Assembly (NCBI GenBank): GCA_947585865.1
Contig: CANPXH010000011.1
Coordinates: forward strand, 1 to 64,000
DNA length: 64,000 nucleotides
Direction of reading: 5' to 3'
Source: an uncultured Clostridia bacterium
GTDB lineage: Bacteria > Bacillota > Clostridia > Lachnospirales > CAG-274
The notes under the pieces were generated by a model that saw only the letters and a list, made by a program, of their open reading frames with translations, was not told the origin of the DNA and did no database searches. A program made the position numbers and the translations under genes. Below are positions 1 to 64,000 of the stretch, piece by piece. The stretch's first letter is position 1. Each line of letters begins with the position of its first letter.

Positions 1-85
1 GATCCACAGTATCTTATACATTATAACATAAGTCCTGATTCAGGGCTTTAAACACTATAACTATATAATACGAGGAGATGATATA

Positions 86-937
86 ATGAAGAAAATACTG
101 CTGACACTTTTTTTAACAGCCGCCGTTCCCATATCCGTAAGCGAAGGACAGGTCATGCCCGTATGCTCCGTTTACGAAGAGGTATCCGCACCTGTAAAGG
201 ATACGGACAAAGAGCTTGAAGACTATGTGGCGGGAGTCGTTGCGGGAGAGATGCCTATAAATTTTCCTTACGAGGCTATGAAGGCGCAGGCCGTTGCCGC
301 CAGAACATATGCGCTCAGAATAAAGAGCGAAAACAAGAATATAAGCTACGATAATATAGATCAGGCATACATCACAACAGACAAAATGAAAAAAATGTGG
401 GGCGATGACTTTGAAAAAAATTACAGCAAGATACTTTCTGTTGTACAGGCCACGGCAGGAGAGATACTCACCTATGACGACCGGCCTATACTGGCTGTTT
501 TTTGCTCCACCACAAACGGGCACACCGAAGAATGCGAAAACGTATGGACACAGGATCTGCCCTATCTCTCAAGCGTAAGCTCGGCGGGAGATGAGCTTTC
601 CCCTTATTTCAGCGAGACCAAGGAAATATCAAAGGCAAAGCTCAGATCTCTTATAGGCTGCGAAGAGCTGAACATAACAAGCAGGACACAGGCAGGCTAT
701 GTCACGGAAGTAAAAGCGGGAAACAAAACGCTTTCGGGAAATAATGTGCGTGCCATATTGGGGCTGCGCTCCACAGCCTTTGATATAACGAACAAGGGAG
801 ATTCCATATCTATAACCACAAAGGGCTACGGCCACGGCTTGGGAATGAGCCAGTACGGAGCCTGCTATATGGCTAACCACGGCAGCACCTACAAGGAGAT
901 ACTTGAACATTACTATAAAGGCACGAAGATAACATAA
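86..937 (+). CDS. spoIID: Stage II sporulation protein D (SpoIID), peptidoglycan lytic transglycosylase
   Basis: SpoIID cleaves peptidoglycan glycan strands during engulfment of the forespore, acting from the mother-cell membrane together with SpoIIM and SpoIIP (family knowledge). The 283-residue product has a basic start and hydrophobic stretch (about residues 1-20) that acts as an anchor or signal. The diagnostic block YVAGVVAGEMP follows at residues 47-57, with the presumed catalytic Glu55. The SpoIID-type ending with GYGHGLGMSQYGA lies near residue 255. The ATG is preceded by GAGGAGATGATATA, a good ribosome-binding site. It is the first gene in the window and stands alone before ftsH. No SpoIIM or SpoIIP is visible nearby. 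A SpoIID-like vegetative lytic enzyme is the main alternative. Confidence 0.9.
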   Translation: MKKILLTLFLTAAVPISVSEGQVMPVCSVYEEVSAPVKDTDKELEDYVAGVVAGEMPINFPYEAMKAQAVAARTYALRIKSENKNISYDNIDQAYITTDKMKKMWGDDFEKNYSKILSVVQATAGEILTYDDRPILAVFCSTTNGHTEECENVWTQDLPYLSSVSSAGDELSPYFSETKEISKAKLRSLIGCEELNITSRTQAGYVTEVKAGNKTLSGNNVRAILGLRSTAFDITNKGDSISITTKGYGHGLGMSQYGACYMANHGSTYKEILEHYYKGTKIT

Positions 938-1037
938 GCTTTACCCCTTCCCTTTTTTGCCATGCCTTCACAGATTCAAGCGGCATCGGTGCAAAAGCCT
1001 GTATATATTAATTATTTCTAAAATTATATCATTATTG

Positions 1038-1066
1038 TTGATAATTGTAAAAAAATGTTATAAAAT
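1038..1066 (+). promoter_or_regulatory. Sigma-A type promoter of ftsH
   Basis: TTGATA (1038-1043), a 17-nt spacer and TAAAAT (1061-1066) lie 25 nt before the ftsH start. Read directly from sequence; not tested. Confidence 0.6.
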
Positions 1067-1090
1067 ACAATATGAACGGAGGCTTGACAT

Positions 1091-3016
1091 ATGAACGAAA
1101 ATGACAATATTAACAATAATGAAAATAACGACGGCAATAACAGACCCAACACGGATTTTAAACTGTTTATAAGGATACTTATAATTTCTTTGGGGCTTAC
1201 GTTCGTATTTAATCTGCTAAACATCACAATGTCTATGAGAAGCTTGAACGAACTTAATTTCAGCGAATTTGTAGACTGGGTGGAGGAAGGCAAGATAGAA
1301 AAGGTAGAGTTCCAAAACGACAAGCTTGAAGTTTATCCCATAGCGGAAAAGCTGGAGGCGGACGACAAAAAGCTTGCCGAAGGCTCCAATAAATTTTATG
1401 TAGGCAGGATATCCTACGATGAGCTTGTGCCTATACTCAGGAAAAACCATGTGGAGTTTTATGCGCCCATACAGTACAACTCTCCTCTTATATCATTTTT
1501 CACAAGCTGGGTGCTTCCCATACTTATAATGTATTTGGGCCTCACCCTTGTAATGCGTTTTATGATGAAGAGAATGGGAACGGGAGGCATGGGCAAATCC
1601 GCCGCCAAGATATATACGGAAAAGGAGACCGGAGTCACATTTGCAGATGTGGCGGGGCAAGATGAAGCAAAGGAATCCCTTGAGGAGATAATCGACTTTC
1701 TCCACAATCCCGAAAAATATCACAAAATAGGCGCAAAGCAGCCTAAGGGCGCTCTCCTCGTAGGCCCTCCCGGCACAGGAAAAACTCTGCTTGCAAGGGC
1801 TGTTGCAGGCGAGGCAAACGTTACTTTTATGAGCCTTTCCGGCTCTGACTTTGAAGAAATATTCGTAGGCGTAGGCGCTTCAAGGGTGAGAGATCTTTTC
1901 AAAAGCGCACAGGACAATGCGCCTTGCATAGTATTTATAGACGAGCTGGATGCGGTAGGCCACAAAAGAGATAACAGAATGGGTACCAACGACCAGACTC
2001 TGAATCAGCTTTTGGCGGAAATGGACGGCTTTGACAGTTCAAAAGGCGTGGTGATATTAGGCGCCACAAACAGACCCGAGGTGCTGGATCATGCCCTTTT
2101 GCGGCCCGGCCGCTTTGACAGAAGGATAATAGTTGAAAATCCCGACCTTAAAGGCAGGATAGATGTGCTTAAGGTACACATCAAAAATGTTGTGAAGGGC
2201 GATGACATAGACCTTGAAAAAATAGCTCTTGCCACAAGCGGCGCTTCAGGCGCAGACCTTGCCAATATCGTAAACGAGGCAGCCCTAAGAGCTGTTAAAA
2301 TGGGCAGGAGCAAAGTAATGCAGGAGGATCTTATGGAGTCTGTGGAAGTGGTTATCGCAGGCAAGGAAAAAAAGGACCGCATACTTTCGGACAAGGAAAA
2401 GAAAATAGTCGCATTCCACGAGGTAGGCCATGCGCTTGCGGCAGCTTTGCAGAAAAATGCTCAGCCTGTCCAAAAAATAACCATAATACCGAGGACAATG
2501 GGCTCTCTCGGATACACCATGCAGATGCCCGAAGAGGAGCGCTATCTTATGAGCAAGGATGAGATACTTGCCAAGATAGTCGTATACCTTGCGGGAAGAA
2601 GCGCCGAGGAAATAGAATTCGGCTCTGTCACAACGGGAGCAAGCAACGATATAGAAATGGCTACGAACCTTGCCAGAAATATGATAAGTCTTTACGGCAT
2701 GAGCGACAGATTCGATATGATGGCTCTTGAGAATGTGGAGAACAAATATTTAGGCGGGAATAAAATAGCCATAGTAGGCGAACAGACAATAGCCGCTCTT
2801 GACAGCGAGGTGCTTGCCGTTATAAAAGACTGCCACGAAAAGGCAAAGCAAATGCTTAGTGAAAACAAAAAAGCTCTTGAAGAGATAAGCACTTATCTCT
2901 ACGAAAAAGAAAACATAAGCGGCGAAGAATTTATGAATATATTCAGAAAATACAAGCATGATGAAAATACCGAAGAAGGCAGCGACACTGCTGATGAGAA
3001 TAATATATCCGTGTAG
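1091..3016 (+). CDS. ftsH: ATP-dependent zinc metalloprotease FtsH (variant pore and protease motifs)
   Basis: This is a membrane-bound AAA+ protease that degrades misfolded membrane proteins and regulatory proteins. The 641-residue product has a low-complexity Asn-rich N-terminus, then TM helix 1 (about 24-44), an extracytoplasmic segment and TM helix 2 (about 133-157). The AAA domain carries Walker A GPPGTGKT (225-232) and Walker B CIVFIDE (279-285). The M41 protease domain has the zinc motif HEVGH (443-447). Two positions differ from the usual family pattern: the pore region reads FEEIFVG where FVEMFVG is typical, and the protease motif is HEVGH instead of HEAGH. The essential HExxH and the FVG residues are kept, so the enzyme is probably active. 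An Asn-rich head and these changes suggest a paralogue and not the main housekeeping copy. The start is set by GGAGG 8 nt upstream of the ATG. Confidence 0.92.
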
Positions 3017-3683
3017 ATGTATAGGCTGCACGAAACTGCTGGATATAGATGAGGATCCGTGGCTTTGCACAGAATGTGCAAGGGATTTCGGCGAGACCGA
3101 AGGATACCGCTGCGAAAGCTGCGGCAGGCTTATGGACCGCAAAGGCAAATGCTCCGACTGCAGCGGCGGCAATATATATTTTGACAAGGGCTATTGCGTG
3201 CTGGATTACAAGGGTGCGGTAAGAGACGCCATACTCAGATACAAATACAAAAATAAATTCAGATATGCAAAATACTTTGGCAGCGTTATGTCGCAATATG
3301 CAATAAGAAACTTTTTGCTGGGATATGATTACGTGACCGCCGTGCCCCTTCATAAAACTCGCTTTAAAGAAAGGGGCTACGATCAGGCGATGCTCATAGC
3401 CCGCATACTTGCCAAAAGCATAGGCTCCAAATATAAAAGACTGCTTATAAGGCAAAGGGCTACCGTGCCTCAAAACAGTCTAAATAAAAAGCAAAGACAG
3501 AAAAATATCAAAAATGCTTTTAAAACAATGGACAATGTCAATATCAAAGGCAAAAGGATACTTGTAGTTGACGATATATTCACCACGGGAGCCACTATGA
3601 ACGAATGCTGCAGGATGCTCAGAAAAAGCGGCGCCTATAAGATAGACTTTATAGCATTGAGCAGCAGGAGCCTTGAAGAATAA
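2958..3683 (+). CDS. comF: ComF family phosphoribosyltransferase-like protein
   Basis: ComF-type proteins support DNA uptake or recombination; their exact reaction is unknown. The 241-residue product begins with a four-cysteine zinc finger (CRCIGC near residues 18-23, then CTEC and CESC). It ends in a type I phosphoribosyltransferase fold with the PRPP-binding block RILVVDDIFTTGAT. It overlaps the 3' end of ftsH by 59 nt, so the two are translationally coupled. The start is uncertain: no strong ribosome-binding site precedes 2958, and ATG 2994 is a possible later start just before the cysteine cluster. I keep 2958 because a short basic helix before the first cysteines is usual in the family. 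Confidence 0.82.
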   Translation: MMKIPKKAATLLMRIIYPCRCIGCTKLLDIDEDPWLCTECARDFGETEGYRCESCGRLMDRKGKCSDCSGGNIYFDKGYCVLDYKGAVRDAILRYKYKNKFRYAKYFGSVMSQYAIRNFLLGYDYVTAVPLHKTRFKERGYDQAMLIARILAKSIGSKYKRLLIRQRATVPQNSLNKKQRQKNIKNAFKTMDNVNIKGKRILVVDDIFTTGATMNECCRMLRKSGAYKIDFIALSSRSLEE

Positions 3684-3814
3684 AAGCTGTTTTTGATCGG
3701 CAGGCTCTTTGTATTTTGAGCCGATGCCGTCATATCGCTTAAATAAAATGCCCTTGTCCAATAATGCGGCTTGCGGGAACCGTCTGTTTTCTATGCACCG
3801 CATGGGCAAATATA

Positions 3815-4048
3815 TCATTTGCGCACAGATATCTTAAATTGGGATACGATCTTTTTATAGCACTCTTCGCAAAGGTCGAACTCATGCTCTTCCGAATCCA
3901 TAGTAGTGCCATAGCCCCACCTTTTGTATACTGAAAGATAGTCTAGGGTATTGCCGAAGCTGTCCTTTTCTATAGGCTTTCCGCAGCAATTGCACTTTAC
4001 TTCTTCCACCTTGTATTGAATTATCGTTTCGGGTTTGAGCAGCTTCAT
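3815..4048 (-). CDS. Small zinc-ribbon protein of unknown function
   Basis: The 77-residue product has two CxxC pairs, CNCC near residue 20 and CEEC near residue 63, so it likely binds one zinc. Between them is a variable segment ending in a HEFDLCEECY motif. I have seen this ending in many small Firmicute proteins of unknown function; no role can be assigned. The start is ATG 4048, preceded by AAAGGAGTATTACC; an in-frame extension upstream to 4180 lacks such a site. The gene is divergent from the PHP hydrolase gene, and both promoters would lie in the 90-nt gap. Confidence 0.7.
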   Translation of the reverse strand: MKLLKPETIIQYKVEEVKCNCCGKPIEKDSFGNTLDYLSVYKRWGYGTTMDSEEHEFDLCEECYKKIVSQFKISVRK

Positions 4049-4137
4049 GGTAATACTCCTTTCTTCAAGTGTTATATAGATTATACTACATATTTTTTTA
4101 TTTGTATACAAGCAATTAATTGTAGGGATGTGATTAA

Positions 4138-4869
4138 ATGGGAAAATATAAGCTGGATATGCATATCCACAGCGTTTCAAGCGGCCATGCTTACAGCACC
4201 GTTACCGAAAACGCACGGTACGCCGCTCATATAGGCATGGAAGCCATAGGCATTTCCGACCATGCACCTATGATGCCGGGAAGCTGCGGCCATATTCATT
4301 TCCTCAATTTAAAGGTGCTGCCCGAATATATAGAAGGAGTACGGGTCTATAGGGGTATAGAGCTCAATATCAGAGACAGCGCAGGCAGAGTGGACAAGAG
4401 CATATCAAACGGCATATTAAGGCGCCTTGATTACGCCATAGCAAGTCTTCATCTGCCCTGTATGGATCCGCTCTCCTCAGATGAAAACACAGCGGCGCTG
4501 TGTAATGCTATGGAAAATGAATTTATAAAAATAATAGGACATCCGGGCGACCCCAGATATCCTATCGATACGGTACAGGTGGTTGCCGCCGCTAAGCGAA
4601 CAGGCACGCTGCTTGAGCTCAACAACGCTTCATTTGATCCTGCCAACGGCCGCAGAGGCGGCGAAGATGCTGCAATAAAAATGCTTAAAGAATGCAAGCG
4701 CCAAAATGTTCCTATAATACTTGGCAGCGATTCTCACTACCACACCTATATAGGAGACTTTGCCCGCTGCGAGGCTCTTCTCTCATCCGTGGATTTCCCG
4801 GAGGAGCTTATTATAAACAACGATATATCTCTTTGGGAAAAGGTGATATATAAAGATCAAAGGTTTTAA
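4138..4869 (+). CDS. PHP-domain metal-dependent hydrolase (YcdX-like)
   Basis: PHP-domain enzymes are metal-dependent phosphoesterases, and the YcdX type uses three metal ions. The 243-residue product is a single PHP domain with the N-terminal metal ligands DMHIHS (about residues 7-12), then ISDHA near residue 40, an ELN block near residue 80, GHPGDPRY near residue 139 and the closing GSDSH motif near residue 198. The spacing fits stand-alone YcdX-like proteins and not histidinol phosphatase (HisK), though HisK cannot be excluded. AGGGATG precedes the ATG. No pathway partner is adjacent, so the substrate is unknown. Confidence 0.82.
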   Translation: MGKYKLDMHIHSVSSGHAYSTVTENARYAAHIGMEAIGISDHAPMMPGSCGHIHFLNLKVLPEYIEGVRVYRGIELNIRDSAGRVDKSISNGILRRLDYAIASLHLPCMDPLSSDENTAALCNAMENEFIKIIGHPGDPRYPIDTVQVVAAAKRTGTLLELNNASFDPANGRRGGEDAAIKMLKECKRQNVPIILGSDSHYHTYIGDFARCEALLSSVDFPEELIINNDISLWEKVIYKDQRF

Positions 4870-4914
4870 AAACACTTTTTGATACCGCAAAGCGCTATAT
4901 CGGTCATATATCGC

Positions 4915-5234
4915 AGCCTGCCTTAAGCAGACTCAGCGTGTCGACAAAGTCGACACGCTTGAAAGAAATGTTTGCATTTCTTTCAGATTAATTAAGGTAG
5001 GAACCAGCCGTGTTTTCCGCAATTTTGGTGTTTAACACCAAAATTACAGAAAAGTTCCTGTCCTCGGAGGAAATGAATTCCTCCTGCGGATTAAAGTCTG
5101 CGATGCTTTTTTTTAAGCTGTTTGCTTTGATAATTCATATTTTGGGTCAAATTTTACTTTTTTGACAGTCTGAGCCTGCCTTAAGCAGGCCGCATCAAGC
5201 ATAAAAAGCTGTCTCACACAAAGACAGCTTTTTT
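4915..5234 (+). repeat. Structured dispersed repeat, copy A (near full length, plus orientation)
   Basis: This fills the 474-nt gene-free stretch after the PHP gene. In order it holds: hairpin 1 (AGCGTGTCGAC 4935-4945 / GTCGACACGCT 4949-4959, loop AAA); hairpin 2 (GAAAGAAATG 4961-4970 / CATTTCTTTC 4975-4984); a three-part nested stem (AGGAAC 4999-5004 with GTTCCT 5054-5059, TTTTC 5013-5017 with GAAAA 5049-5053, and arms 5021-5030 / 5036-5045); hairpin GGAGGAA / TTCCTCC (5066-5084); a G-U containing hairpin (5086-5101); and, near its 3' end, GACAGTCTGA at about 5164-5173. A 16-nt direct repeat AGCCTGCCTTAAGCAG flanks the core at 4915-4930 and 5173-5188. A terminator-like hairpin with a T run closes it (5206-5234). 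A related copy lies at 50590-50902 on the other strand. Confidence 0.85.
5206..5234 (+). terminator. Rho-independent terminator at the 3' end of repeat copy A
   Basis: Arms AAGCTGTCT (5206-5214) and AGACAGCTT (5222-5230) are followed by a T run to 5234. The equivalent position in copy D also carries an AAGCTGTC hairpin with a T run, so termination may belong to the element. Confidence 0.65.
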
Positions 5235-5343
5235 GATATATCGGTAAATTTATGTCTGCAGGGAATATCCCGCCGCTATAACAGGCGCTCAGCACACGGC
5301 CGTTTAAAATATCGCCTGCAAATATCCGTTTTCTACAATATCT

Positions 5344-5550
5344 TTATTCTTCGGCTTCCTCGGTCTTTTCCTCATCGGAAGCAAATTTCTCTGCGATCAT
5401 GACGATGCCGTATATCATCGCTGCCGCCGCCAATACCACCGTTGTAAACTTCAATATACAGCAAAGCTTTGAAATATCCGATCTTCTCACTTCGCTTCTG
5501 ACTATGCCTCTTATGGCTTTAAGATCAGCCCTTGTCAATTTTCCTTCCAT
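5344..5550 (-). CDS. Small single-pass membrane protein, unknown function
   Basis: The 68-residue product has a basic cytoplasmic-type head (about 1-28), one hydrophobic helix (about 31-52) and an acidic tail rich in Glu. AAGGAGG lies 7-8 nt before the ATG, so it is probably translated. It follows the RseC-like gene by 12 nt on the same strand and is likely co-transcribed with it. I do not recognise the family, and no catalytic or binding motif is visible. Confidence 0.6.
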   Translation of the reverse strand: MEGKLTRADLKAIRGIVRSEVRRSDISKLCCILKFTTVVLAAAAMIYGIVMIAEKFASDEEKTEEAEE

Positions 5551-5562
5551 AAAAAAACCTCC

Positions 5563-5982
5563 TTATCTGACAACATTGATCGCCTTTGGGATATAACCGC
5601 CTTTCTTGAAGCGATACTCCTGTGTCCTGATACTAATATAAGTAATTACGACCAAAACTATACCCAAAACTATACCCACAAGCTCGGGCGAACCGATGCT
5701 GTATCTGAGCGCACCGTAATATCCTGCAAATATGCCTGTCATAAAAGCAACGAAGGGTATGCCGTACATAATAACAGCAGCCTTCATAAAGTTGCTGTTA
5801 TCCAGCACCACTTCGACCTTGTCGCCTATATTTCCGCCGCACATATTCACAGCCTTTATGATCATATCCTTGCTTTCCAGCCCTGCGGAGCATGCTCTGC
5901 ACTTGGCGCAGGCCTCCGTTCTTTTCATTTTGACCACGAGTCTGTCGGCCTCCTTGCCAACGACCTCTCCTATCTCGCCCAT
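5563..5982 (-). CDS. RseC/MucC-like SoxR-reducing system protein
   Basis: RseC-family proteins are small membrane proteins linked to redox control, and in enterobacteria to reduction of the SoxR iron-sulfur cluster. The 139-residue product has the N-terminal cysteine cluster CAKCRACSAGL (about 25-35) followed by a GDKVEV strand. Two adjacent TM helices (about 68-87 and 97-115) come next, then a basic tail. This matches the PF04246 layout. In Clostridia similar genes often sit near Rnf-type electron transport genes, but none is visible here. AAAGGAGG precedes the ATG. The family call is firm; the function in this organism is inferred. Confidence 0.8.
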   Translation of the reverse strand: MGEIGEVVGKEADRLVVKMKRTEACAKCRACSAGLESKDMIIKAVNMCGGNIGDKVEVVLDNSNFMKAAVIMYGIPFVAFMTGIFAGYYGALRYSIGSPELVGIVLGIVLVVITYISIRTQEYRFKKGGYIPKAINVVR

Positions 5983-6012
5983 AAAGGCCCTCCTTTCAGT
6001 ATATCTCTATGC

Positions 6013-6040
6013 AAAAAATCCCCAGGCAAGACCCGGGGAT
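6013..6040 (-). terminator. Terminator after rpmE
   Basis: On the minus strand the arms ATCCCC and GGGGAT (plus strand 6035-6040 and 6018-6023), with an extra internal GG/CC pair, are followed by six T residues. It lies 13 nt beyond the rpmE stop and before the RseC-like gene. Confidence 0.75.
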
Positions 6041-6052
6041 GATCTACAGAAA

Positions 6053-6256
6053 TCATTTTCTGCCATACTTTTTGTTAAACTTGTCAACACGGCCGCCGGC
6101 ATCCAAAAGAACCTTCTGAGAGCCTGTGTAGAACGGATGACACTTAGAGCAGACCTCGACTCTTATCTCTTCCTTAGTGGAACCGATAACGAATTCGTTG
6201 CCGCAGTTGCATTTTACCTTAGCCTGATAATACTTAGGATGTATTCCTTCCTTCAT
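6053..6256 (-). CDS. rpmE: 50S ribosomal protein L31 (zinc-binding type)
   Basis: L31 sits on the large ribosomal subunit and contributes to a bridge between subunits. The 67-residue product has the typical start MKEGIHPKY and the zinc ligands CNCG (residues 16-19) and [13 protein letters not shown] (36-48). It is therefore the C+ zinc-containing paralogue and not the zinc-free form. The usual neighbour in Clostridia, rho, is upstream on the same strand, which supports the call. A terminator hairpin follows directly. Confidence 0.97.
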
Positions 6257-6397
6257 TATTTACACCTCTTTCATATAGATTGGGATACATTTTGGCATTC
6301 CCTTACAGATGTATAACATCTCAATATCAGAGATGATTATAACACATAGCCGCAAATAATGCAAGAGCTTTTTTTATTTGGAGTTCAATTTATTTTT

Positions 6398-7693
6398 TTA
6401 TTTGGAGTTCAATTTATTTATTGCCTTTACAAAATCATTGTTATCCCTTGTCTTTGCAAGTATATCTATTATCTGTTCGGTAACCTCCCCTGCTGAAAGA
6501 TTTCCCATAAAAGAATTTCTTAGGAAATAAGCCGCATCCAGTTCGCTTCTGTTCAGGAGGAGCTCCTCTCGTCTGGTTCCCGATCTGGATATATTTATGG
6601 CGGGGAATATCCTTTTTTCGGACATTTTTCTGTCAAGCACAAGCTCCATATTGCCTGTGCCCTTAAATTCCTCAAATATGACGTCATCCATTTTGGAGCC
6701 TGTTTCCACAAGAGCTGTGGCAAGTATGGTAAGACTGCCGCCTTTTTCTATATTTCTTGCTGCGCCGAAAAATCTCTTTGGCATATACAATGCCGAGGGA
6801 TCTAATCCGCCCGAAAGAGTTCTGCCGCTTGAAGGCACGGTAAGGTTGTAGGCTCTTGACAGCCTTGTTATGCTGTCTAACAAAATAACGACATCCTTGC
6901 CCTGCTCCACAAGTCTCTTAGCTCTTTCGAGCACCATTTCCGCAACTCTCTTGTGATGCTCCGGCTGCTCGTCAAATGTGGAATACACCACATCCACATT
7001 GCCGGATATGCTCCTTTGCATATCTGTGACCTCTTCGGGCCTTTCATCTATAAGCAGCACTATTACATAAACATCCGGGTATTTCTTTGTGACCGCATTT
7101 GCCACCTTTTTCAAAAGCACGGTCTTTCCCGCCTTGGGAGGAGCAACTATCATACCCCTTTGACCCTTGCCTATAGGTGCGATCATATCGATAAGTCTTG
7201 TGGAAAGCTCTTTCTGATCGGTCTCCAGCTTTAGACCCTCCGTTGGGAAAACGGGAGTAAGATCGTCAAAGCTTGGGCGCCTTGCCGCCTTTTCGGGATT
7301 GTCACCGTTTACCTCGGTAAGAAAGATAAGAGCGGAAAATTTTTCATTTTCTCTGGGTACCCTGAGCTTTCCCTTTACCTTGTCGCCTGTCTTTAGATTA
7401 AAGCGCCTTATCTGTGACGGCGCAACATATATATCCTTTGTTCCCGGCAGATAATTGTCTGTCCTCAAAAAGCCAAAGCCATCGGGCAGAACCTCCAGTA
7501 TGCCTTCGCCGTACATATCAGACGCCATATCCTCAACATCCGCCGCCTTTTCCGCATCGGCAGGCAGGCTCTGCGGATCCACCTTTTCAAGCAGGTCTAT
7601 AAGCTCAGCCTTCCTGTAGCGTGTAATGCTGCCTATTCCCTTTTGCCTTGCGAGCTCTCTCAGCTCCGCAAGACTCATTTCAGAATATTTCAT
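6398..7693 (-). CDS. rho: Transcription termination factor Rho
   Basis: Rho is the hexameric RNA helicase that ends transcription at Rho-dependent sites. The 431-residue product has the N-terminal Rho_N helical domain ([13 protein letters not shown]) and a cold-shock-like RNA-binding domain with [19 protein letters not shown]. The ATPase domain follows, with a Walker A motif PPKAGKT, Walker B VVILLDS, and the Q/R-loop region ending [12 protein letters not shown] start it at ATG 7693, 4-5 nt after GGAGG; an earlier in-frame ATG at 7705 overlaps that site. A perfect 10-bp hairpin lies 22 nt upstream (7715-7740). rho precedes rpmE, a common order. Confidence 0.96.
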
Positions 7694-7714
7694 ATATCCT
7701 CCCATTTTAACACA

Positions 7715-7740
7715 AGGGCTGTTGTGTTACCAACAGCCCT
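7715..7740 (-). terminator. Perfect stem-loop between the acidic LysM-like gene and rho
   Basis: Arms AGGGCTGTTG (7715-7724) and CAACAGCCCT (7731-7740) enclose a 6-nt loop. On the minus strand it follows the stop at 7756 and is trailed by TTGTGTTAAAAT, a weak U tract. It could terminate the upstream gene or act in the rho leader. Confidence 0.55.
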
Positions 7741-7755
7741 ATTCTTAAACAAATT

Positions 7756-9168
7756 TTAAGGTACTATTATCTCTTCGCCGACTACAAAATCCGAACCGCT
7801 CTTGCCGTTTGCCTGGCAAAGCTTGTTCCAAAGCTCGGGAGTATACTGTCCGTATACGTTTGTACAAAGCTTGACGCCTGTGTTGTCGCCTGCCTGTACC
7901 GTATAGGTTCCGCCTGAATTGGAGCTTGTTGCTCCCGATGTGTCATCCACCACGGAAGATGGAGCACCATCGGCAGTCTGTATACCGCCTGCTGCTTGAG
8001 CATCCGCCGAAGCATTGGCCGCAGAACCTTCGCCTGCTGCGCCGCTGCCGCTTCCTTCTGTGTTATTGCCGCCTGTCCGGCCGTTTTTAAGCTGTGCATT
8101 CTCAGCCTTGAGCTGTTCTACCTGTGCCTTGAGCTCATTTATCTGCTCGGCCGTGCTTGTGCCGCCTTCACCCTGAAGCTGCTCTATCTGCTGTCTTGCT
8201 GAGTCGTAATTGTTCTTGTAGCTGTAGCACATTGCGGCAAGTGCCGCCACTGCACATATAAGAAGAACTACAAATATGATATGGAATATTTTCCTGACGG
8301 ATACGGCGCTTTCATCGTAGTCGTCATCGTCATACTCATCATCGTATTCTTCATCGTCATATTCCTCATCGTATTCCTCAAGGTCTTCATATTCCTCGTC
8401 ATCTTCATCGTCGTAGGAATGCTTATTCTTTTTAAATACTGAAAAAAGACCGCCCTTCTTTTCCTCGTATTCCTCGTCATCGTCATATTCGTCATCGTCA
8501 TACTCGTATTCCTCATACTCCTCATCGTCGTATTCGTCATCGTCGTATTCGTCATCCTCGTATTCGATCTCATCTTCATTTTCTTCGATTTCGGGTTCGG
8601 GCTCAGGTTTTCTCCCGGCAGAACGTCTTCTGCGTGGCACGACCTCTTCTTCAAATTCGTCGTTATGTTTCATTTCGGGCGTTTCCTCCTCGGTAGATTC
8701 ATTGATATCGGATCCTTCCTTAGCATTATCCTCTGCCAGCTTTTCGGCGGAACGTATTCTTTCGGGATCGATAACTATGGTGGGATCGATGCTTGTAACG
8801 GCTTTCTCCTTGTCCTTTGTCTGCTTAGGCTCCGTCGTCTGCTCCTCACTTGTCTCGGCAAACTCGGCATTATCCGGGATAGGATTATGTACATCCTTCT
8901 CTTCATTATTACGGGCAGCCGCAGATCTGCGAGGCTTGACCTTGTCTACCTCCTTGATGTAATCATCGTCTGCAAAATACAGTGTAGTATCTCTGCGTCC
9001 TGCTCCAAAATAATTCTTGCCGCCCTCATCCATATATGCTTCCAGCAGTCTGCCGACAGCCTTCTTGGTCTCTTCGGAGCTATAGGAACTCAGGGCTGAT
9101 TCCAGCCTTTTGCTTTTCCTATCGGCTAAGGTACTTGAGTAAGTGCCTTTTTTACCTTCATCGGCCAT
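7756..9168 (-). CDS. Acidic single-pass membrane protein with coiled coil and LysM-like C-terminus
   Basis: The 470-residue product is modular. Residues 1-190 are charged and probably cytoplasmic. A segment dominated by Asp, Glu and Tyr in short EYDDDEYDDEE-type repeats follows (about 195-290), interrupted by a basic patch GLFSVFKKNKH. One TM helix lies at about 297-317. A short coiled coil (about 325-360), a Gly/Ser/Ala-rich linker and a terminal domain starting TYTVQAGDN complete it. That end resembles a divergent LysM motif, which would bind peptidoglycan outside the cell. GGAGGGAATGAG precedes the ATG. The protein may tether wall to membrane, but that is inference. The acidic repeats create long false reading frames on the other strand and in other frames. 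Confidence 0.72.
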   Translation of the reverse strand: MADEGKKGTYSSTLADRKSKRLESALSSYSSEETKKAVGRLLEAYMDEGGKNYFGAGRRDTTLYFADDDYIKEVDKVKPRRSAAARNNEEKDVHNPIPDNAEFAETSEEQTTEPKQTKDKEKAVTSIDPTIVIDPERIRSAEKLAEDNAKEGSDINESTEEETPEMKHNDEFEEEVVPRRRRSAGRKPEPEPEIEENEDEIEYEDDEYDDDEYDDEEYEEYEYDDDEYDDDEEYEEKKGGLFSVFKKNKHSYDDEDDEEYEDLEEYDEEYDDEEYDDEYDDDDYDESAVSVRKIFHIIFVVLLICAVAALAAMCYSYKNNYDSARQQIEQLQGEGGTSTAEQINELKAQVEQLKAENAQLKNGRTGGNNTEGSGSGAAGEGSAANASADAQAAGGIQTADGAPSSVVDDTSGATSSNSGGTYTVQAGDNTGVKLCTNVYGQYTPELWNKLCQANGKSGSDFVVGEEIIVP

Positions 9169-9330
9169 CTCATTCCCTCCTTAGTAAGGCTTACGTTTTA
9201 TTTGTAAAATATACAATTCACATTAATACAGTATAATTATACTACATATTTACAAAAAAAACAACATTTTTATTTTTTTATGAAATATATGGTAAATTTT
9301 TATGTATTTTTGTATATATTTTACAACTTA

Positions 9331-9861
9331 TCACCCCCATAATCTCCTGCACAGTATAAGGCTGGCAGCTATTCCCGCAACGTTTGCCACCAATGCCCCG
9401 GCAAGAGTATATCTCGTTTTCGTGATCTTCACGGACATAAAATAAAGGCTCATGGTATAGAACACCGTTTCGGTGCAGCTCATCATGACCGACACGAATC
9501 TTCCCGTAAAGCTGTCCGGACCGTATGTCTTGAAAATATCCAAAAGTATTCCCGTGCTTGCCGATGAGGATACGAGCCGCATTATGCTTATAGGCACCGC
9601 ATCCTTTGGAAAGCCTATGCGTTCGGCCGCAGGAGCTATGGCATTGCTTATGATCTCCAATGTGCCGCTTGCCCGCAGTATGCCTACGGCCATCATAAGT
9701 CCTATGAGCGTAGGCAGTATGTCCAGCACTATTTTAAATCCGTCCTTCGCCCCTTCTGTAAATTCCTCATACACATTTATTTTCCTGCTGTAGCCGCAGG
9801 CAAGTATGTACACTATGACAAGAGGCAGTATCATATCGGACAAGGCCGCTATTATTTTCAC
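9331..9861 (-). CDS. spmB: Spore maturation protein B
   Basis: SpmB works with SpmA in dehydration of the spore core. The 176-residue product is a membrane protein of the nucleoside-recognition (Gate) type, with the family pattern EGAKDGFKIVLDILPTLIGLMMAVGILRASG near residue 35 and PISIMRLVSSSASTGIL near residue 90. It overlaps spmA by 4 nt (9858-9861), showing coupled translation. The 100 nt beyond its stop are very AT-rich with no clear terminator hairpin. Confidence 0.93.
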   Translation of the reverse strand: MKIIAALSDMILPLVIVYILACGYSRKINVYEEFTEGAKDGFKIVLDILPTLIGLMMAVGILRASGTLEIISNAIAPAAERIGFPKDAVPISIMRLVSSSASTGILLDIFKTYGPDSFTGRFVSVMMSCTETVFYTMSLYFMSVKITKTRYTLAGALVANVAGIAASLILCRRLWG

Positions 9862-10433
9862 TCTATCGCCTCCATTATCTTGCCAAATGCTATTGCTGCA
9901 GCCGTGGACACAAGCGTGGTGATCATGCCCGGGCCTATTATTTCAGAAGGATCGGCGGAATTATACTGCATCCTGTAGGCTACTATGTTTATGCTCACAA
10001 GCTGCAGAGAGGACATATTGAATATCATGAACATACACATGGCTCTGCTCGCTCTGTCCTTATGCTCGTTAAGGCTCTGAAGCTCCTTCATGGCCATTAG
10101 CCCCGCAGGAGTTGCAGCCCAGCCCAATCCCAAAAAATTGGCTATCACATTTTCGGCAATGCGATCCATTGCTTTGTGTTCTTCGGGCACATCGGGAAAA
10201 AGCCATTTAAGAAAAGGTCTCAGCTTTTTTGTCATTGCCTGCATAAGCCCTGCTTTTTCTCCTATCCTTATTATACCTGTCCACATGGACATAACTCCAA
10301 GCATCGTTACGGATATGGCAACGGCCTCCTTTGCCGAATCCACCGCACCGTTTGTCACTTCCGCCAGCCTTCCCGTAAACGCCGCCACAAGTATCCCTAT
10401 AAATATCATTGCGCCCCATAGATAATTAAGCAT
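9858..10433 (-). CDS. spmA: Spore maturation protein A
   Basis: SpmA is the partner of SpmB in late spore maturation. The 191-residue integral membrane protein starts MLNYLWGAMIFIGILVAAFTG and contains the Gate-domain block around WTGIIRIGEKAGLM (about 52-65) and NFLGLGWAATPAGLMAM (about 94-110), which are diagnostic. GAGGTGATGCT precedes the ATG. The upstream PF06541-like gene ends 9 nt before it, so the three genes probably form one minus-strand unit. With SpoIID this marks the organism as a spore former. Confidence 0.94.
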   Translation of the reverse strand: MLNYLWGAMIFIGILVAAFTGRLAEVTNGAVDSAKEAVAISVTMLGVMSMWTGIIRIGEKAGLMQAMTKKLRPFLKWLFPDVPEEHKAMDRIAENVIANFLGLGWAATPAGLMAMKELQSLNEHKDRASRAMCMFMIFNMSSLQLVSINIVAYRMQYNSADPSEIIGPGMITTLVSTAAAIAFGKIMEAIE

Positions 10434-10442
10434 AGCATCACC

Positions 10443-10844
10443 TCACTTATTATTATTCTCGGACAGGACAAAATATAACCTTTCATACATAAGTCCTACA
10501 ATAAACCAAAGGGGCATATAGTCAAGCCTTATCACGCCTCTCATATTGTAGCGGGCATAGGAATAATCCCACGGGCATATATTATACTTCAGGAGCAAAA
10601 GCCCCGAAAAATATTCCGCCGACAATATAAAAAAGGAATATATGATACCTCTTGCGGCGATCCCACGGTTTTTAAGCTGCCTGAAAGCAGGCTCCATAAG
10701 CACGGTGCTCCCGTATATGAGCATCATTATCACCGAGCTGTGCCCTATCATGGCATATTCCCCGGCAAAAGCGGCTCTTGCGCCTGTCCAAAGTATTTCC
10801 AAATATATCCCCAGCATACTGTATATAACAAATCTTCTTAACAT
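10443..10844 (-). CDS. Small polytopic membrane protein, PF06541-like
   Basis: The 133-residue product has about four predicted TM helices. Its second half contains SAEYFSGLLLLKYNICPWDYSYARYNMRGVIRLDYMPL-type features. The WDYS motif followed by an Asn-Gly-type turn and a final GL helix resembles the family annotated as putative ABC transporter type IV (PF06541). No ATPase partner is nearby, so a transport role is unproven. There is no strong ribosome-binding site before the ATG. It lies directly upstream of spmA and may be co-transcribed, which hints at a sporulation-related role. Confidence 0.55.
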   Translation of the reverse strand: MLRRFVIYSMLGIYLEILWTGARAAFAGEYAMIGHSSVIMMLIYGSTVLMEPAFRQLKNRGIAARGIIYSFFILSAEYFSGLLLLKYNICPWDYSYARYNMRGVIRLDYMPLWFIVGLMYERLYFVLSENNNK

Positions 10845-10917
10845 AATATCATTTTTTTCATTTTATGGTTTTTTATACATTTATTTCTTTTGCATTTTAA
10901 TTATTTTGTAACATTTA

Positions 10918-10946
10918 TTTACAGAAAAATATGCTATACTTATAAT
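10918..10946 (+). promoter_or_regulatory. Promoter of cdaA-cdaR
   Basis: TTTACA (10918-10923), a 17-nt spacer and a perfect TATAAT (10941-10946) lie 35 nt before the cdaA start codon. Confidence 0.7.
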
Positions 10947-10981
10947 GTAGACGCTCATAAAAAGAAAGGGTGGTAAAAACA

Positions 10982-11869
10982 ATGGAGGAAAACACGGTAA
11001 ATTACTTCAAAAATATATTCAGCGGCACGAATCTTTCCTCTTTAAGTCTGCCATCGGTCAAAATAACGGATATAATAGACATATTAGTGGTAGCATGCCT
11101 CATATATGTGCTTATACATTGGATAAAGGAAACGAGAGCCTGGACACTTTTCAAGGGTATACTTATGATACTTGTGATACATTTTTTAGGCGAGTTCCTT
11201 CACTTCTATACCCTTACATGGATAATAGAAAAGACTCTCTCCGTAGGCGTTATCGCAGTCATAATCATATTCCAGCCCGAGCTGAGAAGAGCCCTTGAGC
11301 AGCTTGGCACAGGCGGTCTTTCAAGCGTAGCGGGAATATTGCAGCAAAATCCCTCCGACGGCAAGCTCACAAGAGAAAGCATAGATGAGATATACGATGC
11401 CTGCATAAAAATGTCTGCCGAAAGGACAGGTGCGCTCATTGCAATAGAACGCAATGTGCCTACAGGCGATCTTTTTAAATCCACAGGCGTTCCCATAGAC
11501 GGCGTTATATCATCACAGCTGATCGTCAACATATTTAAGGACAAAACGCCCCTTCACGACGGCGCCATAGTTATAAGGAACAACAGGATAGCGGCGGCTT
11601 CATGTATACTTCCCGTCACCGAAAGCGAAATAGGCCAGGAGCTGGGCACAAGACACAGGGCGGCAGTAGGCGGAAGCGAAATATCGGACGCATATTTTAT
11701 AGTGGTATCCGAAGAGACAGGCAGGATATCTCTTGCCAAAAGAGGCACCATACAGACAGGTCTTACTCCAAACGAATTTATGACGGCACTTAACAAGCTC
11801 ATAGAACCGAGCAAGACGGCTGCCATAAATATAAACAAGATATGGAAGGGGATGAGCAGGCATGAATAA
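10982..11869 (+). CDS. cdaA: Diadenylate cyclase CdaA (DisA_N domain)
   Basis: CdaA condenses two ATP into cyclic di-AMP, a messenger controlling potassium and osmolyte transport and wall homeostasis. The 295-residue membrane-bound enzyme has about three N-terminal TM helices (between residues 20 and 95) and a cytoplasmic DisA_N domain with the catalytic DGA motif in PLHDGAIVI and the RHR motif in LGTRHRAAVGGSE. I choose ATG 10982 because GGGTGG lies 9 nt upstream; the in-frame GTG at 10970 sits on that site. It overlaps cdaR, its usual regulator. The common third gene, glmM, is absent here. The nearby potassium channel gene at 25.3 kb could be a functional neighbour, but that is speculation. 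Confidence 0.95.
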   Translation: MEENTVNYFKNIFSGTNLSSLSLPSVKITDIIDILVVACLIYVLIHWIKETRAWTLFKGILMILVIHFLGEFLHFYTLTWIIEKTLSVGVIAVIIIFQPELRRALEQLGTGGLSSVAGILQQNPSDGKLTRESIDEIYDACIKMSAERTGALIAIERNVPTGDLFKSTGVPIDGVISSQLIVNIFKDKTPLHDGAIVIRNNRIAAASCILPVTESEIGQELGTRHRAAVGGSEISDAYFIVVSEETGRISLAKRGTIQTGLTPNEFMTALNKLIEPSKTAAININKIWKGMSRHE

Positions 11870-13244
11870 TTCCCACCATGATATTATAAAGGATTTTTTC
11901 ACAAAGGATATAGGCTTGAAGCTGTTCTCCATTATTATGGCGACTCTTATGTGGTTTCTTGTTATGAATTCTATAAATCCCACGGAATCAAGAGTATATG
12001 ATGCCAATATCTCATTTGAGAATATGGACACTCTTATAAACAGCGGCTATGTTGTAAATAATCAGACATATATAATGAACAGCACCGTCAGCATAAAGGT
12101 GGAAGGCAGCAGGCCTGCCCTTGATGAGCTTTCCAAGCCGCAAAACAGGGGAGCGATATCCGCACGTATAGATCTTTCAAAGCTGGAAATAGATGAAAGC
12201 GCAGAGTTCCCTCAGAAGTATCAGGTATCCTTGGTACCTTCTCTGCCCTCGGGTCTTTATGTATATTCCTATGATATAGCAAGCTATTTCCCCACCGCTG
12301 CGGAGCTGGAGATAGACAGGCTCAAATCGACCACTGCCGAGCTGCAGCTTGCAGCCTACGGCAATGTGAGATCGGGCTACATAGCATCCGAGCCCGAGGC
12401 TGATATTGCGGAGGTGGAGGTAATGGGGCCTGCCAGCAGGATGACGCAGGTGGATTCCGTAGTCGCCGCCATAGATATAAGCGAGGCGGATAAGGATATT
12501 ACAAAGCTGTGCTCTCCAGTTGTATATGACAAGGATAAAAATGAGCTTGCGGGATTTTTTGTAAATCCCGAAAATGTAAATGTAAGCGTAAAGGTACATA
12601 AAGAAAACGATATCACCGTAAACGAACCGGGTACCGTAGGCGCATTGCCAAAACACCTTAAGCTGGACAGCATAACCTGGGAGCCCAAAACTATAATATG
12701 CCGCTCCGACACGAATTTCACTCCCGAAAGAACAAGCATAGATCTGCCTCCCGTGGATCTGTCCAAGATCACAAAGTCGATGGAACAGACCGTGGATATA
12801 ACAGATCTCCTTAAGGAGCTTGGGCTTCAATCCGATGTCAGAAGAGTATCGGTGAAGATAAATGTATCCGTCGTCGATCCCAAAAAATATGTTATAAACA
12901 AATCCGATATCAAGATAAACGGTTTGTCTCCCAATTTCACCGCAACCGTGGCGGAGGATGTAACGGTGGAGATAGGCGGAGAAAATATAAATACCGCAGC
13001 TCTCTATCCTTCCGTAAATCTTTCGGGCTGCCGCATAGGAAGGAATACCATTCCCCTTGATCTGAAGCTGCCAAGCGGCGCTACTCTTAAGGAGAATGTC
13101 AATGTTACCGTTCTTGTGGCAAGCAGGACCTCCGCACCGGAGCCTGCAAGCAGCGAGCCCGTTACTCAAAGCGAGACCGCTGCGCCCGCTCAGGAGATAA
13201 CCACGGACAGCACCACCGAAACAACTACCGAAGAACAGCAGTGA
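11862..13244 (+). CDS. cdaR: CdaA regulatory protein CdaR (YbbR domains)
   Basis: CdaR binds CdaA at the membrane and tunes cyclic di-AMP production. The 460-residue product has a single N-terminal TM helix (about 19-38, GLKLFSIIMATLMWFLVMNS) followed by several YbbR repeats outside the cell. The repeats are recognisable from segments such as VTVRVEG- and ASRMTQVDSVVAAIDIS-type strands. The C-terminal 40 residues are a Ser/Thr/Glu-rich tail ending in repeated TTE, unusual for the family and likely a wall-spanning linker or glycosylated tail. It overlaps cdaA by 8 nt. Confidence 0.88.
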   Translation: MNNSHHDIIKDFFTKDIGLKLFSIIMATLMWFLVMNSINPTESRVYDANISFENMDTLINSGYVVNNQTYIMNSTVSIKVEGSRPALDELSKPQNRGAISARIDLSKLEIDESAEFPQKYQVSLVPSLPSGLYVYSYDIASYFPTAAELEIDRLKSTTAELQLAAYGNVRSGYIASEPEADIAEVEVMGPASRMTQVDSVVAAIDISEADKDITKLCSPVVYDKDKNELAGFFVNPENVNVSVKVHKENDITVNEPGTVGALPKHLKLDSITWEPKTIICRSDTNFTPERTSIDLPPVDLSKITKSMEQTVDITDLLKELGLQSDVRRVSVKINVSVVDPKKYVINKSDIKINGLSPNFTATVAEDVTVEIGGENINTAALYPSVNLSGCRIGRNTIPLDLKLPSGATLKENVNVTVLVASRTSAPEPASSEPVTQSETAAPAQEITTDSTTETTTEEQQ

Positions 13245-13259
13245 AATATCGGTATGTCG

Positions 13260-13304
13260 GCGCAAGTATTTATATTTAACATAGGCGTAAGTATTTATAT
13301 TTAA
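13260..13304 (+). repeat. Tandem 20-nt direct repeat upstream of the tRNA promoter
   Basis: GCGCAAGTATTTATATTTAA (13260-13279) recurs with one change at 13285-13304, a 25-nt period. It ends 7 nt before the -35 box of the tRNA promoter, so it may be an upstream activating or AT-rich UP-like element. Confidence 0.7.
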
Positions 13305-13311
13305 AATTTTC

Positions 13312-13340
13312 TTGACAATTACAAAGTCATGCTGTATAAT
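13312..13340 (+). promoter_or_regulatory. Consensus promoter of the tRNA cluster
   Basis: TTGACA (13312-13317), a 17-nt spacer and TATAAT (13335-13340) form an exact consensus promoter 32 nt before tRNA-Phe. Confidence 0.88.
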
Positions 13341-13372
13341 AATTACTGTTGCAGTTACGTTATACGGCATAT

Positions 13373-13445
<73 letters not shown>

Positions 13446-13449
13446 TTTT

Positions 13450-13521
13450 GCGGGTGTGGTACAACGGCTAGTACATCAGCCTTCCAAGCTGAGGACGAGG
13501 GTTCGACTCCCTTCACCCGCT
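13450..13521 (+). tRNA. tRNA-Gly (anticodon TCC)
   Basis: Acceptor arms GCGGGTG and CACCCGC pair, with T as discriminator. The anticodon loop CTTCCAA carries TCC, and the T loop GGTTCGACTC is standard. CCA is not encoded. It lies 4 nt after tRNA-Phe. Confidence 0.95.
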
Positions 13522-13524
13522 TAT

Positions 13525-13596
13525 GCGCGAGTGGCTCAGTGGTAGAGCATCGCCTTGCCAAGGCGAGGGCCGCGGGTTCAAATCCCGTCTCGCGCT
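13525..13596 (+). tRNA. tRNA-Gly (anticodon GCC)
   Basis: Acceptor arms GCGCGAG and CTCGCGC pair, with T as discriminator. The anticodon loop CTTGCCAA carries GCC, with T loop GGTTCAAATC. CCA is not encoded. A run of T residues follows at once (to 13603). Confidence 0.95.
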
Positions 13597-13655
13597 TTTT
13601 TTATTGCAAAAAATAAATATTCTTTTCAATGACATATCGATATGGGATCAAAAAT

Positions 13656-13692
13656 AAGACCGCCTGTAATCTATTAGCAGGCGGTCTTTTGT
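13656..13692 (+). terminator. Terminator after the tRNA cluster
   Basis: Arms AAGACCGCCTG (13656-13666) and CAGGCGGTCTT (13678-13688) form a perfect 11-bp stem followed by TTTTG. The 130 nt from here to the next stop codon hold no other clear feature. Confidence 0.85.
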
Positions 13693-13821
13693 ATTTACTT
13701 TTATTTGCCATCTCCGGCCTTTTAAAACCAACGCTTGGCATAAGCCTCCCACAGCCCGCCGAACGTCAAGAGGATGCGGCAGCCCATAGGCTGTCGGTAG
13801 GGTCGCTTTGCCAAGGTTGTT

Positions 13822-15345
13822 TTACAAGCTCTGCATTTTGTTGTCTTCCACATTTATATAACGCAGCGGTATAAAATTCTTTAAGCTCGAAATAGGTCTT
13901 ATGGTATGAGATACACTATCAAAGCGGCTGAATACTGTAGACTCAAAGAGTATATAATTTCCCCAGCCGTCTCTGCTTTCAAAAAGAACGATGTGATAAA
14001 ACGGAGAATCTAAAGCATCTCCCGTCTTAAGATCGCTGCTGCTTATGGGAAAAGATATGCTCTGTATGGTATTTGTGCTGTATTTTTGAGTCTCTCCCCA
14101 GCACAATCCTACAAAACCCGAACAGTCGTGTCCGAAAGTATTTGGAACAAGAGCGGGTCCGGGGGAATTGATATTTCCTACACGGCCTCCGGCCGCCATG
14201 CCTGCATAGTATTCTTCCATGGTAGAATTTCCGCCCCAGCAGTACGGCATAGAAGTATAGTCTCCCGGCCCCATAACAAAGCGAGGCGCCTCCCATCCGG
14301 GCAGGGGCAAAAGATTTGCTTCGGTACAGCTCCATTTAAAAGAATGATAATCAAAAGCATTTTTTATTATCTCATCTCTTGTTATGGACTTTGTAGGATC
14401 AAATGTCATTGTTTCCGCAGGCATTGAAGGCGGCACGACATCATCGAGACATGAGGTGTATTCACGGGTGGAGCTTTCATCGGGCTTTGCCGTCATAACG
14501 ACCTCTACGCCGTTTTTAAAGGCATTGAGGGAATATATCAAACCGCCTATGCTTTTATCCTGATTGGTTATATTTTTATACTGTTCGGGCAGCTCACGCA
14601 TATATTTTTCATGACCCTGAGTATCGACAAGGCTTATCCTTGACTCAAGTATCGTCTGATACATTTCGTTAGTTTCGGATTCATATATTTTTATATATGC
14701 TCCGCCTTCTCCATCGCTTCCGAAATACTGTGCTCCCGAAAGAAAGTGATTTGTATGTATGGGTATCTCATGAGTATTCCCACCTGAAATGTCTGTAATT
14801 ATGACCTTTCCGCTACCGCCTGTTTTGGCATCATAGGCCAACAGCCGAGTCTCATAAAGCGTATTTTCGTCAAATATACGGCCATGATAGCTTTTTGCCT
14901 TACTGATATCCAATCCCTTTGTATCAAAGCCAAATTCATATGTAATACCTGCCATGCCATCGGCAATGACAATATAGAGCTTATCACCCAAGGCCATAAA
15001 ATCAACTATGGCTTCCGTCATTACATTGTAAAGAGCCATGGTCTCGGTAACATCGGCGCCTATACGCATTATTGAAAAATCGTTGCGCAAAATATAGAGC
15101 ACTCCATTTGCGGCAGCGACCTTTATCCCAAAGGTAAGTCCCGCATTGTGGCTGCATATGAATTTATCGTTTTTAAATTCCAATACAGTATTGTCAATGG
15201 AGTTGAGTATATATACCGTATCTCCGTCAACGGCAAAGTCCTCGGGGCCTAATATATTGGCCTTGAAATCCGAAAAATAGCTCAAAAGACTGTTCCCCCT
15301 GCCGCCTATGTCCACCGATACCAAAAGCTTATCGTTGCTGTTCAT
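13822..15345 (-). CDS. Beta-propeller-like protein with C-terminal NlpC/P60-type cysteine peptidase domain
   Basis: The 507-residue product lacks a signal peptide. Residues 1-300 are a run of short beta-strand repeats, each with patterns such as DTVYILNS, GVLYILRN and DKLYIVIADG, which suggests a beta-propeller or NHL-like fold. The C-terminal 170 residues carry YCWGGNST (368-375), the catalytic motif HDCSGFVGLCWG with Cys408, and FYHIVLFE with His451. This order fits an NlpC/P60 papain-like amidase or endopeptidase. The start is ATG 15345, 6 nt after GAGGAGG; an in-frame extension to 15366 overlaps that site. A peptidoglycan-type hydrolase without an export signal is odd, so it may act inside the cell or leave by a non-classical route. 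It is transcribed away from the BlaI gene. Confidence 0.75.
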   Translation of the reverse strand: MNSNDKLLVSVDIGGRGNSLLSYFSDFKANILGPEDFAVDGDTVYILNSIDNTVLEFKNDKFICSHNAGLTFGIKVAAANGVLYILRNDFSIMRIGADVTETMALYNVMTEAIVDFMALGDKLYIVIADGMAGITYEFGFDTKGLDISKAKSYHGRIFDENTLYETRLLAYDAKTGGSGKVIITDISGGNTHEIPIHTNHFLSGAQYFGSDGEGGAYIKIYESETNEMYQTILESRISLVDTQGHEKYMRELPEQYKNITNQDKSIGGLIYSLNAFKNGVEVVMTAKPDESSTREYTSCLDDVVPPSMPAETMTFDPTKSITRDEIIKNAFDYHSFKWSCTEANLLPLPGWEAPRFVMGPGDYTSMPYCWGGNSTMEEYYAGMAAGGRVGNINSPGPALVPNTFGHDCSGFVGLCWGETQKYSTNTIQSISFPISSSDLKTGDALDSPFYHIVLFESRDGWGNYILFESTVFSRFDSVSHTIRPISSLKNFIPLRYINVEDNKMQSL

Positions 15346-15518
15346 ATTTTTACCTCCTCGCATCAAAGTATATATGAGATATCTTTACAATTTATTTATA
15401 CTCTAACAGCATTGTTTTGTCAATGCAAAATAACAAAAAAAATTTTATCACGGCTTTGAGAAAAACGGGGTTAAATGTTAAATTATATGAGTACATCAAA
15501 TGTAATACACAAAATGTA

Positions 15519-15547
15519 TTGACTTTTTTTTGTGTGGGAAGTATAAT
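15519..15547 (+). promoter_or_regulatory. Promoter of the BlaI/M56/peptide operon
   Basis: TTGACT (15519-15524), a 17-nt spacer and TATAAT (15542-15547) form a near-consensus promoter about 58 nt before the repressor gene start. Confidence 0.8.
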
Positions 15548-15583
15548 ACTATTGTACTATTTTACCGGTATACTATAATAGTA
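15542..15583 (+). promoter_or_regulatory. Candidate BlaI-type operator
   Basis: A perfect 13-nt palindrome TACTATAATAGTA (15571-15583) lies just downstream of the -10 box. A related half-palindromic stretch ATACTATTGTACTAT overlaps the start region (about 15546-15560). BlaI/MecI regulators bind TACA/TGTA-type dyads at such positions. Assignment to this repressor is inferred from position. Confidence 0.5.
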
Positions 15584-15605
15584 ATAGAATGTAGGGGTGA
15601 TCATT

Positions 15606-16001
15606 ATGTCACAAAAAAACAATATTTCATTCTACCTTAATGAAAAAGAAGGACAGGCAATGAGAGCCTTATGGCTGGCCGAAAAGCCATTATCCGCCAT
15701 GGATATTGCCAATGCAATCAACGAAGAATGGGCATTTAAGTCTATACAAAATATCATAAGGACTCTTGAAGCAAAGAAAGCCATAAAGATCGCACAGATA
15801 ACAAAGATAGGCAAGACCTATGGCCGTCTTTTCCTTCCTACGGTTTCTACCGAGGACTATGCGCTTATGCAGTTCAAGAAGTTCTATACCAAAAAGAACG
15901 ATGTGCCTGCTGTTCTTACGGCGCTTATCGGCAATATGAAAAAGGATAATGATTTTTCCGAAAAATTAAAGGAACTGCTTGATTCATATAAGGAGGACTA
16001 A
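15606..16001 (+). CDS. BlaI/MecI-type transcriptional repressor
   Basis: BlaI/MecI repressors are winged-helix dimers that are released from DNA when a partner M56 protease is triggered. The 131-residue product has the family layout: an N-terminal winged helix with LNEKEGQAMRALWLAEKPLSAMDIA and RTLEAKKAIKI, then a helical dimerisation tail ending in LKELLDSYKED. The start is ATG 15606, after AGGGGTG; the GTG at 15597 is part of that site. It is followed after 3 nt by an M56 protease gene, which is the standard pairing. No beta-lactamase or PBP2a gene is nearby, so the regulated target is probably the third gene of this operon or something distant. Confidence 0.85.
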   Translation: MSQKNNISFYLNEKEGQAMRALWLAEKPLSAMDIANAINEEWAFKSIQNIIRTLEAKKAIKIAQITKIGKTYGRLFLPTVSTEDYALMQFKKFYTKKNDVPAVLTALIGNMKKDNDFSEKLKELLDSYKED

Positions 16002-16004
16002 CAA

Positions 16005-17174
16005 ATGAGTGCAACCGGCTTTACGGTCTTGATTGCACTTGTATGGATAAGTCTGTTTATAACAATAGCGGTTTTCTTCAGACGCCTTGGCTTATTTTAC
16101 AGATTTTTTTCTGTAGATGTCCTGTTTTTTATCATATTCTTGTGTTTTCTGAGATTATTTGTTCCGATCGAATTTTTCGCCTTTACAGGCGTTGTGAATT
16201 CCAGGAAATATCTCAGATCCGTTTTCCATATTATCGGGCAGACTGTATTCACCTTTAACTTAGGCGGATATACTGTCGATATGACATGGGGCATGCTCCT
16301 GCTTTCCATATCCTCGGCAGGCTCATTTGTTGTGCTTTGCCGTAAGATAAAGGAAGCCTATGACGTTAAAAAGCTCTTGAGCTTGTCTCTGCCCTGTGAG
16401 GATGCAAGAATAAACGATATGGTGAAGACCCTTTCGGCAAGGCTTGGTATAAGAAGAAATATTAAGGTAACCATAAACAGCGGATTTATTTCCCCTGCTG
16501 TAGCGGGTTGGGTATGCCCTGTAATTGTAATGCCGTGTACGGATTTTAATGAAACAGAATTAAAAGGGATATTGGTTCATGAATTAGCGCATTACAAATA
16601 CAAACACCTAATCATAAAGCTATTGGCAAATCTCATAGAAATACTGCTTTGGTGGAATCCGTTTATACACAGGCTCAGAAAAGAAGTCGACAATGCTTTG
16701 GAATTCCATGCCGACAGCAAATTGAGCTATTTACTGGATTATGATGAGCAGTATAAGTATCTTTGTGCCATTGTAAAGGTCGTAAAAAATGCGGAGAACA
16801 AAACCCTCCCAAATTTGGCAATAGGACTGAGTGCGGCAAAAGAGGATGTGCTTGAACAAAGATTTAGGCTTATCCTGGAAAAGTGCTATAATAAAAGACA
16901 TAGGCTCAACAATGTTCTTTTATGTATAATGCTTTGTGCATTGTTTATCTATTCCTATTCCTTTGTGGTACAACCCTATGTGACGCCCACATATGAGGAT
17001 TATAATGACGGCGCACCTTTTATTGCACCTGACTCATACATATTGTGCGGAAAAGATCTGTATGCGATATATGATCCCAAAGGCGAGATGCTTTCGGTGA
17101 GAGAAATGCCTATAGCAGACAATCTCAAATCTCTTGAAATAAGAGACGCAAGGGGGAATATGAATGAAAATTAA
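16005..17174 (+). CDS. M56 family membrane metallopeptidase (BlaR1-like, no sensor domain)
   Basis: The 389-residue product has several N-terminal TM helices (within residues 5-115), an M56 zinc protease domain with HELAH at 192-196 and the probable third-ligand region EFHAD at 233-237, and a last TM helix at about 309-333. Only about 55 residues follow outside the cell. BlaR1 has a penicillin-binding sensor domain there, so this is a sensor-less or peptide-sensing form. AAGGAGGACTAACA precedes the ATG. Its last codons overlap the start of the secreted-peptide gene by 11 nt, implying tight coupling. By analogy it would sense an envelope signal and inactivate the adjacent repressor. Confidence 0.85.
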   Translation: MSATGFTVLIALVWISLFITIAVFFRRLGLFYRFFSVDVLFFIIFLCFLRLFVPIEFFAFTGVVNSRKYLRSVFHIIGQTVFTFNLGGYTVDMTWGMLLLSISSAGSFVVLCRKIKEAYDVKKLLSLSLPCEDARINDMVKTLSARLGIRRNIKVTINSGFISPAVAGWVCPVIVMPCTDFNETELKGILVHELAHYKYKHLIIKLLANLIEILLWWNPFIHRLRKEVDNALEFHADSKLSYLLDYDEQYKYLCAIVKVVKNAENKTLPNLAIGLSAAKEDVLEQRFRLILEKCYNKRHRLNNVLLCIMLCALFIYSYSFVVQPYVTPTYEDYNDGAPFIAPDSYILCGKDLYAIYDPKGEMLSVREMPIADNLKSLEIRDARGNMNEN

Positions 17175-17421
17175 AAAAATTATGGCACAGGGTCTTATCG
17201 CAGCTGCTGTATTTACATCTGCGCTTTCAGGCACTGCCTTTGCAGGAGAAGCTTGTGCCGATGATGAAGTATCTGTTATAGCTGCCGATGACACTGCCGG
17301 TCAGCTCCGTCAAGAAATAGTAGGTTACAGATACGTGCTTAAAGACGGCATTTGGTACAGAAGACTTTGGTCATATACATATGGAAAATGGCTTGAAGAT
17401 GAATGGACACCCGTACCGTGA
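17164..17421 (+). CDS. Small secreted aromatic-rich peptide
   Basis: The 85-residue product begins with a clear signal peptide (basic MKIKK, hydrophobic core, AFA-GE cleavage likely near residue 27). The mature part is about 58 residues. It has an acidic, flexible first half and a C-terminal block from about residue 55, VGYRYVLKDGIWYRRLWSY followed by Lys, Trp, Asp/Glu and a final TPVP, with five tyrosines or tryptophans spaced every few residues. I recall similar tails in other small clostridial secreted proteins of unknown role. The start overlaps the M56 gene and a terminator follows, so it is the last gene of the operon. It could be the substrate, ligand or effector of the M56 protease; nothing here proves which. 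Confidence 0.72.
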   Translation: MKIKKIMAQGLIAAAVFTSALSGTAFAGEACADDEVSVIAADDTAGQLRQEIVGYRYVLKDGIWYRRLWSYTYGKWLEDEWTPVP

Positions 17422-17525
17422 TCCGACAGCTATAATATGACTTTAAATAAGTTAAGTTGGCTAAAAAGGGAATTGGTTAACTTTTAATATCAATATATAG
17501 GTCAACATCGGATAAAGAGTGACCG

Positions 17526-17560
17526 ACCACCTGTTATTCAGTATAGCAGGTGGTTTTTTT
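17526..17560 (+). terminator. Terminator of the BlaI/M56/peptide operon
   Basis: Arms ACCACCTG (17526-17533) and CAGGTGGT (17547-17554) are followed by a T run to 17560. The rest of the 374-nt gap (17422-17795) holds this and the lysC terminator; I see no other feature. Confidence 0.85.
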
Positions 17561-17720
17561 GTGTAATAAAAGGGATATGCCGAAGGTATTAAAAAGGCTT
17601 TGCATTATCTTTTAGGCAAGGATACGCTCAGGATGTACCGACGGCAAACCGCAGGGCATAAATGACTTGTTTGACCCTCCGCCGTTTATATAAGCCTTTA
17701 TATCTATTCTCAAATATAAA

Positions 17721-17755
17721 TATCCCCTTAGAGCAGCCGCTGCTTTAAGGGGATA
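17721..17755 (-). terminator. Terminator after lysC
   Basis: Long arms TATCCCCTTAGAGCA (17721-17735) and TGCTTTAAGGGGATA (17741-17755) pair with one mismatch. On the minus strand it lies 41 nt past the lysC stop and is followed by TTTATATTT. Confidence 0.65.
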
Positions 17756-17795
17756 GAAATACCGCAAATATTTTATGCCAAACAGACTTTTAGCA

Positions 17796-19019
17796 TCAAT
17801 TTCTGTGCTGCATGGCATTGGTTATGAATTTATCATGTATGGCAATGGCAGCCCTGTCCGCATCCTTTGCGGACACAAGAATGGATATCTTTATCTCGGA
17901 AGTGGATATCATCTTTACATTGATGCCTGCATCAAATGTAGCCTCAAACATAGCAGCGGCAACGCCCGGATTGGTAGCCATACCTGCGCCTACCACAGAG
18001 ACCTTTGCTATATCATCATTGTAGCTGATCTCTTTAAATCCAAGTCTGTCGGCATTTTTCTGAAGGATCTCCACCGCCTTTTCCATATCGCCTTTTGAAA
18101 CGGTAAATGAAATATCCTTTGTAAGCTCACGGCCTATAGACTGTATAATAAGATCCACACTTATCTTTTCCTTGCTTAAAAGTGAAAATATCTTAAAGGC
18201 TGAGCCCGGCTGATCCTTTATACCCACAACTGCTATTCTGGCAACATCTTTATCTACGGCAACGCCGTTTACAAGCATTCTTTCCAATTTAGATTCCTCC
18301 TTAACAACTGTACCCTCTGCATCTGTCATACTGCTTCTTACTACTAAATTAACATTGTATTTCTTGGCAAGCTCTACCGAACGATTGTGCAGCACCTTGG
18401 CGCCAAGGCTGGCAAGCTCAAGCATCTCGTCATATGTTATCTCATCAAGCTTCACCGCATTCTTTACCAAACGTGGGTCACAGGTATACACACCGTCGAC
18501 ATCCGTATATATCTCGCAAATATCCGCACCCAGCTTTGCAGCCAAAGCAACGGCTGAGGTATCTGATCCCCCTCTGCCGAGAGTGGTTATATCCAAATGC
18601 CTGTTCACGCCTTGGAAGCCTGTTATTATCACTATGTTCTTCTTTGCAAGCTCATTGGTTATCCTTTCTGTGGATATTTCCTTTATCCTTGCATTGCTGT
18701 AGTTTGAAGTGGAATATATATGGCACTGAAAAGCATTAAGGGAAATAACGGGATAGCCCAGCCTTTCCACAGCCATTGCCATAAGTGCGACCGACTGCTG
18801 TTCTCCCGTGGACAAGAGCATATCCATTTCTCTCTTGCTTGCGTTGGGGTTTATCTCTATGGCCTTTTCAATAAGCTCATCTGTGGTATCTCCTTGTGCG
18901 CTCAGCACCACTACTACCTGGTTGCCTTCCTTATAACTGTCCGTTATGATCCGGGCAACATGATTTATCCTTTCTGCATTGGCAACAGATGAACCGCCGA
19001 ATTTTTTTACGATCAACAT
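17796..19019 (-). CDS. lysC: Aspartate kinase
   Basis: This enzyme phosphorylates aspartate, the first step towards lysine, threonine and methionine. The 407-residue product starts with the kinase motif VKKFGGSSVANAERI and contains ITGFQGVNRHLDITTLGRGGSDTSAVALAA near residues 120-150, both diagnostic. Two C-terminal ACT domains follow (about 265-400), the usual site of feedback control by lysine or threonine. CTAAGGAGATATAATT precedes the ATG. It is the last gene of an ACT protein-hom-lysC unit, with 12 nt between hom and lysC. No lysine riboswitch or T-box is visible. Confidence 0.95.
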   Translation of the reverse strand: MLIVKKFGGSSVANAERINHVARIITDSYKEGNQVVVVLSAQGDTTDELIEKAIEINPNASKREMDMLLSTGEQQSVALMAMAVERLGYPVISLNAFQCHIYSTSNYSNARIKEISTERITNELAKKNIVIITGFQGVNRHLDITTLGRGGSDTSAVALAAKLGADICEIYTDVDGVYTCDPRLVKNAVKLDEITYDEMLELASLGAKVLHNRSVELAKKYNVNLVVRSSMTDAEGTVVKEESKLERMLVNGVAVDKDVARIAVVGIKDQPGSAFKIFSLLSKEKISVDLIIQSIGRELTKDISFTVSKGDMEKAVEILQKNADRLGFKEISYNDDIAKVSVVGAGMATNPGVAAAMFEATFDAGINVKMISTSEIKISILVSAKDADRAAIAIHDKFITNAMQHRN

Positions 19020-19031
19020 AATTATATCTCC

Positions 19032-20270
19032 TTAGCCTTCCATTCTTATTGTGTTAAGTATACCGTTTATACCGTCTGTATTTAATAACTCCTCAAGCCT
19101 TGAGTTTATTTCCGACTCGCTTGCCTTCTTTGTTACAAAAGCAAATTCATCTTCAGCTCCCTCAAGCTCTATGATATCCTTCGCAGCGAATATATTGCCC
19201 ACTGCGGCGATGGCGCTGTCCTTTTGGGCATACTCCACTCTCACGAGCTTGCTTACCTTCACGTCATCTATATCCATAAGCTCTTGCTTCTCCTCTGACC
19301 ATTTTATGCCCAGATTTATATTTCTGTGCCTTACCGCATCTACTATATCGCTTACAACGGCGCTGGCCGTAGGCAGCTTGCCCGCTCCTCTGCCGTAGAA
19401 CATAACATCCCCCAGCATATTGCCCTTTAATAAAATGGCATTGAATACATCGCTCACCATACTCAGCGGATTGTCCGAGCTTACAACGGCAGGAGCAACT
19501 CTTGCCCATACCCTTCCGTCTTCAAAGCCTGCCTTGCCTAAAAGCTTTATTATACCGCCAAGCTTTTGAGCATAGAGCATATCCGTTGTGGAGATATTTG
19601 TTATACCCTCTGTGTATATATCCTCGTAGCTTACGGTCTTTTCCGTGGCAAGTGACGCAAGTATGGCTATTTTTCTGCACGCATCGTAACCCTCCACATC
19701 GGCGGCGGGGTTCCTTTCGGCATATCCCTTTGCCTGAGCATCCTTGAGCACGTCTTCATAGTCAAGACCTTCCGTGTCCATTTTTGTAAGCATATAGTTG
19801 GTCGTGCCGTTGAGTATGCCCGTTACCGCCTCTATCCTGTCTGAGGTGATGCTTCTGTTTATAGGGCGTATTATAGGTATGCCGCCGCCAACGCTTGCCT
19901 CAAAGAGGAAATTCACATTGTTTTCCTTTGCTATCCTCATAAGCTCTGCGCCGTGTGCCGCCACAAGCTCCTTGTTGGAGGTGCATACGCTCTTGCCGCT
20001 TTGCAAAGCGCTCTTTACAAAGGAATAGGCAGGGTCTACGCCGCCCATTACTTCCACTACCACTTCAACCTCGGGATCGTTTAATATATCATCGTAGTTG
20101 TGTGTTATCATATTTTGTATGGGATCTCCCGGAAAATCCCGAAGATCCAGCACATATTTAATATCTACAGGCTGTTCCGCCTTGGACTGTATAAGCTCCC
20201 TGTTGGTATTCATTACCTCCACTACGCCTGAACCTACCGTTCCGTAGCCCAATACTGCTATAACTGCCAT
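19032..20270 (-). CDS. hom: Homoserine dehydrogenase
   Basis: This enzyme reduces aspartate semialdehyde to homoserine in threonine/methionine synthesis. The 412-residue product has the NAD(P)-binding motif GYGTVGSGVVEVM at the N-terminus, TSNKELVAAHG near residue 100, the substrate-binding block GILNGTTNYMLTKM near residue 170 and a C-terminal ACT domain (about 330-405). ATG 20270 is preceded by GGGAG at 8 nt, so I prefer it to the GTG at 20279, which overlaps the stop of the upstream ACT gene and has no usable spacing. Confidence 0.94.
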   Translation of the reverse strand: MAVIAVLGYGTVGSGVVEVMNTNRELIQSKAEQPVDIKYVLDLRDFPGDPIQNMITHNYDDILNDPEVEVVVEVMGGVDPAYSFVKSALQSGKSVCTSNKELVAAHGAELMRIAKENNVNFLFEASVGGGIPIIRPINRSITSDRIEAVTGILNGTTNYMLTKMDTEGLDYEDVLKDAQAKGYAERNPAADVEGYDACRKIAILASLATEKTVSYEDIYTEGITNISTTDMLYAQKLGGIIKLLGKAGFEDGRVWARVAPAVVSSDNPLSMVSDVFNAILLKGNMLGDVMFYGRGAGKLPTASAVVSDIVDAVRHRNINLGIKWSEEKQELMDIDDVKVSKLVRVEYAQKDSAIAAVGNIFAAKDIIELEGAEDEFAFVTKKASESEINSRLEELLNTDGINGILNTIRMEG

Positions 20271-20275
20271 TATAT

Positions 20276-20719
20276 TCACTCCCTAGCTATTATTTTAATG
20301 GACTTGACGCCCTTTATACCGGCAATGATCTTTATAAGATCGCCAAGCTGCTTTTTCATATTACCCGTTTCTATACTGATGGTAACATTTGCGATACCGT
20401 TTATGGGGATCGTCTGATTGATCGTAAGTATATTTGCGCCGCTTTGAGCCATAAAATTGAGCACATTGCTCAAAAGCCCCGCCTCATCCGTAAGATCGAA
20501 GGCTATTATTGCGGTCCTCCCTCTTGTGCCTGCGCCAAGCTGAGAAACATAGTCCTTATATTTATAGTAGGCGCTGCGGCTCACGCCAACGATATCCACC
20601 GCTTCCTGCACAGAAGAGGCGATATGCTGCTCCAAAAGTCCTTTGGCCTCTACGACCTTTATATAAACATCGGGCAGCGCTCTTTTATCAACGATATAGT
20701 ATTCGGAAGAATCTCCCAT
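20276..20719 (-). CDS. ACT domain protein (PheB/UPF0735 family)
   Basis: The 147-residue product has a short N-terminal helix-turn-helix-like part with VDIVGVSRSAYYKYKDYV (about 42-60) and a C-terminal ACT domain (about 68-145). This is the PheB-type protein that often precedes hom in Firmicutes, thought to sense an amino acid. ATG 20719 follows AAGGAG at 9 nt; the reading frame is open further upstream to 20791, but those residues have no ribosome-binding site. It is the first gene before hom and lysC. Its direct role is unknown; by position it likely tunes aspartate-family synthesis. Confidence 0.85.
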   Translation of the reverse strand: MGDSSEYYIVDKRALPDVYIKVVEAKGLLEQHIASSVQEAVDIVGVSRSAYYKYKDYVSQLGAGTRGRTAIIAFDLTDEAGLLSNVLNFMAQSGANILTINQTIPINGIANVTISIETGNMKKQLGDLIKIIAGIKGVKSIKIIARE

Positions 20720-20896
20720 AGCTTTGTACTCCTTACGCACACAATTGTTTTCCATAGGAAGAAATATACCATATTTAAAGTCAAAAATCAAGGGTTAATT
20801 TAAAAAATTTTTGTGAATGGCAAATATGAAAATATGAAGGTATCGTGAACATATTATTTTCTTTATACATAAGCCTTGGAAATCCGACTAAAATAC

Positions 20897-20925
20897 TTGA
20901 CATTTACATACAATAGTGATAATAT
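20897..20925 (+). promoter_or_regulatory. Promoter of the Rrf2-iscS-iscU-mnmA operon
   Basis: TTGACA (20897-20902), a 17-nt spacer and TAATAT (20920-20925) lie 44 nt before the regulator start. Confidence 0.8.
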
Positions 20926-20931
20926 ATCAAT

Positions 20932-20951
20932 GCCGAGTTAAAAAGTCGGAA
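20932..20951 (+). promoter_or_regulatory. Candidate Rrf2/IscR operator
   Basis: An imperfect palindrome CCGAGTT-AAA-AAGTCGG sits between the -10 box and the start codon. A second half-site TCCGACT (20883-20889) lies just upstream of the -35 box, forming an inverted pair with AGTCGGA (20944-20950). This bracketing of the promoter suggests autorepression by the Rrf2 protein it precedes. Confidence 0.5.
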
Positions 20952-20968
20952 TTAAAGAAGGTGATATT

Positions 20969-21379
20969 ATGAAAATATCCACAAGGGGCCGCTACGGTCT
21001 TAAGGCAATGGTGGATATAGCCTTGAACTCAGGGGAGAATACTTGTGTTTCTCTTAAATCTATAGCCGAAAGAACGGGCATAAGCGAAAACTATTTGGAG
21101 CAGCTCATATCTCCTCTTAAAAAAGCTCAGCTCGTAAAGAGCACAAGAGGAGCGCAGGGCGGATATATTCTAAATAAAAATGCAGAAAATATATCGGTAG
21201 GCGATGTTCTGAGAGCCGTGGAAGGTCCTCTTGAATTGGTGGAATGCCTTTCAAAAAGCGAGAGCTGCGGCACAGGTGATTGCGAAAGCTGTATCACAAG
21301 AGGCGTGTGGGCCAAACTCAGCGACAGCGTAAGCGAAGCCGCCGACAATATATCTTTGGCGGAATTAGTTGATCAATAA
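20969..21379 (+). CDS. iscR: Rrf2 family regulator, IscR-like
   Basis: IscR-type regulators bind a [2Fe-2S] cluster and control Fe-S cluster synthesis genes. The 136-residue product has an N-terminal winged helix ([13 protein letters not shown], then [25 protein letters not shown]). It carries four cysteines, at 93, 100, 105 and 108, in the cluster-binding region. GAAGGTGATATT precedes the ATG. It heads an operon with a cysteine desulfurase, a scaffold and mnmA, the expected targets. CymR-type cysteine regulators are the alternative, but they usually lack this cysteine set. Confidence 0.88.
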
Positions 21380-21392
21380 GGAGAGAGCAGTA

Positions 21393-22568
21393 ATGGAATA
21401 TTATTTTGACAACGCCGCAACCACAGCGGCAAGACCTGAAGTCGTTGAAGCAATGACTCAATACTTTACGGAAAGCTACGGCAATCCTTCAAGCATATAC
21501 AAAATAGCACAGAAGAACAAAACGGCTGTTGAAAAGGCGAGAGAACAGATCGCCGCCGCCATCGGTTCCGATGCAAACGAGATATACTTTACGGCAGGCG
21601 GTTCGGAAGCCGACAACTGGGCCATAAAGGGTATTGCAGAAAGCTACAGGGATAAAGGAAAGCACATCATAACAAGCTGCATAGAGCATCATGCAGTGCT
21701 ACACACCTGCGAATATCTTGAAACAAAGGGCTATGATGTGACCTATCTTCCCGTTGACGAATACGGACTTGTATCTCTTAAGGATGTTAAAAAGGCGGTA
21801 AGAGACGATACCATACTTATAACGATAATGTTTGCCAACAACGAGATAGGCACCATAGAGCCTATCGGTGAAATTGGCGCCTTTGCAAGAGAAAAAGGCA
21901 TTATTTTCCACACCGATGCGGTCCAGGCTGTAGGCCATGTGCCTATTGACGTAAAGGCTATGAATATAGATATGCTCTCAATGAGCGGACACAAGTTCTA
22001 CGGACCTAAGGGCATAGGCGCTCTTTATATGAGAAAGGGCATAAAGATAACTCCTCTCATACACGGCGGCGCTCAGGAAAGAAGCAGAAGAGCGGGCACA
22101 GAAAACGTACCCGGCATAATAGGTATGGGGCTTGCGGCGGAGCTTGCCGTAAAGGAGCTTGATACGGAAATGCCAAGGCTCACATCTCTCAGAGATAAGC
22201 TTATAAACAGCATACTTGAAAAGGTACCCTATTCAAGGCTTAACGGCCACCCGACAAAGAGACTTCCGGGCAATGCCAATATATCATTTGAATATATCGA
22301 AGGCGAGAGCATACTGCTCCTGCTGGACTACAAGGGCATATGCGCTTCTTCCGGCAGCGCCTGCACAAGCGGTTCTCTCGATCCGTCTCATGTGCTTTTG
22401 GCAATCGGCCTGCCTCACGAAAAGGCTCACGGCTCAGTTCGTCTTACAATGGGTCACTTCACTACCGAGGAGCAGGTGGATTACGTTATACAGGAGCTCC
22501 CTCCTATTATAGAAAGACTGAGAATGATGTCTCCTCTCTATGAGGAAATTTTGAAAAATAAAAATTAA
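21393..22568 (+). CDS. iscS: Cysteine desulfurase (NifS/IscS type)
   Basis: This PLP enzyme takes sulfur from cysteine and passes a persulfide to Fe-S scaffolds and tRNA thiolation. The 391-residue product starts [11 protein letters not shown], has [17 protein letters not shown] with the PLP lysine near residue 200, and the mobile catalytic-Cys loop [17 protein letters not shown] near residue 320. ATG 21393 follows AAGGAGAG and is preferred over the in-frame ATG at 21369 that overlaps the iscR gene. Its neighbours, the IscU scaffold and mnmA, are its two usual sulfur acceptors. Confidence 0.95.
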
Positions 22569-22580
22569 GGAGAGATTTAT

Positions 22581-23021
22581 ATGCAGTACAGCGAAAAAGT
22601 AATGGATCACTTTATGAACCCCAGAAACGTAGGCGAGATCGAAGATGCCAGCGGCGTAGGCACAGTAGGCAACGCCAAGTGCGGCGATATCATGAAGGTA
22701 TATCTTAAGATAGAAGACGGCATAGTAAAAGACGCCAAGTTCAAAACCTTCGGCTGCGGCGCCGCCGTTGCCACAAGCTCTATGGCTACCGAGCTCATAA
22801 AGGGCAAGACTATACAAGAGGCTATGGAAATAACGAACAAGGCCGTTATGGAGGCTCTTGACGGACTTCCGCCCATAAAGGTACACTGTTCATGTCTTGC
22901 CGAGGAGGCTCTTCATGCTGCCCTTTGGGATTATGCGCAGAAGAACAATATTGTCATAGAAGGTCTTGAAGAGCCTGTAAATGATATAAGCGAGCACGAG
23001 GAGATCCCCGAGGAGGAATAA
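22581..23021 (+). CDS. iscU: Fe-S cluster assembly scaffold (NifU/IscU N-terminal type)
   Basis: IscU builds [2Fe-2S] clusters from iron and sulfur delivered by IscS. The 146-residue product has VMDHFMNPRNVGEIEDA at the start and the three conserved cysteines, in GNAKCGD (about 36), KFKTFGCGAAVATSSM (about 60) and VHCSCLAEEAL (about 103). The C-terminal 20 residues are an acidic extension ending EEIPEEE. It lies 12 nt after iscS with a good ribosome-binding site, and mnmA starts 1 nt after its stop, so all are co-transcribed. Confidence 0.94.
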   Translation: MQYSEKVMDHFMNPRNVGEIEDASGVGTVGNAKCGDIMKVYLKIEDGIVKDAKFKTFGCGAAVATSSMATELIKGKTIQEAMEITNKAVMEALDGLPPIKVHCSCLAEEALHAALWDYAQKNNIVIEGLEEPVNDISEHEEIPEEE

Positions 23022-23022
23022 T

Positions 23023-24078
23023 ATGACCAAGGTAGTGGTAGGTATGTCCGGAGGAGTGGATTCCTCCGTTGCCGCATATCTCCTTAAGGAACAGGGCTAT
23101 GATGTTATAGGCGTTACAATGGCGCTTTTTGACGGCGCAGATGAAGAAGGGCTCTGCTGCGGACTTTCCGCCACGGAGGATGCAAGAGCTGTTGCCGACA
23201 ATATAGGCATACCTCACTATGTTTTCAATTTCAAGAAGGAATTCAAGGAGTATGTAACGGACTACTTTATCTCCGAATATCTTAAGGGAGCTACGCCCAA
23301 TCCCTGCATTGCCTGCAACCGCTATTTAAAATGGGAGGCTCTTCTGAACAGGAGCCTTGAGATAGGCGCAGAGTTCATTGCCACAGGCCACTATGCCACA
23401 GTGACAAGGCATCCGTCTACGGGAAGATATACGCTCCAAACTGCCGACAGCAAGGATCAGACCTATGCCCTTTACGCTCTTAGCCAGTATCAGCTTGAAC
23501 ATACCCTTATGCCCATAGGCGGATTTTCAAAGCCTTATATAAGAGATATAGCTAAAAAATTAGGGCTTAGGACAGCAGATAAGCCTGACAGCCAGGACAT
23601 ATGCTTTGTGCCCGACGGCGATCACGGCCGCTTTATAAAGGAAAACACCTCCGCCGCAATACCCGAAGGGGATTTTGTGGACAGCGCAGGAAATATACTG
23701 GGCAGGCACAAGGGTATAATAAACTATACGATAGGCCAGAGAAAGGGTCTTGGCATAGCCTTGGGCGTACCTGCCTATGTTACAAAAATAGATCCTAAAA
23801 ACAATCGGGTAGTGCTGGGAAGCAATGAAGACCTGTTCAGCACAAGGGTACTTGTGCAAAACTATAACCCTATGGGGCTGGAGATGCCCTCGGGGGAAAT
23901 ACGTGTCAGCGGAAAGCTCAGATACACTCAGCCAAAAGCAGACTGTACCATAAGACCTGTGGGAAACAGTATTGTAGAAGCCGTGTTCGATACGCCTCAA
24001 AGAGCCGTTACGCCCGGACAGGCAGCGGTGTTTTATGACGGCGAATACGTAGCAGGCGGCGGAACCATAATCGCTTAA
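23023..24078 (+). CDS. mnmA: tRNA 2-thiouridylase MnmA
   Basis: MnmA adds sulfur to U34 of tRNA-Lys, -Glu and -Gln, using sulfur from IscS. The 351-residue product has the PP-loop motif GMSGGVDSSVAAYLL at the start, the catalytic cysteine regions in ATPNPCIACNRYLKW (about 87-101) and SQDICFVPDGDHGRFI (about 190-205), and a C-terminal beta-barrel. Its position right after iscS-iscU matches the sulfur relay. A strong terminator follows the stop. Confidence 0.96.
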   Translation: MTKVVVGMSGGVDSSVAAYLLKEQGYDVIGVTMALFDGADEEGLCCGLSATEDARAVADNIGIPHYVFNFKKEFKEYVTDYFISEYLKGATPNPCIACNRYLKWEALLNRSLEIGAEFIATGHYATVTRHPSTGRYTLQTADSKDQTYALYALSQYQLEHTLMPIGGFSKPYIRDIAKKLGLRTADKPDSQDICFVPDGDHGRFIKENTSAAIPEGDFVDSAGNILGRHKGIINYTIGQRKGLGIALGVPAYVTKIDPKNNRVVLGSNEDLFSTRVLVQNYNPMGLEMPSGEIRVSGKLRYTQPKADCTIRPVGNSIVEAVFDTPQRAVTPGQAAVFYDGEYVAGGGTIIA

Positions 24079-24107
24079 GGAACTGATATGACACAGTTCC
24101 TTTTTTT
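24077..24107 (+). terminator. Terminator of the isc-mnmA operon
   Basis: Arms AAGGAACTG (24077-24085) and CAGTTCCTT (24094-24102) are followed by T to 24107. The hairpin begins inside the mnmA stop codon. Confidence 0.88.
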
Positions 24108-24137
24108 ATGCCGTTATGCCGGAGAAATGTGCCTTAT

Positions 24138-24166
24138 TTGACTTTTTGCCCATATTGTGTTAAAAT
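24138..24166 (+). promoter_or_regulatory. Promoter of the ion-channel operon
   Basis: TTGACT (24138-24143), a 17-nt spacer and TAAAAT (24161-24166) lie 40 nt before the first channel gene. Confidence 0.65.
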
Positions 24167-24205
24167 ATAAAAAATGTGGCAAAAAATAAAAAGGAGGTAT
24201 TTTTT

Positions 24206-25312
24206 ATGGAAAAGAACGAAAATAACAGAATATTCAGGATCTCCTTCCATGCGCACGCAAGGCTTTCCATTTACTTTACGACAGTGGCCGTTATATCTAT
24301 TGTCTATCTGACATTTGCACTGTCTTCACTTTATAAGTCAAAGGCAAAGGACGACAGCCGATGGGAAAACTGGCAGCATTACAACGATCCCGAAAGCGTA
24401 CAGCTCATAGAAGAAAGAAGCGTAAATGCCACGCCTGTAACGGTAGGTACCTATTTTGAGAATATAAGAGAAATGAATATCAAAAACTCTACATTCAGAG
24501 TTGAGCTCGTAGTATGGTTCAAATGGAAGGGCGATCCCGATCTGGATATGGCCAACCACATAAGAGTGTACAGAGGTACCATAAATAAATACAACATAGT
24601 TGAAGAGTATGTAAACGGAGACGAACACTATCAAAGAGCCCAAATGGACGTAACGGTAAACGAAGGCTTTGATACCACAAGATTCCCTCTCGGCTCCTAT
24701 GCGCTCAAGGTATATATAGAGCCTACTTACTCCATAGACAGAGTTAAATTCATAGCCGATGAGCAAAGCGATATGAACGAAGCATACGATCTTCCCGGCT
24801 ACACCCTTATGAGATATGACACAGGCATACACAATATCATATACGATACAAATTACGGCGATCCCGAAATGGAAGGCAAGAAGGCTGCCAACACCGAGCA
24901 CCTTACACGTATTGAGATAACCAGAGAGGGCTTCGGCACATACGCCAAGTGCTTCATAGCTCTTATAGGTACGCTCACATGGATATTTATAGTAATGTAT
25001 ATAAATACATATCATAAGGTAGACCCGCTGGGTATGATACCCGCTGCTTTATTCGGTACCGTCACCAACATCACGGTAGGCGCAAGTATGCTGCCCGATA
25101 CTCTCGGACTGGGTCTTTTGGAGTTTGTGAATATGTGGGGCGTTATGACTATAATCGCCGGTACTGTCACAGTCATCAACGTAAACAGGATAAGGAATAA
25201 ATGGGATGATAAAAAATATGCTTCCTTATTCGGACGAGTCATGCTTTTGGAGATACTTTTCTTTACGTTATTGGGTCATATCGTAATGCCCCTTATGGCT
25301 TGGCGTCATTAA
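24206..25312 (+). CDS. Putative pentameric ligand-gated ion channel homologue (divergent)
   Basis: The 368-residue product has a hydrophobic N-terminal helix (about 17-43), which is either a signal peptide or an extra TM segment. A beta-rich domain outside the membrane follows (about 60-235), then four TM helices (about 246-268, 275-295, 303-326, 343-364). The outer domain carries features typical of Cys-loop-type ligand-binding domains: VGTYFENIREM then TFRVELVVWFKWKGD (about 79-110), and TTRFPLGSYALKVYIEP (157-173), like the FPFDxQxLxIxIE block. The membrane part has a Pro-containing turn LPDT (296-299) where channel proteins have the M2-M3 loop. No Cys-loop disulfide is present, as in other bacterial members. 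The next gene is a potassium channel. The ligand is unknown. Confidence is limited because the identification rests on pattern memory; a sensory membrane protein of another family is possible. AAGGAGG precedes ATG 24206. Confidence 0.55.
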   Translation: MEKNENNRIFRISFHAHARLSIYFTTVAVISIVYLTFALSSLYKSKAKDDSRWENWQHYNDPESVQLIEERSVNATPVTVGTYFENIREMNIKNSTFRVELVVWFKWKGDPDLDMANHIRVYRGTINKYNIVEEYVNGDEHYQRAQMDVTVNEGFDTTRFPLGSYALKVYIEPTYSIDRVKFIADEQSDMNEAYDLPGYTLMRYDTGIHNIIYDTNYGDPEMEGKKAANTEHLTRIEITREGFGTYAKCFIALIGTLTWIFIVMYINTYHKVDPLGMIPAALFGTVTNITVGASMLPDTLGLGLLEFVNMWGVMTIIAGTVTVINVNRIRNKWDDKKYASLFGRVMLLEILFFTLLGHIVMPLMAWRH

Positions 25313-25336
25313 CGGCTCACAGTAAGGAGGATATAT

Positions 25337-26125
25337 ATGCGGCAAGCAATTTACAATGTTATAAAGCAATCTGATGACAGCAGCAGGTTCAATAAGCTGT
25401 ATGACTATTTCATATGCGCCGTTGCCTTTATGAGCATAATACCGCTTATGTTCAAGCGAGAGTATTATTTATTCGATGTTATGGATACCATAACGGTGTA
25501 TATTCTCTTTGCGGATTATGTTTTTAGGTGGATGACATTTGATAAAAAAATAAAAAAAGGAAATATGAGCTTCCTGCTGTATCCCTTTACACCTTATGCC
25601 CTCATTGATCTTCTTTCACTTCTCCCGTCTTTGGGAATGGTGAACCAAAGCTTCAGAGTGCTGAGGATGCTTAGGATATTTAAGATACTCAGATATTCCA
25701 AGAGCTTCAACTATATACTCCACGCCTTCGAAAAAGAAAAGAACACTCTTTATTCCGTGCTCGTGCTGGCGCTGGGATATATATTTGTGTCAGCTCTTAT
25801 AATGTTTTCTTATGAACCCGATACCTTCAGCGACTTCTTTGCCGCACTCTATTGGGCTACCACCGCCCTTACCACCGTAGGCTACGGCGATGTATATCCC
25901 AAGACGGATATAGGCAGGCTCATAAGTATGATATCTTCCCTCTTCGGAATAGCCGTTATAGCCCTTCCCGCAGGTATTATCACCGCCAGCTTTGTAGACG
26001 AGATAGATGCCGAAAAAGCAGCGGCAGCATCCTCAAGGGAGGCGGCAAAGTCAGCGGAAGATAAAGACGGATCTGTTATAGACCGCATTATAGAAAAGAG
26101 AACGGAGGCTGATAAGGATGAATAA
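25337..26125 (+). CDS. Voltage-gated-type potassium channel (six TM)
   Basis: The 262-residue product has the layout of a Kv-type subunit: S1-S4 in residues 20-125, an S4-like helix with regularly spaced basic residues (FRVLRMLRIFKILRYSK, about 112-128), S5, a pore loop with the selectivity filter TTVGYGD (about 179-185), then S6 ending about 220. A Glu/Lys/Ala-rich cytoplasmic tail of about 40 residues lacks an obvious RCK or nucleotide-binding domain. AAGGAGGATATAT precedes the ATG. It lies 24 nt after the channel-like gene and overlaps the next gene by 8 nt, so all three are co-transcribed. Confidence 0.9.
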   Translation: MRQAIYNVIKQSDDSSRFNKLYDYFICAVAFMSIIPLMFKREYYLFDVMDTITVYILFADYVFRWMTFDKKIKKGNMSFLLYPFTPYALIDLLSLLPSLGMVNQSFRVLRMLRIFKILRYSKSFNYILHAFEKEKNTLYSVLVLALGYIFVSALIMFSYEPDTFSDFFAALYWATTALTTVGYGDVYPKTDIGRLISMISSLFGIAVIALPAGIITASFVDEIDAEKAAAASSREAAKSAEDKDGSVIDRIIEKRTEADKDE

Positions 26126-26669
26126 CAAATTGCGTTATTTTATTATCATGCTTCTGGGCGTTATTATGAATGAAGGCCTGAGCGCTGTTGCCGAGCCCTA
26201 TCCCGTATGGCTCGATGTTACAGGCACCGCTATGGCGGCTCTTGTGCTGGAGCCTGCCGCAGGACTTATAGTCGGACTCGTAAACAACTTTTTTATCGCT
26301 CTTTTCAAGTATGATCAGACTACGCTTATATACTATTGCGTAAGCGCAGCCGTTGCCGTTATAGTCGGCAACGTTGTAAAAAACAAGGAAGGAAAGATCA
26401 CATTGAAAAATGTGCTGTACACGATCATACTCGTTATAGCCGTGTCCACCCTTCTTTCTTCGCTGCTTACCATATGGCAAAGCGGCGGCGTGTCCAATGC
26501 CGCCTTTGAACAGATAAAGTTCAATGCCTTTGTTGAGGATGGTATGCACCCCTATTTGGCCTGCGTACTTACCACGTTTATAGTAAAGATATATGATACG
26601 CTGGCAACGGCTGTTATCGTGGGCATAGTGTATATCATATTGCCCAAGAGGCTTAAATATCAAAGCTGA
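26118..26669 (+). CDS. Integral membrane protein resembling an ECF transporter S component
   Basis: The 183-residue product is very hydrophobic with about five to six TM helices. The N-terminal part has PVWLDVTGTAMAALVLEPAAGLIVGLVNNFF (from about residue 30 in the protein). Such LD-x-xGTA and G-L-V-G-L-xN patterns are seen in substrate-binding S components of energy-coupling-factor transporters and in some sensory membrane domains. No ECF ATPase genes are adjacent, so it would depend on a shared module elsewhere. The substrate is unknown. Translation is coupled to the potassium channel through the 8-nt overlap. The stop codon is followed at once by a repeat fragment. Confidence 0.5.
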   Translation: MNNKLRYFIIMLLGVIMNEGLSAVAEPYPVWLDVTGTAMAALVLEPAAGLIVGLVNNFFIALFKYDQTTLIYYCVSAAVAVIVGNVVKNKEGKITLKNVLYTIILVIAVSTLLSSLLTIWQSGGVSNAAFEQIKFNAFVEDGMHPYLACVLTTFIVKIYDTLATAVIVGIVYIILPKRLKYQS

Positions 26670-26792
26670 TGCATCCGCTTATGCTGCGGCCCGAATACAT
26701 GGCGGGCAGCATTACGAAGCAATATGCACGACGCTTTTTGCAAGTGGTTCGCATTGATAATTTTTTATGCGGTATTTTACTTTTTCCAAAGT

Positions 26793-26830
26793 TTAAAGCC
26801 GTCTCTTGCTTTGTCAAGAGACGGCTTTAA
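26793..26830. terminator. Strong stem-loop after the ion-channel operon
   Basis: Arms TTAAAGCCGTCTCTTG (26793-26808) and CAAGAGACGGCTTTAA (26815-26830) form a perfect 16-bp stem with a 6-nt loop. There is no long T run, so it may protect or end transcripts from either side. Confidence 0.6.
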
Positions 26831-26873
26831 TATATCTGCCCAATATTAATGAAAGCTGTCACTGCACCGAAAG

Positions 26874-26912
26874 GACCGGCGGCCGACGTCAATATCGGCC
26901 GGTCATTTTTTA
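26874..26912 (+). terminator. Second terminator-like hairpin after the ion-channel operon
   Basis: GACCGG-containing left arm (from 26874) pairs with TCGGCCGGTC (about 26895-26904) with a 3-nt bulge, followed by a run of T residues to 26912. Confidence 0.55.
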
Positions 26913-27047
26913 TGGCGCCCCTATCATATGATAGTCAGCGTGTCGATAAAGTCGACACACTTGAAAGAAATGCAAGCATTTCTTTCAGTTGAATTTATGA
27001 TAGTTTTGTTTTCCTATATATGACCATTTTTAAAGTAATTATTTTAT

Positions 27048-28337
27048 TCACGGAGTTTTTTTCAAAAGCTCGAATAATTTATCCACAAATTCTTCCATAT
27101 CATTTTCATCATTGAATGATACCCTGTCCGAAACCTCACCATTTTTGACTTTCAGTATACAGGGAACCGCATCTATTTTATACATATCAAGAACCGTCTG
27201 CATATCGTCAATATTTCTGAATCGGTCCGTATTAAAATAAAATACGGTCTTGTTTAAAGAATCGGCGGCGTTGCGTATTACAGGCCCGGCATTCTTACAA
27301 AGATCACAGGTAGGTCTTCCGAAATAGATAAGATATTCACTGTCACTGTTTATAGCCTTGATCTGATCGATATTTATTATTTCTTTAAAAAATCTTTTGG
27401 GCTGATAATGTGAAAATATTTTTGCGGAAACATCCTCAAGAATATTTTTGTCTTTTGAAAGCTTATCTATCTCGCTTTGTCTATCCTCCATCAATATCGT
27501 AACAACGATATCGGGATCGTAATACGGCGCAAATCCGCTAAAGCTTAATACTGAACAATAGCTTCCCTCTTCCTTACCGTAATTGCTTCCGTACAGGCCT
27601 GCTGTCTCGCCGACATCCTGCACAGACTCTTTTTCTGCAGAGATATGCTCCAAATAAGCTTCATGGAGAAGCTGCCTCATATTTTTGGATGTCTTTTCCG
27701 ATATACCGTTTTCGCATTTGCCCGATAAACGTAAATACGCATTTGCCATATCCTTTACTGTTACGTGAAATCCGTGACCCAACAAATTATAATCTGTTTT
27801 TGTCAATGGCTCCCGTGGTGTGAAAAAGGCGGATACCTCCTTTTGAATATCCAGATCACCTGCCTTTTCATTCCATGCACGCACAATAAGAGTTTCATTT
27901 AAATTGATAAAATGCTCAAAAAATGTTTTTTCGCTTTTTTGCTCGTCATGGGGCAGTATTGTCACATTATCCTCATTCGTATAAATGCCTCCGCTGAAGG
28001 TGTCCGAAAATGAAAGCTTCCCCTTTTCCAACAATATAGCGGCAGGTATTGCTCTGAAAGCCCCGTCGGGTTCATATAATTTGTCTGTATTTCCATAGGT
28101 ATCCAGTATCTCTTTGCTTTTTGCATCCATTACTACTGCCGACCAATGATACTCCTTATCGCTCGGCTGCAGTATCTCCTTTAAATATGATGCTTCGCTT
28201 TGCTCTGTATTTTGTACTATGCTTTCCGCTTTTTCGGTCACTTTATTATCCGTATCGTTATTTTGTGCCATTGCAATATTTTGCATCGCAATAGTCAAAG
28301 CCAAAGCCAAGCCGATCGGCAAACGATGTTTTTTCAT
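27048..28337 (-). CDS. Secreted fusion of a degenerate transpeptidase-like domain and thioredoxin
   Basis: The 429-residue product has a signal peptide (residues 1-24, cut near AMA-QN). Residues 60-290 follow the plan of a penicillin-binding transpeptidase: WSAVVMDAKSKEILDTYGN, YEPDGAFRAIPAAILLEKGKLSFSDTF, VTVKDMANAYLRLSG and VLSFSGFAPYYDPDIVVTILMED. All three catalytic motifs are lost. SxxK reads GAFR (92-95), the SxN position reads LNE (146-148), and KTGT reads ETAG (244-247). Residues 325-429 form a thioredoxin-like domain with redox motif CDLC (344-347) and the cis-proline VPC (391-393). The protein should sit outside the membrane and could bind wall precursors or peptides while its thioredoxin part handles disulfides. 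I know of no described protein of this plan. The ribosome-binding site is weak. Confidence 0.65.
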   Translation of the reverse strand: MKKHRLPIGLALALTIAMQNIAMAQNNDTDNKVTEKAESIVQNTEQSEASYLKEILQPSDKEYHWSAVVMDAKSKEILDTYGNTDKLYEPDGAFRAIPAAILLEKGKLSFSDTFSGGIYTNEDNVTILPHDEQKSEKTFFEHFINLNETLIVRAWNEKAGDLDIQKEVSAFFTPREPLTKTDYNLLGHGFHVTVKDMANAYLRLSGKCENGISEKTSKNMRQLLHEAYLEHISAEKESVQDVGETAGLYGSNYGKEEGSYCSVLSFSGFAPYYDPDIVVTILMEDRQSEIDKLSKDKNILEDVSAKIFSHYQPKRFFKEIINIDQIKAINSDSEYLIYFGRPTCDLCKNAGPVIRNAADSLNKTVFYFNTDRFRNIDDMQTVLDMYKIDAVPCILKVKNGEVSDRVSFNDENDMEEFVDKLFELLKKTP

Positions 28338-28377
28338 AGCCTATCACTTCCAAACTGTTTACAGCATAATATGTATA

Positions 28378-28914
28378 TCAATAGTTTGTAGGCTTGACCA
28401 TAAAGAAGCTTTGAGGATGAGCACATACCGGGCAAACCTCAGGCGCTTTCTTGCCTACGCAGATATGTCCGCAGTTAGAGCATTCCCAAACAGTATCCCC
28501 GTCTTTTGAAAATACAAGATCGCCTTCTATATTTGCAAGAAGCTTTCTGTAGCGCTCCTCATGAGCCTTTTCGATCTCGCCTACCATTTCAAAGAGAACG
28601 GCTATTTTATCAAAGCCTTCTTCCTTGGCCTCCTTGGCAAATGTTGCATACATATCTGTCCACTCATAGTTTTCGCCCTCGGCAGCAGCCTTAAGGTTTT
28701 CAGGCGTAGAGCCTATGCCGTCAAGGAGCTTGAACCATATCTTGGCGTGTTCCTTTTCGTTATTGGCTGTTTCTTCAAATATCTTGGATATCTGAACATA
28801 GCCGTCTTTCTTTGCTTTGCTTGCAAAATAGGTATACTTGTTCCTTGCTTGTGACTCTCCCGCAAAGGCTGTCATAAGATTTTGTTCTGTTTTGCTTCCC
28901 TTTAGATCTTTCAT
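28378..28914 (-). CDS. rbr: Rubrerythrin
   Basis: Rubrerythrin reduces hydrogen peroxide in anaerobes with a diiron site and a rubredoxin-type iron. The 178-residue product has an N-terminal ferritin-like four-helix bundle with metal ligands in [12 protein letters not shown] (about 15-26), [14 protein letters not shown] (about 47-60) and [14 protein letters not shown] (about 108-121). The C-terminal rubredoxin domain carries CSNCGH (about 143-148) and CPVCAHP (about 160-166). AAAGGAGGG precedes the ATG. It stands alone, between the fusion gene and asparaginase, and supports an anaerobic lifestyle. Confidence 0.96.
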
Positions 28915-28981
28915 TACAGATCCCTCCTTTTTTTATATTGATGTTTTGGCTATGCTTTGCATAGTCATTACTTTTGTATTG

Positions 28982-29015
28982 AAAAGACCGATCACAGGCA
29001 AGTATCGGCCTTTTT
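28982..29015 (-). terminator. Terminator after the asparaginase gene
   Basis: AAAAGACCGAT (28982-28992) pairs with ATCGGCCTTTTT (29004-29015) with one mismatch. On the minus strand it follows the asparaginase stop by 24 nt; both flanks are A/T runs, so it could work in both directions. Confidence 0.7.
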
Positions 29016-29038
29016 GTTTATATGTGACAGAATACCCT

Positions 29039-30043
29039 TCAGGCATTTACCGTTTCAAAATAAACATCGTTTTTCATAAACTCAATGGGGCTGCATTTAT
29101 GCTGATTGTATGCCAGCACAAGCTTAACGTATGCAGCCTCCGCAGATATCCTGTACAGAGGTATGCCTCCCGAGGCTATTATTGCCCTTGCGGTAGCATA
29201 TTTTGCACCCTCTTCACTTTTATAGCAGCAAAGATATACGTCTATCCCCTCCGCCTTGCATCGCTTTATGAATTCCGTCAAGCCATATTCCCAAGCCGTG
29301 CCCGAATGGTACATACAGTGGAGTATTGCGCTTGGCTTTGTTTTAAGATCGAATGCACCGTAGTCGATACCGGGATAAGAACGTATCATAAGGACACTGT
29401 TTGTAAGCTCGGTAATATCAAGAGCTTCGCCGCCCTTGAGCATAAATGCTTTTGGATTTACTGCATTGGCATAGCGTATAAAATGCCCGTTTTCCATTTC
29501 ACCGTAGGGGCATCCGCCATAGGCGCTGAAGCTATCCGTATAGGTATCGGCTTCAACTATGCGTGATGCCAGATACACCCTATCCCTTCCGCCCATATCT
29601 CTGTATGCCGCAAATACACCTGTTATGTTTTCATTTTCTATAAAGTCCACAGCCGCCTTAAAGTTATATATACCGTTGCTGCCCTTCTCTCCCGGCGGGA
29701 GATCGCTCGATACTATAACGATAGGCCTTTTGGTGCCCTTGAACACCATAGCGATATATGCGGCGGTGTAGGCAAGAGTATCCGTGCCGTGGGTAATTAT
29801 TATTCCGTCGCTGTCATCGTTTATATCCGCTATCACCCTGCCAAGCCTGCACCACGTTTTAGGACAGCAGTTTTCGCTCAATATATTAAAGGGAGCTATT
29901 ATGCGAAATTTTGTATCATCTCCGTAAAGTCTTCTGTACTCACGGAGTATGACAGGCTCATCGCTTACATTTATAGTGCCGTCTTTTATCGTGCTGCCTA
30001 TCGTTCCCCCTGTCATAACGACAGTTATATTATTGTTCTTCAT
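29039..30043 (-). CDS. ansA: L-asparaginase (type I-like)
   Basis: Asparaginase hydrolyses asparagine to aspartate and ammonia. The 334-residue product has the two catalytic threonine motifs, VMTGGTIGSTI (Thr near residue 14) and IITHGTDTLAYTAAYIA (near residue 88). Both are strongly conserved in the family. It has no signal peptide and so is cytoplasmic, as expected for type I. It lies 9 nt after the SGNH-like gene on the same strand, at the end of the pur gene run, but no functional link to purine synthesis is known beyond aspartate being a purine precursor. Confidence 0.93.
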   Translation of the reverse strand: MKNNNITVVMTGGTIGSTIKDGTINVSDEPVILREYRRLYGDDTKFRIIAPFNILSENCCPKTWCRLGRVIADINDDSDGIIITHGTDTLAYTAAYIAMVFKGTKRPIVIVSSDLPPGEKGSNGIYNFKAAVDFIENENITGVFAAYRDMGGRDRVYLASRIVEADTYTDSFSAYGGCPYGEMENGHFIRYANAVNPKAFMLKGGEALDITELTNSVLMIRSYPGIDYGAFDLKTKPSAILHCMYHSGTAWEYGLTEFIKRCKAEGIDVYLCCYKSEEGAKYATARAIIASGGIPLYRISAEAAYVKLVLAYNQHKCSPIEFMKNDVYFETVNA

Positions 30044-30052
30044 AATATCCTC

Positions 30053-31117
30053 TTACTTTATAATATAGCCAAGAGACTCCAGCTTTTCAAATATTAGCTT
30101 GCCCATTATGGCATAGGCATTGTCGTTAAAGCCTCTGTTGAGATAGCTGAAGCAGGGCGGTATCTCTCCCCTTTTTACAGCAGCTTTATCCTCATCGCTC
30201 AGATCCATATCCTTAACTGCCTCTGTACACATATATTCTCTTATATTTAAAAATCTGTCTCCGAAGGTTTCCTCCATAAGCTTGTCTGCCGCAGCGTTTG
30301 TGGTGTTGTCTCCTTTCATAAGGCCGATCACTATATATTTATCCTTGTTTTTGCCTCTTGAGTTCACGAAGGCAAGCTGCTGATCCACCAGCGTACGGGG
30401 ATCGTCGTTCCAGCCTCCGTTATCCCCTATGGCAAGTATGCTTATATAGTCTTTGTAATCCTCGCCTTGGGTCACTATAGGCGTACCCGCAGGTATTGTC
30501 ATAGTGGTATTCTCTTCATCCGGCACAAAGAAAAACTGTGCCACATTTTCAATGTCTTCACTTTTTACAGCGCCATAGAGCGTGCCCTTCACATCGTTTA
30601 TCGTAACGGGATTGACGGCAGGATTTTTCTCATGAAGAAGGGGATCCACCTTTTCTCCGTTTAAGGATGTGATGACTATATCATCCTGCTCCATTACTCC
30701 TGTTATTTCCTTTTCCTCTTTTACCACAAAGGGAACGGCATTTGCCCTGCCCAGCACCGTAATAGTGTTTTCCCCATATGCGCCCAGATTTTCAACAGGA
30801 ATGAGATAGTTATTTTCCTCCATAAGATTTGCAAGAACACTGGGATATGAATTGTTAATGCCGCCTAATCCGTATGTGGAATCATCTCCCCAGCAGGCAA
30901 TGCCCGGAATAACTGCCGTTACCTCTGCTTTTCTCTTTTCCTTGCGTGCTGCCTCTGCTTCGCTTTCCGCTTTTTTTGCGTTATAATCGTTTATCCTTTC
31001 TGTTATGACCTCTTCTTTACGAGCCTCCTCCTTGCTATTATATGCATAGAAGGCGCCGAATAAGGCTATAGCGGATATTATCACGCATATACAAACTGCT
31101 TTACTGCTGCTTTTCAT
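30053..31117 (-). CDS. Membrane-anchored or secreted SGNH-hydrolase-like protein
   Basis: The 354-residue product has a signal-anchor helix (about 6-27) followed by a charged coiled-coil-like stretch (EEARKEEVITERINDYNAK). The rest resembles an SGNH/GDSL fold: a first block CWGDDSTYGLGG (about 73-84), a second block ENLGAYGENT (about 103-112), then AIGDNGGWNDD, and a last helix near the C-terminus (DNAYAIMGKLIFEKLESLGYI). The first block has an extra Asp where GDS is expected, and the last block lacks the usual Asp-x-x-His, so activity is doubtful. ATG 31117 starts 1 nt after the purD stop; the TTG at 31132 is a less likely start. Substrate unknown. Confidence 0.5.
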   Translation of the reverse strand: MKSSSKAVCICVIISAIALFGAFYAYNSKEEARKEEVITERINDYNAKKAESEAEAARKEKRKAEVTAVIPGIACWGDDSTYGLGGINNSYPSVLANLMEENNYLIPVENLGAYGENTITVLGRANAVPFVVKEEKEITGVMEQDDIVITSLNGEKVDPLLHEKNPAVNPVTINDVKGTLYGAVKSEDIENVAQFFFVPDEENTTMTIPAGTPIVTQGEDYKDYISILAIGDNGGWNDDPRTLVDQQLAFVNSRGKNKDKYIVIGLMKGDNTTNAAADKLMEETFGDRFLNIREYMCTEAVKDMDLSDEDKAAVKRGEIPPCFSYLNRGFNDNAYAIMGKLIFEKLESLGYIIK

Positions 31118-31118
31118 A

Positions 31119-32378
31119 TTACTTAACGCCAATGTCCTTTCTGTAGTGCTTATCCTTAAAGTCTATGAGTTTAACCCCCTCGTAAGCAGTTTTTATAGCC
31201 TCGTTGAGATCGCTGCCTATGCCTGTCACTCCCAGCACTCTGCCGCCGTTTGTCACAAACCTGCCGTTTTTAAGTGCGGTACCTGCATGGAACACTATTA
31301 TGTTTTCCGCCTTGTCCGCTTCTTCCAGGCCTGTTATTTCATAGCCCTTCACATAGCTTTCGGGATAACCGCCGCTTGCCAGTACCACACAGGCAGCGCC
31401 GTTGTCATACCACTCTACATTTATTTTGTCCAATGTTCCGTCTATACACGCTTCAAATATTTCCACAATATCGTTTTTAAGCCGTGGGAGCACCACCTGT
31501 GTTTCCGGGTCGCCAAAGCGTGCGTTGTATTCTATTACACGCATTCCCTTATCCGTCAGCATAAGGCCGAAGAAAATAATGCCCTTGAATGTCCTGCCCT
31601 CGGCATTGAGAGCATCCACTGTAGGCTGATATATCTTTTTCATACATTCTTCGGCAAGCTGCGGCGTATATATCCTGCTTGGCGAAAATGTACCCATTCC
31701 TCCTGTGTTGAGGCCCTTGTCGCCGTCATAGGCTCTCTTGTGATCCTGTGCGGATACCATGGGCACTATAGTCTTGCCATCGCAAAAGCTCAGCACGGAC
31801 ATTTCCTGCCCCGTAAGGAATTCCTCTATCACAACGGTGTTTCCGCTGTCACCGAATTTTTTATCTATCATAAGGGTCTTAAGCCCTTCTTCCGCTTCTT
31901 CAAGAGTATTGCAAATAAGCACGCCCTTTCCCAAGGCAAGCCCGTCTGCCTTCAGCACAACGGGGAAGTCTCCGTTTTTGATATACTCAAGCGCCTTATC
32001 ATAGCTGTCAAAGGTTTCATATGCCGCCGTAGGTATGCCATATTTTTTCATAAGCTCCTTGCTGAATGCCTTACTGCCCTCTATAATGGCTGCATTGGCA
32101 CGGGGACCGAATACCCTGAGACCCTCCGATTCAAACCTGTCCACAATACCGCCTACAAGAGGATCATCCATACCTATTACAGTAAGATCGATACCCTCGC
32201 TTTTTGCAAAATCCGCAAGCTTGTCGAATTCCATAGCGCCTATAGGCACAATCTGAGCAAGAGTGCCTATGCCGCCGTTGCCCGGAGCACAGTATATCTT
32301 ATCTACCTTAGGGCTTTGTGAAAGCTTCCACACTATGGCGTGTTCTCTTCCGCCGCTGCCTACTACCAAAACTTTCAT
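31119..32378 (-). CDS. purD: Phosphoribosylamine-glycine ligase
   Basis: PurD joins glycine to phosphoribosylamine in step two of purine synthesis. The 419-residue ATP-grasp enzyme begins MKVLVVGSGGREHAIVWKL, a family signature. It has KADGLALGKGVLIC near residue 145, QDHKRAYDGDKGLNTGGMGTFSP near residue 213 and EYNARFGDPETQVVLPRL near residue 290, all diagnostic. It overlaps purN by 4 nt, so the pair is translationally coupled, in the order purM-purN-purD. Confidence 0.97.
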   Translation of the reverse strand: MKVLVVGSGGREHAIVWKLSQSPKVDKIYCAPGNGGIGTLAQIVPIGAMEFDKLADFAKSEGIDLTVIGMDDPLVGGIVDRFESEGLRVFGPRANAAIIEGSKAFSKELMKKYGIPTAAYETFDSYDKALEYIKNGDFPVVLKADGLALGKGVLICNTLEEAEEGLKTLMIDKKFGDSGNTVVIEEFLTGQEMSVLSFCDGKTIVPMVSAQDHKRAYDGDKGLNTGGMGTFSPSRIYTPQLAEECMKKIYQPTVDALNAEGRTFKGIIFFGLMLTDKGMRVIEYNARFGDPETQVVLPRLKNDIVEIFEACIDGTLDKINVEWYDNGAACVVLASGGYPESYVKGYEITGLEEADKAENIIVFHAGTALKNGRFVTNGGRVLGVTGIGSDLNEAIKTAYEGVKLIDFKDKHYRKDIGVK

Positions 32379-33007
32379 TTCTTTATCTCCTTTATTTTTA
32401 CAATACCGTCTTTTATATCAAGTCTGCCTTGAGCAAAAAGCTTTACCGCCTCGGGATATATTATCCACTCGGCCTGCTCCATAACACGTCTTTGAAGTGT
32501 TTCCGGGGTATCGTCATCCCTTACCTCGACTGCCTTTTGAAGTATTATAGGGCCTGCATCGCACTCCGCCGTTACGAAATGAACGGTAGCCCCTGTTATC
32601 TTAACGCCCTTTTTAAGCACTGCCTCATGAACGTGAAGACCGTAATAGCCCTTGCCGCAAAAGCTGGGTATAAGTGCGGGATGTATGTTTATCATTTTGT
32701 TTTTAAATCGATCCACAAAATCGGGGCCGAGTATGAGCATAAAGCCTGCGTATACTATAAGGTCGATGCCCCTTGCCTCAAAATGATCCGCAAGATCCTT
32801 GTCATAGTCCTGATATGAGGCATAGTCCTTTTTGGAAAAAACAGCGGTCTCTATACCTCTTGAGGCAGCTCTTTCAAGGGCATACGCCCCTTCCCTGCTG
32901 CTGACCACAGAAGTGACCTGTCCGTCTATCTCCCCTTTGTCTATAGCGTCAAGTATGGCCTGCAAATTAGTGCCGCCGCCGCTTACCAAAGCGCCTATCT
33001 TTATCAT
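32375..33007 (-). CDS. purN: Phosphoribosylglycinamide formyltransferase
   Basis: PurN formylates glycinamide ribotide with 10-formyl-THF, purine step three. The 210-residue product has VSGGGTNLQAILDAI at the start, the catalytic region NIHPALIPSFCGKGYYG (about 108-124), GATVHFVTAECDAGPII (about 135-151) with the active-site Asp, and ends with a Glu/Val-rich helix. It starts 5 nt after purM and overlaps purD. All three are one unit. Confidence 0.96.
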   Translation of the reverse strand: MIKIGALVSGGGTNLQAILDAIDKGEIDGQVTSVVSSREGAYALERAASRGIETAVFSKKDYASYQDYDKDLADHFEARGIDLIVYAGFMLILGPDFVDRFKNKMINIHPALIPSFCGKGYYGLHVHEAVLKKGVKITGATVHFVTAECDAGPIILQKAVEVRDDDTPETLQRRVMEQAEWIIYPEAVKLFAQGRLDIKDGIVKIKEIKK

Positions 33008-33012
33008 ATCAT

Positions 33013-34044
33013 CTACCTCTTATCCAACAGTATATCGATACCGTCTCCCTTTTGTACCCTTCCTATTATGTAGGCCTTCTCGCCCATATCGCTCAATACC
33101 TTTACGGCTGTGTCGGCTTCGTCTTTGCTCACTGCCGCTACCATGCCTATACCCATGTTAAAGGTATTGTACATACTCATCCTTTCCACATTTCCCTTTT
33201 CTTCCAAAAGGGCAAATATGGGAAGTATATCCCATGTGCCTTCTTCTATGACCGCCTTGAGACCCTTTGGCATCATACGTGGTATGTTCTCTATAAAGCC
33301 GCCGCCTGTAATATGACTAAGGCCCTTTACATTGACTTCCTCAATAAGCTTGAGCACCGGCCTTACATATATTTTGGTAGGGGTAAGGAGAGCCTCTCCC
33401 AGCCCTTTGCCTAAAATATCGCTGTGCATATCAAGGCTTTCTTTGTTTATGTCGAACACCCTTCTCACAAGGGAGTAGCCGTTTGAATGGATGCCGCTTG
33501 AGGCTATGCCGACAAGCACATCCCCTTCCGCTATGCCGCTGCCGTCTATGGACTTGGCCTTGTCCATTATGCCTACGGTAAAGCCCGCAAGATCGTATTC
33601 GTCAACAGGATAGAATCCCGGCATCTCTGCGGTCTCGCCGCCTATGAGAGAACAGCCTGCCTGACGGCAGCCCTCGGCAACGCCTTTTACTATCTGAGCT
33701 ATTTTTTCCGGCTCGTTCTTGCCGCAGGCAATATAGTCCAGAAAGAACAACGGCTCCGCACCGCTGCAGACAACATCGTTTACACACATTGCAACCGCAT
33801 CTATACCTATAGTGTCATGCTTGTCCATAACAAAGGCTATCTTAAGCTTTGTGCCTACGCCGTCGGTGCCGCTTACCAGCACAGGTTCCGCCATAGTCTT
33901 TGCCTTGGCTATGCTGAACAGACCTCCAAAGCCGCCAATATCGGTCAGGACCTCCGGTCTGAACGTGCTTTTTACATGACCCTTCATAAGCTCCACTGCT
34001 TTGTAGCCTGCCTCCACATCTACGCCGGCTGATTTATAATCCAT
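33013..34044 (-). CDS. purM: Phosphoribosylformylglycinamidine cyclo-ligase
   Basis: PurM closes the imidazole ring in purine step five. The 343-residue product starts [21 protein letters not shown] and has [15 protein letters not shown] near residue 57, [15 protein letters not shown] near residue 95, [14 protein letters not shown] near residue 132 and [16 protein letters not shown] near residue 175. All are diagnostic. It is the first gene of purMND here. purF, purL and purE are not present in the window. AGGAGG precedes the ATG. Confidence 0.97.
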
Positions 34045-34084
34045 AATTATCCTCCTAATTATATATTATTTGTTAAAATTTATT

Positions 34085-34113
34085 TGCATATATTTGTTTT
34101 AAAGTATTGTCAA
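34085..34113 (-). promoter_or_regulatory. Possible promoter of purMND
   Basis: On the minus strand TTGACA overlaps the rfbC stop (plus 34108-34113), followed by a 17-nt spacer and TATGCA (plus 34085-34090). The -10 box is poor; no purine riboswitch is visible. Confidence 0.35.
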
Positions 34114-34664
34114 AACCTAAATGTGTCCTTTATACCGCTCCACTTTTTATCCTTGTCGGAAAGTATAAGCTTTGACGTATCCTCAACAGGCCAGTTTATG
34201 CCGATATCGGGATCGTTCCACAGTATGCCGCCCTCATCGCCGGGATGATAGAAGTCTGTGCACTTATAGGCAAATTCCGCCACATCGCTGAGCACCACAA
34301 AGCCATGGGCAAAGCCTTCGGGGATATAGAACTGCTTTTTGTTCTCATCGCTCAGCTCTACGCCGAACCATTTGCCATATGTGCTGCTCCTGCTGCGCAG
34401 ATCCACCGCAACGTCAAACACGCTGCCCTTTACCGTCCTTACAAGCTTGCCCTGGGGATACTGCTTTTGGAAGTGCAGTCCTCTCAGCACATTTTTAACG
34501 CTCATGGACTGATTGTCCTGTACAAATACCATATCCAGCCCTTCGGCCTTAAAATCGTTTTGGTTATAGGTCTCCATGAAATAGCCTCTTTCATCGCCGA
34601 AAACAGTAGGCTCTATTACGCAAAGGCCCTCTATATCGCATCTTGTTACCTTTATCTTGCCCAT
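34110..34664 (-). CDS. rfbC: dTDP-4-dehydrorhamnose 3,5-epimerase
   Basis: RfbC epimerises dTDP-4-keto-6-deoxyglucose on the way to dTDP-rhamnose. The 184-residue cupin has the signature YFMETYNQNDF, then FVQDNQSMSVKNVLRGLHFQ with the catalytic His, and FYIPEGFAHGFVVLSDVAEFAYKCTDFYHP near residue 115. The rest of the rhamnose pathway (rfbA, B, D) is absent here. It is last in a GT2-GtrA-YfhO-rfbC run, and starts 4 nt after YfhO, which hints that the sugar is used in wall or teichoic-acid glycosylation. Confidence 0.95.
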   Translation of the reverse strand: MGKIKVTRCDIEGLCVIEPTVFGDERGYFMETYNQNDFKAEGLDMVFVQDNQSMSVKNVLRGLHFQKQYPQGKLVRTVKGSVFDVAVDLRSRSSTYGKWFGVELSDENKKQFYIPEGFAHGFVVLSDVAEFAYKCTDFYHPGDEGGILWNDPDIGINWPVEDTSKLILSDKDKKWSGIKDTFRF

Positions 34665-34668
34665 GGCA

Positions 34669-37452
34669 TTATCTCCTGTTTTTCTTGGAAAGCTTCTTGG
34701 GATGTACCGCTTTTGTCTTTTTCTCTTCTTCCCTTTGCTGCTTTATACTTTCGGCTACGGCTTCCTCATGAGCCTTGGCAAGCTCTGCTTTTTCCGCATC
34801 CCTCAGCTTTCTTTTTTTGTCTGTGAAGCTGTACACCACAGCCAATGCTATGCCTATCAGCGAAACTATTACAGAAGGCACAAGTCCTTTTGAAGTAAAG
34901 TGGAACACAACGGTATGTTCGCCTGCCGTAAGGGGAACTCCTATAACGCCGTCATCGCCTATTGAAAGCTTATCCGTTTCTTTGCCGTCAACAGTCACCT
35001 TCCAGCCGCCTATATATGGTATGGATGTAAAGAGCACGCTGTCCTCCGGCGCATTTACGGTACCCTCGATATGAGTATCCTCAAAGCTTGTTATATCATA
35101 GGGATGCTGCTTGAGCTTGTCGTATGCTTTTTGGAACACCTCGTCGTTATAGCTTGCGGCATATATCTTAACGGTACCGTCTTTTCTGTAAGTCTTTTCA
35201 AACTCACCCTTATTTGTAAGCTCAAAGTTTACATTTATCTTTTCTCCCGCCTTGACGTGACCTATATCAAAAAGACTCTTTCCTGCGGAAAGCTCTCTGT
35301 CCTCGTTGGCGGTGTCCGTCTTATACTTGACTCTCTTGGCATTGCCCGCATCCACATACACAAAGAGATACTGATCCTTATCCGATGTGAAATCGGCTGA
35401 GACCATAGGATGCAGATCCAAATTGGCAGGCTCGGTCAGCTTATACTTAAAGCTGTTTGAGTTCATCTCCTCGGTCACTTCCATAAATGACTTTGTGATA
35501 CTGTCAGGCTGAACATCCGTAAACATATCCTCGTTTATGCCTGCCGCCTTCTTTATAAATTCGTTTTGCACGGCAAAAGGCATAGAGTCGGTAGTCTGCC
35601 AGCTTTCAATATCCTTGTTCACAACGAAGCCGAGAGGAAGCACCCTGTCGTTTCTGTATATCCATACGTTGCCGAATTTGTTTTCAAATTCGTAGCGCTC
35701 ATTCTTTATTTCTCCGTTGCCGTTGTCATCGGCCTTGTTCATAACATATTTCAGATCGAAAAGAGCATCTATCAATGATGTGGGATCATAGTATCTGTAG
35801 CTGTTGCCTGTAGCGGCTATGCCCAAATTGCCTATGAATTCTGAAATACCGCCGGGAGCAAGAGATGAGAACTGTGAAAAGCCTCTGTAGTGATACAATG
35901 CGGCATCGTTTATTGTGGTGAAACGCCTGAACTCTGTCCTGTAGAAATTTCCGTTCTCCTTTTGGTCAAGATAATCTATGGCCTTGTCGGTGTTTTCGAT
36001 ATACTTTACATAGTCGTTTCTGGCAGTGGTCCTGTCAAGGCCTTCATAGCTTGAGAACATACACTCGGCTATTACAAATACCATAAACAGGCACATGATC
36101 GGCGTAAGATCCGATGGCTTGGTGCTCTTGTATATATTTATGAGCACCGCATAAATTATCATCGCAACTATGTTTATTATAATATCGCTGTCGCTGAGCA
36201 CTCTGTCTATCTCGCTTATGCTTGGTACCATAATATATTCCGTGATAAGCAGCACGATAACATAGAACACGGCTGCATAGCTCACCCAGCGTATATCCAC
36301 AGTCTTTATATTCATAAGACCCTTGTAGGCTATCTTAAGCAGTATAAAGCTGTATATGAAGGTATATCTGTGAGGCAGGTTTGACGGGAAATGGAAGCCG
36401 TGTATCATATAGTCCAAAGGCTTTATACAAGCGCAAAGGAGCATAAATACAAGGAGTATGCCCGTAAGCCACTTTTCCTTTTTCTCTATTTTTCTGTTAA
36501 AGAAATAGAGAGGTATGAGCATCATCGTAATAACGCCGCTGTATACATTGGGAAGATCCTCGTTTCTTGCAAGCACAACGGGTCTTGCGCCTATAAAGTG
36601 GTTGGTTATGAGCTGATATACATTGTCATAGAACTCAAATGCGGGGAAGCTGGTATCGCTTGTGGCAGTCTGAGCCAAAGCAATGGCAACGGGCGCCAGT
36701 ATGAACATGGATATGAGCGCCGCCAGTATTGAAACAATGGCAAACTTAATAAATCTTGCCCACATGAGCTTCCTGCTTTTTTTGTAATCGAAGTCCGAAA
36801 AAATGACAACGATAAAATACAGTGCGGAAAATACGCAAACTATGACCGCCATGTAAAAGTTTACTATCATTGTGACTACAAGAGAAACAAGATAGAATAT
36901 ATGCTTGTCTTCATGTATAAGCTTTTCTATGCCCAGCGCCACAAGGGGGAATACGGCAACAGTATCCAGCCACATGACATTCCAGTAAAAGCCTGTCATA
37001 AAGGCCGTAAAAGCATATAAAAGGCCGAACACCGTAAGAGAAATGTCGTTCTTGTCAAAATGGTGCTTTATATAATATGCAAAGAATGCCGCACTGAAGC
37101 AGGTCTTTAAAAGAATGAATATGCCAAGGGCTTCCGGCAGCAGCTCCTGATTGAAAAGAAGTATAAATATACTTAAGGGGCTGGCGGTATAGTAAGCCAT
37201 CTGAGTTATGAACTCCTTGCCCAAGCCGCCTTCCCAGCTGTATATAAGGCTTTGTCCGTTTACTATACGGCTCCTGAGCTCTTCATGGAAGGGAGCGTAC
37301 TGGTGGTACAAGTCTACCTTGAGCACTATCTGATCGCCGAAGGGATATATGTGCCTTAAAAGATATGTAACGCCCATTATTATCGCTGTCAGCAAAAATG
37401 CAAGTATTACAAACCTGTTTTCATAAAACAAATTTTTCTTTTTGTTATTCAT
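34669..37452 (-). CDS. YfhO family polytopic membrane protein
   Basis: The 927-residue product has a basic start (MNNKKKNLFYENRF), about a dozen TM helices within residues 12-460, an outer domain of about 370 residues and a last TM helix near residue 850. It closes with a Lys/Glu-rich cytoplasmic tail. YfhO-type proteins glycosylate lipoteichoic acid with GtcA/GtrA and GtrB-type partners in some Firmicutes (family knowledge). The neighbouring GtrA and GT2 genes supply exactly those partners, so this is probably the glycosyltransferase that adds sugars outside the membrane. Assignment as a GT-C-type enzyme is inferred from topology and context. Confidence 0.85.
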   Translation of the reverse strand: MNNKKKNLFYENRFVILAFLLTAIIMGVTYLLRHIYPFGDQIVLKVDLYHQYAPFHEELRSRIVNGQSLIYSWEGGLGKEFITQMAYYTASPLSIFILLFNQELLPEALGIFILLKTCFSAAFFAYYIKHHFDKNDISLTVFGLLYAFTAFMTGFYWNVMWLDTVAVFPLVALGIEKLIHEDKHIFYLVSLVVTMIVNFYMAVIVCVFSALYFIVVIFSDFDYKKSRKLMWARFIKFAIVSILAALISMFILAPVAIALAQTATSDTSFPAFEFYDNVYQLITNHFIGARPVVLARNEDLPNVYSGVITMMLIPLYFFNRKIEKKEKWLTGILLVFMLLCACIKPLDYMIHGFHFPSNLPHRYTFIYSFILLKIAYKGLMNIKTVDIRWVSYAAVFYVIVLLITEYIMVPSISEIDRVLSDSDIIINIVAMIIYAVLINIYKSTKPSDLTPIMCLFMVFVIAECMFSSYEGLDRTTARNDYVKYIENTDKAIDYLDQKENGNFYRTEFRRFTTINDAALYHYRGFSQFSSLAPGGISEFIGNLGIAATGNSYRYYDPTSLIDALFDLKYVMNKADDNGNGEIKNERYEFENKFGNVWIYRNDRVLPLGFVVNKDIESWQTTDSMPFAVQNEFIKKAAGINEDMFTDVQPDSITKSFMEVTEEMNSNSFKYKLTEPANLDLHPMVSADFTSDKDQYLFVYVDAGNAKRVKYKTDTANEDRELSAGKSLFDIGHVKAGEKINVNFELTNKGEFEKTYRKDGTVKIYAASYNDEVFQKAYDKLKQHPYDITSFEDTHIEGTVNAPEDSVLFTSIPYIGGWKVTVDGKETDKLSIGDDGVIGVPLTAGEHTVVFHFTSKGLVPSVIVSLIGIALAVVYSFTDKKRKLRDAEKAELAKAHEEAVAESIKQQREEEKKTKAVHPKKLSKKNRR

Positions 37453-37468
37453 ACAGAAAACCTCTCCT

Positions 37469-37900
37469 TTATTTTTTAAATATAAATAATTTGCTGAAAA
37501 TGTAATTCATTGCAACTATCACAAACTGAGCCGCTATCTTGCATATGCTGTCGTTAAAATGCAGAAGAGATACGGTCACGTTCATCCACACTATCTCAAA
37601 GCCCAATGACAAAAGCCTTGCGCCTACAAAGGCTGCAGCCTCCCTGACTATCACCATAGGCCTCAATGACATAGAGCGGAACACAAAGAGTTTGTTCGTA
37701 ATATATGCAAAGGCGACTGCAAGTATCCAGCTTGAGATATTTGCAATATTCATCTGTAAAGGCGAAGGTTCGCCGCCGCCTGTAAGCATAAGCTTCACTG
37801 TCTCATAGCTTATAATGGAGACCGCTGTGGTCAGCACGCCAAATACCAAATAGCTCACAGTCTCCCTATTGGCTATGCGGGATATAAATTTATTCGGCAT
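37469..37900 (-). CDS. GtrA family membrane protein
   Basis: GtrA-type proteins are small, four-TM proteins thought to flip undecaprenyl-phosphate-linked sugars. The 143-residue product begins SRIANRETVSYLVFGVLTTAVSIISYETVK and has NISSWILAVAFAYITNKLFVFRS at about 52-74, the family signature, then two more helices and a basic end KLFIFKK. It starts 2 nt after the GT2 gene and precedes YfhO by 16 nt. These three genes fit a complete GtrB-GtrA-YfhO sugar-transfer module. Confidence 0.92.
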   Translation of the reverse strand: MPNKFISRIANRETVSYLVFGVLTTAVSIISYETVKLMLTGGGEPSPLQMNIANISSWILAVAFAYITNKLFVFRSMSLRPMVIVREAAAFVGARLLSLGFEIVWMNVTVSLLHFNDSICKIAAQFVIVAMNYIFSKLFIFKK

Positions 37901-37902
37901 AG

Positions 37903-38853
37903 CTACCTCCCATAGTCATTTTTAGGCTTGTCCACATTGGTCTTATCTATTATATAAATAGGTCTGTTCTTGACCTCGATATATATTTTGGCAATATATT
38001 CGCCCATGATACCGCAGCAGAGTATGATACATCCGCCTAAAAACAAGAGTATGGTTATTATGGAAGCGTATCCGGGAAAATCTCTGCCGTGTATTATAGT
38101 CTTTATTATAATGTATATAAGATATATGAAAGAGGATGCCGATATAACGCTTCCCAAATATATAGCCACCTTAAGGGGAAATGTGGAAAAGGCCGTAATG
38201 CCTGCAACGGCATATTTCAAAAGCCCCCACAGGCTCCATTTTGTCACGCCTGCAGCTCTTTGAACGTCATTAAAGCTTATCCACTTTGTATTAAAGCCTA
38301 CCCAGCTGAATATGCCCTTGCTAAAGCGCTGCACCTCGCTTAACGATATTATGGCGTCTACCATCTTGCGGCTCATCATTCTGAAATCCCCTGCGCCGTC
38401 AGGCATATCCACCTCGGATATTCTGTTTATAAAGCTGTAGAACCGCCTTGTGAAGAATGTCCTTAAAAACGGATCCCCGTCTCTTGTGGCTCTGTTGGTT
38501 GCACAGCAGTCATAGCCCTCCTCCATGGCCTCAAGCATTTTGGGAATGAGAGCAGGCGGGTGCTGAAGGTCCGCATCAAGTATAACGGCATAGTCTCCCG
38601 TAGAATTTTTAAGCCCCGCATACATGGCAGACTCCTTGCCGAAGTTGCGTGAAAATGAAATGTATCTCACACGCTTGTCCTCGGCGGCAAGCTCCTTCAT
38701 TATTTTAAAGGTATCGTCTTTGCTTCCGTCATCTACAAATATAAAATTGAAATCATAGCCTTTTATATCGTCTATCACCCTTGCGGTCTCTGTATAGAAC
38801 ATATTGAGAACAGCCGACTCGTTATAGCACGGAACTATTATATCTACAAGCAT
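37903..38853 (-). CDS. GtrB-like family 2 glycosyltransferase (undecaprenyl-phosphate sugar synthase)
   Basis: The 316-residue product has an N-terminal GT-A domain with VDIIVPCYNESAVL, FVDDGSKDDT and the metal-binding motif VILDADLQHPP (DAD-type) near residue 90. It ends in two TM helices (about 230-260 and 262-285) like GtrB, DPM1 and YkcC. It likely loads a sugar on undecaprenyl phosphate for use by GtrA and YfhO. It heads this minus-strand unit. An AAGGAG-type site precedes the ATG. Confidence 0.92.
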   Translation of the reverse strand: MLVDIIVPCYNESAVLNMFYTETARVIDDIKGYDFNFIFVDDGSKDDTFKIMKELAAEDKRVRYISFSRNFGKESAMYAGLKNSTGDYAVILDADLQHPPALIPKMLEAMEEGYDCCATNRATRDGDPFLRTFFTRRFYSFINRISEVDMPDGAGDFRMMSRKMVDAIISLSEVQRFSKGIFSWVGFNTKWISFNDVQRAAGVTKWSLWGLLKYAVAGITAFSTFPLKVAIYLGSVISASSFIYLIYIIIKTIIHGRDFPGYASIITILLFLGGCIILCCGIMGEYIAKIYIEVKNRPIYIIDKTNVDKPKNDYGR

Positions 38854-39055
38854 AGCTTTCTCCTTTCAGTCATTTATCGATCTTGAAAACATACCATTTT
38901 TATTTTACCCCAAAATCCCGTTTATGGCAACAAAAAAATGATTTTTTTACCTGCAGTCCCTTCTTGCTTTCCATTAAGCAAATTATCCCCTTCGGAAAAG
39001 CAATTATGCTTTATACAAAGGCATACGAAAAGAGCGGATATCCTTGACTAATAAT

Positions 39056-39087
39056 GGGAGCTGCGGCATTTATGCGCCGAAGCTCCC
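39056..39087 (-). terminator. Terminator after the Thr-rich toroid gene
   Basis: Arms GGGAGCT (39056-39062) and AGCTCCC (39081-39087) enclose an inner GGCAT / ATGCGCC pair. It follows the stop at 39099 on the minus strand. The T tract is weak. The 245-nt gap to 38854 also holds the GT2 promoter region, unassigned. Confidence 0.6.
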
Positions 39088-39098
39088 ACTGTTGTAAA

Positions 39099-40835
39099 TT
39101 ACTTAGTCATATATCCTGTAATGCTGTTTTCCTGCATCCACTTGAGCTTGCAGTCCATAAGATACTTAACGGTGTCATTTTCCTTGCCGTATATCTCCGT
39201 ATAAAGCTGCTGAGTTATAAACAGGTCGTTATAAGTCAGATAGGGATAATCCACCATGGGATTCGTACCTGCCATATAGTAAAGAGCATAATTCAGGTTG
39301 TTGTTTGCAAGCACCCACTGATCCTTCGTATCCTCTACGGCAAGAAGCATCTTGTCGGCTAAAAGTCTGTAGCTGTCTTCTCTCGTTATCTGATAGAGCT
39401 TATACAAATAATTGAGCTCTGCAAGCTGGTGGTTGAGAGAAACGTGAGTGTCTATATGGTCATAATCGTAGCCGTAGTCCTGTACCAAAAGGCCGCCGTT
39501 TTTGGTGGCATAGCATTCCGTGTTGGCATGCTGTATAAAATACTCCGCATACTTGCACGCCGCAAACAGGAAGTCATCGTTGTTATATCTTTTGTATGCC
39601 GCCAAAAGGCTTTCGCCAAAGTCTGTGTTGAATCTTGTGTCGTAAAATCCGCCGCCTATATTGAAATCCTCTGAGAGCCAGCCTGATTTTGGCATAGTCG
39701 CCCAATAGCCTTTCTCGTTCTGATTTTGCATACAGGTGTATGTCATAACATAGCCCAGCTTAAAGGCGGCAGGGAAATCTCCGTAGTCGACAAAGCTTGC
39801 GCCCGTATAGTCTGAGGGCTGCCTGTAAAGCATATTTGCTCCGCTGGGTATATAGTTGGCGGGAATGGGGAAGTAATATCCGTCCCATGAAAACCTTCTG
39901 TTATCCGCAAGATCCTGATTGAGAGCAGCAAAATGATTGCCGTTGTTCCAATCCGCCATTTTGTTGTCGGAACGAAGATACCATATCTCGCCTACAAGAG
40001 AGGTGTCCTGAGGGAATGACCAGCGTATGGTCACGGTATCGTCTGCATTTATTGTAATATTTGCCTTTTCCTCTTTATCGGGATGGAATTTAAGCGTGTT
40101 GTATTGGAAGTCGTTGCTGTACACGGCAGGCACGCTCAGTATTACAGAAGCCTTGTCCGTATCTATGAACATAGTTTTCTTGTCGGTATTTTCCGGATTA
40201 GCGGACATATACCAGCCGTTGTCTGTTATATACCTTATCTCCACTGAATTTCCCGGAAGCGTTATGCTGTCTTCCAGCCTGTTTTCCGAATTTACGCCGT
40301 AGGTATATCTCTTTATGGTAAAAACATCGCCGTCATCAAAGCTGAACGTCTTGGCTCTTATGGTATGGTCTGCATCGTTGTATAAAGTCTCCTGCTTTAT
40401 TTCGGGAGCGGTTATGGCTGTCCATTTGTCTTTATAAGTCTTTTTTACCGCATTATATGCCTTAAGGTCTATGCCCGTGTAGGGATTTCCGTTTTTGTCT
40501 ACGGGAGCATATCCCTCCATGGCTATGGTCGTGATCTCAACAGGACTTTCATACTTGCTCATATCCACAGTGGTCATTTGAGTAGTGGTCTCTGTGGTCG
40601 TTGTGGCGGCAGTGGTGGTAACGGTCGTGTTGTTTATCATTTTTCTGTTTGACGTAACTCTTGCAAGGGTAGTGGTCTCGGTCTCTTCCACAGTGGTGGT
40701 CTCGGTCGTTGTTTGAGTCGTTGTGGTCGCCTTGTAGTCGCTTACCGTCATACCTCTTTTGGCTGCATATGCGCCAAGGGGAAACAACATGGCAAATATA
40801 CCCACAAATATGCACACTGCTATTTTTTTATTCAT
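39099..40835 (-). CDS. Secreted Thr-rich protein with alpha/alpha-toroid (C5-epimerase-like) domain
   Basis: The 578-residue product has a signal peptide (about 1-24, ending AYAA). Residues 35-100 are a Thr/Glu-rich linker of TTT, TTTE and TTTQ units, likely O-glycosylated. A beta-rich middle part follows (about 110-330). The C-terminal 230 residues, with helices such as FNTDFGESLLAAYKRYNN, YDHIDTHVSLNHQLAELNYLY and YRLLADKMLLAVEDTKDQW, resemble the (alpha/alpha)6 toroid of glucuronyl C5-epimerases and some glycosidases. I cannot see a decisive catalytic set, so activity is open. ATG 40835 follows GAGAGG at 9 nt. The linker resembles those of gut clostridial surface enzymes. Confidence 0.5.
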   Translation of the reverse strand: MNKKIAVCIFVGIFAMLFPLGAYAAKRGMTVSDYKATTTTQTTTETTTVEETETTTLARVTSNRKMINNTTVTTTAATTTTETTTQMTTVDMSKYESPVEITTIAMEGYAPVDKNGNPYTGIDLKAYNAVKKTYKDKWTAITAPEIKQETLYNDADHTIRAKTFSFDDGDVFTIKRYTYGVNSENRLEDSITLPGNSVEIRYITDNGWYMSANPENTDKKTMFIDTDKASVILSVPAVYSNDFQYNTLKFHPDKEEKANITINADDTVTIRWSFPQDTSLVGEIWYLRSDNKMADWNNGNHFAALNQDLADNRRFSWDGYYFPIPANYIPSGANMLYRQPSDYTGASFVDYGDFPAAFKLGYVMTYTCMQNQNEKGYWATMPKSGWLSEDFNIGGGFYDTRFNTDFGESLLAAYKRYNNDDFLFAACKYAEYFIQHANTECYATKNGGLLVQDYGYDYDHIDTHVSLNHQLAELNYLYKLYQITREDSYRLLADKMLLAVEDTKDQWVLANNNLNYALYYMAGTNPMVDYPYLTYNDLFITQQLYTEIYGKENDTVKYLMDCKLKWMQENSITGYMTK

Positions 40836-40951
40836 TGTTATCAACCTCTCAATGTTTATTCTACCCTTTAATTAAAAATATATATAGTATGATTATAACA
40901 AAAAAATCTCTGTAGAAATATTACAAGTATATTAATTTTTTGGAAATATCA

Positions 40952-40963
40952 GAACAAATGTTC
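40952..40963 (+). promoter_or_regulatory. LexA (SOS) box of cinA-recA
   Basis: GAAC-AAAT-GTTC matches the Gram-positive LexA consensus GAAC-N4-GTTC exactly and lies just upstream of the -35 box. This predicts DNA-damage induction of cinA-recA. Confidence 0.85.
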
Positions 40964-40972
40964 AATAATTCC

Positions 40973-41002
40973 TTGCATTATCGGTGAATATTGTGATATA
41001 CT
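40973..41002 (+). promoter_or_regulatory. Promoter of cinA-recA
   Basis: TTGCAT (40973-40978), an 18-nt spacer and TATACT (40997-41002) lie 37 nt before the cinA start. Confidence 0.65.
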
Positions 41003-41039
41003 ATCTACATAAGACATTTTACCGAAGGGAGAAATGTAT

Positions 41040-42278
41040 ATGAAGGCAGAAATAATTGCCGTAGGCACTGAACTGCTTTTGGGAGATATACTCAATTCCG
41101 ACGCTCGGTTTTTATCACGGGAGCTGGCGGATCTGGGAATAACTCTTCAATATCAGACGGTAGTCGGAGACAATGAGGACAGGCTCATGAATGCTTTGGA
41201 CATAGCGTTCAAAAGAGCGGATCTCGTTATCACCAGCGGCGGATTGGGGCCTACGGATGACGATATAACAAAAGAAACGGCGGCCAAATTTTTCGGCAAG
41301 AAAATGGTGCTTCACGAGGAAAGCAAAGAAAGGCTCCTTTCCTATTTCAAGGGCAGGAAAATGTCCGATACCAATATGAAGCAGGTGTATATGCCCGAAG
41401 GCGCAATAGTGCTCAAAAACGACAACGGCACGGCTCCCGGCTGTATAATAGAAGACAAGGGCAAAGCAATAGCTGTGCTGCCCGGCCCGCCCAAAGAGCT
41501 GGTGCCTATGTTCAACGAAGGAGTGAGGCCCTACCTTGAAAGCAAGCAGGACCTTACTATCGTAAGCAAGGAACTGCATCTTTCCGGCATAGGCGAATCG
41601 GCGGCGGCAGAGCAAATAAGAGACCTCATGCGCACAAGCGCGAATCCCACGATAGCCCCTTATGCCAAGGATAATGAAATGCTTTTCAGAATAACGGCAA
41701 GGGGAAAGAGCAAAGAGGAATGTGTATCTCTTATAAAGCCCATCACCGAAGAGATATATAAAAAACTCGGCAGCTTTATATACGGCGAGGACAGCGACAC
41801 TCTCGTGTCCTCTGTAATGAAAACGCTTATAGCCAAGGGTATGACAATATCCACGGCGGAAAGCTGCACAGGCGGTATGGTCGCCTCAAGGCTTATAGAC
41901 TACCCCGGAGCTTCAAAGGCATTCATAACGGGTATGGTCACTTATACCAACGAAAGCAAGGCAAAGCTTTTAGGAGTAAAAAAAGATACCCTTGACAAAT
42001 ACGGCGCAGTAAGTTCTCAAACGGCGGAAGAAATGTGCATAGGCGTGGCAAAGAAATGCGGCACGGATATAGGCATAAGCACAACAGGCATTGCAGGCCC
42101 CGAGGGCGGCACAGATGAAAAGCCCGTAGGTCTTGTGTATATAGGCGTTTCTGTAAACGCAGACGCAATGACCAAGAAATTACAGCTTTCAGGCGACAGA
42201 AACAAGATCAGAAATGCAGCGGCTGTTGCAGCCATAGAGCTTTTAAGACAGCGGCTCAATACTCAGGAGGATAAGTAA
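41040..42278 (+). CDS. cinA: CinA (competence/damage-inducible protein, nicotinamide-nucleotide amidase)
   Basis: CinA has an N-terminal MoCF-like domain (pyrophosphatase activity in some members) and a C-terminal NMN amidase domain (PncC). The 412-residue product starts [17 protein letters not shown], has [15 protein letters not shown] near residue 65 and [13 protein letters not shown] near residue 145 in the first domain. The second domain has [14 protein letters not shown] near residue 268 and [12 protein letters not shown] near residue 340. ATG 41040 follows AAGGGAG at 8 nt, so I prefer it over the ATG 41034. The recA start overlaps its stop by one base. Confidence 0.95.
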
Positions 42279-43339
42279 TGGCAAAGGCAAGATCAAACGA
42301 CAAGGTAACACCGTCACCAAACGGAAAAGAAGAATCACTTAAAATGGCAATATCCCATATAGAAAAAACCTTCGGGGAAGGTTCGATAATGCGCCTTGGC
42401 GACAATATGGTGGATATGTCCATAGAATCCATACCCACAGGCTCACTTTCATTGGATATCGCCTTGGGTATAGGCGGCATTCCAAAGGGCAGGATAATCG
42501 AAGTATACGGCCCCGAAAGCAGCGGCAAGACTACTCTTGCCCTGCACATAATAGCGGAAGCTCAAAAGGCAGGCGGCATAGCTGCATTTGTAGATGCTGA
42601 GCACGCCCTTGACCCGGTATACGCCAAAAATTTAGGCGTGAACATAGACGAGCTCTATGTATCACAGCCCGATGACGGCGAGCAGGCTCTTGAAATAACG
42701 GAAACAATGGTTCGCTCCGGAGCTATAGACATAGTTGTTGTAGACTCTGTCGCAGCCCTTGTTCCCAAGGCCGAAATAGAAGGAGAAATGGGGGAAAACC
42801 AGGTAGGCCTCCAGGCGAGACTTATGTCCAAGGCATTGAGAAAGCTGGCATCTGTGGCAAGCAAAAGCAACTGCGTGATACTTTTTATAAACCAGCTTCG
42901 GCAGAAGATAGGCGTAATATACGGCAATCCCGAAACGACTACCGGCGGCCTTGCCCTTAAATACGGCGCTTCCGTCAGGATAGACATAAGAAAAGGCGAG
43001 ACCATCAAATCTGGCACCGAGGCCATAGGCAGCAGAACAAAAGTAAAGGTCGTTAAAAACAAGGTCGCACCTCCGTTCAAGACAACGGAATTTGACATAA
43101 TGTACGGCACGGGCATAAGCCATATAGGGGATGTGCTGGATCTTGCGGCGGAAATAGATGTGGTACATAAAGGCGGAGCCTGGTACAGCTACGGCGAGGA
43201 CAGGATCGGCCAAGGCCGTGAAAACGCCAAAAAGTATCTTGAGGAAAATCCCGATGTATGCCTTGAAATAGAAAATAAAGTAAGGGAACACTTCGGACTC
43301 AGACCCATACAGTATGAAAATACCGATACGGAGGAATGA
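42278..43339 (+). CDS. recA: Recombinase RecA
   Basis: RecA forms filaments on single-stranded DNA for strand exchange and triggers LexA self-cleavage. The 353-residue product has the Walker A motif GPESSGKTT (about 73-81), [11 protein letters not shown], the [19 protein letters not shown] loop near residue 150 and [22 protein letters not shown] near residue 205. The C-terminus is acidic, as usual. The stop of cinA and the start overlap (TAATG), so the pair is co-translated under the upstream SOS box. Confidence 0.98.
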
Positions 43340-43421
43340 TACCGTAAAACACAGGATATGCCCTTCGGTATAAGGATATCATCCCTTTATATGCGGCACT
43401 GTCCTGTAAAATCAGAGCATA

Positions 43422-43470
43422 AAAAATAAAGCAGCGTTACATCAATGGTGTGCGTCTGCTTTATTTTTTT
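43422..43470 (+). terminator. Terminator of cinA-recA
   Basis: Arms AAAAATAAAGCAG (43422-43434) and CTGCTTTATTTTT (43456-43468) pair over 13 bp, followed by T residues to 43470. Confidence 0.85.
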
Positions 43471-43539
43471 ACCGTTGCTAAAGCGGATATCATTAAAAGT
43501 GCGGCAAAAGGACTAAGCCGAACAATAAATATAATATAC

Positions 43540-43604
43540 CTTAATTCAACTGAAAGAAATGCAAGCATTTCTTTCAAGAGTGTCGATTTTATCGACACGC
43601 TGTA
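43540..43604 (-). repeat. Short copy (two hairpins) of the structured repeat, minus orientation
   Basis: On the plus strand GAAAGAAATGC (43552-43562) / GCATTTCTTTC (43565-43575) and AGAGTGTCGAT (43577-43587) / ATCGACACGCT (43591-43601) form two tight hairpins identical in design to hairpins 2 and 1 of copies A and D. The flank AATTAAGGT (minus strand) is shared with copy A, then homology ends. It lies between convergent recA and livF and may serve as their shared 3' structure. Confidence 0.8.
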
Positions 43605-43618
43605 TATCTTAACGATAT

Positions 43619-44335
43619 TTACTCCTTGCTTTTACCCAAATAAAGCTCCTTGACTCTTTCATTGGACAAAAGCTCCTCGCCGCTGCCCTCAAGGCCGATA
43701 TTTCCCGTTTCCATAACATAGCCGTAGTCAGCTATCTTAAGAGCGGCGTTTGCATTCTGCTCTATAAGGAGCACAGTCATATTCTGTTCTTCATTTACCT
43801 TTTGTATTATCCTGAATATATCCTTTACAACAAGAGGGGCAAGACCGAGACTCGGCTCGTCCATCATAAGCACCTTGGGCTTGCTCATAAGGGCACGGCC
43901 AACGGCAAGCATCTGCTGTTCGCCGCCTGAAAGCGTGCCGCTTAGCTGCTTTGAACGCTCCTTGAGTATGGGAAACATCTCATGCACAAAGTCTATATCC
44001 TTTCTGAAATTTTCCTTGTCCTTGCGGAGATAAGCGCCTATCATAAGGTTCTCATCCACAGTCATATCGGCAAATACATGCCTGCCCTCGGGAACAAGGG
44101 TTATGCCCATTTTAACTATATCCTTTGTATTAAGTCCTATAAGCTCCCTGCCGTCGTAGGTGATAGAGCCGGATACCGGGCTTACAAGACCTGTTATGGA
44201 ACGAAGCGTTGTGCTCTTGCCTGCACCGTTGGCTCCTACAAGAGTTATTATCCTGCCCTCTTCGACCTTCATGGATATACCGTTGAGAGCGGTTATGCCG
44301 CCGTATTTTACCACAAGATCTTTTATCTCAAGCAT
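43619..44335 (-). CDS. livF: Branched-chain amino acid ABC transporter ATPase LivF
   Basis: LivF is one of two ATPases that power branched-chain amino acid import. The 238-residue product has Walker A GANGAGKST (about 35-43), signature LSGGEQQMLAVGRAL (about 134-148) and Walker B VLMMDEPSLGLAPLV (about 156-170), the last being typical of LivF. It is last in the livKHMGF order. Its start overlaps the livG stop by one base. Confidence 0.96.
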   Translation of the reverse strand: MLEIKDLVVKYGGITALNGISMKVEEGRIITLVGANGAGKSTTLRSITGLVSPVSGSITYDGRELIGLNTKDIVKMGITLVPEGRHVFADMTVDENLMIGAYLRKDKENFRKDIDFVHEMFPILKERSKQLSGTLSGGEQQMLAVGRALMSKPKVLMMDEPSLGLAPLVVKDIFRIIQKVNEEQNMTVLLIEQNANAALKIADYGYVMETGNIGLEGSGEELLSNERVKELYLGKSKE

Positions 44336-45108
44336 CAGTTTATATCCTCCTCTCCAAGATAGGCCTTTATAACAGCGGGATCGGCCTGTATCTCGGCAGG
44401 AACGCCTTTGGCTATCGTTCTGCCGTATTCAAGAACATATATCCTGTCCGAAATATCCATAACGAGCTGCATATGATGCTCAATAAGTATTATGGTGAGA
44501 TGGAATTTATCCCTTATTTCTCTTATAAATTCAGTCAGATCCACGCTTTCCTTGGGGTTCATGCCTGCGGCAGGCTCATCCAGAAGAAGTATCTTTGGTC
44601 TGGTGGCAAGGGCTCTTGCTATTTCAAGACGCCTTTGCAGGCCGTAAGGAAGGCTTGAAGCTATATCGTCTTTATACTGTATAAGTCCTGTCTCCTCCAA
44701 AAGAGAGCAGGCAAGATCGTTCATTTTCTTTTCTTCCTTCATGGCATAAGGCATATGCAGCACAGATGAAAAGAAGTCCGTCTTTACATTAAGGTGGGTA
44801 GCTATAAGTACATTTTCAAGAACAGTAAGATCCTTGAAAAGACGTATGTTTTGGAAGGTTCTGGCAATACCCATCTTAGCTATCTGATCGGGGCGCTTAC
44901 CGTTTATTTTAACGCCGTCGAATATTATATCGCCCTCTGTGGGAGCATATACGCCTGTGATAAGGTTGAAGGCAGTAGTTTTGCCTGCGCCGTTGGGCCC
45001 TATTATTGCCACTATCTCCCCGTCGTTTACATTGATGTTAAGAAGATTGACTGCCACAAGGCCGCCGAAGCGTATAGTAACGTCCTTTGTTTCAAGCAAT
45101 GCTGCCAT
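44335..45108 (-). CDS. livG: Branched-chain amino acid ABC transporter ATPase LivG
   Basis: LivG is the second ATPase of the transporter. The 257-residue product has Walker A GPNGAGKTT (about 37-45), FNLITGVYAPTEG, the LivG-typical GIARTFQNIRLFKDLTVLENVLIA (about 82-105), signature SLPYGLQRRLEIARAL and Walker B ILLLDEPAAGMNPKES. It shares single-base overlaps with livM and livF. The IEHHMQLVMDISDRIYVLEYG block near residue 215 is also family-typical. Confidence 0.96.
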   Translation of the reverse strand: MAALLETKDVTIRFGGLVAVNLLNINVNDGEIVAIIGPNGAGKTTAFNLITGVYAPTEGDIIFDGVKINGKRPDQIAKMGIARTFQNIRLFKDLTVLENVLIATHLNVKTDFFSSVLHMPYAMKEEKKMNDLACSLLEETGLIQYKDDIASSLPYGLQRRLEIARALATRPKILLLDEPAAGMNPKESVDLTEFIREIRDKFHLTIILIEHHMQLVMDISDRIYVLEYGRTIAKGVPAEIQADPAVIKAYLGEEDIN

Positions 45109-46181
45109 TATTCAGCCACCTCCTTATTCCTAGGCTTTCTGCGAAGCTTAGAGCCTAGGAGCTTAAAGAAGCCGCCTATGCCATCCCATGAAAGCTCCTT
45201 GTTGCCGAATATACCTTTACGCCAAAGTATTATTACAAGCATAAGAAGTGCTGAGAATACCACCATTCTCATACCGCCTATGCCGGGATAGCCTATAGCG
45301 GGGATAGGCTCGTCTAAGAATCTCAGCTTTTCAAGAGCTATCCTTACTATAAAAGCGCCTGCGATAGAGCCCGATACGGAGCCCTGACCGCCCAATACGA
45401 CCATGAGCAGTATTTCATAAGCAACTGTGAACTTGAACTGATCCGGGCCTATGGCGCCTACAAGCGAAGCCAGCATACCGCCGCCTATACCTGCCATAAA
45501 TCCGCTCAATACAAAGGCAAGCATCTTATGCTTGAAAAGATTTATGCCCATAGCCTGAGCGGCAACCTCGTCTTCTCTTATGGCAAGCAGCGCTCTGCCG
45601 TAGGTGGTGCGCATCATAGCCAGCGTGAATATAACTATCGCCGCAAGTATAAGGAGAGATACCCACATATTGATATGGGAAGGTATTCTGTTTATACCCG
45701 TGGGGCCGTTTGTAATGCCCTGCATATTTGTGATACATATTCTTATTATTTCCGAAAAGCCAAGGGTGGCAATGGCCAAATAGTCGCCTCTGAGCCTGAG
45801 CACAGGGAAGCCTATGAGAAAGGCAAATACCGCCGCCACAAGTCCTCCCAATATAAGAGCAACGGGGAACGGCGCTGATAAATTAGCCATAAAATCGGAA
45901 ATAGGTATTATCTTGTATATAGATATCTTGTCCGCCGTGGATACTGTAAATACAGCAGTAATATATGCGCCTATGGCCATAAAGCCCGGCTGACCCAATG
46001 AGAAAAGGCCTGTAAAGCCGTTTACCATATTCATGGAAAGAGCACATATGGCATATATGCAGCAGGTGTTGAATATTCTTTTGTTATACTGATTAAAGGA
46101 AGCATTTGCCCAAAACATAAAGCCTATAAGGGCAGCAATGGCAACTATATCCAGTATGATATGCAGCTTTTTCTTGTCCAT
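45108..46181 (-). CDS. livM: Branched-chain amino acid ABC transporter permease LivM
   Basis: LivM is a membrane permease subunit. The 357-residue product has about ten TM helices, with the family blocks NGFTGLFSLGQPGFMAIGAYI (about 54-74), LRLRGDYLAIATLGFSEIIRI (about 127-147) and TNGPTGINRIP. The EAA-like loop GRALLAIREDEVAAQAMGIN (about 195-214) contacts the ATPases. The tail of about 40 residues is basic. It overlaps livG by one base. Confidence 0.95.
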   Translation of the reverse strand: MDKKKLHIILDIVAIAALIGFMFWANASFNQYNKRIFNTCCIYAICALSMNMVNGFTGLFSLGQPGFMAIGAYITAVFTVSTADKISIYKIIPISDFMANLSAPFPVALILGGLVAAVFAFLIGFPVLRLRGDYLAIATLGFSEIIRICITNMQGITNGPTGINRIPSHINMWVSLLILAAIVIFTLAMMRTTYGRALLAIREDEVAAQAMGINLFKHKMLAFVLSGFMAGIGGGMLASLVGAIGPDQFKFTVAYEILLMVVLGGQGSVSGSIAGAFIVRIALEKLRFLDEPIPAIGYPGIGGMRMVVFSALLMLVIILWRKGIFGNKELSWDGIGGFFKLLGSKLRRKPRNKEVAE

Positions 46182-46195
46182 AATGCTCCACCTCC

Positions 46196-47095
46196 TCAGA
46201 CCTTCTCGGCGATCTTCTCGCCTATAAGACCGTTAGGTCTGAACAGCAGTATGATTATGAGCAGCACAAATGAGAATATATCCTTGTAGGCTGATATCTC
46301 CGGGAAGAATGCCACCGCCATTACCTCTATAAAACCCAGCAGAAGTCCGCCTATAACGGCGCCCTTTACATTGCCTATACCGCCTATGACAGCGGCAATG
46401 AAGCATTTAAGGCCGGGCATAACGCCGACAAGAGGTGATATCTGGGGATACTTAAGACCCCAAAGTATAGCGCCTACAGCCGCAATGGCTGAGCCTATGG
46501 CAAAGGTAAATGAAATAGTGCCGTTTACATTGATGCCCATAAGCTTTGCGGTGTCAAGGTCCTTGGAAATAGCTCTCATTGCCATGCCGCTTTTTGTCTT
46601 GTTTATAAGGAAAAGAAGTATGCAAACGAATATGACGGTTATTATGGGAACGGCTACCGCAAGTCTTTGCAGTCTCACAGAGCCTATCTGCATCATATCA
46701 ACAAAAAAGGGTATTTGAGGAAAGGTCTTTGGCTTGGCTGTAAATATGACCGTTGCCAAGTTTTCCAAAAAATATGAAGCGCCTATTGCCGAAATAAGCA
46801 TTGATATCTTGGGAGCGTTTTGCCGCCTCAGTGTGGAATACGCCACCTTTTCCAGCCCAACGCCAAGCACCGCCGTAGCCGCTATTACCGCTATGAAGCT
46901 AAGAGGCCACAGTCTGAAATCCTTTGCCACAAAGAAAAATGCAAAATACATACCCATCATGAAAATATCACAGTGAGCGAAATTTATAAGTCGGAGTATA
47001 CCATAAACCATGGTATAGCCAACAGCTACAAGGGCAAACAAGCTGCCTAGCAGCAAGCCGTTGCAAAGCTGCTGAAGTAAGTCTGACCATGCCAT
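46196..47095 (-). CDS. livH: Branched-chain amino acid ABC transporter permease LivH
   Basis: LivH is the partner permease of LivM. The 299-residue product starts MAWSDLLQQLCNGLLLGSLFALVAVGYTMVYGILRLINFAH, a very typical family start, and has the loop SGMAMRAISKDLDTAKLMGINVN (about 170-192) plus GIGNVKGAVIGGLLLGFIE (about 235-253). ATG 47095 follows AAAGG at 12 nt; the in-frame GTG 47104 lies too close to that site. A 145-nt gap with two strong hairpins separates it from livK upstream. Confidence 0.94.
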   Translation of the reverse strand: MAWSDLLQQLCNGLLLGSLFALVAVGYTMVYGILRLINFAHCDIFMMGMYFAFFFVAKDFRLWPLSFIAVIAATAVLGVGLEKVAYSTLRRQNAPKISMLISAIGASYFLENLATVIFTAKPKTFPQIPFFVDMMQIGSVRLQRLAVAVPIITVIFVCILLFLINKTKSGMAMRAISKDLDTAKLMGINVNGTISFTFAIGSAIAAVGAILWGLKYPQISPLVGVMPGLKCFIAAVIGGIGNVKGAVIGGLLLGFIEVMAVAFFPEISAYKDIFSFVLLIIILLFRPNGLIGEKIAEKV

Positions 47096-47131
47096 ACAGG
47101 TCACCAGCCTTTCATATGATAATACGGAGAT

Positions 47132-47182
47132 ATAGTTATTTCAAAATCACCTTCCGAATGTGCCGAATTTTGAAATGACTAT
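47132..47182 (-). promoter_or_regulatory. Long stem-loop in the livH leader
   Basis: Arms ATAGTTATTTCAAAAT (47132-47147) and ATTTTGAAATGACTAT (47167-47182) pair over 16 bp with one G-T. It lies between the livK terminator and livH, so it may act as a processing or attenuation structure. Confidence 0.6.
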
Positions 47183-47193
47183 ATATTCAAAAA

Positions 47194-47222
47194 TTCGGGG
47201 TGCCGCATAAAAGCACCCCGAA
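47194..47222 (-). terminator. Intercistronic terminator after livK
   Basis: TTCGGGGTGC (47194-47203) pairs with GCACCCCGAA (47213-47222). On the minus strand it is followed by TTTTTG, 19 nt past the livK stop. Partial read-through would give more LivK than membrane subunits. Confidence 0.75.
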
Positions 47223-47240
47223 AATATTGTAGGGTAAAAT

Positions 47241-48422
47241 TTACTGAACTGTTACCTGATCTGCAAATACGAACTTGCCGTTCTCTACCTTCTTGATAAC
47301 GGCTGCCTTTGTGGGATTGCCGTTCTCATCGAACTTGACCGGACCTGTAACGCCTGTAAAGTCGCTTGCCGCAAGAGCATCTCTTATAGCAACGGGATCT
47401 GATGTATCCGCCGCCTCTATAGCATCGCAAACAAGATTGTACGCATCATATGCAAGAGCGGTAACGCCTGCGGGGTCCTTGCCCTCGTTGGCATCTCTGT
47501 ACTTCTGAACGAATTCCTTTGTAAGAGGAGTAAGCTCTGCATCGGGATCGAAGAATGCTGAGAATTCAACGCCTTCGCTCTCTGCGCCCGCTACGTCAAG
47601 GAATTCCTGTACCTCATAAGTATCGCCGCCAAGCAAGGGAACAGTCACGCCGTTCTGCTTAGCCTGCTTAATGAACATAGCGGCCTCGGTAAAGTTACCG
47701 GGAACAAAGAATATATCGGGATTGTTAGCCTTTAAGCTTGTTATCTGTGCATTGAAATCCTGGTCGCCCGTCTGATAAGCCGCCTCGTATACAGTACCGC
47801 CGAGCTTTTCAAACTCAGCCTTGAAATACTGTGCAAGACCCACAGAGTAATCATTGCCCTGCTCTGTGGTAACAGCGGCAGTTTTGGCACCTAATTTGTT
47901 GTATGCATAGTTAGCCATTACCTGACCCTGATAAGGATCTATAAAGCAAACTCTGAAATAATTGTCATTGCCTTCCGTAACGGCGGGATTTGTACAGCTT
48001 ATACCCACTGCGGCAACATTGCCGTTTCTTACAACGTCATAAGCGCCGAGTGAAGGTGTGGATGAATAAGAGCCTAATATTACGGATACCTCATCCTGCT
48101 CTATAAGCTTAGTCGCAGCGTTTGCCGCCTCTACCTTATCGGACTTGTTATCTGCCTTTACAAGCTCGACCGTAACGTCCTTGCCGCCTATGTGTACTGT
48201 AGGTCTTTCGGAATTTGCAAGCTCTATACCCTCTATCTCTATAGCGGCGCCTGCTGCCATACCGCCTGTTATAGGCTGGAGCACACCGATCTTTACAGTA
48301 TCGCCTGAAGCAGCGCTTTCGGAAGACTCTCCGCTTCCGTCTGCAGCTCCGCCGCCGCAGCCTGTAAGTGAAGTAAGAGCCAAAACAGCAATTAATGCAA
48401 CTGCCATAATTTTTTTCTTCAT
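47241..48422 (-). CDS. livK: Branched-chain amino acid-binding lipoprotein LivK
   Basis: LivK binds leucine, isoleucine or valine outside the cell and delivers it to LivHMGF. The 393-residue product has a lipoprotein signal peptide with lipobox LTGC (Cys22), then a Gly/Ser-rich linker and a type I periplasmic-binding fold starting VKIGVLQPITGGMAAGA. Motifs such as VILGSYSSTPSLGAYDV and TEQGNDYSVGLAQYFKAEFEKLGGTV are typical. AGGAGGAAAATTTTT precedes the ATG. It is first in the operon. Confidence 0.94.
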   Translation of the reverse strand: MKKKIMAVALIAVLALTSLTGCGGGAADGSGESSESAASGDTVKIGVLQPITGGMAAGAAIEIEGIELANSERPTVHIGGKDVTVELVKADNKSDKVEAANAATKLIEQDEVSVILGSYSSTPSLGAYDVVRNGNVAAVGISCTNPAVTEGNDNYFRVCFIDPYQGQVMANYAYNKLGAKTAAVTTEQGNDYSVGLAQYFKAEFEKLGGTVYEAAYQTGDQDFNAQITSLKANNPDIFFVPGNFTEAAMFIKQAKQNGVTVPLLGGDTYEVQEFLDVAGAESEGVEFSAFFDPDAELTPLTKEFVQKYRDANEGKDPAGVTALAYDAYNLVCDAIEAADTSDPVAIRDALAASDFTGVTGPVKFDENGNPTKAAVIKKVENGKFVFADQVTVQ

Positions 48423-48459
48423 AAAAATTTTCCTCCTTGTTTCTTATCTTAAAAATATA

Positions 48460-48480
48460 AGGGCACCGTAAAGATGCCCT
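48460..48480 (-). promoter_or_regulatory. Hairpin in the livK leader (possible attenuator)
   Basis: AGGGCA (48460-48465) pairs with TGCCCT (48475-48480). On the minus strand the hairpin is followed by TTATATTTTTAAG, and it sits between promoter and start codon. A terminator-type attenuator is possible but the stem is short. Confidence 0.4.
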
Positions 48481-48493
48481 CTCTGACTATATT

Positions 48494-48522
48494 ATTATAG
48501 TTTAACCGTCTATATTTGTCAA
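48494..48522 (-). promoter_or_regulatory. Consensus promoter of the liv operon
   Basis: On the minus strand TTGACA (plus 48517-48522), a 17-nt spacer and TATAAT (plus 48494-48499) form an exact consensus. The rest of the 365-nt gap to pyk is AT-rich; the pyk promoter should lie near 48740-48760 but no clear -35 box is seen. Confidence 0.85.
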
Positions 48523-48787
48523 TAGCAATGTAATAATTCGCAGCGCCATAATTGTGATTTTAGCAGATTTGTGAATTTTTAAAGTAAAAATCCTGCAAAA
48601 TATGTGAATTTTTAAGCAAAGAAAACTATCCCTTGCAGTGCCCTCGGCGATAGGAAAGGATATGCTTGTTTGCCGCCCTGCAAAATATTGCAAATTATGG
48701 ATGCTCAGCCAAAATTTATATAGCTTTTTTCCGTGATATGTGTTAAAATAACATTAAATTAATAATTCGTATAAAAGGAGGATCTCT

Positions 48788-50563
48788 ATGCAAGAAAGAA
48801 GAAAAACAAAGATAGTGGCGACCTTGGGCCCCGCTTCCAACAGCGTTGACGAAATAAAGGCTCTCATAAAAGCAGGCATAAGTGCGGCTCGTCTCAACTT
48901 TTCTCACGGCGACCACGAGGAGCACGGTCAAAGAATGAAAAATCTTATGGCGGCAAGAGAAGAGCTCAATGCTCCCATCCCCATAATACTCGATACAAAG
49001 GGTCCTGAAATAAGGACAAAGACCCTTAAGGATGACAAAAAGGTAAAGCTTGAAACAGGACAGACATTCACCGTTACCACAGAAGATATAGTAGGCGACA
49101 ACACAAGAGTTGCCGTTACTTATCCCGAAATAACATCCGATCTTTCAGTGGGATCAACAATACTTATAGATGACGGCCTTATTGAACTGAAAGTAAATGA
49201 GATAAAGGGAAACGATATAATATGTACCGTTATCAACTCAGGTATATTGGGCAACAGAAAGGGCGTAAATCTCCCTAACGTACACATCAATCTTCCCGCA
49301 CTTACGGAAAAGGATATTTCAGATATACAGTTCGGCGTAAAAATGGGCATAGATTATATTGCCGCTTCCTTTATCCGCTCAGCCAAAGACGTGCTTGAGA
49401 TAAAGAGAGTACTTGAGGACTTCGGCGGCAAGGATGTACACATAATTGCCAAGATAGAGAACAGAGACGGCGTTGACAACATCGATGAGATACTTGAAGT
49501 TGCAGACGGTGTTATGGTAGCAAGAGGCGATCTCGGTGTTGAGATACCTTTTGAAGAAGTGCCCCTTGTGCAGAAGATGCTTATAGAAAAGTGTATACAA
49601 AAGGGCAAGCCCGTTATCACAGCTACACAGATGCTCAACTCCATGATAGAAAATCCAAGGCCTACAAGAGCCGAAGTAAACGATGTGGCAAATGCCATAT
49701 TTGACCTTACAGACGCCATAATGCTCTCAGGCGAAACGGCTCAGGGCAATTATCCCGTAGAGGCAGTCAAGGCTATGGACAGGATCGCAAGAAGGATAGA
49801 GGCATCCATAAACTATAACGACAGATTCAACTCAGGCTTTTTAAAGTCTGTTGCTGTCAAAAATATTACAAGCGCCGTGAGCCACTCAGCCTGTACCACC
49901 GCTCATGACCTGAATGCAGCCCTTGTTTCCACAATAACCCTTTCAGGCCGTGCCGTTAAAGAGGTGGCGAAATACAGACCCGCTACCACTATACTTGCGT
50001 GTACTCCTCTTGAAAGGACTTTAAGGCAGATGAACCTTATCTGGGGCTGTGTGCCTATGCTCGTGGAATTTGAAAAGAAGAGTATTTCAATGCTTTTCGA
50101 CTCAGTTGCCAACAGGGCTCTTGAGAGCAATATTGCGAAAAACGGCGAGCTTATGGTATTTACAGGCGGTACGCCTCTCGGAACTACCGGCTCCACAAAT
50201 ACAATAAAGGTCGGTATAGTAGGCAATATCCTTGTAAAGGGCAAGCCAATGGTAAAGGGCAAGAATATAGCCGCTCATACCAATATCTGTACTACCATAG
50301 AAGAAGCTAAGCTCCACTTCAGAAAGGGCGACATATTCGTAACGTCAAATCCCGATAAAGGCCTTATACCTTATATGATGAGAGCAGCCGCTATAGTAGT
50401 GGGCTCCGATGATAAGTCACTTGACTTTACTCACGCTGTGGATCTTGCAAGAGAACTGAGAGTGCCGTGTATTTGGTGCGATATCAATGTGGAATCCACT
50501 CTTCCCGACCAGTTTATGGTAACTATAGACAGCAATGACGGTACCGTTTATCTCGATAAATAA
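48788..50563 (+). CDS. pyk: Pyruvate kinase with C-terminal extension
   Basis: Pyruvate kinase makes pyruvate and ATP from phosphoenolpyruvate in glycolysis. The 591-residue product starts RRKTKIVATLGPASNSV and has ARLNFSHGDHEEH, the substrate-binding GVMVARGDLGVEIPFEEVPLVQK and MLSGETAQGNYPVEAVKAM. After the usual 470 residues comes an extra domain of about 110 residues with AAHTNICTTIEEAKLHF and GLIPYMMRAAAIVVGSDD. This PEP-utiliser-like domain is known from bacillar pyruvate kinases. AAAAGGAGGATCTCT precedes the ATG. Confidence 0.97.
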   Translation: MQERRKTKIVATLGPASNSVDEIKALIKAGISAARLNFSHGDHEEHGQRMKNLMAAREELNAPIPIILDTKGPEIRTKTLKDDKKVKLETGQTFTVTTEDIVGDNTRVAVTYPEITSDLSVGSTILIDDGLIELKVNEIKGNDIICTVINSGILGNRKGVNLPNVHINLPALTEKDISDIQFGVKMGIDYIAASFIRSAKDVLEIKRVLEDFGGKDVHIIAKIENRDGVDNIDEILEVADGVMVARGDLGVEIPFEEVPLVQKMLIEKCIQKGKPVITATQMLNSMIENPRPTRAEVNDVANAIFDLTDAIMLSGETAQGNYPVEAVKAMDRIARRIEASINYNDRFNSGFLKSVAVKNITSAVSHSACTTAHDLNAALVSTITLSGRAVKEVAKYRPATTILACTPLERTLRQMNLIWGCVPMLVEFEKKSISMLFDSVANRALESNIAKNGELMVFTGGTPLGTTGSTNTIKVGIVGNILVKGKPMVKGKNIAAHTNICTTIEEAKLHFRKGDIFVTSNPDKGLIPYMMRAAAIVVGSDDKSLDFTHAVDLARELRVPCIWCDINVESTLPDQFMVTIDSNDGTVYLDK

Positions 50564-50589
50564 TCTGTATAAGTGCCACCATTTTAAGA

Positions 50590-50902
50590 CTTGAAAAAAA
50601 GAAGCTGTCACATATGAATATGTGACAGCTTCAGACTGTCGAAAAACAATATTTTGACAGAAAATATGAATTTTAAGTAAAGAACAGTTTGCAAAAAGCG
50701 CTGGTCACATTACTTCGTAATGTTGCTCGCCATGCATCCGGGTCGCAGACTATAATCCGCAAGGCGAGCTTTGCCCGCCTGAGGACAGGAACTTTTCTGT
50801 AATTTAGGCATTTATGCCTAAATTGCGGAAAACACGGCTGGTTCCTACCGCAGCTAACTGAAAGAAATGCCAAAAAGCATTTCTTTCAAGCGTGTCGCTT
50901 TC
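50590..50902 (-). repeat. Structured dispersed repeat, copy D (near full length, minus orientation)
   Basis: This fills the 337-nt gap between pyk and the DUF3793 gene. Read on the minus strand it starts at the stop codon of that gene with only the right arm of hairpin 1 (CGACACGCT). Then follow hairpin 2 (plus 50860-50870 / 50877-50887), the nested stem (plus AGGAAC 50787-50792 / GTTCCT 50841-50846; TTTTC 50793-50797 / GAAAA 50828-50832; inner arms 50801-50810 / 50815-50824), hairpin AGGCGAGC (50762-50769) / GCCCGCCT (50773-50780), the G-U hairpin 50745-50760, an extra CATTAC / GTAATG hairpin (50707-50721), CTGTC / GACAG (50636-50660) and a terminal hairpin. Inner stems differ from copy A by paired changes. 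Confidence 0.85.
50594..50632 (-). terminator. Terminal hairpin of repeat copy D
   Basis: GAAGCTGTCACATA (50601-50614) and TATGTGACAGCTTC (50619-50632) form a perfect 14-bp stem. On the minus strand it is followed by seven T. The plus strand lacks a T run, so pyk has no clear terminator of its own. Confidence 0.7.
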
Positions 50903-51437
50903 ATCCTTTCACAACAAGCTTTTCAAATTCCCTGCCTTCATTGAAAAGTCTTGAATATACGCAAGTGCATTTCCTGTATATGCGAAATCTTTCCTGTGCT
51001 TTTTCCATACTGCCGTATACCTTCCACTGGCCGCACATAAGAGCATTGCGCCCTTTGTTTTTTATGAACCCTATCACATCCTCTATGGGATAGCTTAAAA
51101 ACAGGCCTATCTCGTGAGGGAATTCTCCCGGTACCGATATCCTCCGCTTAAGGTGTTCTATGCACATATTACAGTCTGTGGTGTAGCCAAGCTCTTTCAT
51201 AAACGCTGCGCATTCGGGCTCGCAAAGCTCTCTTTCAAGCCTGCTGCGCCTGTAAACATATACAAGAGCGGTGCTTTTTCTCTTTAAAAGCACTGTGGCA
51301 TATATGCCCATTTTATTGTACCTGTCATTAAAGCTTACCATATTGCTGCGGATATCTTCAATATCCCCGTTGAATATACTTCCCGCCTTAAGCCCCGCCA
51401 ATGTAGGCGCACAATAGCTTATGACACTGCTTTCCAT
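50901..51437 (-). CDS. DUF3793 family protein
   Basis: The 178-residue product matches the DUF3793 pattern I recall: SYCAPTLAGLKAGSIFN at the start, a central LVYVYRRSRLERELCEPECAAFMKELGY (about 55-82), FPHEIGLFLSYPIEDVIGFI (about 109-128), then CGQWKVYGSMEKAQERFRIYRKCTCVY. The family is restricted to Clostridia-like bacteria. Its function is unknown; the several cysteines suggest a metal or haem link. ATG 51437 follows GGGAGG; the earlier in-frame codons to 51452 include that site. The repeat copy D begins at its stop codon, so the end of the original gene may have been altered. Confidence 0.85.
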   Translation of the reverse strand: MESSVISYCAPTLAGLKAGSIFNGDIEDIRSNMVSFNDRYNKMGIYATVLLKRKSTALVYVYRRSRLERELCEPECAAFMKELGYTTDCNMCIEHLKRRISVPGEFPHEIGLFLSYPIEDVIGFIKNKGRNALMCGQWKVYGSMEKAQERFRIYRKCTCVYSRLFNEGREFEKLVVKG

Positions 51438-51503
51438 ATGCGTACCTCCCATATCGTTATGTACTTACAGTATCCCCAAAGCAGATAAATTATAGCATAA
51501 AAA

Positions 51504-51544
51504 AACTCTGTTCGGAAGAAATATCATCTATCCAAAACAGAGTT
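51504..51544 (-). terminator. Terminator after the PAP2 gene
   Basis: AACTCTGTT (51504-51512) and AACAGAGTT (51536-51544) pair perfectly. On the minus strand it lies right after the stop at 51550 and is followed by seven T. Confidence 0.85.
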
Positions 51545-51549
51545 ATATT

Positions 51550-52041
51550 TTAAAGCAAAAATCCCACAAGTCCGCCGACAGCGGCAACTATCCAGCCGCA
51601 AAGCACGTCAAGGGGATAGTGTACTCCCGTCATTATCCTTGAAAAGCCTGTGCAGAAGGCAAGCAGCACGAACACTGCCGCCGCAGGCGGGTATACGAGC
51701 ACCCAGCTTAAGGCTATTATCAAGGATGAAGCGGCATGGTTGCTGGGAAGAGAGCCGTTTGCCTCATGGGGCACAAGGCTTTCTATATCCTCCGCCTCAA
51801 ATGGTCTGGGCTTGCCGATAAATTTGCGCAGCACCGTGTTTACCACAAGTACCGTAAAAGGCACAAGTATATATTTGGGTATTGAAAAAATATCCGACCT
51901 CAGCAAAAGCATAAGAAATCCCAGTCCGTATATAAATATATATATAAATTTGGAAAAGCGGGATAACAATACCGCCGCCTTTGCCGCAGCTTCATTGCTC
52001 AGCGTATAATCATATATCTTGTAAAAAAGCTTTTTATTCAT
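51550..52041 (-). CDS. PAP2 family membrane phosphatase
   Basis: PAP2 enzymes remove phosphate from lipid phosphates such as undecaprenyl pyrophosphate. The 163-residue product has several TM helices and the three family motifs, KPRPFEAED (about 80-88), SLPSNHAASS (about 101-110; PSNH instead of PSGH) and SRIMTGVHYPLDVLCGW (about 137-153). ATG 52041 overlaps the dapF stop (TAATG), so the start is clear; an in-frame extension to 52116 lies inside dapF. By context it may recycle the lipid carrier for the surface-polysaccharide locus upstream. Confidence 0.88.
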   Translation of the reverse strand: MNKKLFYKIYDYTLSNEAAAKAAVLLSRFSKFIYIFIYGLGFLMLLLRSDIFSIPKYILVPFTVLVVNTVLRKFIGKPRPFEAEDIESLVPHEANGSLPSNHAASSLIIALSWVLVYPPAAAVFVLLAFCTGFSRIMTGVHYPLDVLCGWIVAAVGGLVGFLL

Positions 52042-52883
52042 TATTCTCCCCAAACACCGTCGCATATAAATGCTGCCGGGCCTGTCATATAAACGTGGCC
52101 GTCTTCTTCCTTCCAATGTATAGTAAGGCTTCCGCCCAAAAGCTTTACCTCAATGGGAACTCTCGGACATATGCCCTTTATATTGGCAGCCACAACAGTT
52201 GCGCAGGTGCCTGTGCCGCAAGCCCACGTCTCGCCTGCTCCTCTTTCCCACACACGCATTTTAAGGTGAGTATCATCCACCGTTTCCACAAACTCTACAT
52301 TTGTCTTTCTGGGAAAATGCTCATCTGTCTCTATGACTGAGCCGTATTTTTCCACATCAAAGCTCATAACATCCTCATCTATAAAGGCCACCGCATGGGG
52401 ATTGCCCATAGACACGCAAGTAAATGCAAACTCTCTGTCACAAGAAGCTATTTTAATATCAATGACAGGCTCGCCCTTTGCCCTTACCGGCACATCCTCC
52501 GCCTTGAGCACAGGCTCGCCCATATCCACGGTCAAAAGCTCAGCCTCGCCCTTATTGTTTTCATGTATCTCTATTACCTTTATGCCTGCAAGAGTCTCCA
52601 ATGTAATGGGATTTTTCTTTACAATGCCCCTGTCGTACACATATTTTCCCACGCAGCGTGAAGCATTGCCGCACATCTCAGCCTCTGAACCGTCTGAATT
52701 GAACATCCTCATTTTAACATCAGCTTTATCTCCCGGACATATGAGCACAAGTCCGTCTGAGCCTACGCCGAAATGTCTGTCGCTTATTTTTCTGGCTACT
52801 TCGGAGGGATCATCGACCTTTTCCTCAAAGCAGTTCACATATATATAGTCATTGCCGCAGCCGTGCATTTTAGTAAATTTCAT
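52041..52883 (-). CDS. dapF: Diaminopimelate epimerase
   Basis: DapF converts LL- to meso-diaminopimelate for peptidoglycan and lysine. The 280-residue product starts [17 protein letters not shown], has the two catalytic cysteines in [15 protein letters not shown] (about 70-84) and [15 protein letters not shown] (about 216-230), and MGNPHAVAF near residue 150. The start lies 12 nt after the PrsA-like gene. The presence of DapF implies a meso-DAP-type cell wall. Confidence 0.96.
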
Positions 52884-52895
52884 GGTAAACCTCCG

Positions 52896-53849
52896 TTATA
52901 CAATGTGTATCTCATTCCATACAGCATCATTTTTTGTTATATCGGTATTTTCCGCCCAGTTCTCATTCTGAGCCTGATATATCTCTTGTTTTTTCTCGTT
53001 TATATAGTTTTCTCTTATATTCTCTTTAAGCTCTTTATTGCTTTTGTCCACCACATCTATTATCTTGAATATATGATAGCCGTCGGTGTCCTCGGACAGT
53101 GTACACTGACCCTTTTTAAGGGAGTATATCTTATCCAGCGTGTTTTGAGTATACAGACTGGGATCAAGGGTAAATGAAGACCTGTTGCCGTTGGGAGCCA
53201 CCCTTGCAAGCACGGAATCAAAATCTGCGCCCTTGCTTATATCTTCATAGGCGGCTCTTATTTTGTCCAGATTGCCGCTGCCGGAAACATCTGTCTGCAA
53301 GAATATCTCCTTTACCACATAGTCTGTAAACTCGGACTTGTTTTCTTCACAATACTGTGCAAAATACTCGTCAAACTCCTCCTCGTTTATAACATAGCTG
53401 TCCGTAACATAGCCGTACACCTTTTGCTGGAGTATGCCTTCCTCCATTATTTTGTACACCTTATCCCTGTCCATTCCATATTCGGCGATCTGCTCAGGCG
53501 TAAACTCGGCAAGCAGGCTGTCCGTCTGCTGATCTATAAGAGCCTTGTCACTGTCGTCGACAGCTATATTGAGAGAAGGCGCTTCCTTCACGGCAGTCTT
53601 TACCATAAGTATGGAGTTGACTGCATTTTGCTTGGCCACTTCCTCGGCGCTCACGCCGTCAAAATCCGCAAGCCATATGTCGCTGCCGCCCTGCTGCTCA
53701 AAATTCTTCTTCTGCTCTGTAAGATAGACCATAAATTCTCCACGGTCTATTTTGTCGTTGCCTATTTTTACAACACAGTCCTTGCCCATAGAACAGCCTG
53801 TAAGGACTGCAAGCATCAGTATCAGCGCTAATTTCCTCATAGAAGACAC
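52896..53849 (-). CDS. Lipoprotein foldase of the PrsA/SurA parvulin type
   Basis: PrsA-type lipoproteins help secreted proteins fold outside the membrane. The 317-residue product has a lipobox LTGC (about 16-19) after a short signal, a SurA-like helical N-domain with VNSILMVKTAVKEAP, and a parvulin-like PPIase domain (about 190-280) with EIFLQTD, AAYEDISKGADFDSVLARVAPNG and LKKGQCTLSEDTDGYHIFKI. The domain order is typical of PrsA. It lies between the TagA-like gene and dapF, probably in one transcript. Confidence 0.85.
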   Translation of the reverse strand: MSSMRKLALILMLAVLTGCSMGKDCVVKIGNDKIDRGEFMVYLTEQKKNFEQQGGSDIWLADFDGVSAEEVAKQNAVNSILMVKTAVKEAPSLNIAVDDSDKALIDQQTDSLLAEFTPEQIAEYGMDRDKVYKIMEEGILQQKVYGYVTDSYVINEEEFDEYFAQYCEENKSEFTDYVVKEIFLQTDVSGSGNLDKIRAAYEDISKGADFDSVLARVAPNGNRSSFTLDPSLYTQNTLDKIYSLKKGQCTLSEDTDGYHIFKIIDVVDKSNKELKENIRENYINEKKQEIYQAQNENWAENTDITKNDAVWNEIHIV

Positions 53850-53859
53850 TCTCCTTGCA

Positions 53860-54597
53860 TCAGTTCATATTGCCCTTTATCTTCTCCTTTATTACAACAA
53901 GCATAAAAAGGGGCAGCTGCATCATCCTGCCTATTCTTGAAGGCTGCTTCATAAGTCTGTAGAACCATTCCAAATTGTGGCGCACGAAAAATTCGGGAGC
54001 TCTCGGCACATTGCCGCACCAACCGTCAAAGCTTCCGCCTACGCCGACAGCCGCCTTTACATTAAGATGCCTGATGTTTGCATATATCCACTTTTCCTGC
54101 TTGGGAAAGCCTATGCCCACCAGCAGCAGATCGGGGCTTTTGTCATTTATATCCTCTATTATTTTCTTTTCCTTTTCATCGTCAAAATATCCATCGGTAC
54201 AGCCTGCTATTTTTATTCCGGGATAACGCTGCTCTATGGCCGCCTTAGCCCTTTGGGCAATGCCTGGAGCGGAGCCGAAAAAATATACCGTTTTATCCGT
54301 ATCCTTTAATCTGTCAAACACGGACAAAAGCATATCGTAGCCCGCAACTCTTTCCTTGATAGGGTTTTTGGTGAATTTAGAGGCATACACTATGCCTATA
54401 CCGTCGGGCACGTTCATGGCAGAGGAATTCAGAACCTCCATAAATTCCCTGTCCTTGCGGGCTTTCATCACCATTTCCGGATTAGGCGTGAATACCATGG
54501 ACTTGCCCTTTGAGTCAATAAGACTCATCATTTTATCCACAGCCTCATTGGGCTTTATATTGTTGAACGGTACTCCCAATATATTGCAAATACTCAT
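53860..54597 (-). CDS. tagA: WecG/TagA/CpsF family glycosyltransferase
   Basis: TagA-type enzymes add ManNAc (or ManNAcA) to GlcNAc-PP-undecaprenol. The 245-residue product starts with SICNILGVPFNNIKPNEAVDKM, has MVFTPNPEMVMKARKD (about 35-50), NVPDGIGIVYASK (about 64-76), VYFFGSAPGIAQRA (about 104-117) and the closing GFPKQEKWIYANIRHL and GVGGSFDGWCGNVPRAPEFFVRHNLEWFYRLMKQPSR, all characteristic. Together with WecC and CsaB it suggests a ManNAc-containing, pyruvylated wall polymer. I use tagA as family name; the true sugar is not proven. Confidence 0.88.
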   Translation of the reverse strand: MSICNILGVPFNNIKPNEAVDKMMSLIDSKGKSMVFTPNPEMVMKARKDREFMEVLNSSAMNVPDGIGIVYASKFTKNPIKERVAGYDMLLSVFDRLKDTDKTVYFFGSAPGIAQRAKAAIEQRYPGIKIAGCTDGYFDDEKEKKIIEDINDKSPDLLLVGIGFPKQEKWIYANIRHLNVKAAVGVGGSFDGWCGNVPRAPEFFVRHNLEWFYRLMKQPSRIGRMMQLPLFMLVVIKEKIKGNMN

Positions 54598-54610
54598 AGC
54601 TTCATCCTTT

Positions 54611-55057
54611 TTACTTAATATTATAGCTTCCCTTTACAAGAAACCATGCTGCCTCTGTTACCTTGACGCCTCTGCCGTCATTACGTGGTATTATCATTAT
54701 ATGATTGAGAGCTGCCTTATGCCCGTTGTAAAGAGCTTGACCCGTTGTAGCATCAACTATGCCTTCCTTGCCGCTTATTACAATATCTCCCTTGCCGGCA
54801 CGCAGTATCATCTCTGTGCCCTCGCCGCCTATGATCGTCTTGCCTACGCCTACGGACACGGGAACATAGCTTCCTCCCACAGACACGGAACCGCTGTCCG
54901 AACCTACCATATTCATTACCTGATTTATTTTGTCATCCACATAGCTCTTGGACACAAGAGGGTCGGCCTCGGAGCCTGCGTCTGCCGCAAATACTGTACC
55001 CATTACCAGCACTATGCTTGCCATTACACTTATAAAACCAACCAAAAACCTTTTCAT
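54611..55057 (-). CDS. Small secreted protein of unknown function next to csaB
   Basis: The 148-residue product has a signal peptide (about 1-25, VFA-AD). The mature part is predicted to have a short helix, then many Gly/Val-rich beta strands such as VSVGGSYVPVSVGVGKTIIGGEGTEMILRAGKGDIVIS, and ends with NHIMIIPRNDGRGVKVTEAAWFLVKGSYNIK. I have seen similar proteins next to S-layer or wall polymer genes in Clostridia but cannot name the family. Its start overlaps the csaB stop by 4 nt, so it is coupled to csaB and may act on the outer surface with the pyruvylated polymer. Confidence 0.65.
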   Translation of the reverse strand: MKRFLVGFISVMASIVLVMGTVFAADAGSEADPLVSKSYVDDKINQVMNMVGSDSGSVSVGGSYVPVSVGVGKTIIGGEGTEMILRAGKGDIVISGKEGIVDATTGQALYNGHKAALNHIMIIPRNDGRGVKVTEAAWFLVKGSYNIK

Positions 55058-56184
55058 CTTAAACTCTCCTTTTTATTTCTTATAAGGCTGAACTGAGCAG
55101 AAAGCAGCCTGTCGTTTTCATCAGCCTTTTTTATCATAGTATCTGCCTTAGCCTTAAGGCAAGCCTTATATTTTTCCATATTGTCGAATATTTCACAGAC
55201 CTGCGAATATATCTTATCCGAATCCAGCCTTTCGCTTCTCACATCGCCGCCCTCGGGCATATCCAATTCCTTAAGATAATACTCTATCTTGGGATCGTAT
55301 ATTATGCCTACCATAGGCACGTTATTCACAGCGGCAAATATAAGAGAATGGAGCCTCATGCTTATCATAAGATCGAAGCAGCCTATTATGCCCAGTATCT
55401 GACCGGGCGCATAGCGCTTTTCAAGCATATAGCCTTTTTCCGACATGGCTGAGCACACCCTTTTGGATATATCTATATCCTTTGGGAACTCCATGGGCAG
55501 CAGCACCACATCTCTTCCGCTTTTCACTATATCATCGCAGACCCTTGCTATCTTTAAGATATAGTCATCGCCGTACTGAGCCTTTGACCATGCCCTTACA
55601 GATACCGCTACACGCTCTTTGTCATTGGGTATGCCTTCGGCTCCGAGAAGCTTTTCCGCTTCATCACGGTCTATTGACTCCAGCTTAAAGGCAGGATCCG
55701 CCGTGACAGTTACATTGGGATTGGTCACCCCTATGCTGCGGAGATCCTGTTCCGAAAGCTTTTCCCTGAGGGTGATCACGTCAACGGTATTTACAACGCT
55801 TTTGACAAGATGTCTGTTGAGCCTGCCCGTAACGGGGCCTATGCCGTTGGCATACAGCATTACTCTCTTTTTGAAAAGCTTTGCGGCCTTTATTATACTA
55901 AGGTAGTAAACAAGAGAACGAGTGCTTGTGCCGTTTTGCAAAAGAGTGCCGCCGCCGCTCAGTATGATGTCGCTTTTCCTTATGGCGGAAATTACCTTAG
56001 CCATATTAAAACGCTGCACAGAGTCGATACCGTATTCAGTTTTGGTAAAATCGGGTCTGTAGCTTAAGGCTGTGATATTCACATCCTTTGCCATTTTCCT
56101 GATGTTTGTGGTCATGGCCTGCAATATGGCTTCATCACCGCAATTACCATAGCCGTGGTAGCCGGCTATCAACAGATTTATCAT
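55054..56184 (-). CDS. csaB: Polysaccharide pyruvyl transferase CsaB
   Basis: CsaB adds a pyruvate ketal to a wall polysaccharide, creating the ligand for SLH-domain surface proteins. The 376-residue product starts INLLIAGYHGYGNCGDEAILQAM and has SGGGTLLQNGTSTRSLVYYL (about 75-94), MLYANGIGPVTG (about 110-121), VTADPAFKL and MRLHSLIFAAVNNVPMVGIIYDPK (about 282-305). All fit the family. It sits between the O-antigen ligase-like gene and the small secreted protein gene. No SLH protein gene is visible in the window. Confidence 0.93.
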   Translation of the reverse strand: MINLLIAGYHGYGNCGDEAILQAMTTNIRKMAKDVNITALSYRPDFTKTEYGIDSVQRFNMAKVISAIRKSDIILSGGGTLLQNGTSTRSLVYYLSIIKAAKLFKKRVMLYANGIGPVTGRLNRHLVKSVVNTVDVITLREKLSEQDLRSIGVTNPNVTVTADPAFKLESIDRDEAEKLLGAEGIPNDKERVAVSVRAWSKAQYGDDYILKIARVCDDIVKSGRDVVLLPMEFPKDIDISKRVCSAMSEKGYMLEKRYAPGQILGIIGCFDLMISMRLHSLIFAAVNNVPMVGIIYDPKIEYYLKELDMPEGGDVRSERLDSDKIYSQVCEIFDNMEKYKACLKAKADTMIKKADENDRLLSAQFSLIRNKKESLR

Positions 56185-56197
56185 AGGTTTTCACCTC

Positions 56198-57577
56198 TTA
56201 CTCTTTTTCGGAGCTTATCTTTTTGTTTTCCTCATACCATATACCCATTATTATTGCCACAAACAGCCAAAAAAGGCTTGTCATCATAGGAGTTTCAAAA
56301 ACATTTTCAAAGAAATTATGAGCTATAACGCCGCATAATCCCGCAAGTATGCCTGTGGAAAGCTCCCTTGACGCTTTTGTGGAGGATAATTTTATTGTTC
56401 TGAAGGAATTTATAACAACGCTGTACATAAGGATCATAAAGGCGCCAAAGCCCAGAAGTCCTGATTCTACAGCCATTTTAAGCATATTGTTGTCCATATA
56501 GAAGGTGTCTGTCCATGTGTAGCCCACAAGGTATTTCATACCGTTGTTCATAGCCACGGCGCCGCCAAAGTGACCAAGACCCACACCTAAAAGCAAATTG
56601 TTCTTAAGTATCTCAAGGCCCGTGAGCCAGCGCACCAGCCTGCCGCCCCTCAGAGATGACTCTATATATTCGGGGCTGAGCATATAGCCTATCCTATCGC
56701 CTACACTGGGCACCGCCGCTACCACGAGCACCGCCAGTATCACCGCCGGGATAATGAAGCGCTTGTCCTTAAGAAGTATATATATACCTGCCGCCAGCAT
56801 AAAGCCTATCCATGCGCCTCTTGAAAACGTGAATACAAGGCTTGCCAGCATAACAAGAGCCACAAGGCAGAAGAATATCCTGCTGAGTGTTTTCTTGGTC
56901 ATAAGGACAAGAGATACCGTCATAGGTATTGCCAATGTCAGCAAGGAGCCGAAAATATTGGGGCTTGTGAATATGGAGAACACTCTTGTCCTCACGCCTG
57001 CTTCGTTCTGATCCACCCAGCCGGCAGGCATCTCAACGCCTATGGCATACTGATACACCCCATACAGCGCAAGAAGTCCGACTATGAGCACAAAACAAAG
57101 GGTGACAGCCTTGGCTGATCTTTCGCCGTTTACAAGCTGTATCACCACAAAGTACCACAGCATATACTGAACTATGGCACGGAAGCCTTCCACTCCCACG
57201 GAAAAATCCGAGGAATTGAGCACAAGGCATATGACCATAGCGGCAATGAAAAGGAAAAGAGGAAAGTCCACAGGAGTGACCTTAAAGTTGTCCTCATCCC
57301 TGCACATTATCCACTTTATGCCCCACAAGCCTACAAGACCTATGAGAAAAAGCTCATCCCATATACTTGATATGCCGCCTGCAAAGGCTCTTATCGCCAC
57401 ATCCAGCACACCGTAGCCCGCAAGGAAAAACACCGCAACATCGTGATCGAATATCATAAGCGCTGCTGCCGTAACAAAGGCTATGCCCGCCAATGCGGCC
57501 AAAGGCCCCATGCCTCCGCACAAAAGCCCAAGTATTATTCCAATAGCCACTACCAAAATAACCAGCTTATTATTCAA
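56198..57577 (-). CDS. O-antigen ligase/polymerase family membrane protein
   Basis: The 459-residue product has about eleven TM helices. Its second half has the large outer loop and the pattern RLVRWLTGLEILKNNLLLGVGLGHFGG (about 323-349) followed by MDNNMLKMAVESGLLGF (about 368-384), which are typical of the Wzy_C/O-antigen ligase family. It would join or polymerise lipid-linked glycan outside the membrane. It starts 4 nt after the small membrane protein gene and precedes csaB by 13 nt, so it is in the same transcript. Confidence 0.88.
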   Translation of the reverse strand: MNNKLVILVVAIGIILGLLCGGMGPLAALAGIAFVTAAALMIFDHDVAVFFLAGYGVLDVAIRAFAGGISSIWDELFLIGLVGLWGIKWIMCRDEDNFKVTPVDFPLFLFIAAMVICLVLNSSDFSVGVEGFRAIVQYMLWYFVVIQLVNGERSAKAVTLCFVLIVGLLALYGVYQYAIGVEMPAGWVDQNEAGVRTRVFSIFTSPNIFGSLLTLAIPMTVSLVLMTKKTLSRIFFCLVALVMLASLVFTFSRGAWIGFMLAAGIYILLKDKRFIIPAVILAVLVVAAVPSVGDRIGYMLSPEYIESSLRGGRLVRWLTGLEILKNNLLLGVGLGHFGGAVAMNNGMKYLVGYTWTDTFYMDNNMLKMAVESGLLGFGAFMILMYSVVINSFRTIKLSSTKASRELSTGILAGLCGVIAHNFFENVFETPMMTSLFWLFVAIIMGIWYEENKKISSEKE

Positions 57578-57581
57578 AATA

Positions 57582-58127
57582 TCACCCCAACATAATATCT
57601 GTGAGCCATTTCAGAGCCTTTACAAAAAGGCAGGACAAAAAGGCCGTCATATACATTCCGCAAAGCACCACGAACATACCTGATGCAAATATTATCCAGC
57701 AAAGCACCATATTCGCAAGAGTCACACTGTCTGTAATTATCATTGATATAATGCTGCCTATAGGTATGCTCATAAGAAGTATGCCTGCAAGATACGTTAC
57801 ATTGCCTGCGCCCAAGCTCTTTATCTTGCGGACAGCGGTATAAAGCATACTCCCCCTTATCATAGGGGCAAATATATTATGCAGCGCTCCGCATATGATA
57901 TCCGCTATGCGGGCCAAAAAGCATACAAAGCGATATACAAGAGAATATTGAAAATAAGGCCTCTTATATATATATCTGTGAAGTATGCCGCAGGCTATAC
58001 TGCTTCGCCAGCACACTCCCACCTTATCGGCACATTTCTTAAGTATGCTGCTCTCATAAGCATTCAGCACGAACTTTACAGTATTTATGATAAGTCTGCA
58101 AAACACACTGCTTTCAACACAGCTCAT
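57582..58127 (-). CDS. Small membrane protein, unknown function
   Basis: The 181-residue product has a Cys-rich N-terminal half with basic patches (MSCVESSVFC, then a helical region to residue 75) and two or three TM helices in the second half (about 107-127, 132-155, 160-177). AGGAGTTGTTTCT precedes the ATG, and the O-antigen-type gene follows after 4 nt, so it is real and co-transcribed. I do not recognise the family. By position it may help anchor or assemble the polysaccharide machinery. Confidence 0.6.
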   Translation of the reverse strand: MSCVESSVFCRLIINTVKFVLNAYESSILKKCADKVGVCWRSSIACGILHRYIYKRPYFQYSLVYRFVCFLARIADIICGALHNIFAPMIRGSMLYTAVRKIKSLGAGNVTYLAGILLMSIPIGSIISMIITDSVTLANMVLCWIIFASGMFVVLCGMYMTAFLSCLFVKALKWLTDIMLG

Positions 58128-58175
58128 AGAAACAACTCCTATCGCTATATTTTTAAACTGCCTTCGCCTAAAACA

Positions 58176-58682
58176 TTACTCGTCTTTCCATTCGATATTT
58201 CTTATCCTGCCGTTAGCCTCTACGGACTGAGTCTTTATAATGTAGTTATATCCCACTCTGGCCTCCTGTCCGCCTACCTTGAGCACAACATTAGACGGAT
58301 CTATTTTTTCCTTTATGACCACGGTCACGTCTTTCCAAAGAGGATGCTCGCTCAATACCGCCTTGCCTGTAGAGTCTGTGCCTACATAGGCTGCCGGCTC
58401 CGTCTTTACGTCTACTATCTCGGCGTCTGTAAGCTTTCCCCCTGCCGCAACGTGTTCGCCTATCTTAAGGTTTTCGCCTACCTCGGGAACCTGAAGACTT
58501 GAAAAAACGGTGATATAGCAATATTTATCCTCATCAAGAGGATCGAGCCCGTTTACATTTCTTTTGCTTGAGGTAAGTCTTACGGCTACCGCTCCTATTA
58601 TGGCTATTATCACAAGCACAACGATAATATCGATTATATTGAGTTTGCCGAACAGCTTTCCTTTTTCGTCTATGAACTTCAT
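58176..58682 (-). CDS. DUF4330 family single-pass membrane protein
   Basis: The 168-residue product starts MKFIDEKGKLFGKLNIIDIIVVLVIIAII, giving one TM helix at about 17-36, followed by an outer beta-rich domain with TVFSSLQVPEVGENLKIGEHVA and DVTVVIKEKI. This start is the hallmark of DUF4330 proteins that lie in polysaccharide loci of Firmicutes. Function unknown. It starts 1 nt after the GT4 gene stop and is part of the same transcript. Confidence 0.8.
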   Translation of the reverse strand: MKFIDEKGKLFGKLNIIDIIVVLVIIAIIGAVAVRLTSSKRNVNGLDPLDEDKYCYITVFSSLQVPEVGENLKIGEHVAAGGKLTDAEIVDVKTEPAAYVGTDSTGKAVLSEHPLWKDVTVVIKEKIDPSNVVLKVGGQEARVGYNYIIKTQSVEANGRIRNIEWKDE

Positions 58683-58683
58683 A

Positions 58684-59817
58684 TTATTTCTCCTTTGCTA
58701 TTTTATTGTATATTTCAATATGGGTAAGAGCCATTTTCTCACAAGAGAACAGTTTTTCCGCTCTGTCGTGGAATACCTCTCCCATTTTTTTTCTCATTTC
58801 ATCGTTTTTGCAAAGCCGCCTTATCCTGTCCGCAAGGGCATCGTAGCTGCCCGAAGGCACCAAATATCCGCTTCTGCCCTCTTCTATCATTTCGGGAATG
58901 CCTCCCACTGCCGTAGCCACTGTGGCCGCCGACATCCTTGCTCCTTCCAAAAGAGCATAGGGGAAGCTTTCGGAATAAGAGCTGAGCGTATTTATATCCA
59001 TATATTTGTAAAAGCTGTTCATCACAACGGGATCGGTTATCTGCCCTGCCATATATACTCTGCCGGCAAGTCCGTTGTCGGCTATATATGCCTTGCATTT
59101 ATCCCACATTTCTCCGTTGCCCAGTATTACAAAGTCTATGTTTTCCTCCTTATCGCATACAGCCTTTGCCGCCTTTAAAAATACGTCTACGCCTTTTACC
59201 GCATAAAGCCTTGCGGCAATGCCCACATATTTTTTATGGGGAGAATAGGGAACATTTATATTATCAAAAAACGCTTCCTTTTCCATAACGGGCAGCTCAC
59301 AGTTAAATTCAATGCCGTTGTATATAACATTAAGCCTTTCGGCCTTGAAGCCACGCTTTACAAGCATTTCCTTAAAAGCCTCGGTGACTGTGAAAATATG
59401 CTTGAAGCGTCTCAGGGCAAATGAATTTATGGGAGTATATATCATCTGCTTTCTGATATTGTCCTTGAAATCCAGCTTGTAATCGCTGTGGAGAGTAGTC
59501 ACCATAGGAACCTTCACCTTGTTCATTATGAAAAGCGATATATAGTTGGCTCTGGCACCGTGGCAATGCACTATATCGCAGCCGCAGGTATTCATGTAGC
59601 CGCTTATTTTCCCCAGCACCGATATATCATACCTCTTTTTCTGAGGTATCACGGTAACGGGAATGCCCAATTCCCTTGCCTCCTCTGTGAATATGCCCTC
59701 CATTATGCAGAGAAGCTCAGCATCTGTATTCTGTTTTCTCAGGTTGGAAAGGAGCGTAAGCACATGAGTCTTTGCGCCTCCCGTATCTCCTCCGCTTATA
59801 AAGTGAAGTACCTTCAT
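58684..59817 (-). CDS. Family 4 glycosyltransferase (first of two)
   Basis: The 377-residue GT-B enzyme has HFISGGDTGGAKTHVLTLLSNL at the N-terminus (acceptor side), DIVHCHGARANYISLF (about 79-94), the hinge YNGIEFNC and the donor-binding region with VGIAARLYAVKGVDVFLKAAK (about 196-216), and SSYSESFPYALLEGARMSAATVATAVGGIPE (about 278-308) with the conserved E-x7-E. It lies between the second GT4 gene (27 nt away) and the DUF4330 gene. The sugar is unknown. Confidence 0.93.
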   Translation of the reverse strand: MKVLHFISGGDTGGAKTHVLTLLSNLRKQNTDAELLCIMEGIFTEEARELGIPVTVIPQKKRYDISVLGKISGYMNTCGCDIVHCHGARANYISLFIMNKVKVPMVTTLHSDYKLDFKDNIRKQMIYTPINSFALRRFKHIFTVTEAFKEMLVKRGFKAERLNVIYNGIEFNCELPVMEKEAFFDNINVPYSPHKKYVGIAARLYAVKGVDVFLKAAKAVCDKEENIDFVILGNGEMWDKCKAYIADNGLAGRVYMAGQITDPVVMNSFYKYMDINTLSSYSESFPYALLEGARMSAATVATAVGGIPEMIEEGRSGYLVPSGSYDALADRIRRLCKNDEMRKKMGEVFHDRAEKLFSCEKMALTHIEIYNKIAKEK

Positions 59818-59844
59818 ATCAAAACCTCTTGATACTGTGATTTG

Positions 59845-61092
59845 TCACATCTTGTCAAAAACTTCCGCCAGTTTTTCTGTCAGTCTCTTTCTTTCAAAGC
59901 CCTCTATAACATTTCTGTCGGGCTCAAAATCAAGTGTGCCTTTGCACCACTTGTCATAGTAAAGCTTTATATTTTCCTTAATGGCGGATACGTCATCGGT
60001 ATCCGCTACTATACCTATCCTGCTTTCCCTCACAAGGTCTGCGGCACAGCCCTTGGGAAGTATGGCAAGAACAGGTCTGTTCGTGTTCATGTATTCAAAT
60101 ATCTTGCCTGTGTAAAAAGCATCGGCGCCTCGGCCGCTGCCCTCTATGAGCACAAGTATATCAGCGCCTATCTGGTGGGATATACATACGTTATGAGGCA
60201 CATAGCCCACTATATCAAAGCTGTCGGTCAATCCGTAGCTGTCTATCTGAGCTTGGAGCTTATCCCTGTGGTAGTTGCCTATAAGTTTTATAAGTATCCT
60301 GCTTTTGTCTATATCCCCTTGGGATATGAGCTGTTTGAGAGCCTCAAAGAACGTATCGGGTCTCCTTCTGCCGTATAATGCCCCTGTGTATACCATCGTC
60401 ATCCTGTCGTTGCAGGGCTTATGCATAACATCCATATCCTTGAAATCCTCTTCGTCATAGCCGTTTGGTATAACAAAGAAGTTATCCCCTTTTATACCGT
60501 TGTTCTTTATAAAATTTTCACGCATTACGGGAGTATTGGTTATAAGCATATCCGCCGTTGTGACAACGGTATGCTCCATTGTCTTTTCCTTTTTTGTCCT
60601 TACAGACCCGTAGGGAGAATCAAGTATATACGGGTTGTTTGTCCATTCGTCACGAAAATCCGCCGCCCACTTTATACCGGGCATTTTTTTCTTTATATAA
60701 AGACCCAAAAGGTGATCGCTGTAGGGCGCAGAGGTGGTGTATATAATGTTTATGCCCTCGGCTTTTATTATCTCAAGAGCTTTTTTCTTTGAAAACTCCA
60801 TCCAAAAACGAGCCGTGTCGGGAATCACAAACTTGCCCAGCACCTTTCCCGGTATCCTGAATATGCCCTTCATTTCGGGAAGCTCCCAAGGCTTTGTTCT
60901 GTATATCCTTACGCCCTCAGGCACATCCTTGAGAAGCGTCTCGTCTTTAAGGGGCATATTGCCTTCCTCTCTTGTGAAAACAACAGGCTCATAGCCAAAG
61001 CTCCTCAGATGCTTTACGAATTTGACACTTCTTTGTACGCCCGATCCGCCCATAGGCGGAAACTGATTTGCTATTATCAATACTTTTTTCAT
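59845..61092 (-). CDS. Family 4 glycosyltransferase (second of two)
   Basis: The 415-residue GT-B enzyme starts KKVLIIANQFPPMGGSGVQRSVKFVKHL, has DFRDEWTNNPY (about 145-155), a hinge with FFVIPNGYDEEDF and the donor-binding MVYTGALYGRRRPDTFFEALKQL (about 229-251), then VGYVPHNVCISHQIGADILVLIEG. It resembles glycosyltransferases of wall and capsule loci. The conserved last E-x7-E is less clear than in the other copy. Downstream is the repeat L (61118-61168) and the KilA-N gene. Confidence 0.88.
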   Translation of the reverse strand: MKKVLIIANQFPPMGGSGVQRSVKFVKHLRSFGYEPVVFTREEGNMPLKDETLLKDVPEGVRIYRTKPWELPEMKGIFRIPGKVLGKFVIPDTARFWMEFSKKKALEIIKAEGINIIYTTSAPYSDHLLGLYIKKKMPGIKWAADFRDEWTNNPYILDSPYGSVRTKKEKTMEHTVVTTADMLITNTPVMRENFIKNNGIKGDNFFVIPNGYDEEDFKDMDVMHKPCNDRMTMVYTGALYGRRRPDTFFEALKQLISQGDIDKSRILIKLIGNYHRDKLQAQIDSYGLTDSFDIVGYVPHNVCISHQIGADILVLIEGSGRGADAFYTGKIFEYMNTNRPVLAILPKGCAADLVRESRIGIVADTDDVSAIKENIKLYYDKWCKGTLDFEPDRNVIEGFERKRLTEKLAEVFDKM

Positions 61093-61117
61093 AGTGATCT
61101 GTTCCTTATTGTCAGTA

Positions 61118-61168
61118 TTATATAAAAACGACCGATTTTTCCGTGACCCTGTCGCAGAAAAAAATTAT
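61118..61168. repeat. Flanking direct repeat, left copy (L)
   Basis: The stretch TATTATAT-AAAACGACCGATT-TCCGTGACC-TGT-CAG-AA (from about 61116 to 61167) recurs at 62036-62090 with roughly 80% identity. Both copies end at or in the stop codon of the gene on their right (KilA-N here, wecC there), and both are in the same direction, so they bracket the KilA-N gene. Confidence 0.75.
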
Positions 61169-61995
61169 TTTTTTTCCAATGATCTTATAGTTTCAATACT
61201 TAACCTTGACAGAGTATCAAGCTGTTTAACGGCATATGTCCTCAATATCTGTATTCTTTCGCTTTGCGGTATGCCTTTTTCGATCAGGATCGCATTATAG
61301 CTTTCCATATTTGCCATAACAAGAAGCTGATCTATATCTGCATGATCCCGTATATTGCCCTGCTTATCAGGATTTTCGTCACGCCATTGCTTTGCTGTTC
61401 TGTTGAACAATGCCACATTCAGCATATCCGCTTCACTTGCATAGGTCATAGACTTCTGAAAAGCAGTGACCTCCTCCGGTATAAGATTTTCCTTTATCGC
61501 ATCTGTGTGTATACGGTAATTGAGCTTCGACAATTCCCTGTTAAGATTCCAATTCAGCGATATCTTACTGTTTTCATCAAGCTTTATTCTCTGATAATCC
61601 TTTATAATATAAAGCTTGAACTCGGCAGACACCCATGATGCAAATTCAAAGGCAATATCGGAATGAGCATATGTACCCCCATATCTTCCTGCCTTAGTGA
61701 CTATGCCTATTGCATTGACACCTTCTATCCATTTTGTAGGCGACATTGTAAAGGCATTTAATCCTGCCTGCTTTCTAAACCCGTCGAATTCGACGGGTTT
61801 AAAATTTCCGTTATGAAGCATTTCCCAAAGTCCCAAGAACTCAATGGTATCTCTTCCACGCATCCAGTTTCTTATTACATCATTAGGATCATCGCTTTTA
61901 TAACGGGCAATATCCGTCAGCGAAATATATTCATTTTTAAAATCCTCTGTATAGATACTTATTTCATAGCCATTTGCATAAATAGTATCTTTCAT
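61165..61995 (-). CDS. KilA-N domain protein (phage-type)
   Basis: KilA-N domains bind nucleic acid and are common in phages and in mobile genes. The 276-residue product has the KilA-N core YISLTDIARYKSDDPNDVIRNWMRGRDTIEFLGLWEML (about 26-63) and KAGRYGGTYAHSDIAFEFASWVSAEFKLYIIKDYQRI (about 108-144), then a helical C-terminal part. I choose ATG 61995; a TTG at 62010 is also possible. Unlike its neighbours it lacks a clear ribosome-binding site. It sits between wecC and a glycosyltransferase gene and is bracketed by two related repeats, so it looks like an insertion in a polysaccharide operon. Confidence 0.82.
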   Translation of the reverse strand: MKDTIYANGYEISIYTEDFKNEYISLTDIARYKSDDPNDVIRNWMRGRDTIEFLGLWEMLHNGNFKPVEFDGFRKQAGLNAFTMSPTKWIEGVNAIGIVTKAGRYGGTYAHSDIAFEFASWVSAEFKLYIIKDYQRIKLDENSKISLNWNLNRELSKLNYRIHTDAIKENLIPEEVTAFQKSMTYASEADMLNVALFNRTAKQWRDENPDKQGNIRDHADIDQLLVMANMESYNAILIEKGIPQSERIQILRTYAVKQLDTLSRLSIETIRSLEKK

Positions 61996-62035
61996 TTGTT
62001 TACTAACCAATTTATTTACCCGTTAAATATTATCC

Positions 62036-62090
62036 GTATTATACGAAAACGACCGATTCCTCCGTGACCGTGTTACAGGAAGATATTATC
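62036..62090. repeat. Flanking direct repeat, right copy (R)
   Basis: The right partner of the repeat at 61118-61168. It reads TATTATAC-AAAACGACCGATT-TCCGTGACC-TGT-CAG-AA and ends in the wecC stop codon (62086-62088). The distance between repeats is about 910 bp, which contains only the KilA-N gene. Confidence 0.75.
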
Positions 62091-63345
62091 TTGTGCCGTC
62101 GCCAAGGAGAACGTATTTTGCTCCTGCCTTTTCAACGTCTGCTCTGCTCCAGAAGTTTCTGGTATCCAGCAATATCTTATCGTTCATATTTTCGGTGAGC
62201 TTGGCAAAGTCAATATTTCCGAACTCGTCATGATTTACGCCTAAAACTGCAATATCGGCGCCCTTTGCCGCCTCATATATATCAAAGTCCTCAGCAAGCT
62301 TTTCGCCTGCATGGGGATCGCATATCCTTACATTGACGCCCTTGGACTTTAAGCTGTCGGCAAGGTGCATAACGGGAGATTCTCTTACATCATCGATATT
62401 GGGCTTATATGTAACGCCGTAAAGCGCAACAGTCTTGCCCTCCAGTCCGCCTATAAGACCTGCGATCTTGTTCTCCACAAACTCAGGCATAGAGTCGTTG
62501 TTAAGTCTGCCCTGGTGTATGAGCTTGGCATTCTTGCTCTTCTCAACTAAGAACCATGGGTCAAGAGCTATACAATGGCCGCCTACGCCGGGGCCGGGAG
62601 AAAGTATATTTACTCTTGGGTGCTGATTTGCCATTCTTATAACATCCCAGCAGTTCACGCCCAGCTCTTCGCTCATCTTTGCAAGCTCGTTGGCAAGAGC
62701 AATATTTACATCTCTGAATGTATTTTCCATAAGCTTACACATTTCGGCGGTAGTGGAGGTGGTAATGAATATTTCTCCCTCTACTATGCTTTCATATACC
62801 TTCTTTACCTCAAGGCTTGACTTTTCGTTTATACCGCCTACTATACGGCTGTTTGTCCTTAATTCCTCCAGCACTCTGCCCGGAAGTATCCTTTCGGGAG
62901 AATGGGCAACGAGCAGCTCCTCGCCTAACTCAAGACCTGTCTCCTTAAGTATGGGGAGCATAAGATCCTCCACCGTTCTCGGGGGTGACGTAGACTCCAA
63001 TATAACTATATCCCCCTTTCTCACATGGGGAACGATAGCCCTTGTGGCTGACTCAACATATCTCATATCGGCAGTCTTGTCCTCATTGATGGGAGTGGGC
63101 ACGGCTATGATATATACATCGCAGTCATCGGGGCATACAGTCTGAGCGGTAAGCCTGCCGCTTGCGACTACCTGCTTTACAAGATCGCCCAGACCCGGCT
63201 CTTCAATTATTATCTCGCCCTTGTTAAGAGCATTCACAGCCTTTTCGTTAAGGTCATAGCCCACAACTCTGTGACCCTTTGAAGCGAACATTGCAGCGGT
63301 AGGCAAACCAACATAGCCTATACCTATAACACAAATGCTTTTCAT
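62086..63345 (-). CDS. wecC: UDP-N-acetyl-D-mannosamine dehydrogenase (WecC-like)
   Basis: WecC oxidises UDP-ManNAc to UDP-ManNAcA in two NAD-dependent steps. The 419-residue product has the nucleotide-binding start ICVIGIGYVGLPTAAMFASKGHRVVGYD, VESTSPPRTVEDLMLPI (about 114-130), SPERILPGRVLEELRTNSRIVGG (about 149-171), and the catalytic-Cys block NILSPGPGVGGHCIALDPWFLVEK (about 247-270). The GPGVGGHCIA-DPWF form favours WecC over UDP-glucose dehydrogenase. It would supply the sugar for the TagA-type enzyme. No wecB epimerase lies in view. Confidence 0.92.
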   Translation of the reverse strand: MKSICVIGIGYVGLPTAAMFASKGHRVVGYDLNEKAVNALNKGEIIIEEPGLGDLVKQVVASGRLTAQTVCPDDCDVYIIAVPTPINEDKTADMRYVESATRAIVPHVRKGDIVILESTSPPRTVEDLMLPILKETGLELGEELLVAHSPERILPGRVLEELRTNSRIVGGINEKSSLEVKKVYESIVEGEIFITTSTTAEMCKLMENTFRDVNIALANELAKMSEELGVNCWDVIRMANQHPRVNILSPGPGVGGHCIALDPWFLVEKSKNAKLIHQGRLNNDSMPEFVENKIAGLIGGLEGKTVALYGVTYKPNIDDVRESPVMHLADSLKSKGVNVRICDPHAGEKLAEDFDIYEAAKGADIAVLGVNHDEFGNIDFAKLTENMNDKILLDTRNFWSRADVEKAGAKYVLLGDGTR

Positions 63346-63377
63346 TTTGTTTTCTTCCTTTCTTTATTTAAAAATGT

Positions 63378-64000
63378 TTATTTTGCAAATCTTGCTTTTA
63401 TCACGGCAAGCTCATTTTTTATCTCGCCTGTAACGCAAAGTGCGATACCATATACTATAATACCACAAAATACAAATATTGCCAAACATAATTTGCTGTC
63501 GGGCAGTATGAACTTAAGTATCTCTATAACAGCCACCATAACAAGTGCGGAAAAGAGTATCCTGAAAAATCTTTTGGGCTCTATAGACCACTTGAGATAC
63601 TTCCTTGTGCCGTACCTTGCCATAAGGAAGTAGGCAAAGAAGCCTATAAATGTAGTGACCGCCGCTATCGCATAGCTGTTTGTAAGCTTTATCACTATAT
63701 AGAAAAGCACTACCTTCATTATGCCGCTTATAAGGCTTCTCTTAAATATGGCGCTTGTGTTGGAATTCAGCTCCCAATGCTTTATGGAATACTCTGTAAG
63801 GCCTAAGAACATCATACCCAATGCCACCCAAAACATAACTATATGCCCTGAAAAATAGCTTTTTTCAAAAAGCGCCTTTGCCGCTGCATCGCTTACGGCA
63901 AATACTCCCGCCACGGCAGGTATGGCTACCAGCATATACATACGCACCGCCTGATCGAGCAGCTTTTGCACATCGTCTTTCCTGCCCTCGGACCAAGCCC
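63378..64000 (-). CDS. Oligosaccharide flippase / polysaccharide biosynthesis protein (truncated by window edge)
   Basis: The 3' part (about 207 residues) of a MATE/MVF-type flippase. The reading frame is open through the window edge, so the true start is beyond 64000. It has at least five TM helices, starting with QKLLDQAVRMYMLVAIPAVAGVFAVS, then YFSGHIVMFWVALGMMFLGLTEYSIKHWELNSNTSAIFKRSLI, which is typical of the C-terminal half of Wzx-like flippases. It would move lipid-linked sugar repeat units across the membrane. It precedes wecC by 32 nt in the same direction. Confidence 0.85.
   Translation of the reverse strand, partial: AWSEGRKDDVQKLLDQAVRMYMLVAIPAVAGVFAVSDAAAKALFEKSYFSGHIVMFWVALGMMFLGLTEYSIKHWELNSNTSAIFKRSLISGIMKVVLFYIVIKLTNSYAIAAVTTFIGFFAYFLMARYGTRKYLKWSIEPKRFFRILFSALVMVAVIEILKFILPDSKLCLAIFVFCGIIVYGIALCVTGEIKNELAVIKARFAK

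Follow-up and report, generated by a model that had tools for sequence, protein, structure and literature searches.

A probable IS1182-type MITE with a conserved structured core, inserted at terminator hairpins in the Lachnospirales

What kind of entity recurs throughout the genome of an uncultured clostridial bacterium, runs through a series of hairpins and encodes no protein of its own? Two copies (A and D) in a 64,000-nt stretch of contig CANPXH010000011.1 (the window hereafter) had been described in an initial annotation as a dispersed, structured and non-coding element, either a structured RNA or a mobile element whose structure matters, with copy A extending over 4915-5234 and closed by a terminator hairpin. 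The kinship of the two copies was borne out: both 20-mers named as shared blocks have exactly two occurrences in the window, where they had been reported (chance expectation ≤0.01), the copies are 81% identical over 163 nt, and the stems with their three compensated pairs are present as claimed. The extent had to be redrawn. Read side by side, the copies share their start, (C)AGCGTGTCGATAAAATCGACACGC, and their end, TTTTTCGACAGTCTG, with a hairpin beyond each end, and copy A is therefore limited to 4934-5172, while the supposed closing hairpin is missing from other copies and is thus a separate terminator downstream. The 16-nt direct repeat noticed in copy A is real and turned out to be a target-site duplication. 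The features of the window are the following:

4915-4933, plus strand: left-hand duplicate of the target terminator hairpin, AGCCTGCCTTAAGCAGACT, a direct repeat with 5173-5191
4934-5172, plus strand: copy A of the putative MITE, 239 bp, running from CAGCGTGTCGA to TTGACAGTCTG, limits set by the direct repeats
4936-4958, plus strand: H1, the 5' end hairpin GCGTGTCGAC-AAA-GTCGACACGC with the left terminal repeat inside (from sequence)
4960-4985, plus strand: H2, hairpin TGAAAGAAATG..CATTTCTTTCA (from sequence and fold)
5000-5059, plus strand: H3, nested stem GGAAC[CAGCCGTG]TTTTC..GAAAAGTTCC, covarying
5067-5085, plus strand: H4, hairpin GGAGGAA..TTCCTCC (covariation in the alignment)
5086-5103, plus strand: H5, G-U hairpin TGCGGATTAAAGTCTGCG, near-invariant throughout the family
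5162-5172, plus strand: right terminal repeat TTGACAGTCTG, complementary to the IS1182 end CAGACTGTCAA
5173-5191, plus strand: right-hand duplicate of the target hairpin of copy A, a direct repeat with 4915-4933
5203-5233, plus strand: intrinsic terminator, a neighbour outside the element
26684-26743, plus strand: 3'-half fragment of a D-like copy
26935-26995, plus strand: solo 5' module, H1 and H2 only
43537-43602, minus strand: solo 5' module, H1 and H2 only
50602-50631, minus strand: target hairpin at the right flank of copy D, AAGCTGTCACATATTCATATGTGACAGCTT
50632-50896, minus strand: copy D, truncated at its 5' side within H1, with a hairpin module added after H5 and the right end intact

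The terminal inverted repeats of the element are imperfect (CAGcgTGTCGA / TCGACAgtCTG in copy A), the longest open reading frame overlapping 4934-5172 has 60 aa and extends out of the element, and a transposase gene of its own is absent. In copy D the lost part of the left end adjoins the stop codon of ORF 50901-51452. The additional hairpin module of copy D (GGAnGCATrGCGAGCA-stem-GACCAGC, 50697-50742) is also found at L036, L048 and L072 and occupies two different insertion points, as if stems of the element were targets or modules. Elsewhere, the window holds imperfect (~73%) 100-nt direct repeats at 8310-8559, within ORF 7756-9168, and a 65-nt direct repeat (80%; 61107-61171 and 62028-62092) bracketing ORF 61165-62010.

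The host genome contains some 30 copies of the element or more. A 21-nt core pattern allowing up to two mismatches occurs 24 times in the 2.58 Mb of this genome (reversed control: 0), a covariance model, as proposed in the initial annotation, collected about 59 hits, and H1 is found at ~41 places per strand. By pattern, there are 11-40 copies in each of the sister species within the genus, several of them represented by MAGs from rabbit gut; in 36 further genomes from the family and order the exact core pattern did not occur. The core model matches in 32/48 genomes, covering 10/11 genera of the host's family, and a model of the 47-nt 3' module in 59/295 genomes of the order, from four families (f1, f5, f16 and f17); in a 398-genome sample of the phylum the latter matched no genome besides the host. 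Plasmid and phage collections gave no match to the element, and viral contigs yielded one exact match. Exact-core matches in Arthrobacter, Hymenobacter, Planctomycetota, Spirochaetales and others in a 257-Gb collection were dismissed as chance 18-mers, since the rest of the element is missing there.

Among the 89 copies parsed within the genus, 71 are bordered on both flanks by a direct repeat (local alignment of left against right flank, score of at least 13), against 0/89 mismatched pairings, a strong repeat being absent from the other 18. The repeats are 13-39 nt long and vary in length with the span of the enclosed hairpin (Pearson 0.88, Spearman 0.87); a strong hairpin lies in the left flank of 78% of the copies, as opposed to 6% of control windows further upstream. 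Outside the genus the end motifs are the same, and a repeat was detected at 28/81 loci versus 1/81 controls. Comparing joined flanks with other loci revealed two clear empty orthologous sites in sister species (L061 versus L002 and L053 versus L054), and both L061 and L053 show a single hairpin where the occupied copy shows two. L098 and L184, likewise flagged as empty sites, were left uncounted because of poor alignment at the hairpin. One site is apparently occupied both in the host (L006) and in a second species (L030, G003), which suggests that some insertions are older than speciation. At L003 one of the flanking hairpins is inverted, so that the pair are reverse complements instead of direct repeats, and at L108 the duplication is confined to 10 nt, apparently the target hairpin's loop, with the arms split across the element, resembling a hypothetical loop-duplication pathway (PMC5678879).

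A possible partner for the element was located through a search for DUF772 transposases. At one locus (L153) a complete IS1182 element adjoins a copy of the putative MITE, with matching ends and target type, in the order hairpin - IS1182 - hairpin - MITE - hairpin, and the hairpin is the same all three times. The transposase encoded there (475 aa) is assigned to the IS1182 family by NF033551, with 417 bits against a cut-off of 270. In ISfinder, IS1182 is listed with long duplications of variable length. IS1182 elements in two genomes of other genera (G051, G007) begin with CAGACTGTCAAAAAA beside a hairpin, and this sequence is the exact complement of the right end TTTTTTGACAGTCTG of the MITE; an IS end adjoins a hairpin at L315. 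When the ends are compared (CAGcgTGTCGA / TCGACAGTCTG for the MITE, CAGTCTGTCAA and CAGACTGTCAAAAAA for the IS), the sequence common to both is limited to the terminal bases, and hairpins are found inside H1 and inside both IS ends. Matches to NF033551 occur in the host genome (G000), G051 and G007, those to PF05598 additionally in G002 and G003. The IS1182 transposase was not found in the element-rich genomes G001, G004, G011, G268, G192, G226, G178 and G108, of which G268 is a single-contig assembly, and when alternative drivers were sought among DDE_Tnp_1 transposases of the transposase-less hosts, no clear candidate emerged; for such hosts, mobilisation by an IS1182 transposase implies that assembly gaps or later loss have to be assumed. 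A short IS200/IS605-like element (..GTATTCAGCAGGGGTGCAAGCTCCTGCTGAATAC..) was seen nested in a copy of the MITE and in an IS1182 transposase gene (L016, G000:C33; L152, G003:C73).

IS1272 and TnSha1, IS1182-family elements of staphylococci, target stem-loops, often terminators, without sequence preference, and they delete or replace the hairpin without target duplication (PMC4923244, PMC5678879). The element described here is similar with regard to the family of its partner transposase and the targeting of hairpins, but differs in that the whole hairpin is duplicated and not removed in the 71 repeat-bordered copies, so that stem-loop replacement of the IS1272 type does not describe them. The copies rather fit a duplication of the whole stem-loop that has been drawn, though only as the hypothetical alternative pathway 'b' (PMC5678879). 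Among bacterial MITEs with structured transcripts, BOX, RUP and SPRITE (reviewed in PMC10969869) are likewise short, non-autonomous and intergenic, with stable secondary structure and terminator association; in this comparison of features, the element stands apart through its hairpin-length duplications and a core that covaries over four families.

The core consists of three stem-loops whose structure is kept across these four families, and it forms part of a modular build made up of end hairpin, H2, middle fold, 3' module, AT-rich tail and right end. The 3' module, CCTC-H4-TGCGGATTnnAGTCTGCGACGC, is nearly constant, whereas the middle fold is of at least five different kinds among the loci; one of these, class iii (GTATAAACAG..CTGTTTTCCTC), occurs in both f1 and f17; three types of pair are seen in its P1 helix, and 12/26 pairs are doubly changed. 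In the wider alignments the stem covariation claimed for copies A and D stayed above shuffled and slid controls, which account only in part for sequence relatedness: 14/37 pairs are changed on both sides among 52 core sequences of the genus and close relatives (9.1 when shuffled, ≤4 when slid), and the 3' module has 100 doubly changed cells versus 26.9 shuffled in a 57-sequence alignment. In an alignment spanning several genera 6/7 pairs of H4 covary, with 100% pairing. The stem of H5 is longer in f17, where G-C may replace the G-U of f1. The unpaired CCTC and TGCGGAT show little or no variation. On the plus strand the 3' module contains 192 G-T versus 9 A-C cells (23 versus 5 in H4 alone); H3 contains C-A mismatches on this strand, equivalent to G-U on the opposite one. 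Because this strand polarity is mixed, we do not present an RNA role of the core as demonstrated.

In agreement with the initial annotation, which recognised no known riboswitch, 6S or SRP RNA, the element has no Rfam match at the gathering score: strict and permissive scans returned only tRNAs in the window and nothing above sub-threshold level elsewhere, and a group II intron signature was absent from the scans of the element. The most suggestive candidate, Clostridiales-2 RNA (RF02937), was rejected, as the likeness is sub-threshold (28 bits versus a gathering score of 58.6), on the opposite strand and in one f17 genome, and no hit exceeded the cut-off in 7 genomes including the host.

Taken together, ends, targets, duplications, empty sites, partner and covariation are most economically explained if the element is a non-autonomous MITE that is mobilised in trans by a DDE transposase of the IS1182 family, with the entire terminator hairpin being duplicated on insertion, and we regard this as very probable. 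The conserved core across the order with its covarying stems, the stability of the fold of copy A (z = -7.7) and the retention of G-U wobbles on one strand would also suit a stand-alone RNA gene, an sRNA or cis-regulator spread by recombination, with its mobile features incidental. Yet full copies have common ends and mostly lie between duplicated target hairpins, no conserved neighbour gene was seen around them and no Rfam family matched; the duplications and the two clear empty sites already disfavour such a gene, and the inverted ends and IS1182-family partner are what the initial annotation itself had set against it. Of its two options the mobile element has thus held, and a stand-alone RNA seems very unlikely. 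Group IIC introns insert next to terminator hairpins, and variable duplication length is usual in target-primed reverse transcription; both would accommodate a retroelement or ORF-less group IIC-like intron, inserted beside terminators by reverse transcription, as would the many host genomes in which no transposase is visible. The terminal inverted repeats, however, match those of an IS1182, and Rfam gave no group II intron hit to the element. Moreover, group II introns are not known to duplicate their target, and the resemblance ends with terminator-proximal insertion. A retroelement or intron is extremely improbable here.

It is harder to decide in what form the structure of the core matters. 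An IS1182-type MITE could keep its internal stems only as DNA palindromes, for hairpin recognition or self-correction, and have no role at the RNA level. This is conceivable, if somewhat doubtful: IS1182 relatives act on DNA stem-loops, hairpins lie in H1 and in both ends of the IS, and the C-A mismatches of H3 mean that neither strand is consistently favoured and indicate that the compensatory changes could in part derive from palindrome correction at the DNA level. The excess of G-T over A-C on the plus strand of the 3' module, the constancy of the unpaired CCTC and TGCGGAT and the rebuilding of H5 with G-C pairs in f17, on the other hand, speak against stems kept only as DNA. Judging from the alignments, the core appears to be selected for its structure, probably as RNA, since structure conservation across families exceeds what one would expect of a passive deletion derivative; it may be kept for shielding or terminating host transcripts, for example, or for binding a mobility factor. 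We only tentatively suggest that the MITEs harbour a structured RNA that is new and extends through the order, composed of the invariant 3' module CCUC-stem-UGCGGAUUnnAGUCUGCGACGC and interchangeable 5' folds and acting as RNA, and the proposal that it acts in the mobility of the element or at the 3' ends of host transcripts is equally speculative.

Returning to an IS1182-type MITE, its insertion can be pictured as follows. The transposase would recognise the element ends CAGnnTGTCRA and take an intrinsic-terminator hairpin as target, and on both strands the element would be joined at the hairpin's 5' foot. Repair would then copy the entire hairpin, leaving a working terminator on either side of each insertion. 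Both this strand-transfer geometry and IS1182 as the enzyme in every host are inferred.

While the targeting of hairpins by IS1182 relatives is already known, two points are new with respect to the literature searched, supplementary tables (e.g., PMC8040213) being outside its scope: the duplication of entire hairpins on a scale set by their size, and a superfamily of MITEs whose structured core had not been recorded. Dozens of natural insertions, in which larger target hairpins go with longer duplications, strongly support the view that a transposase of the IS1182 type recognises secondary structure in DNA and is able to copy an entire stem-loop, which had been no more than a hypothetical pathway in that literature. 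A terminator left on both sides of the insertion explains how the elements could build up harmlessly at gene ends. The core represents a structural family with members in four bacterial families and no entry in Rfam, and why a passive transposon retains an RNA-like fold becomes a testable question; if the fold does act as RNA, this would be a DNA transposon family with a conserved non-coding RNA aboard, perhaps controlling hairpin-targeted insertion.
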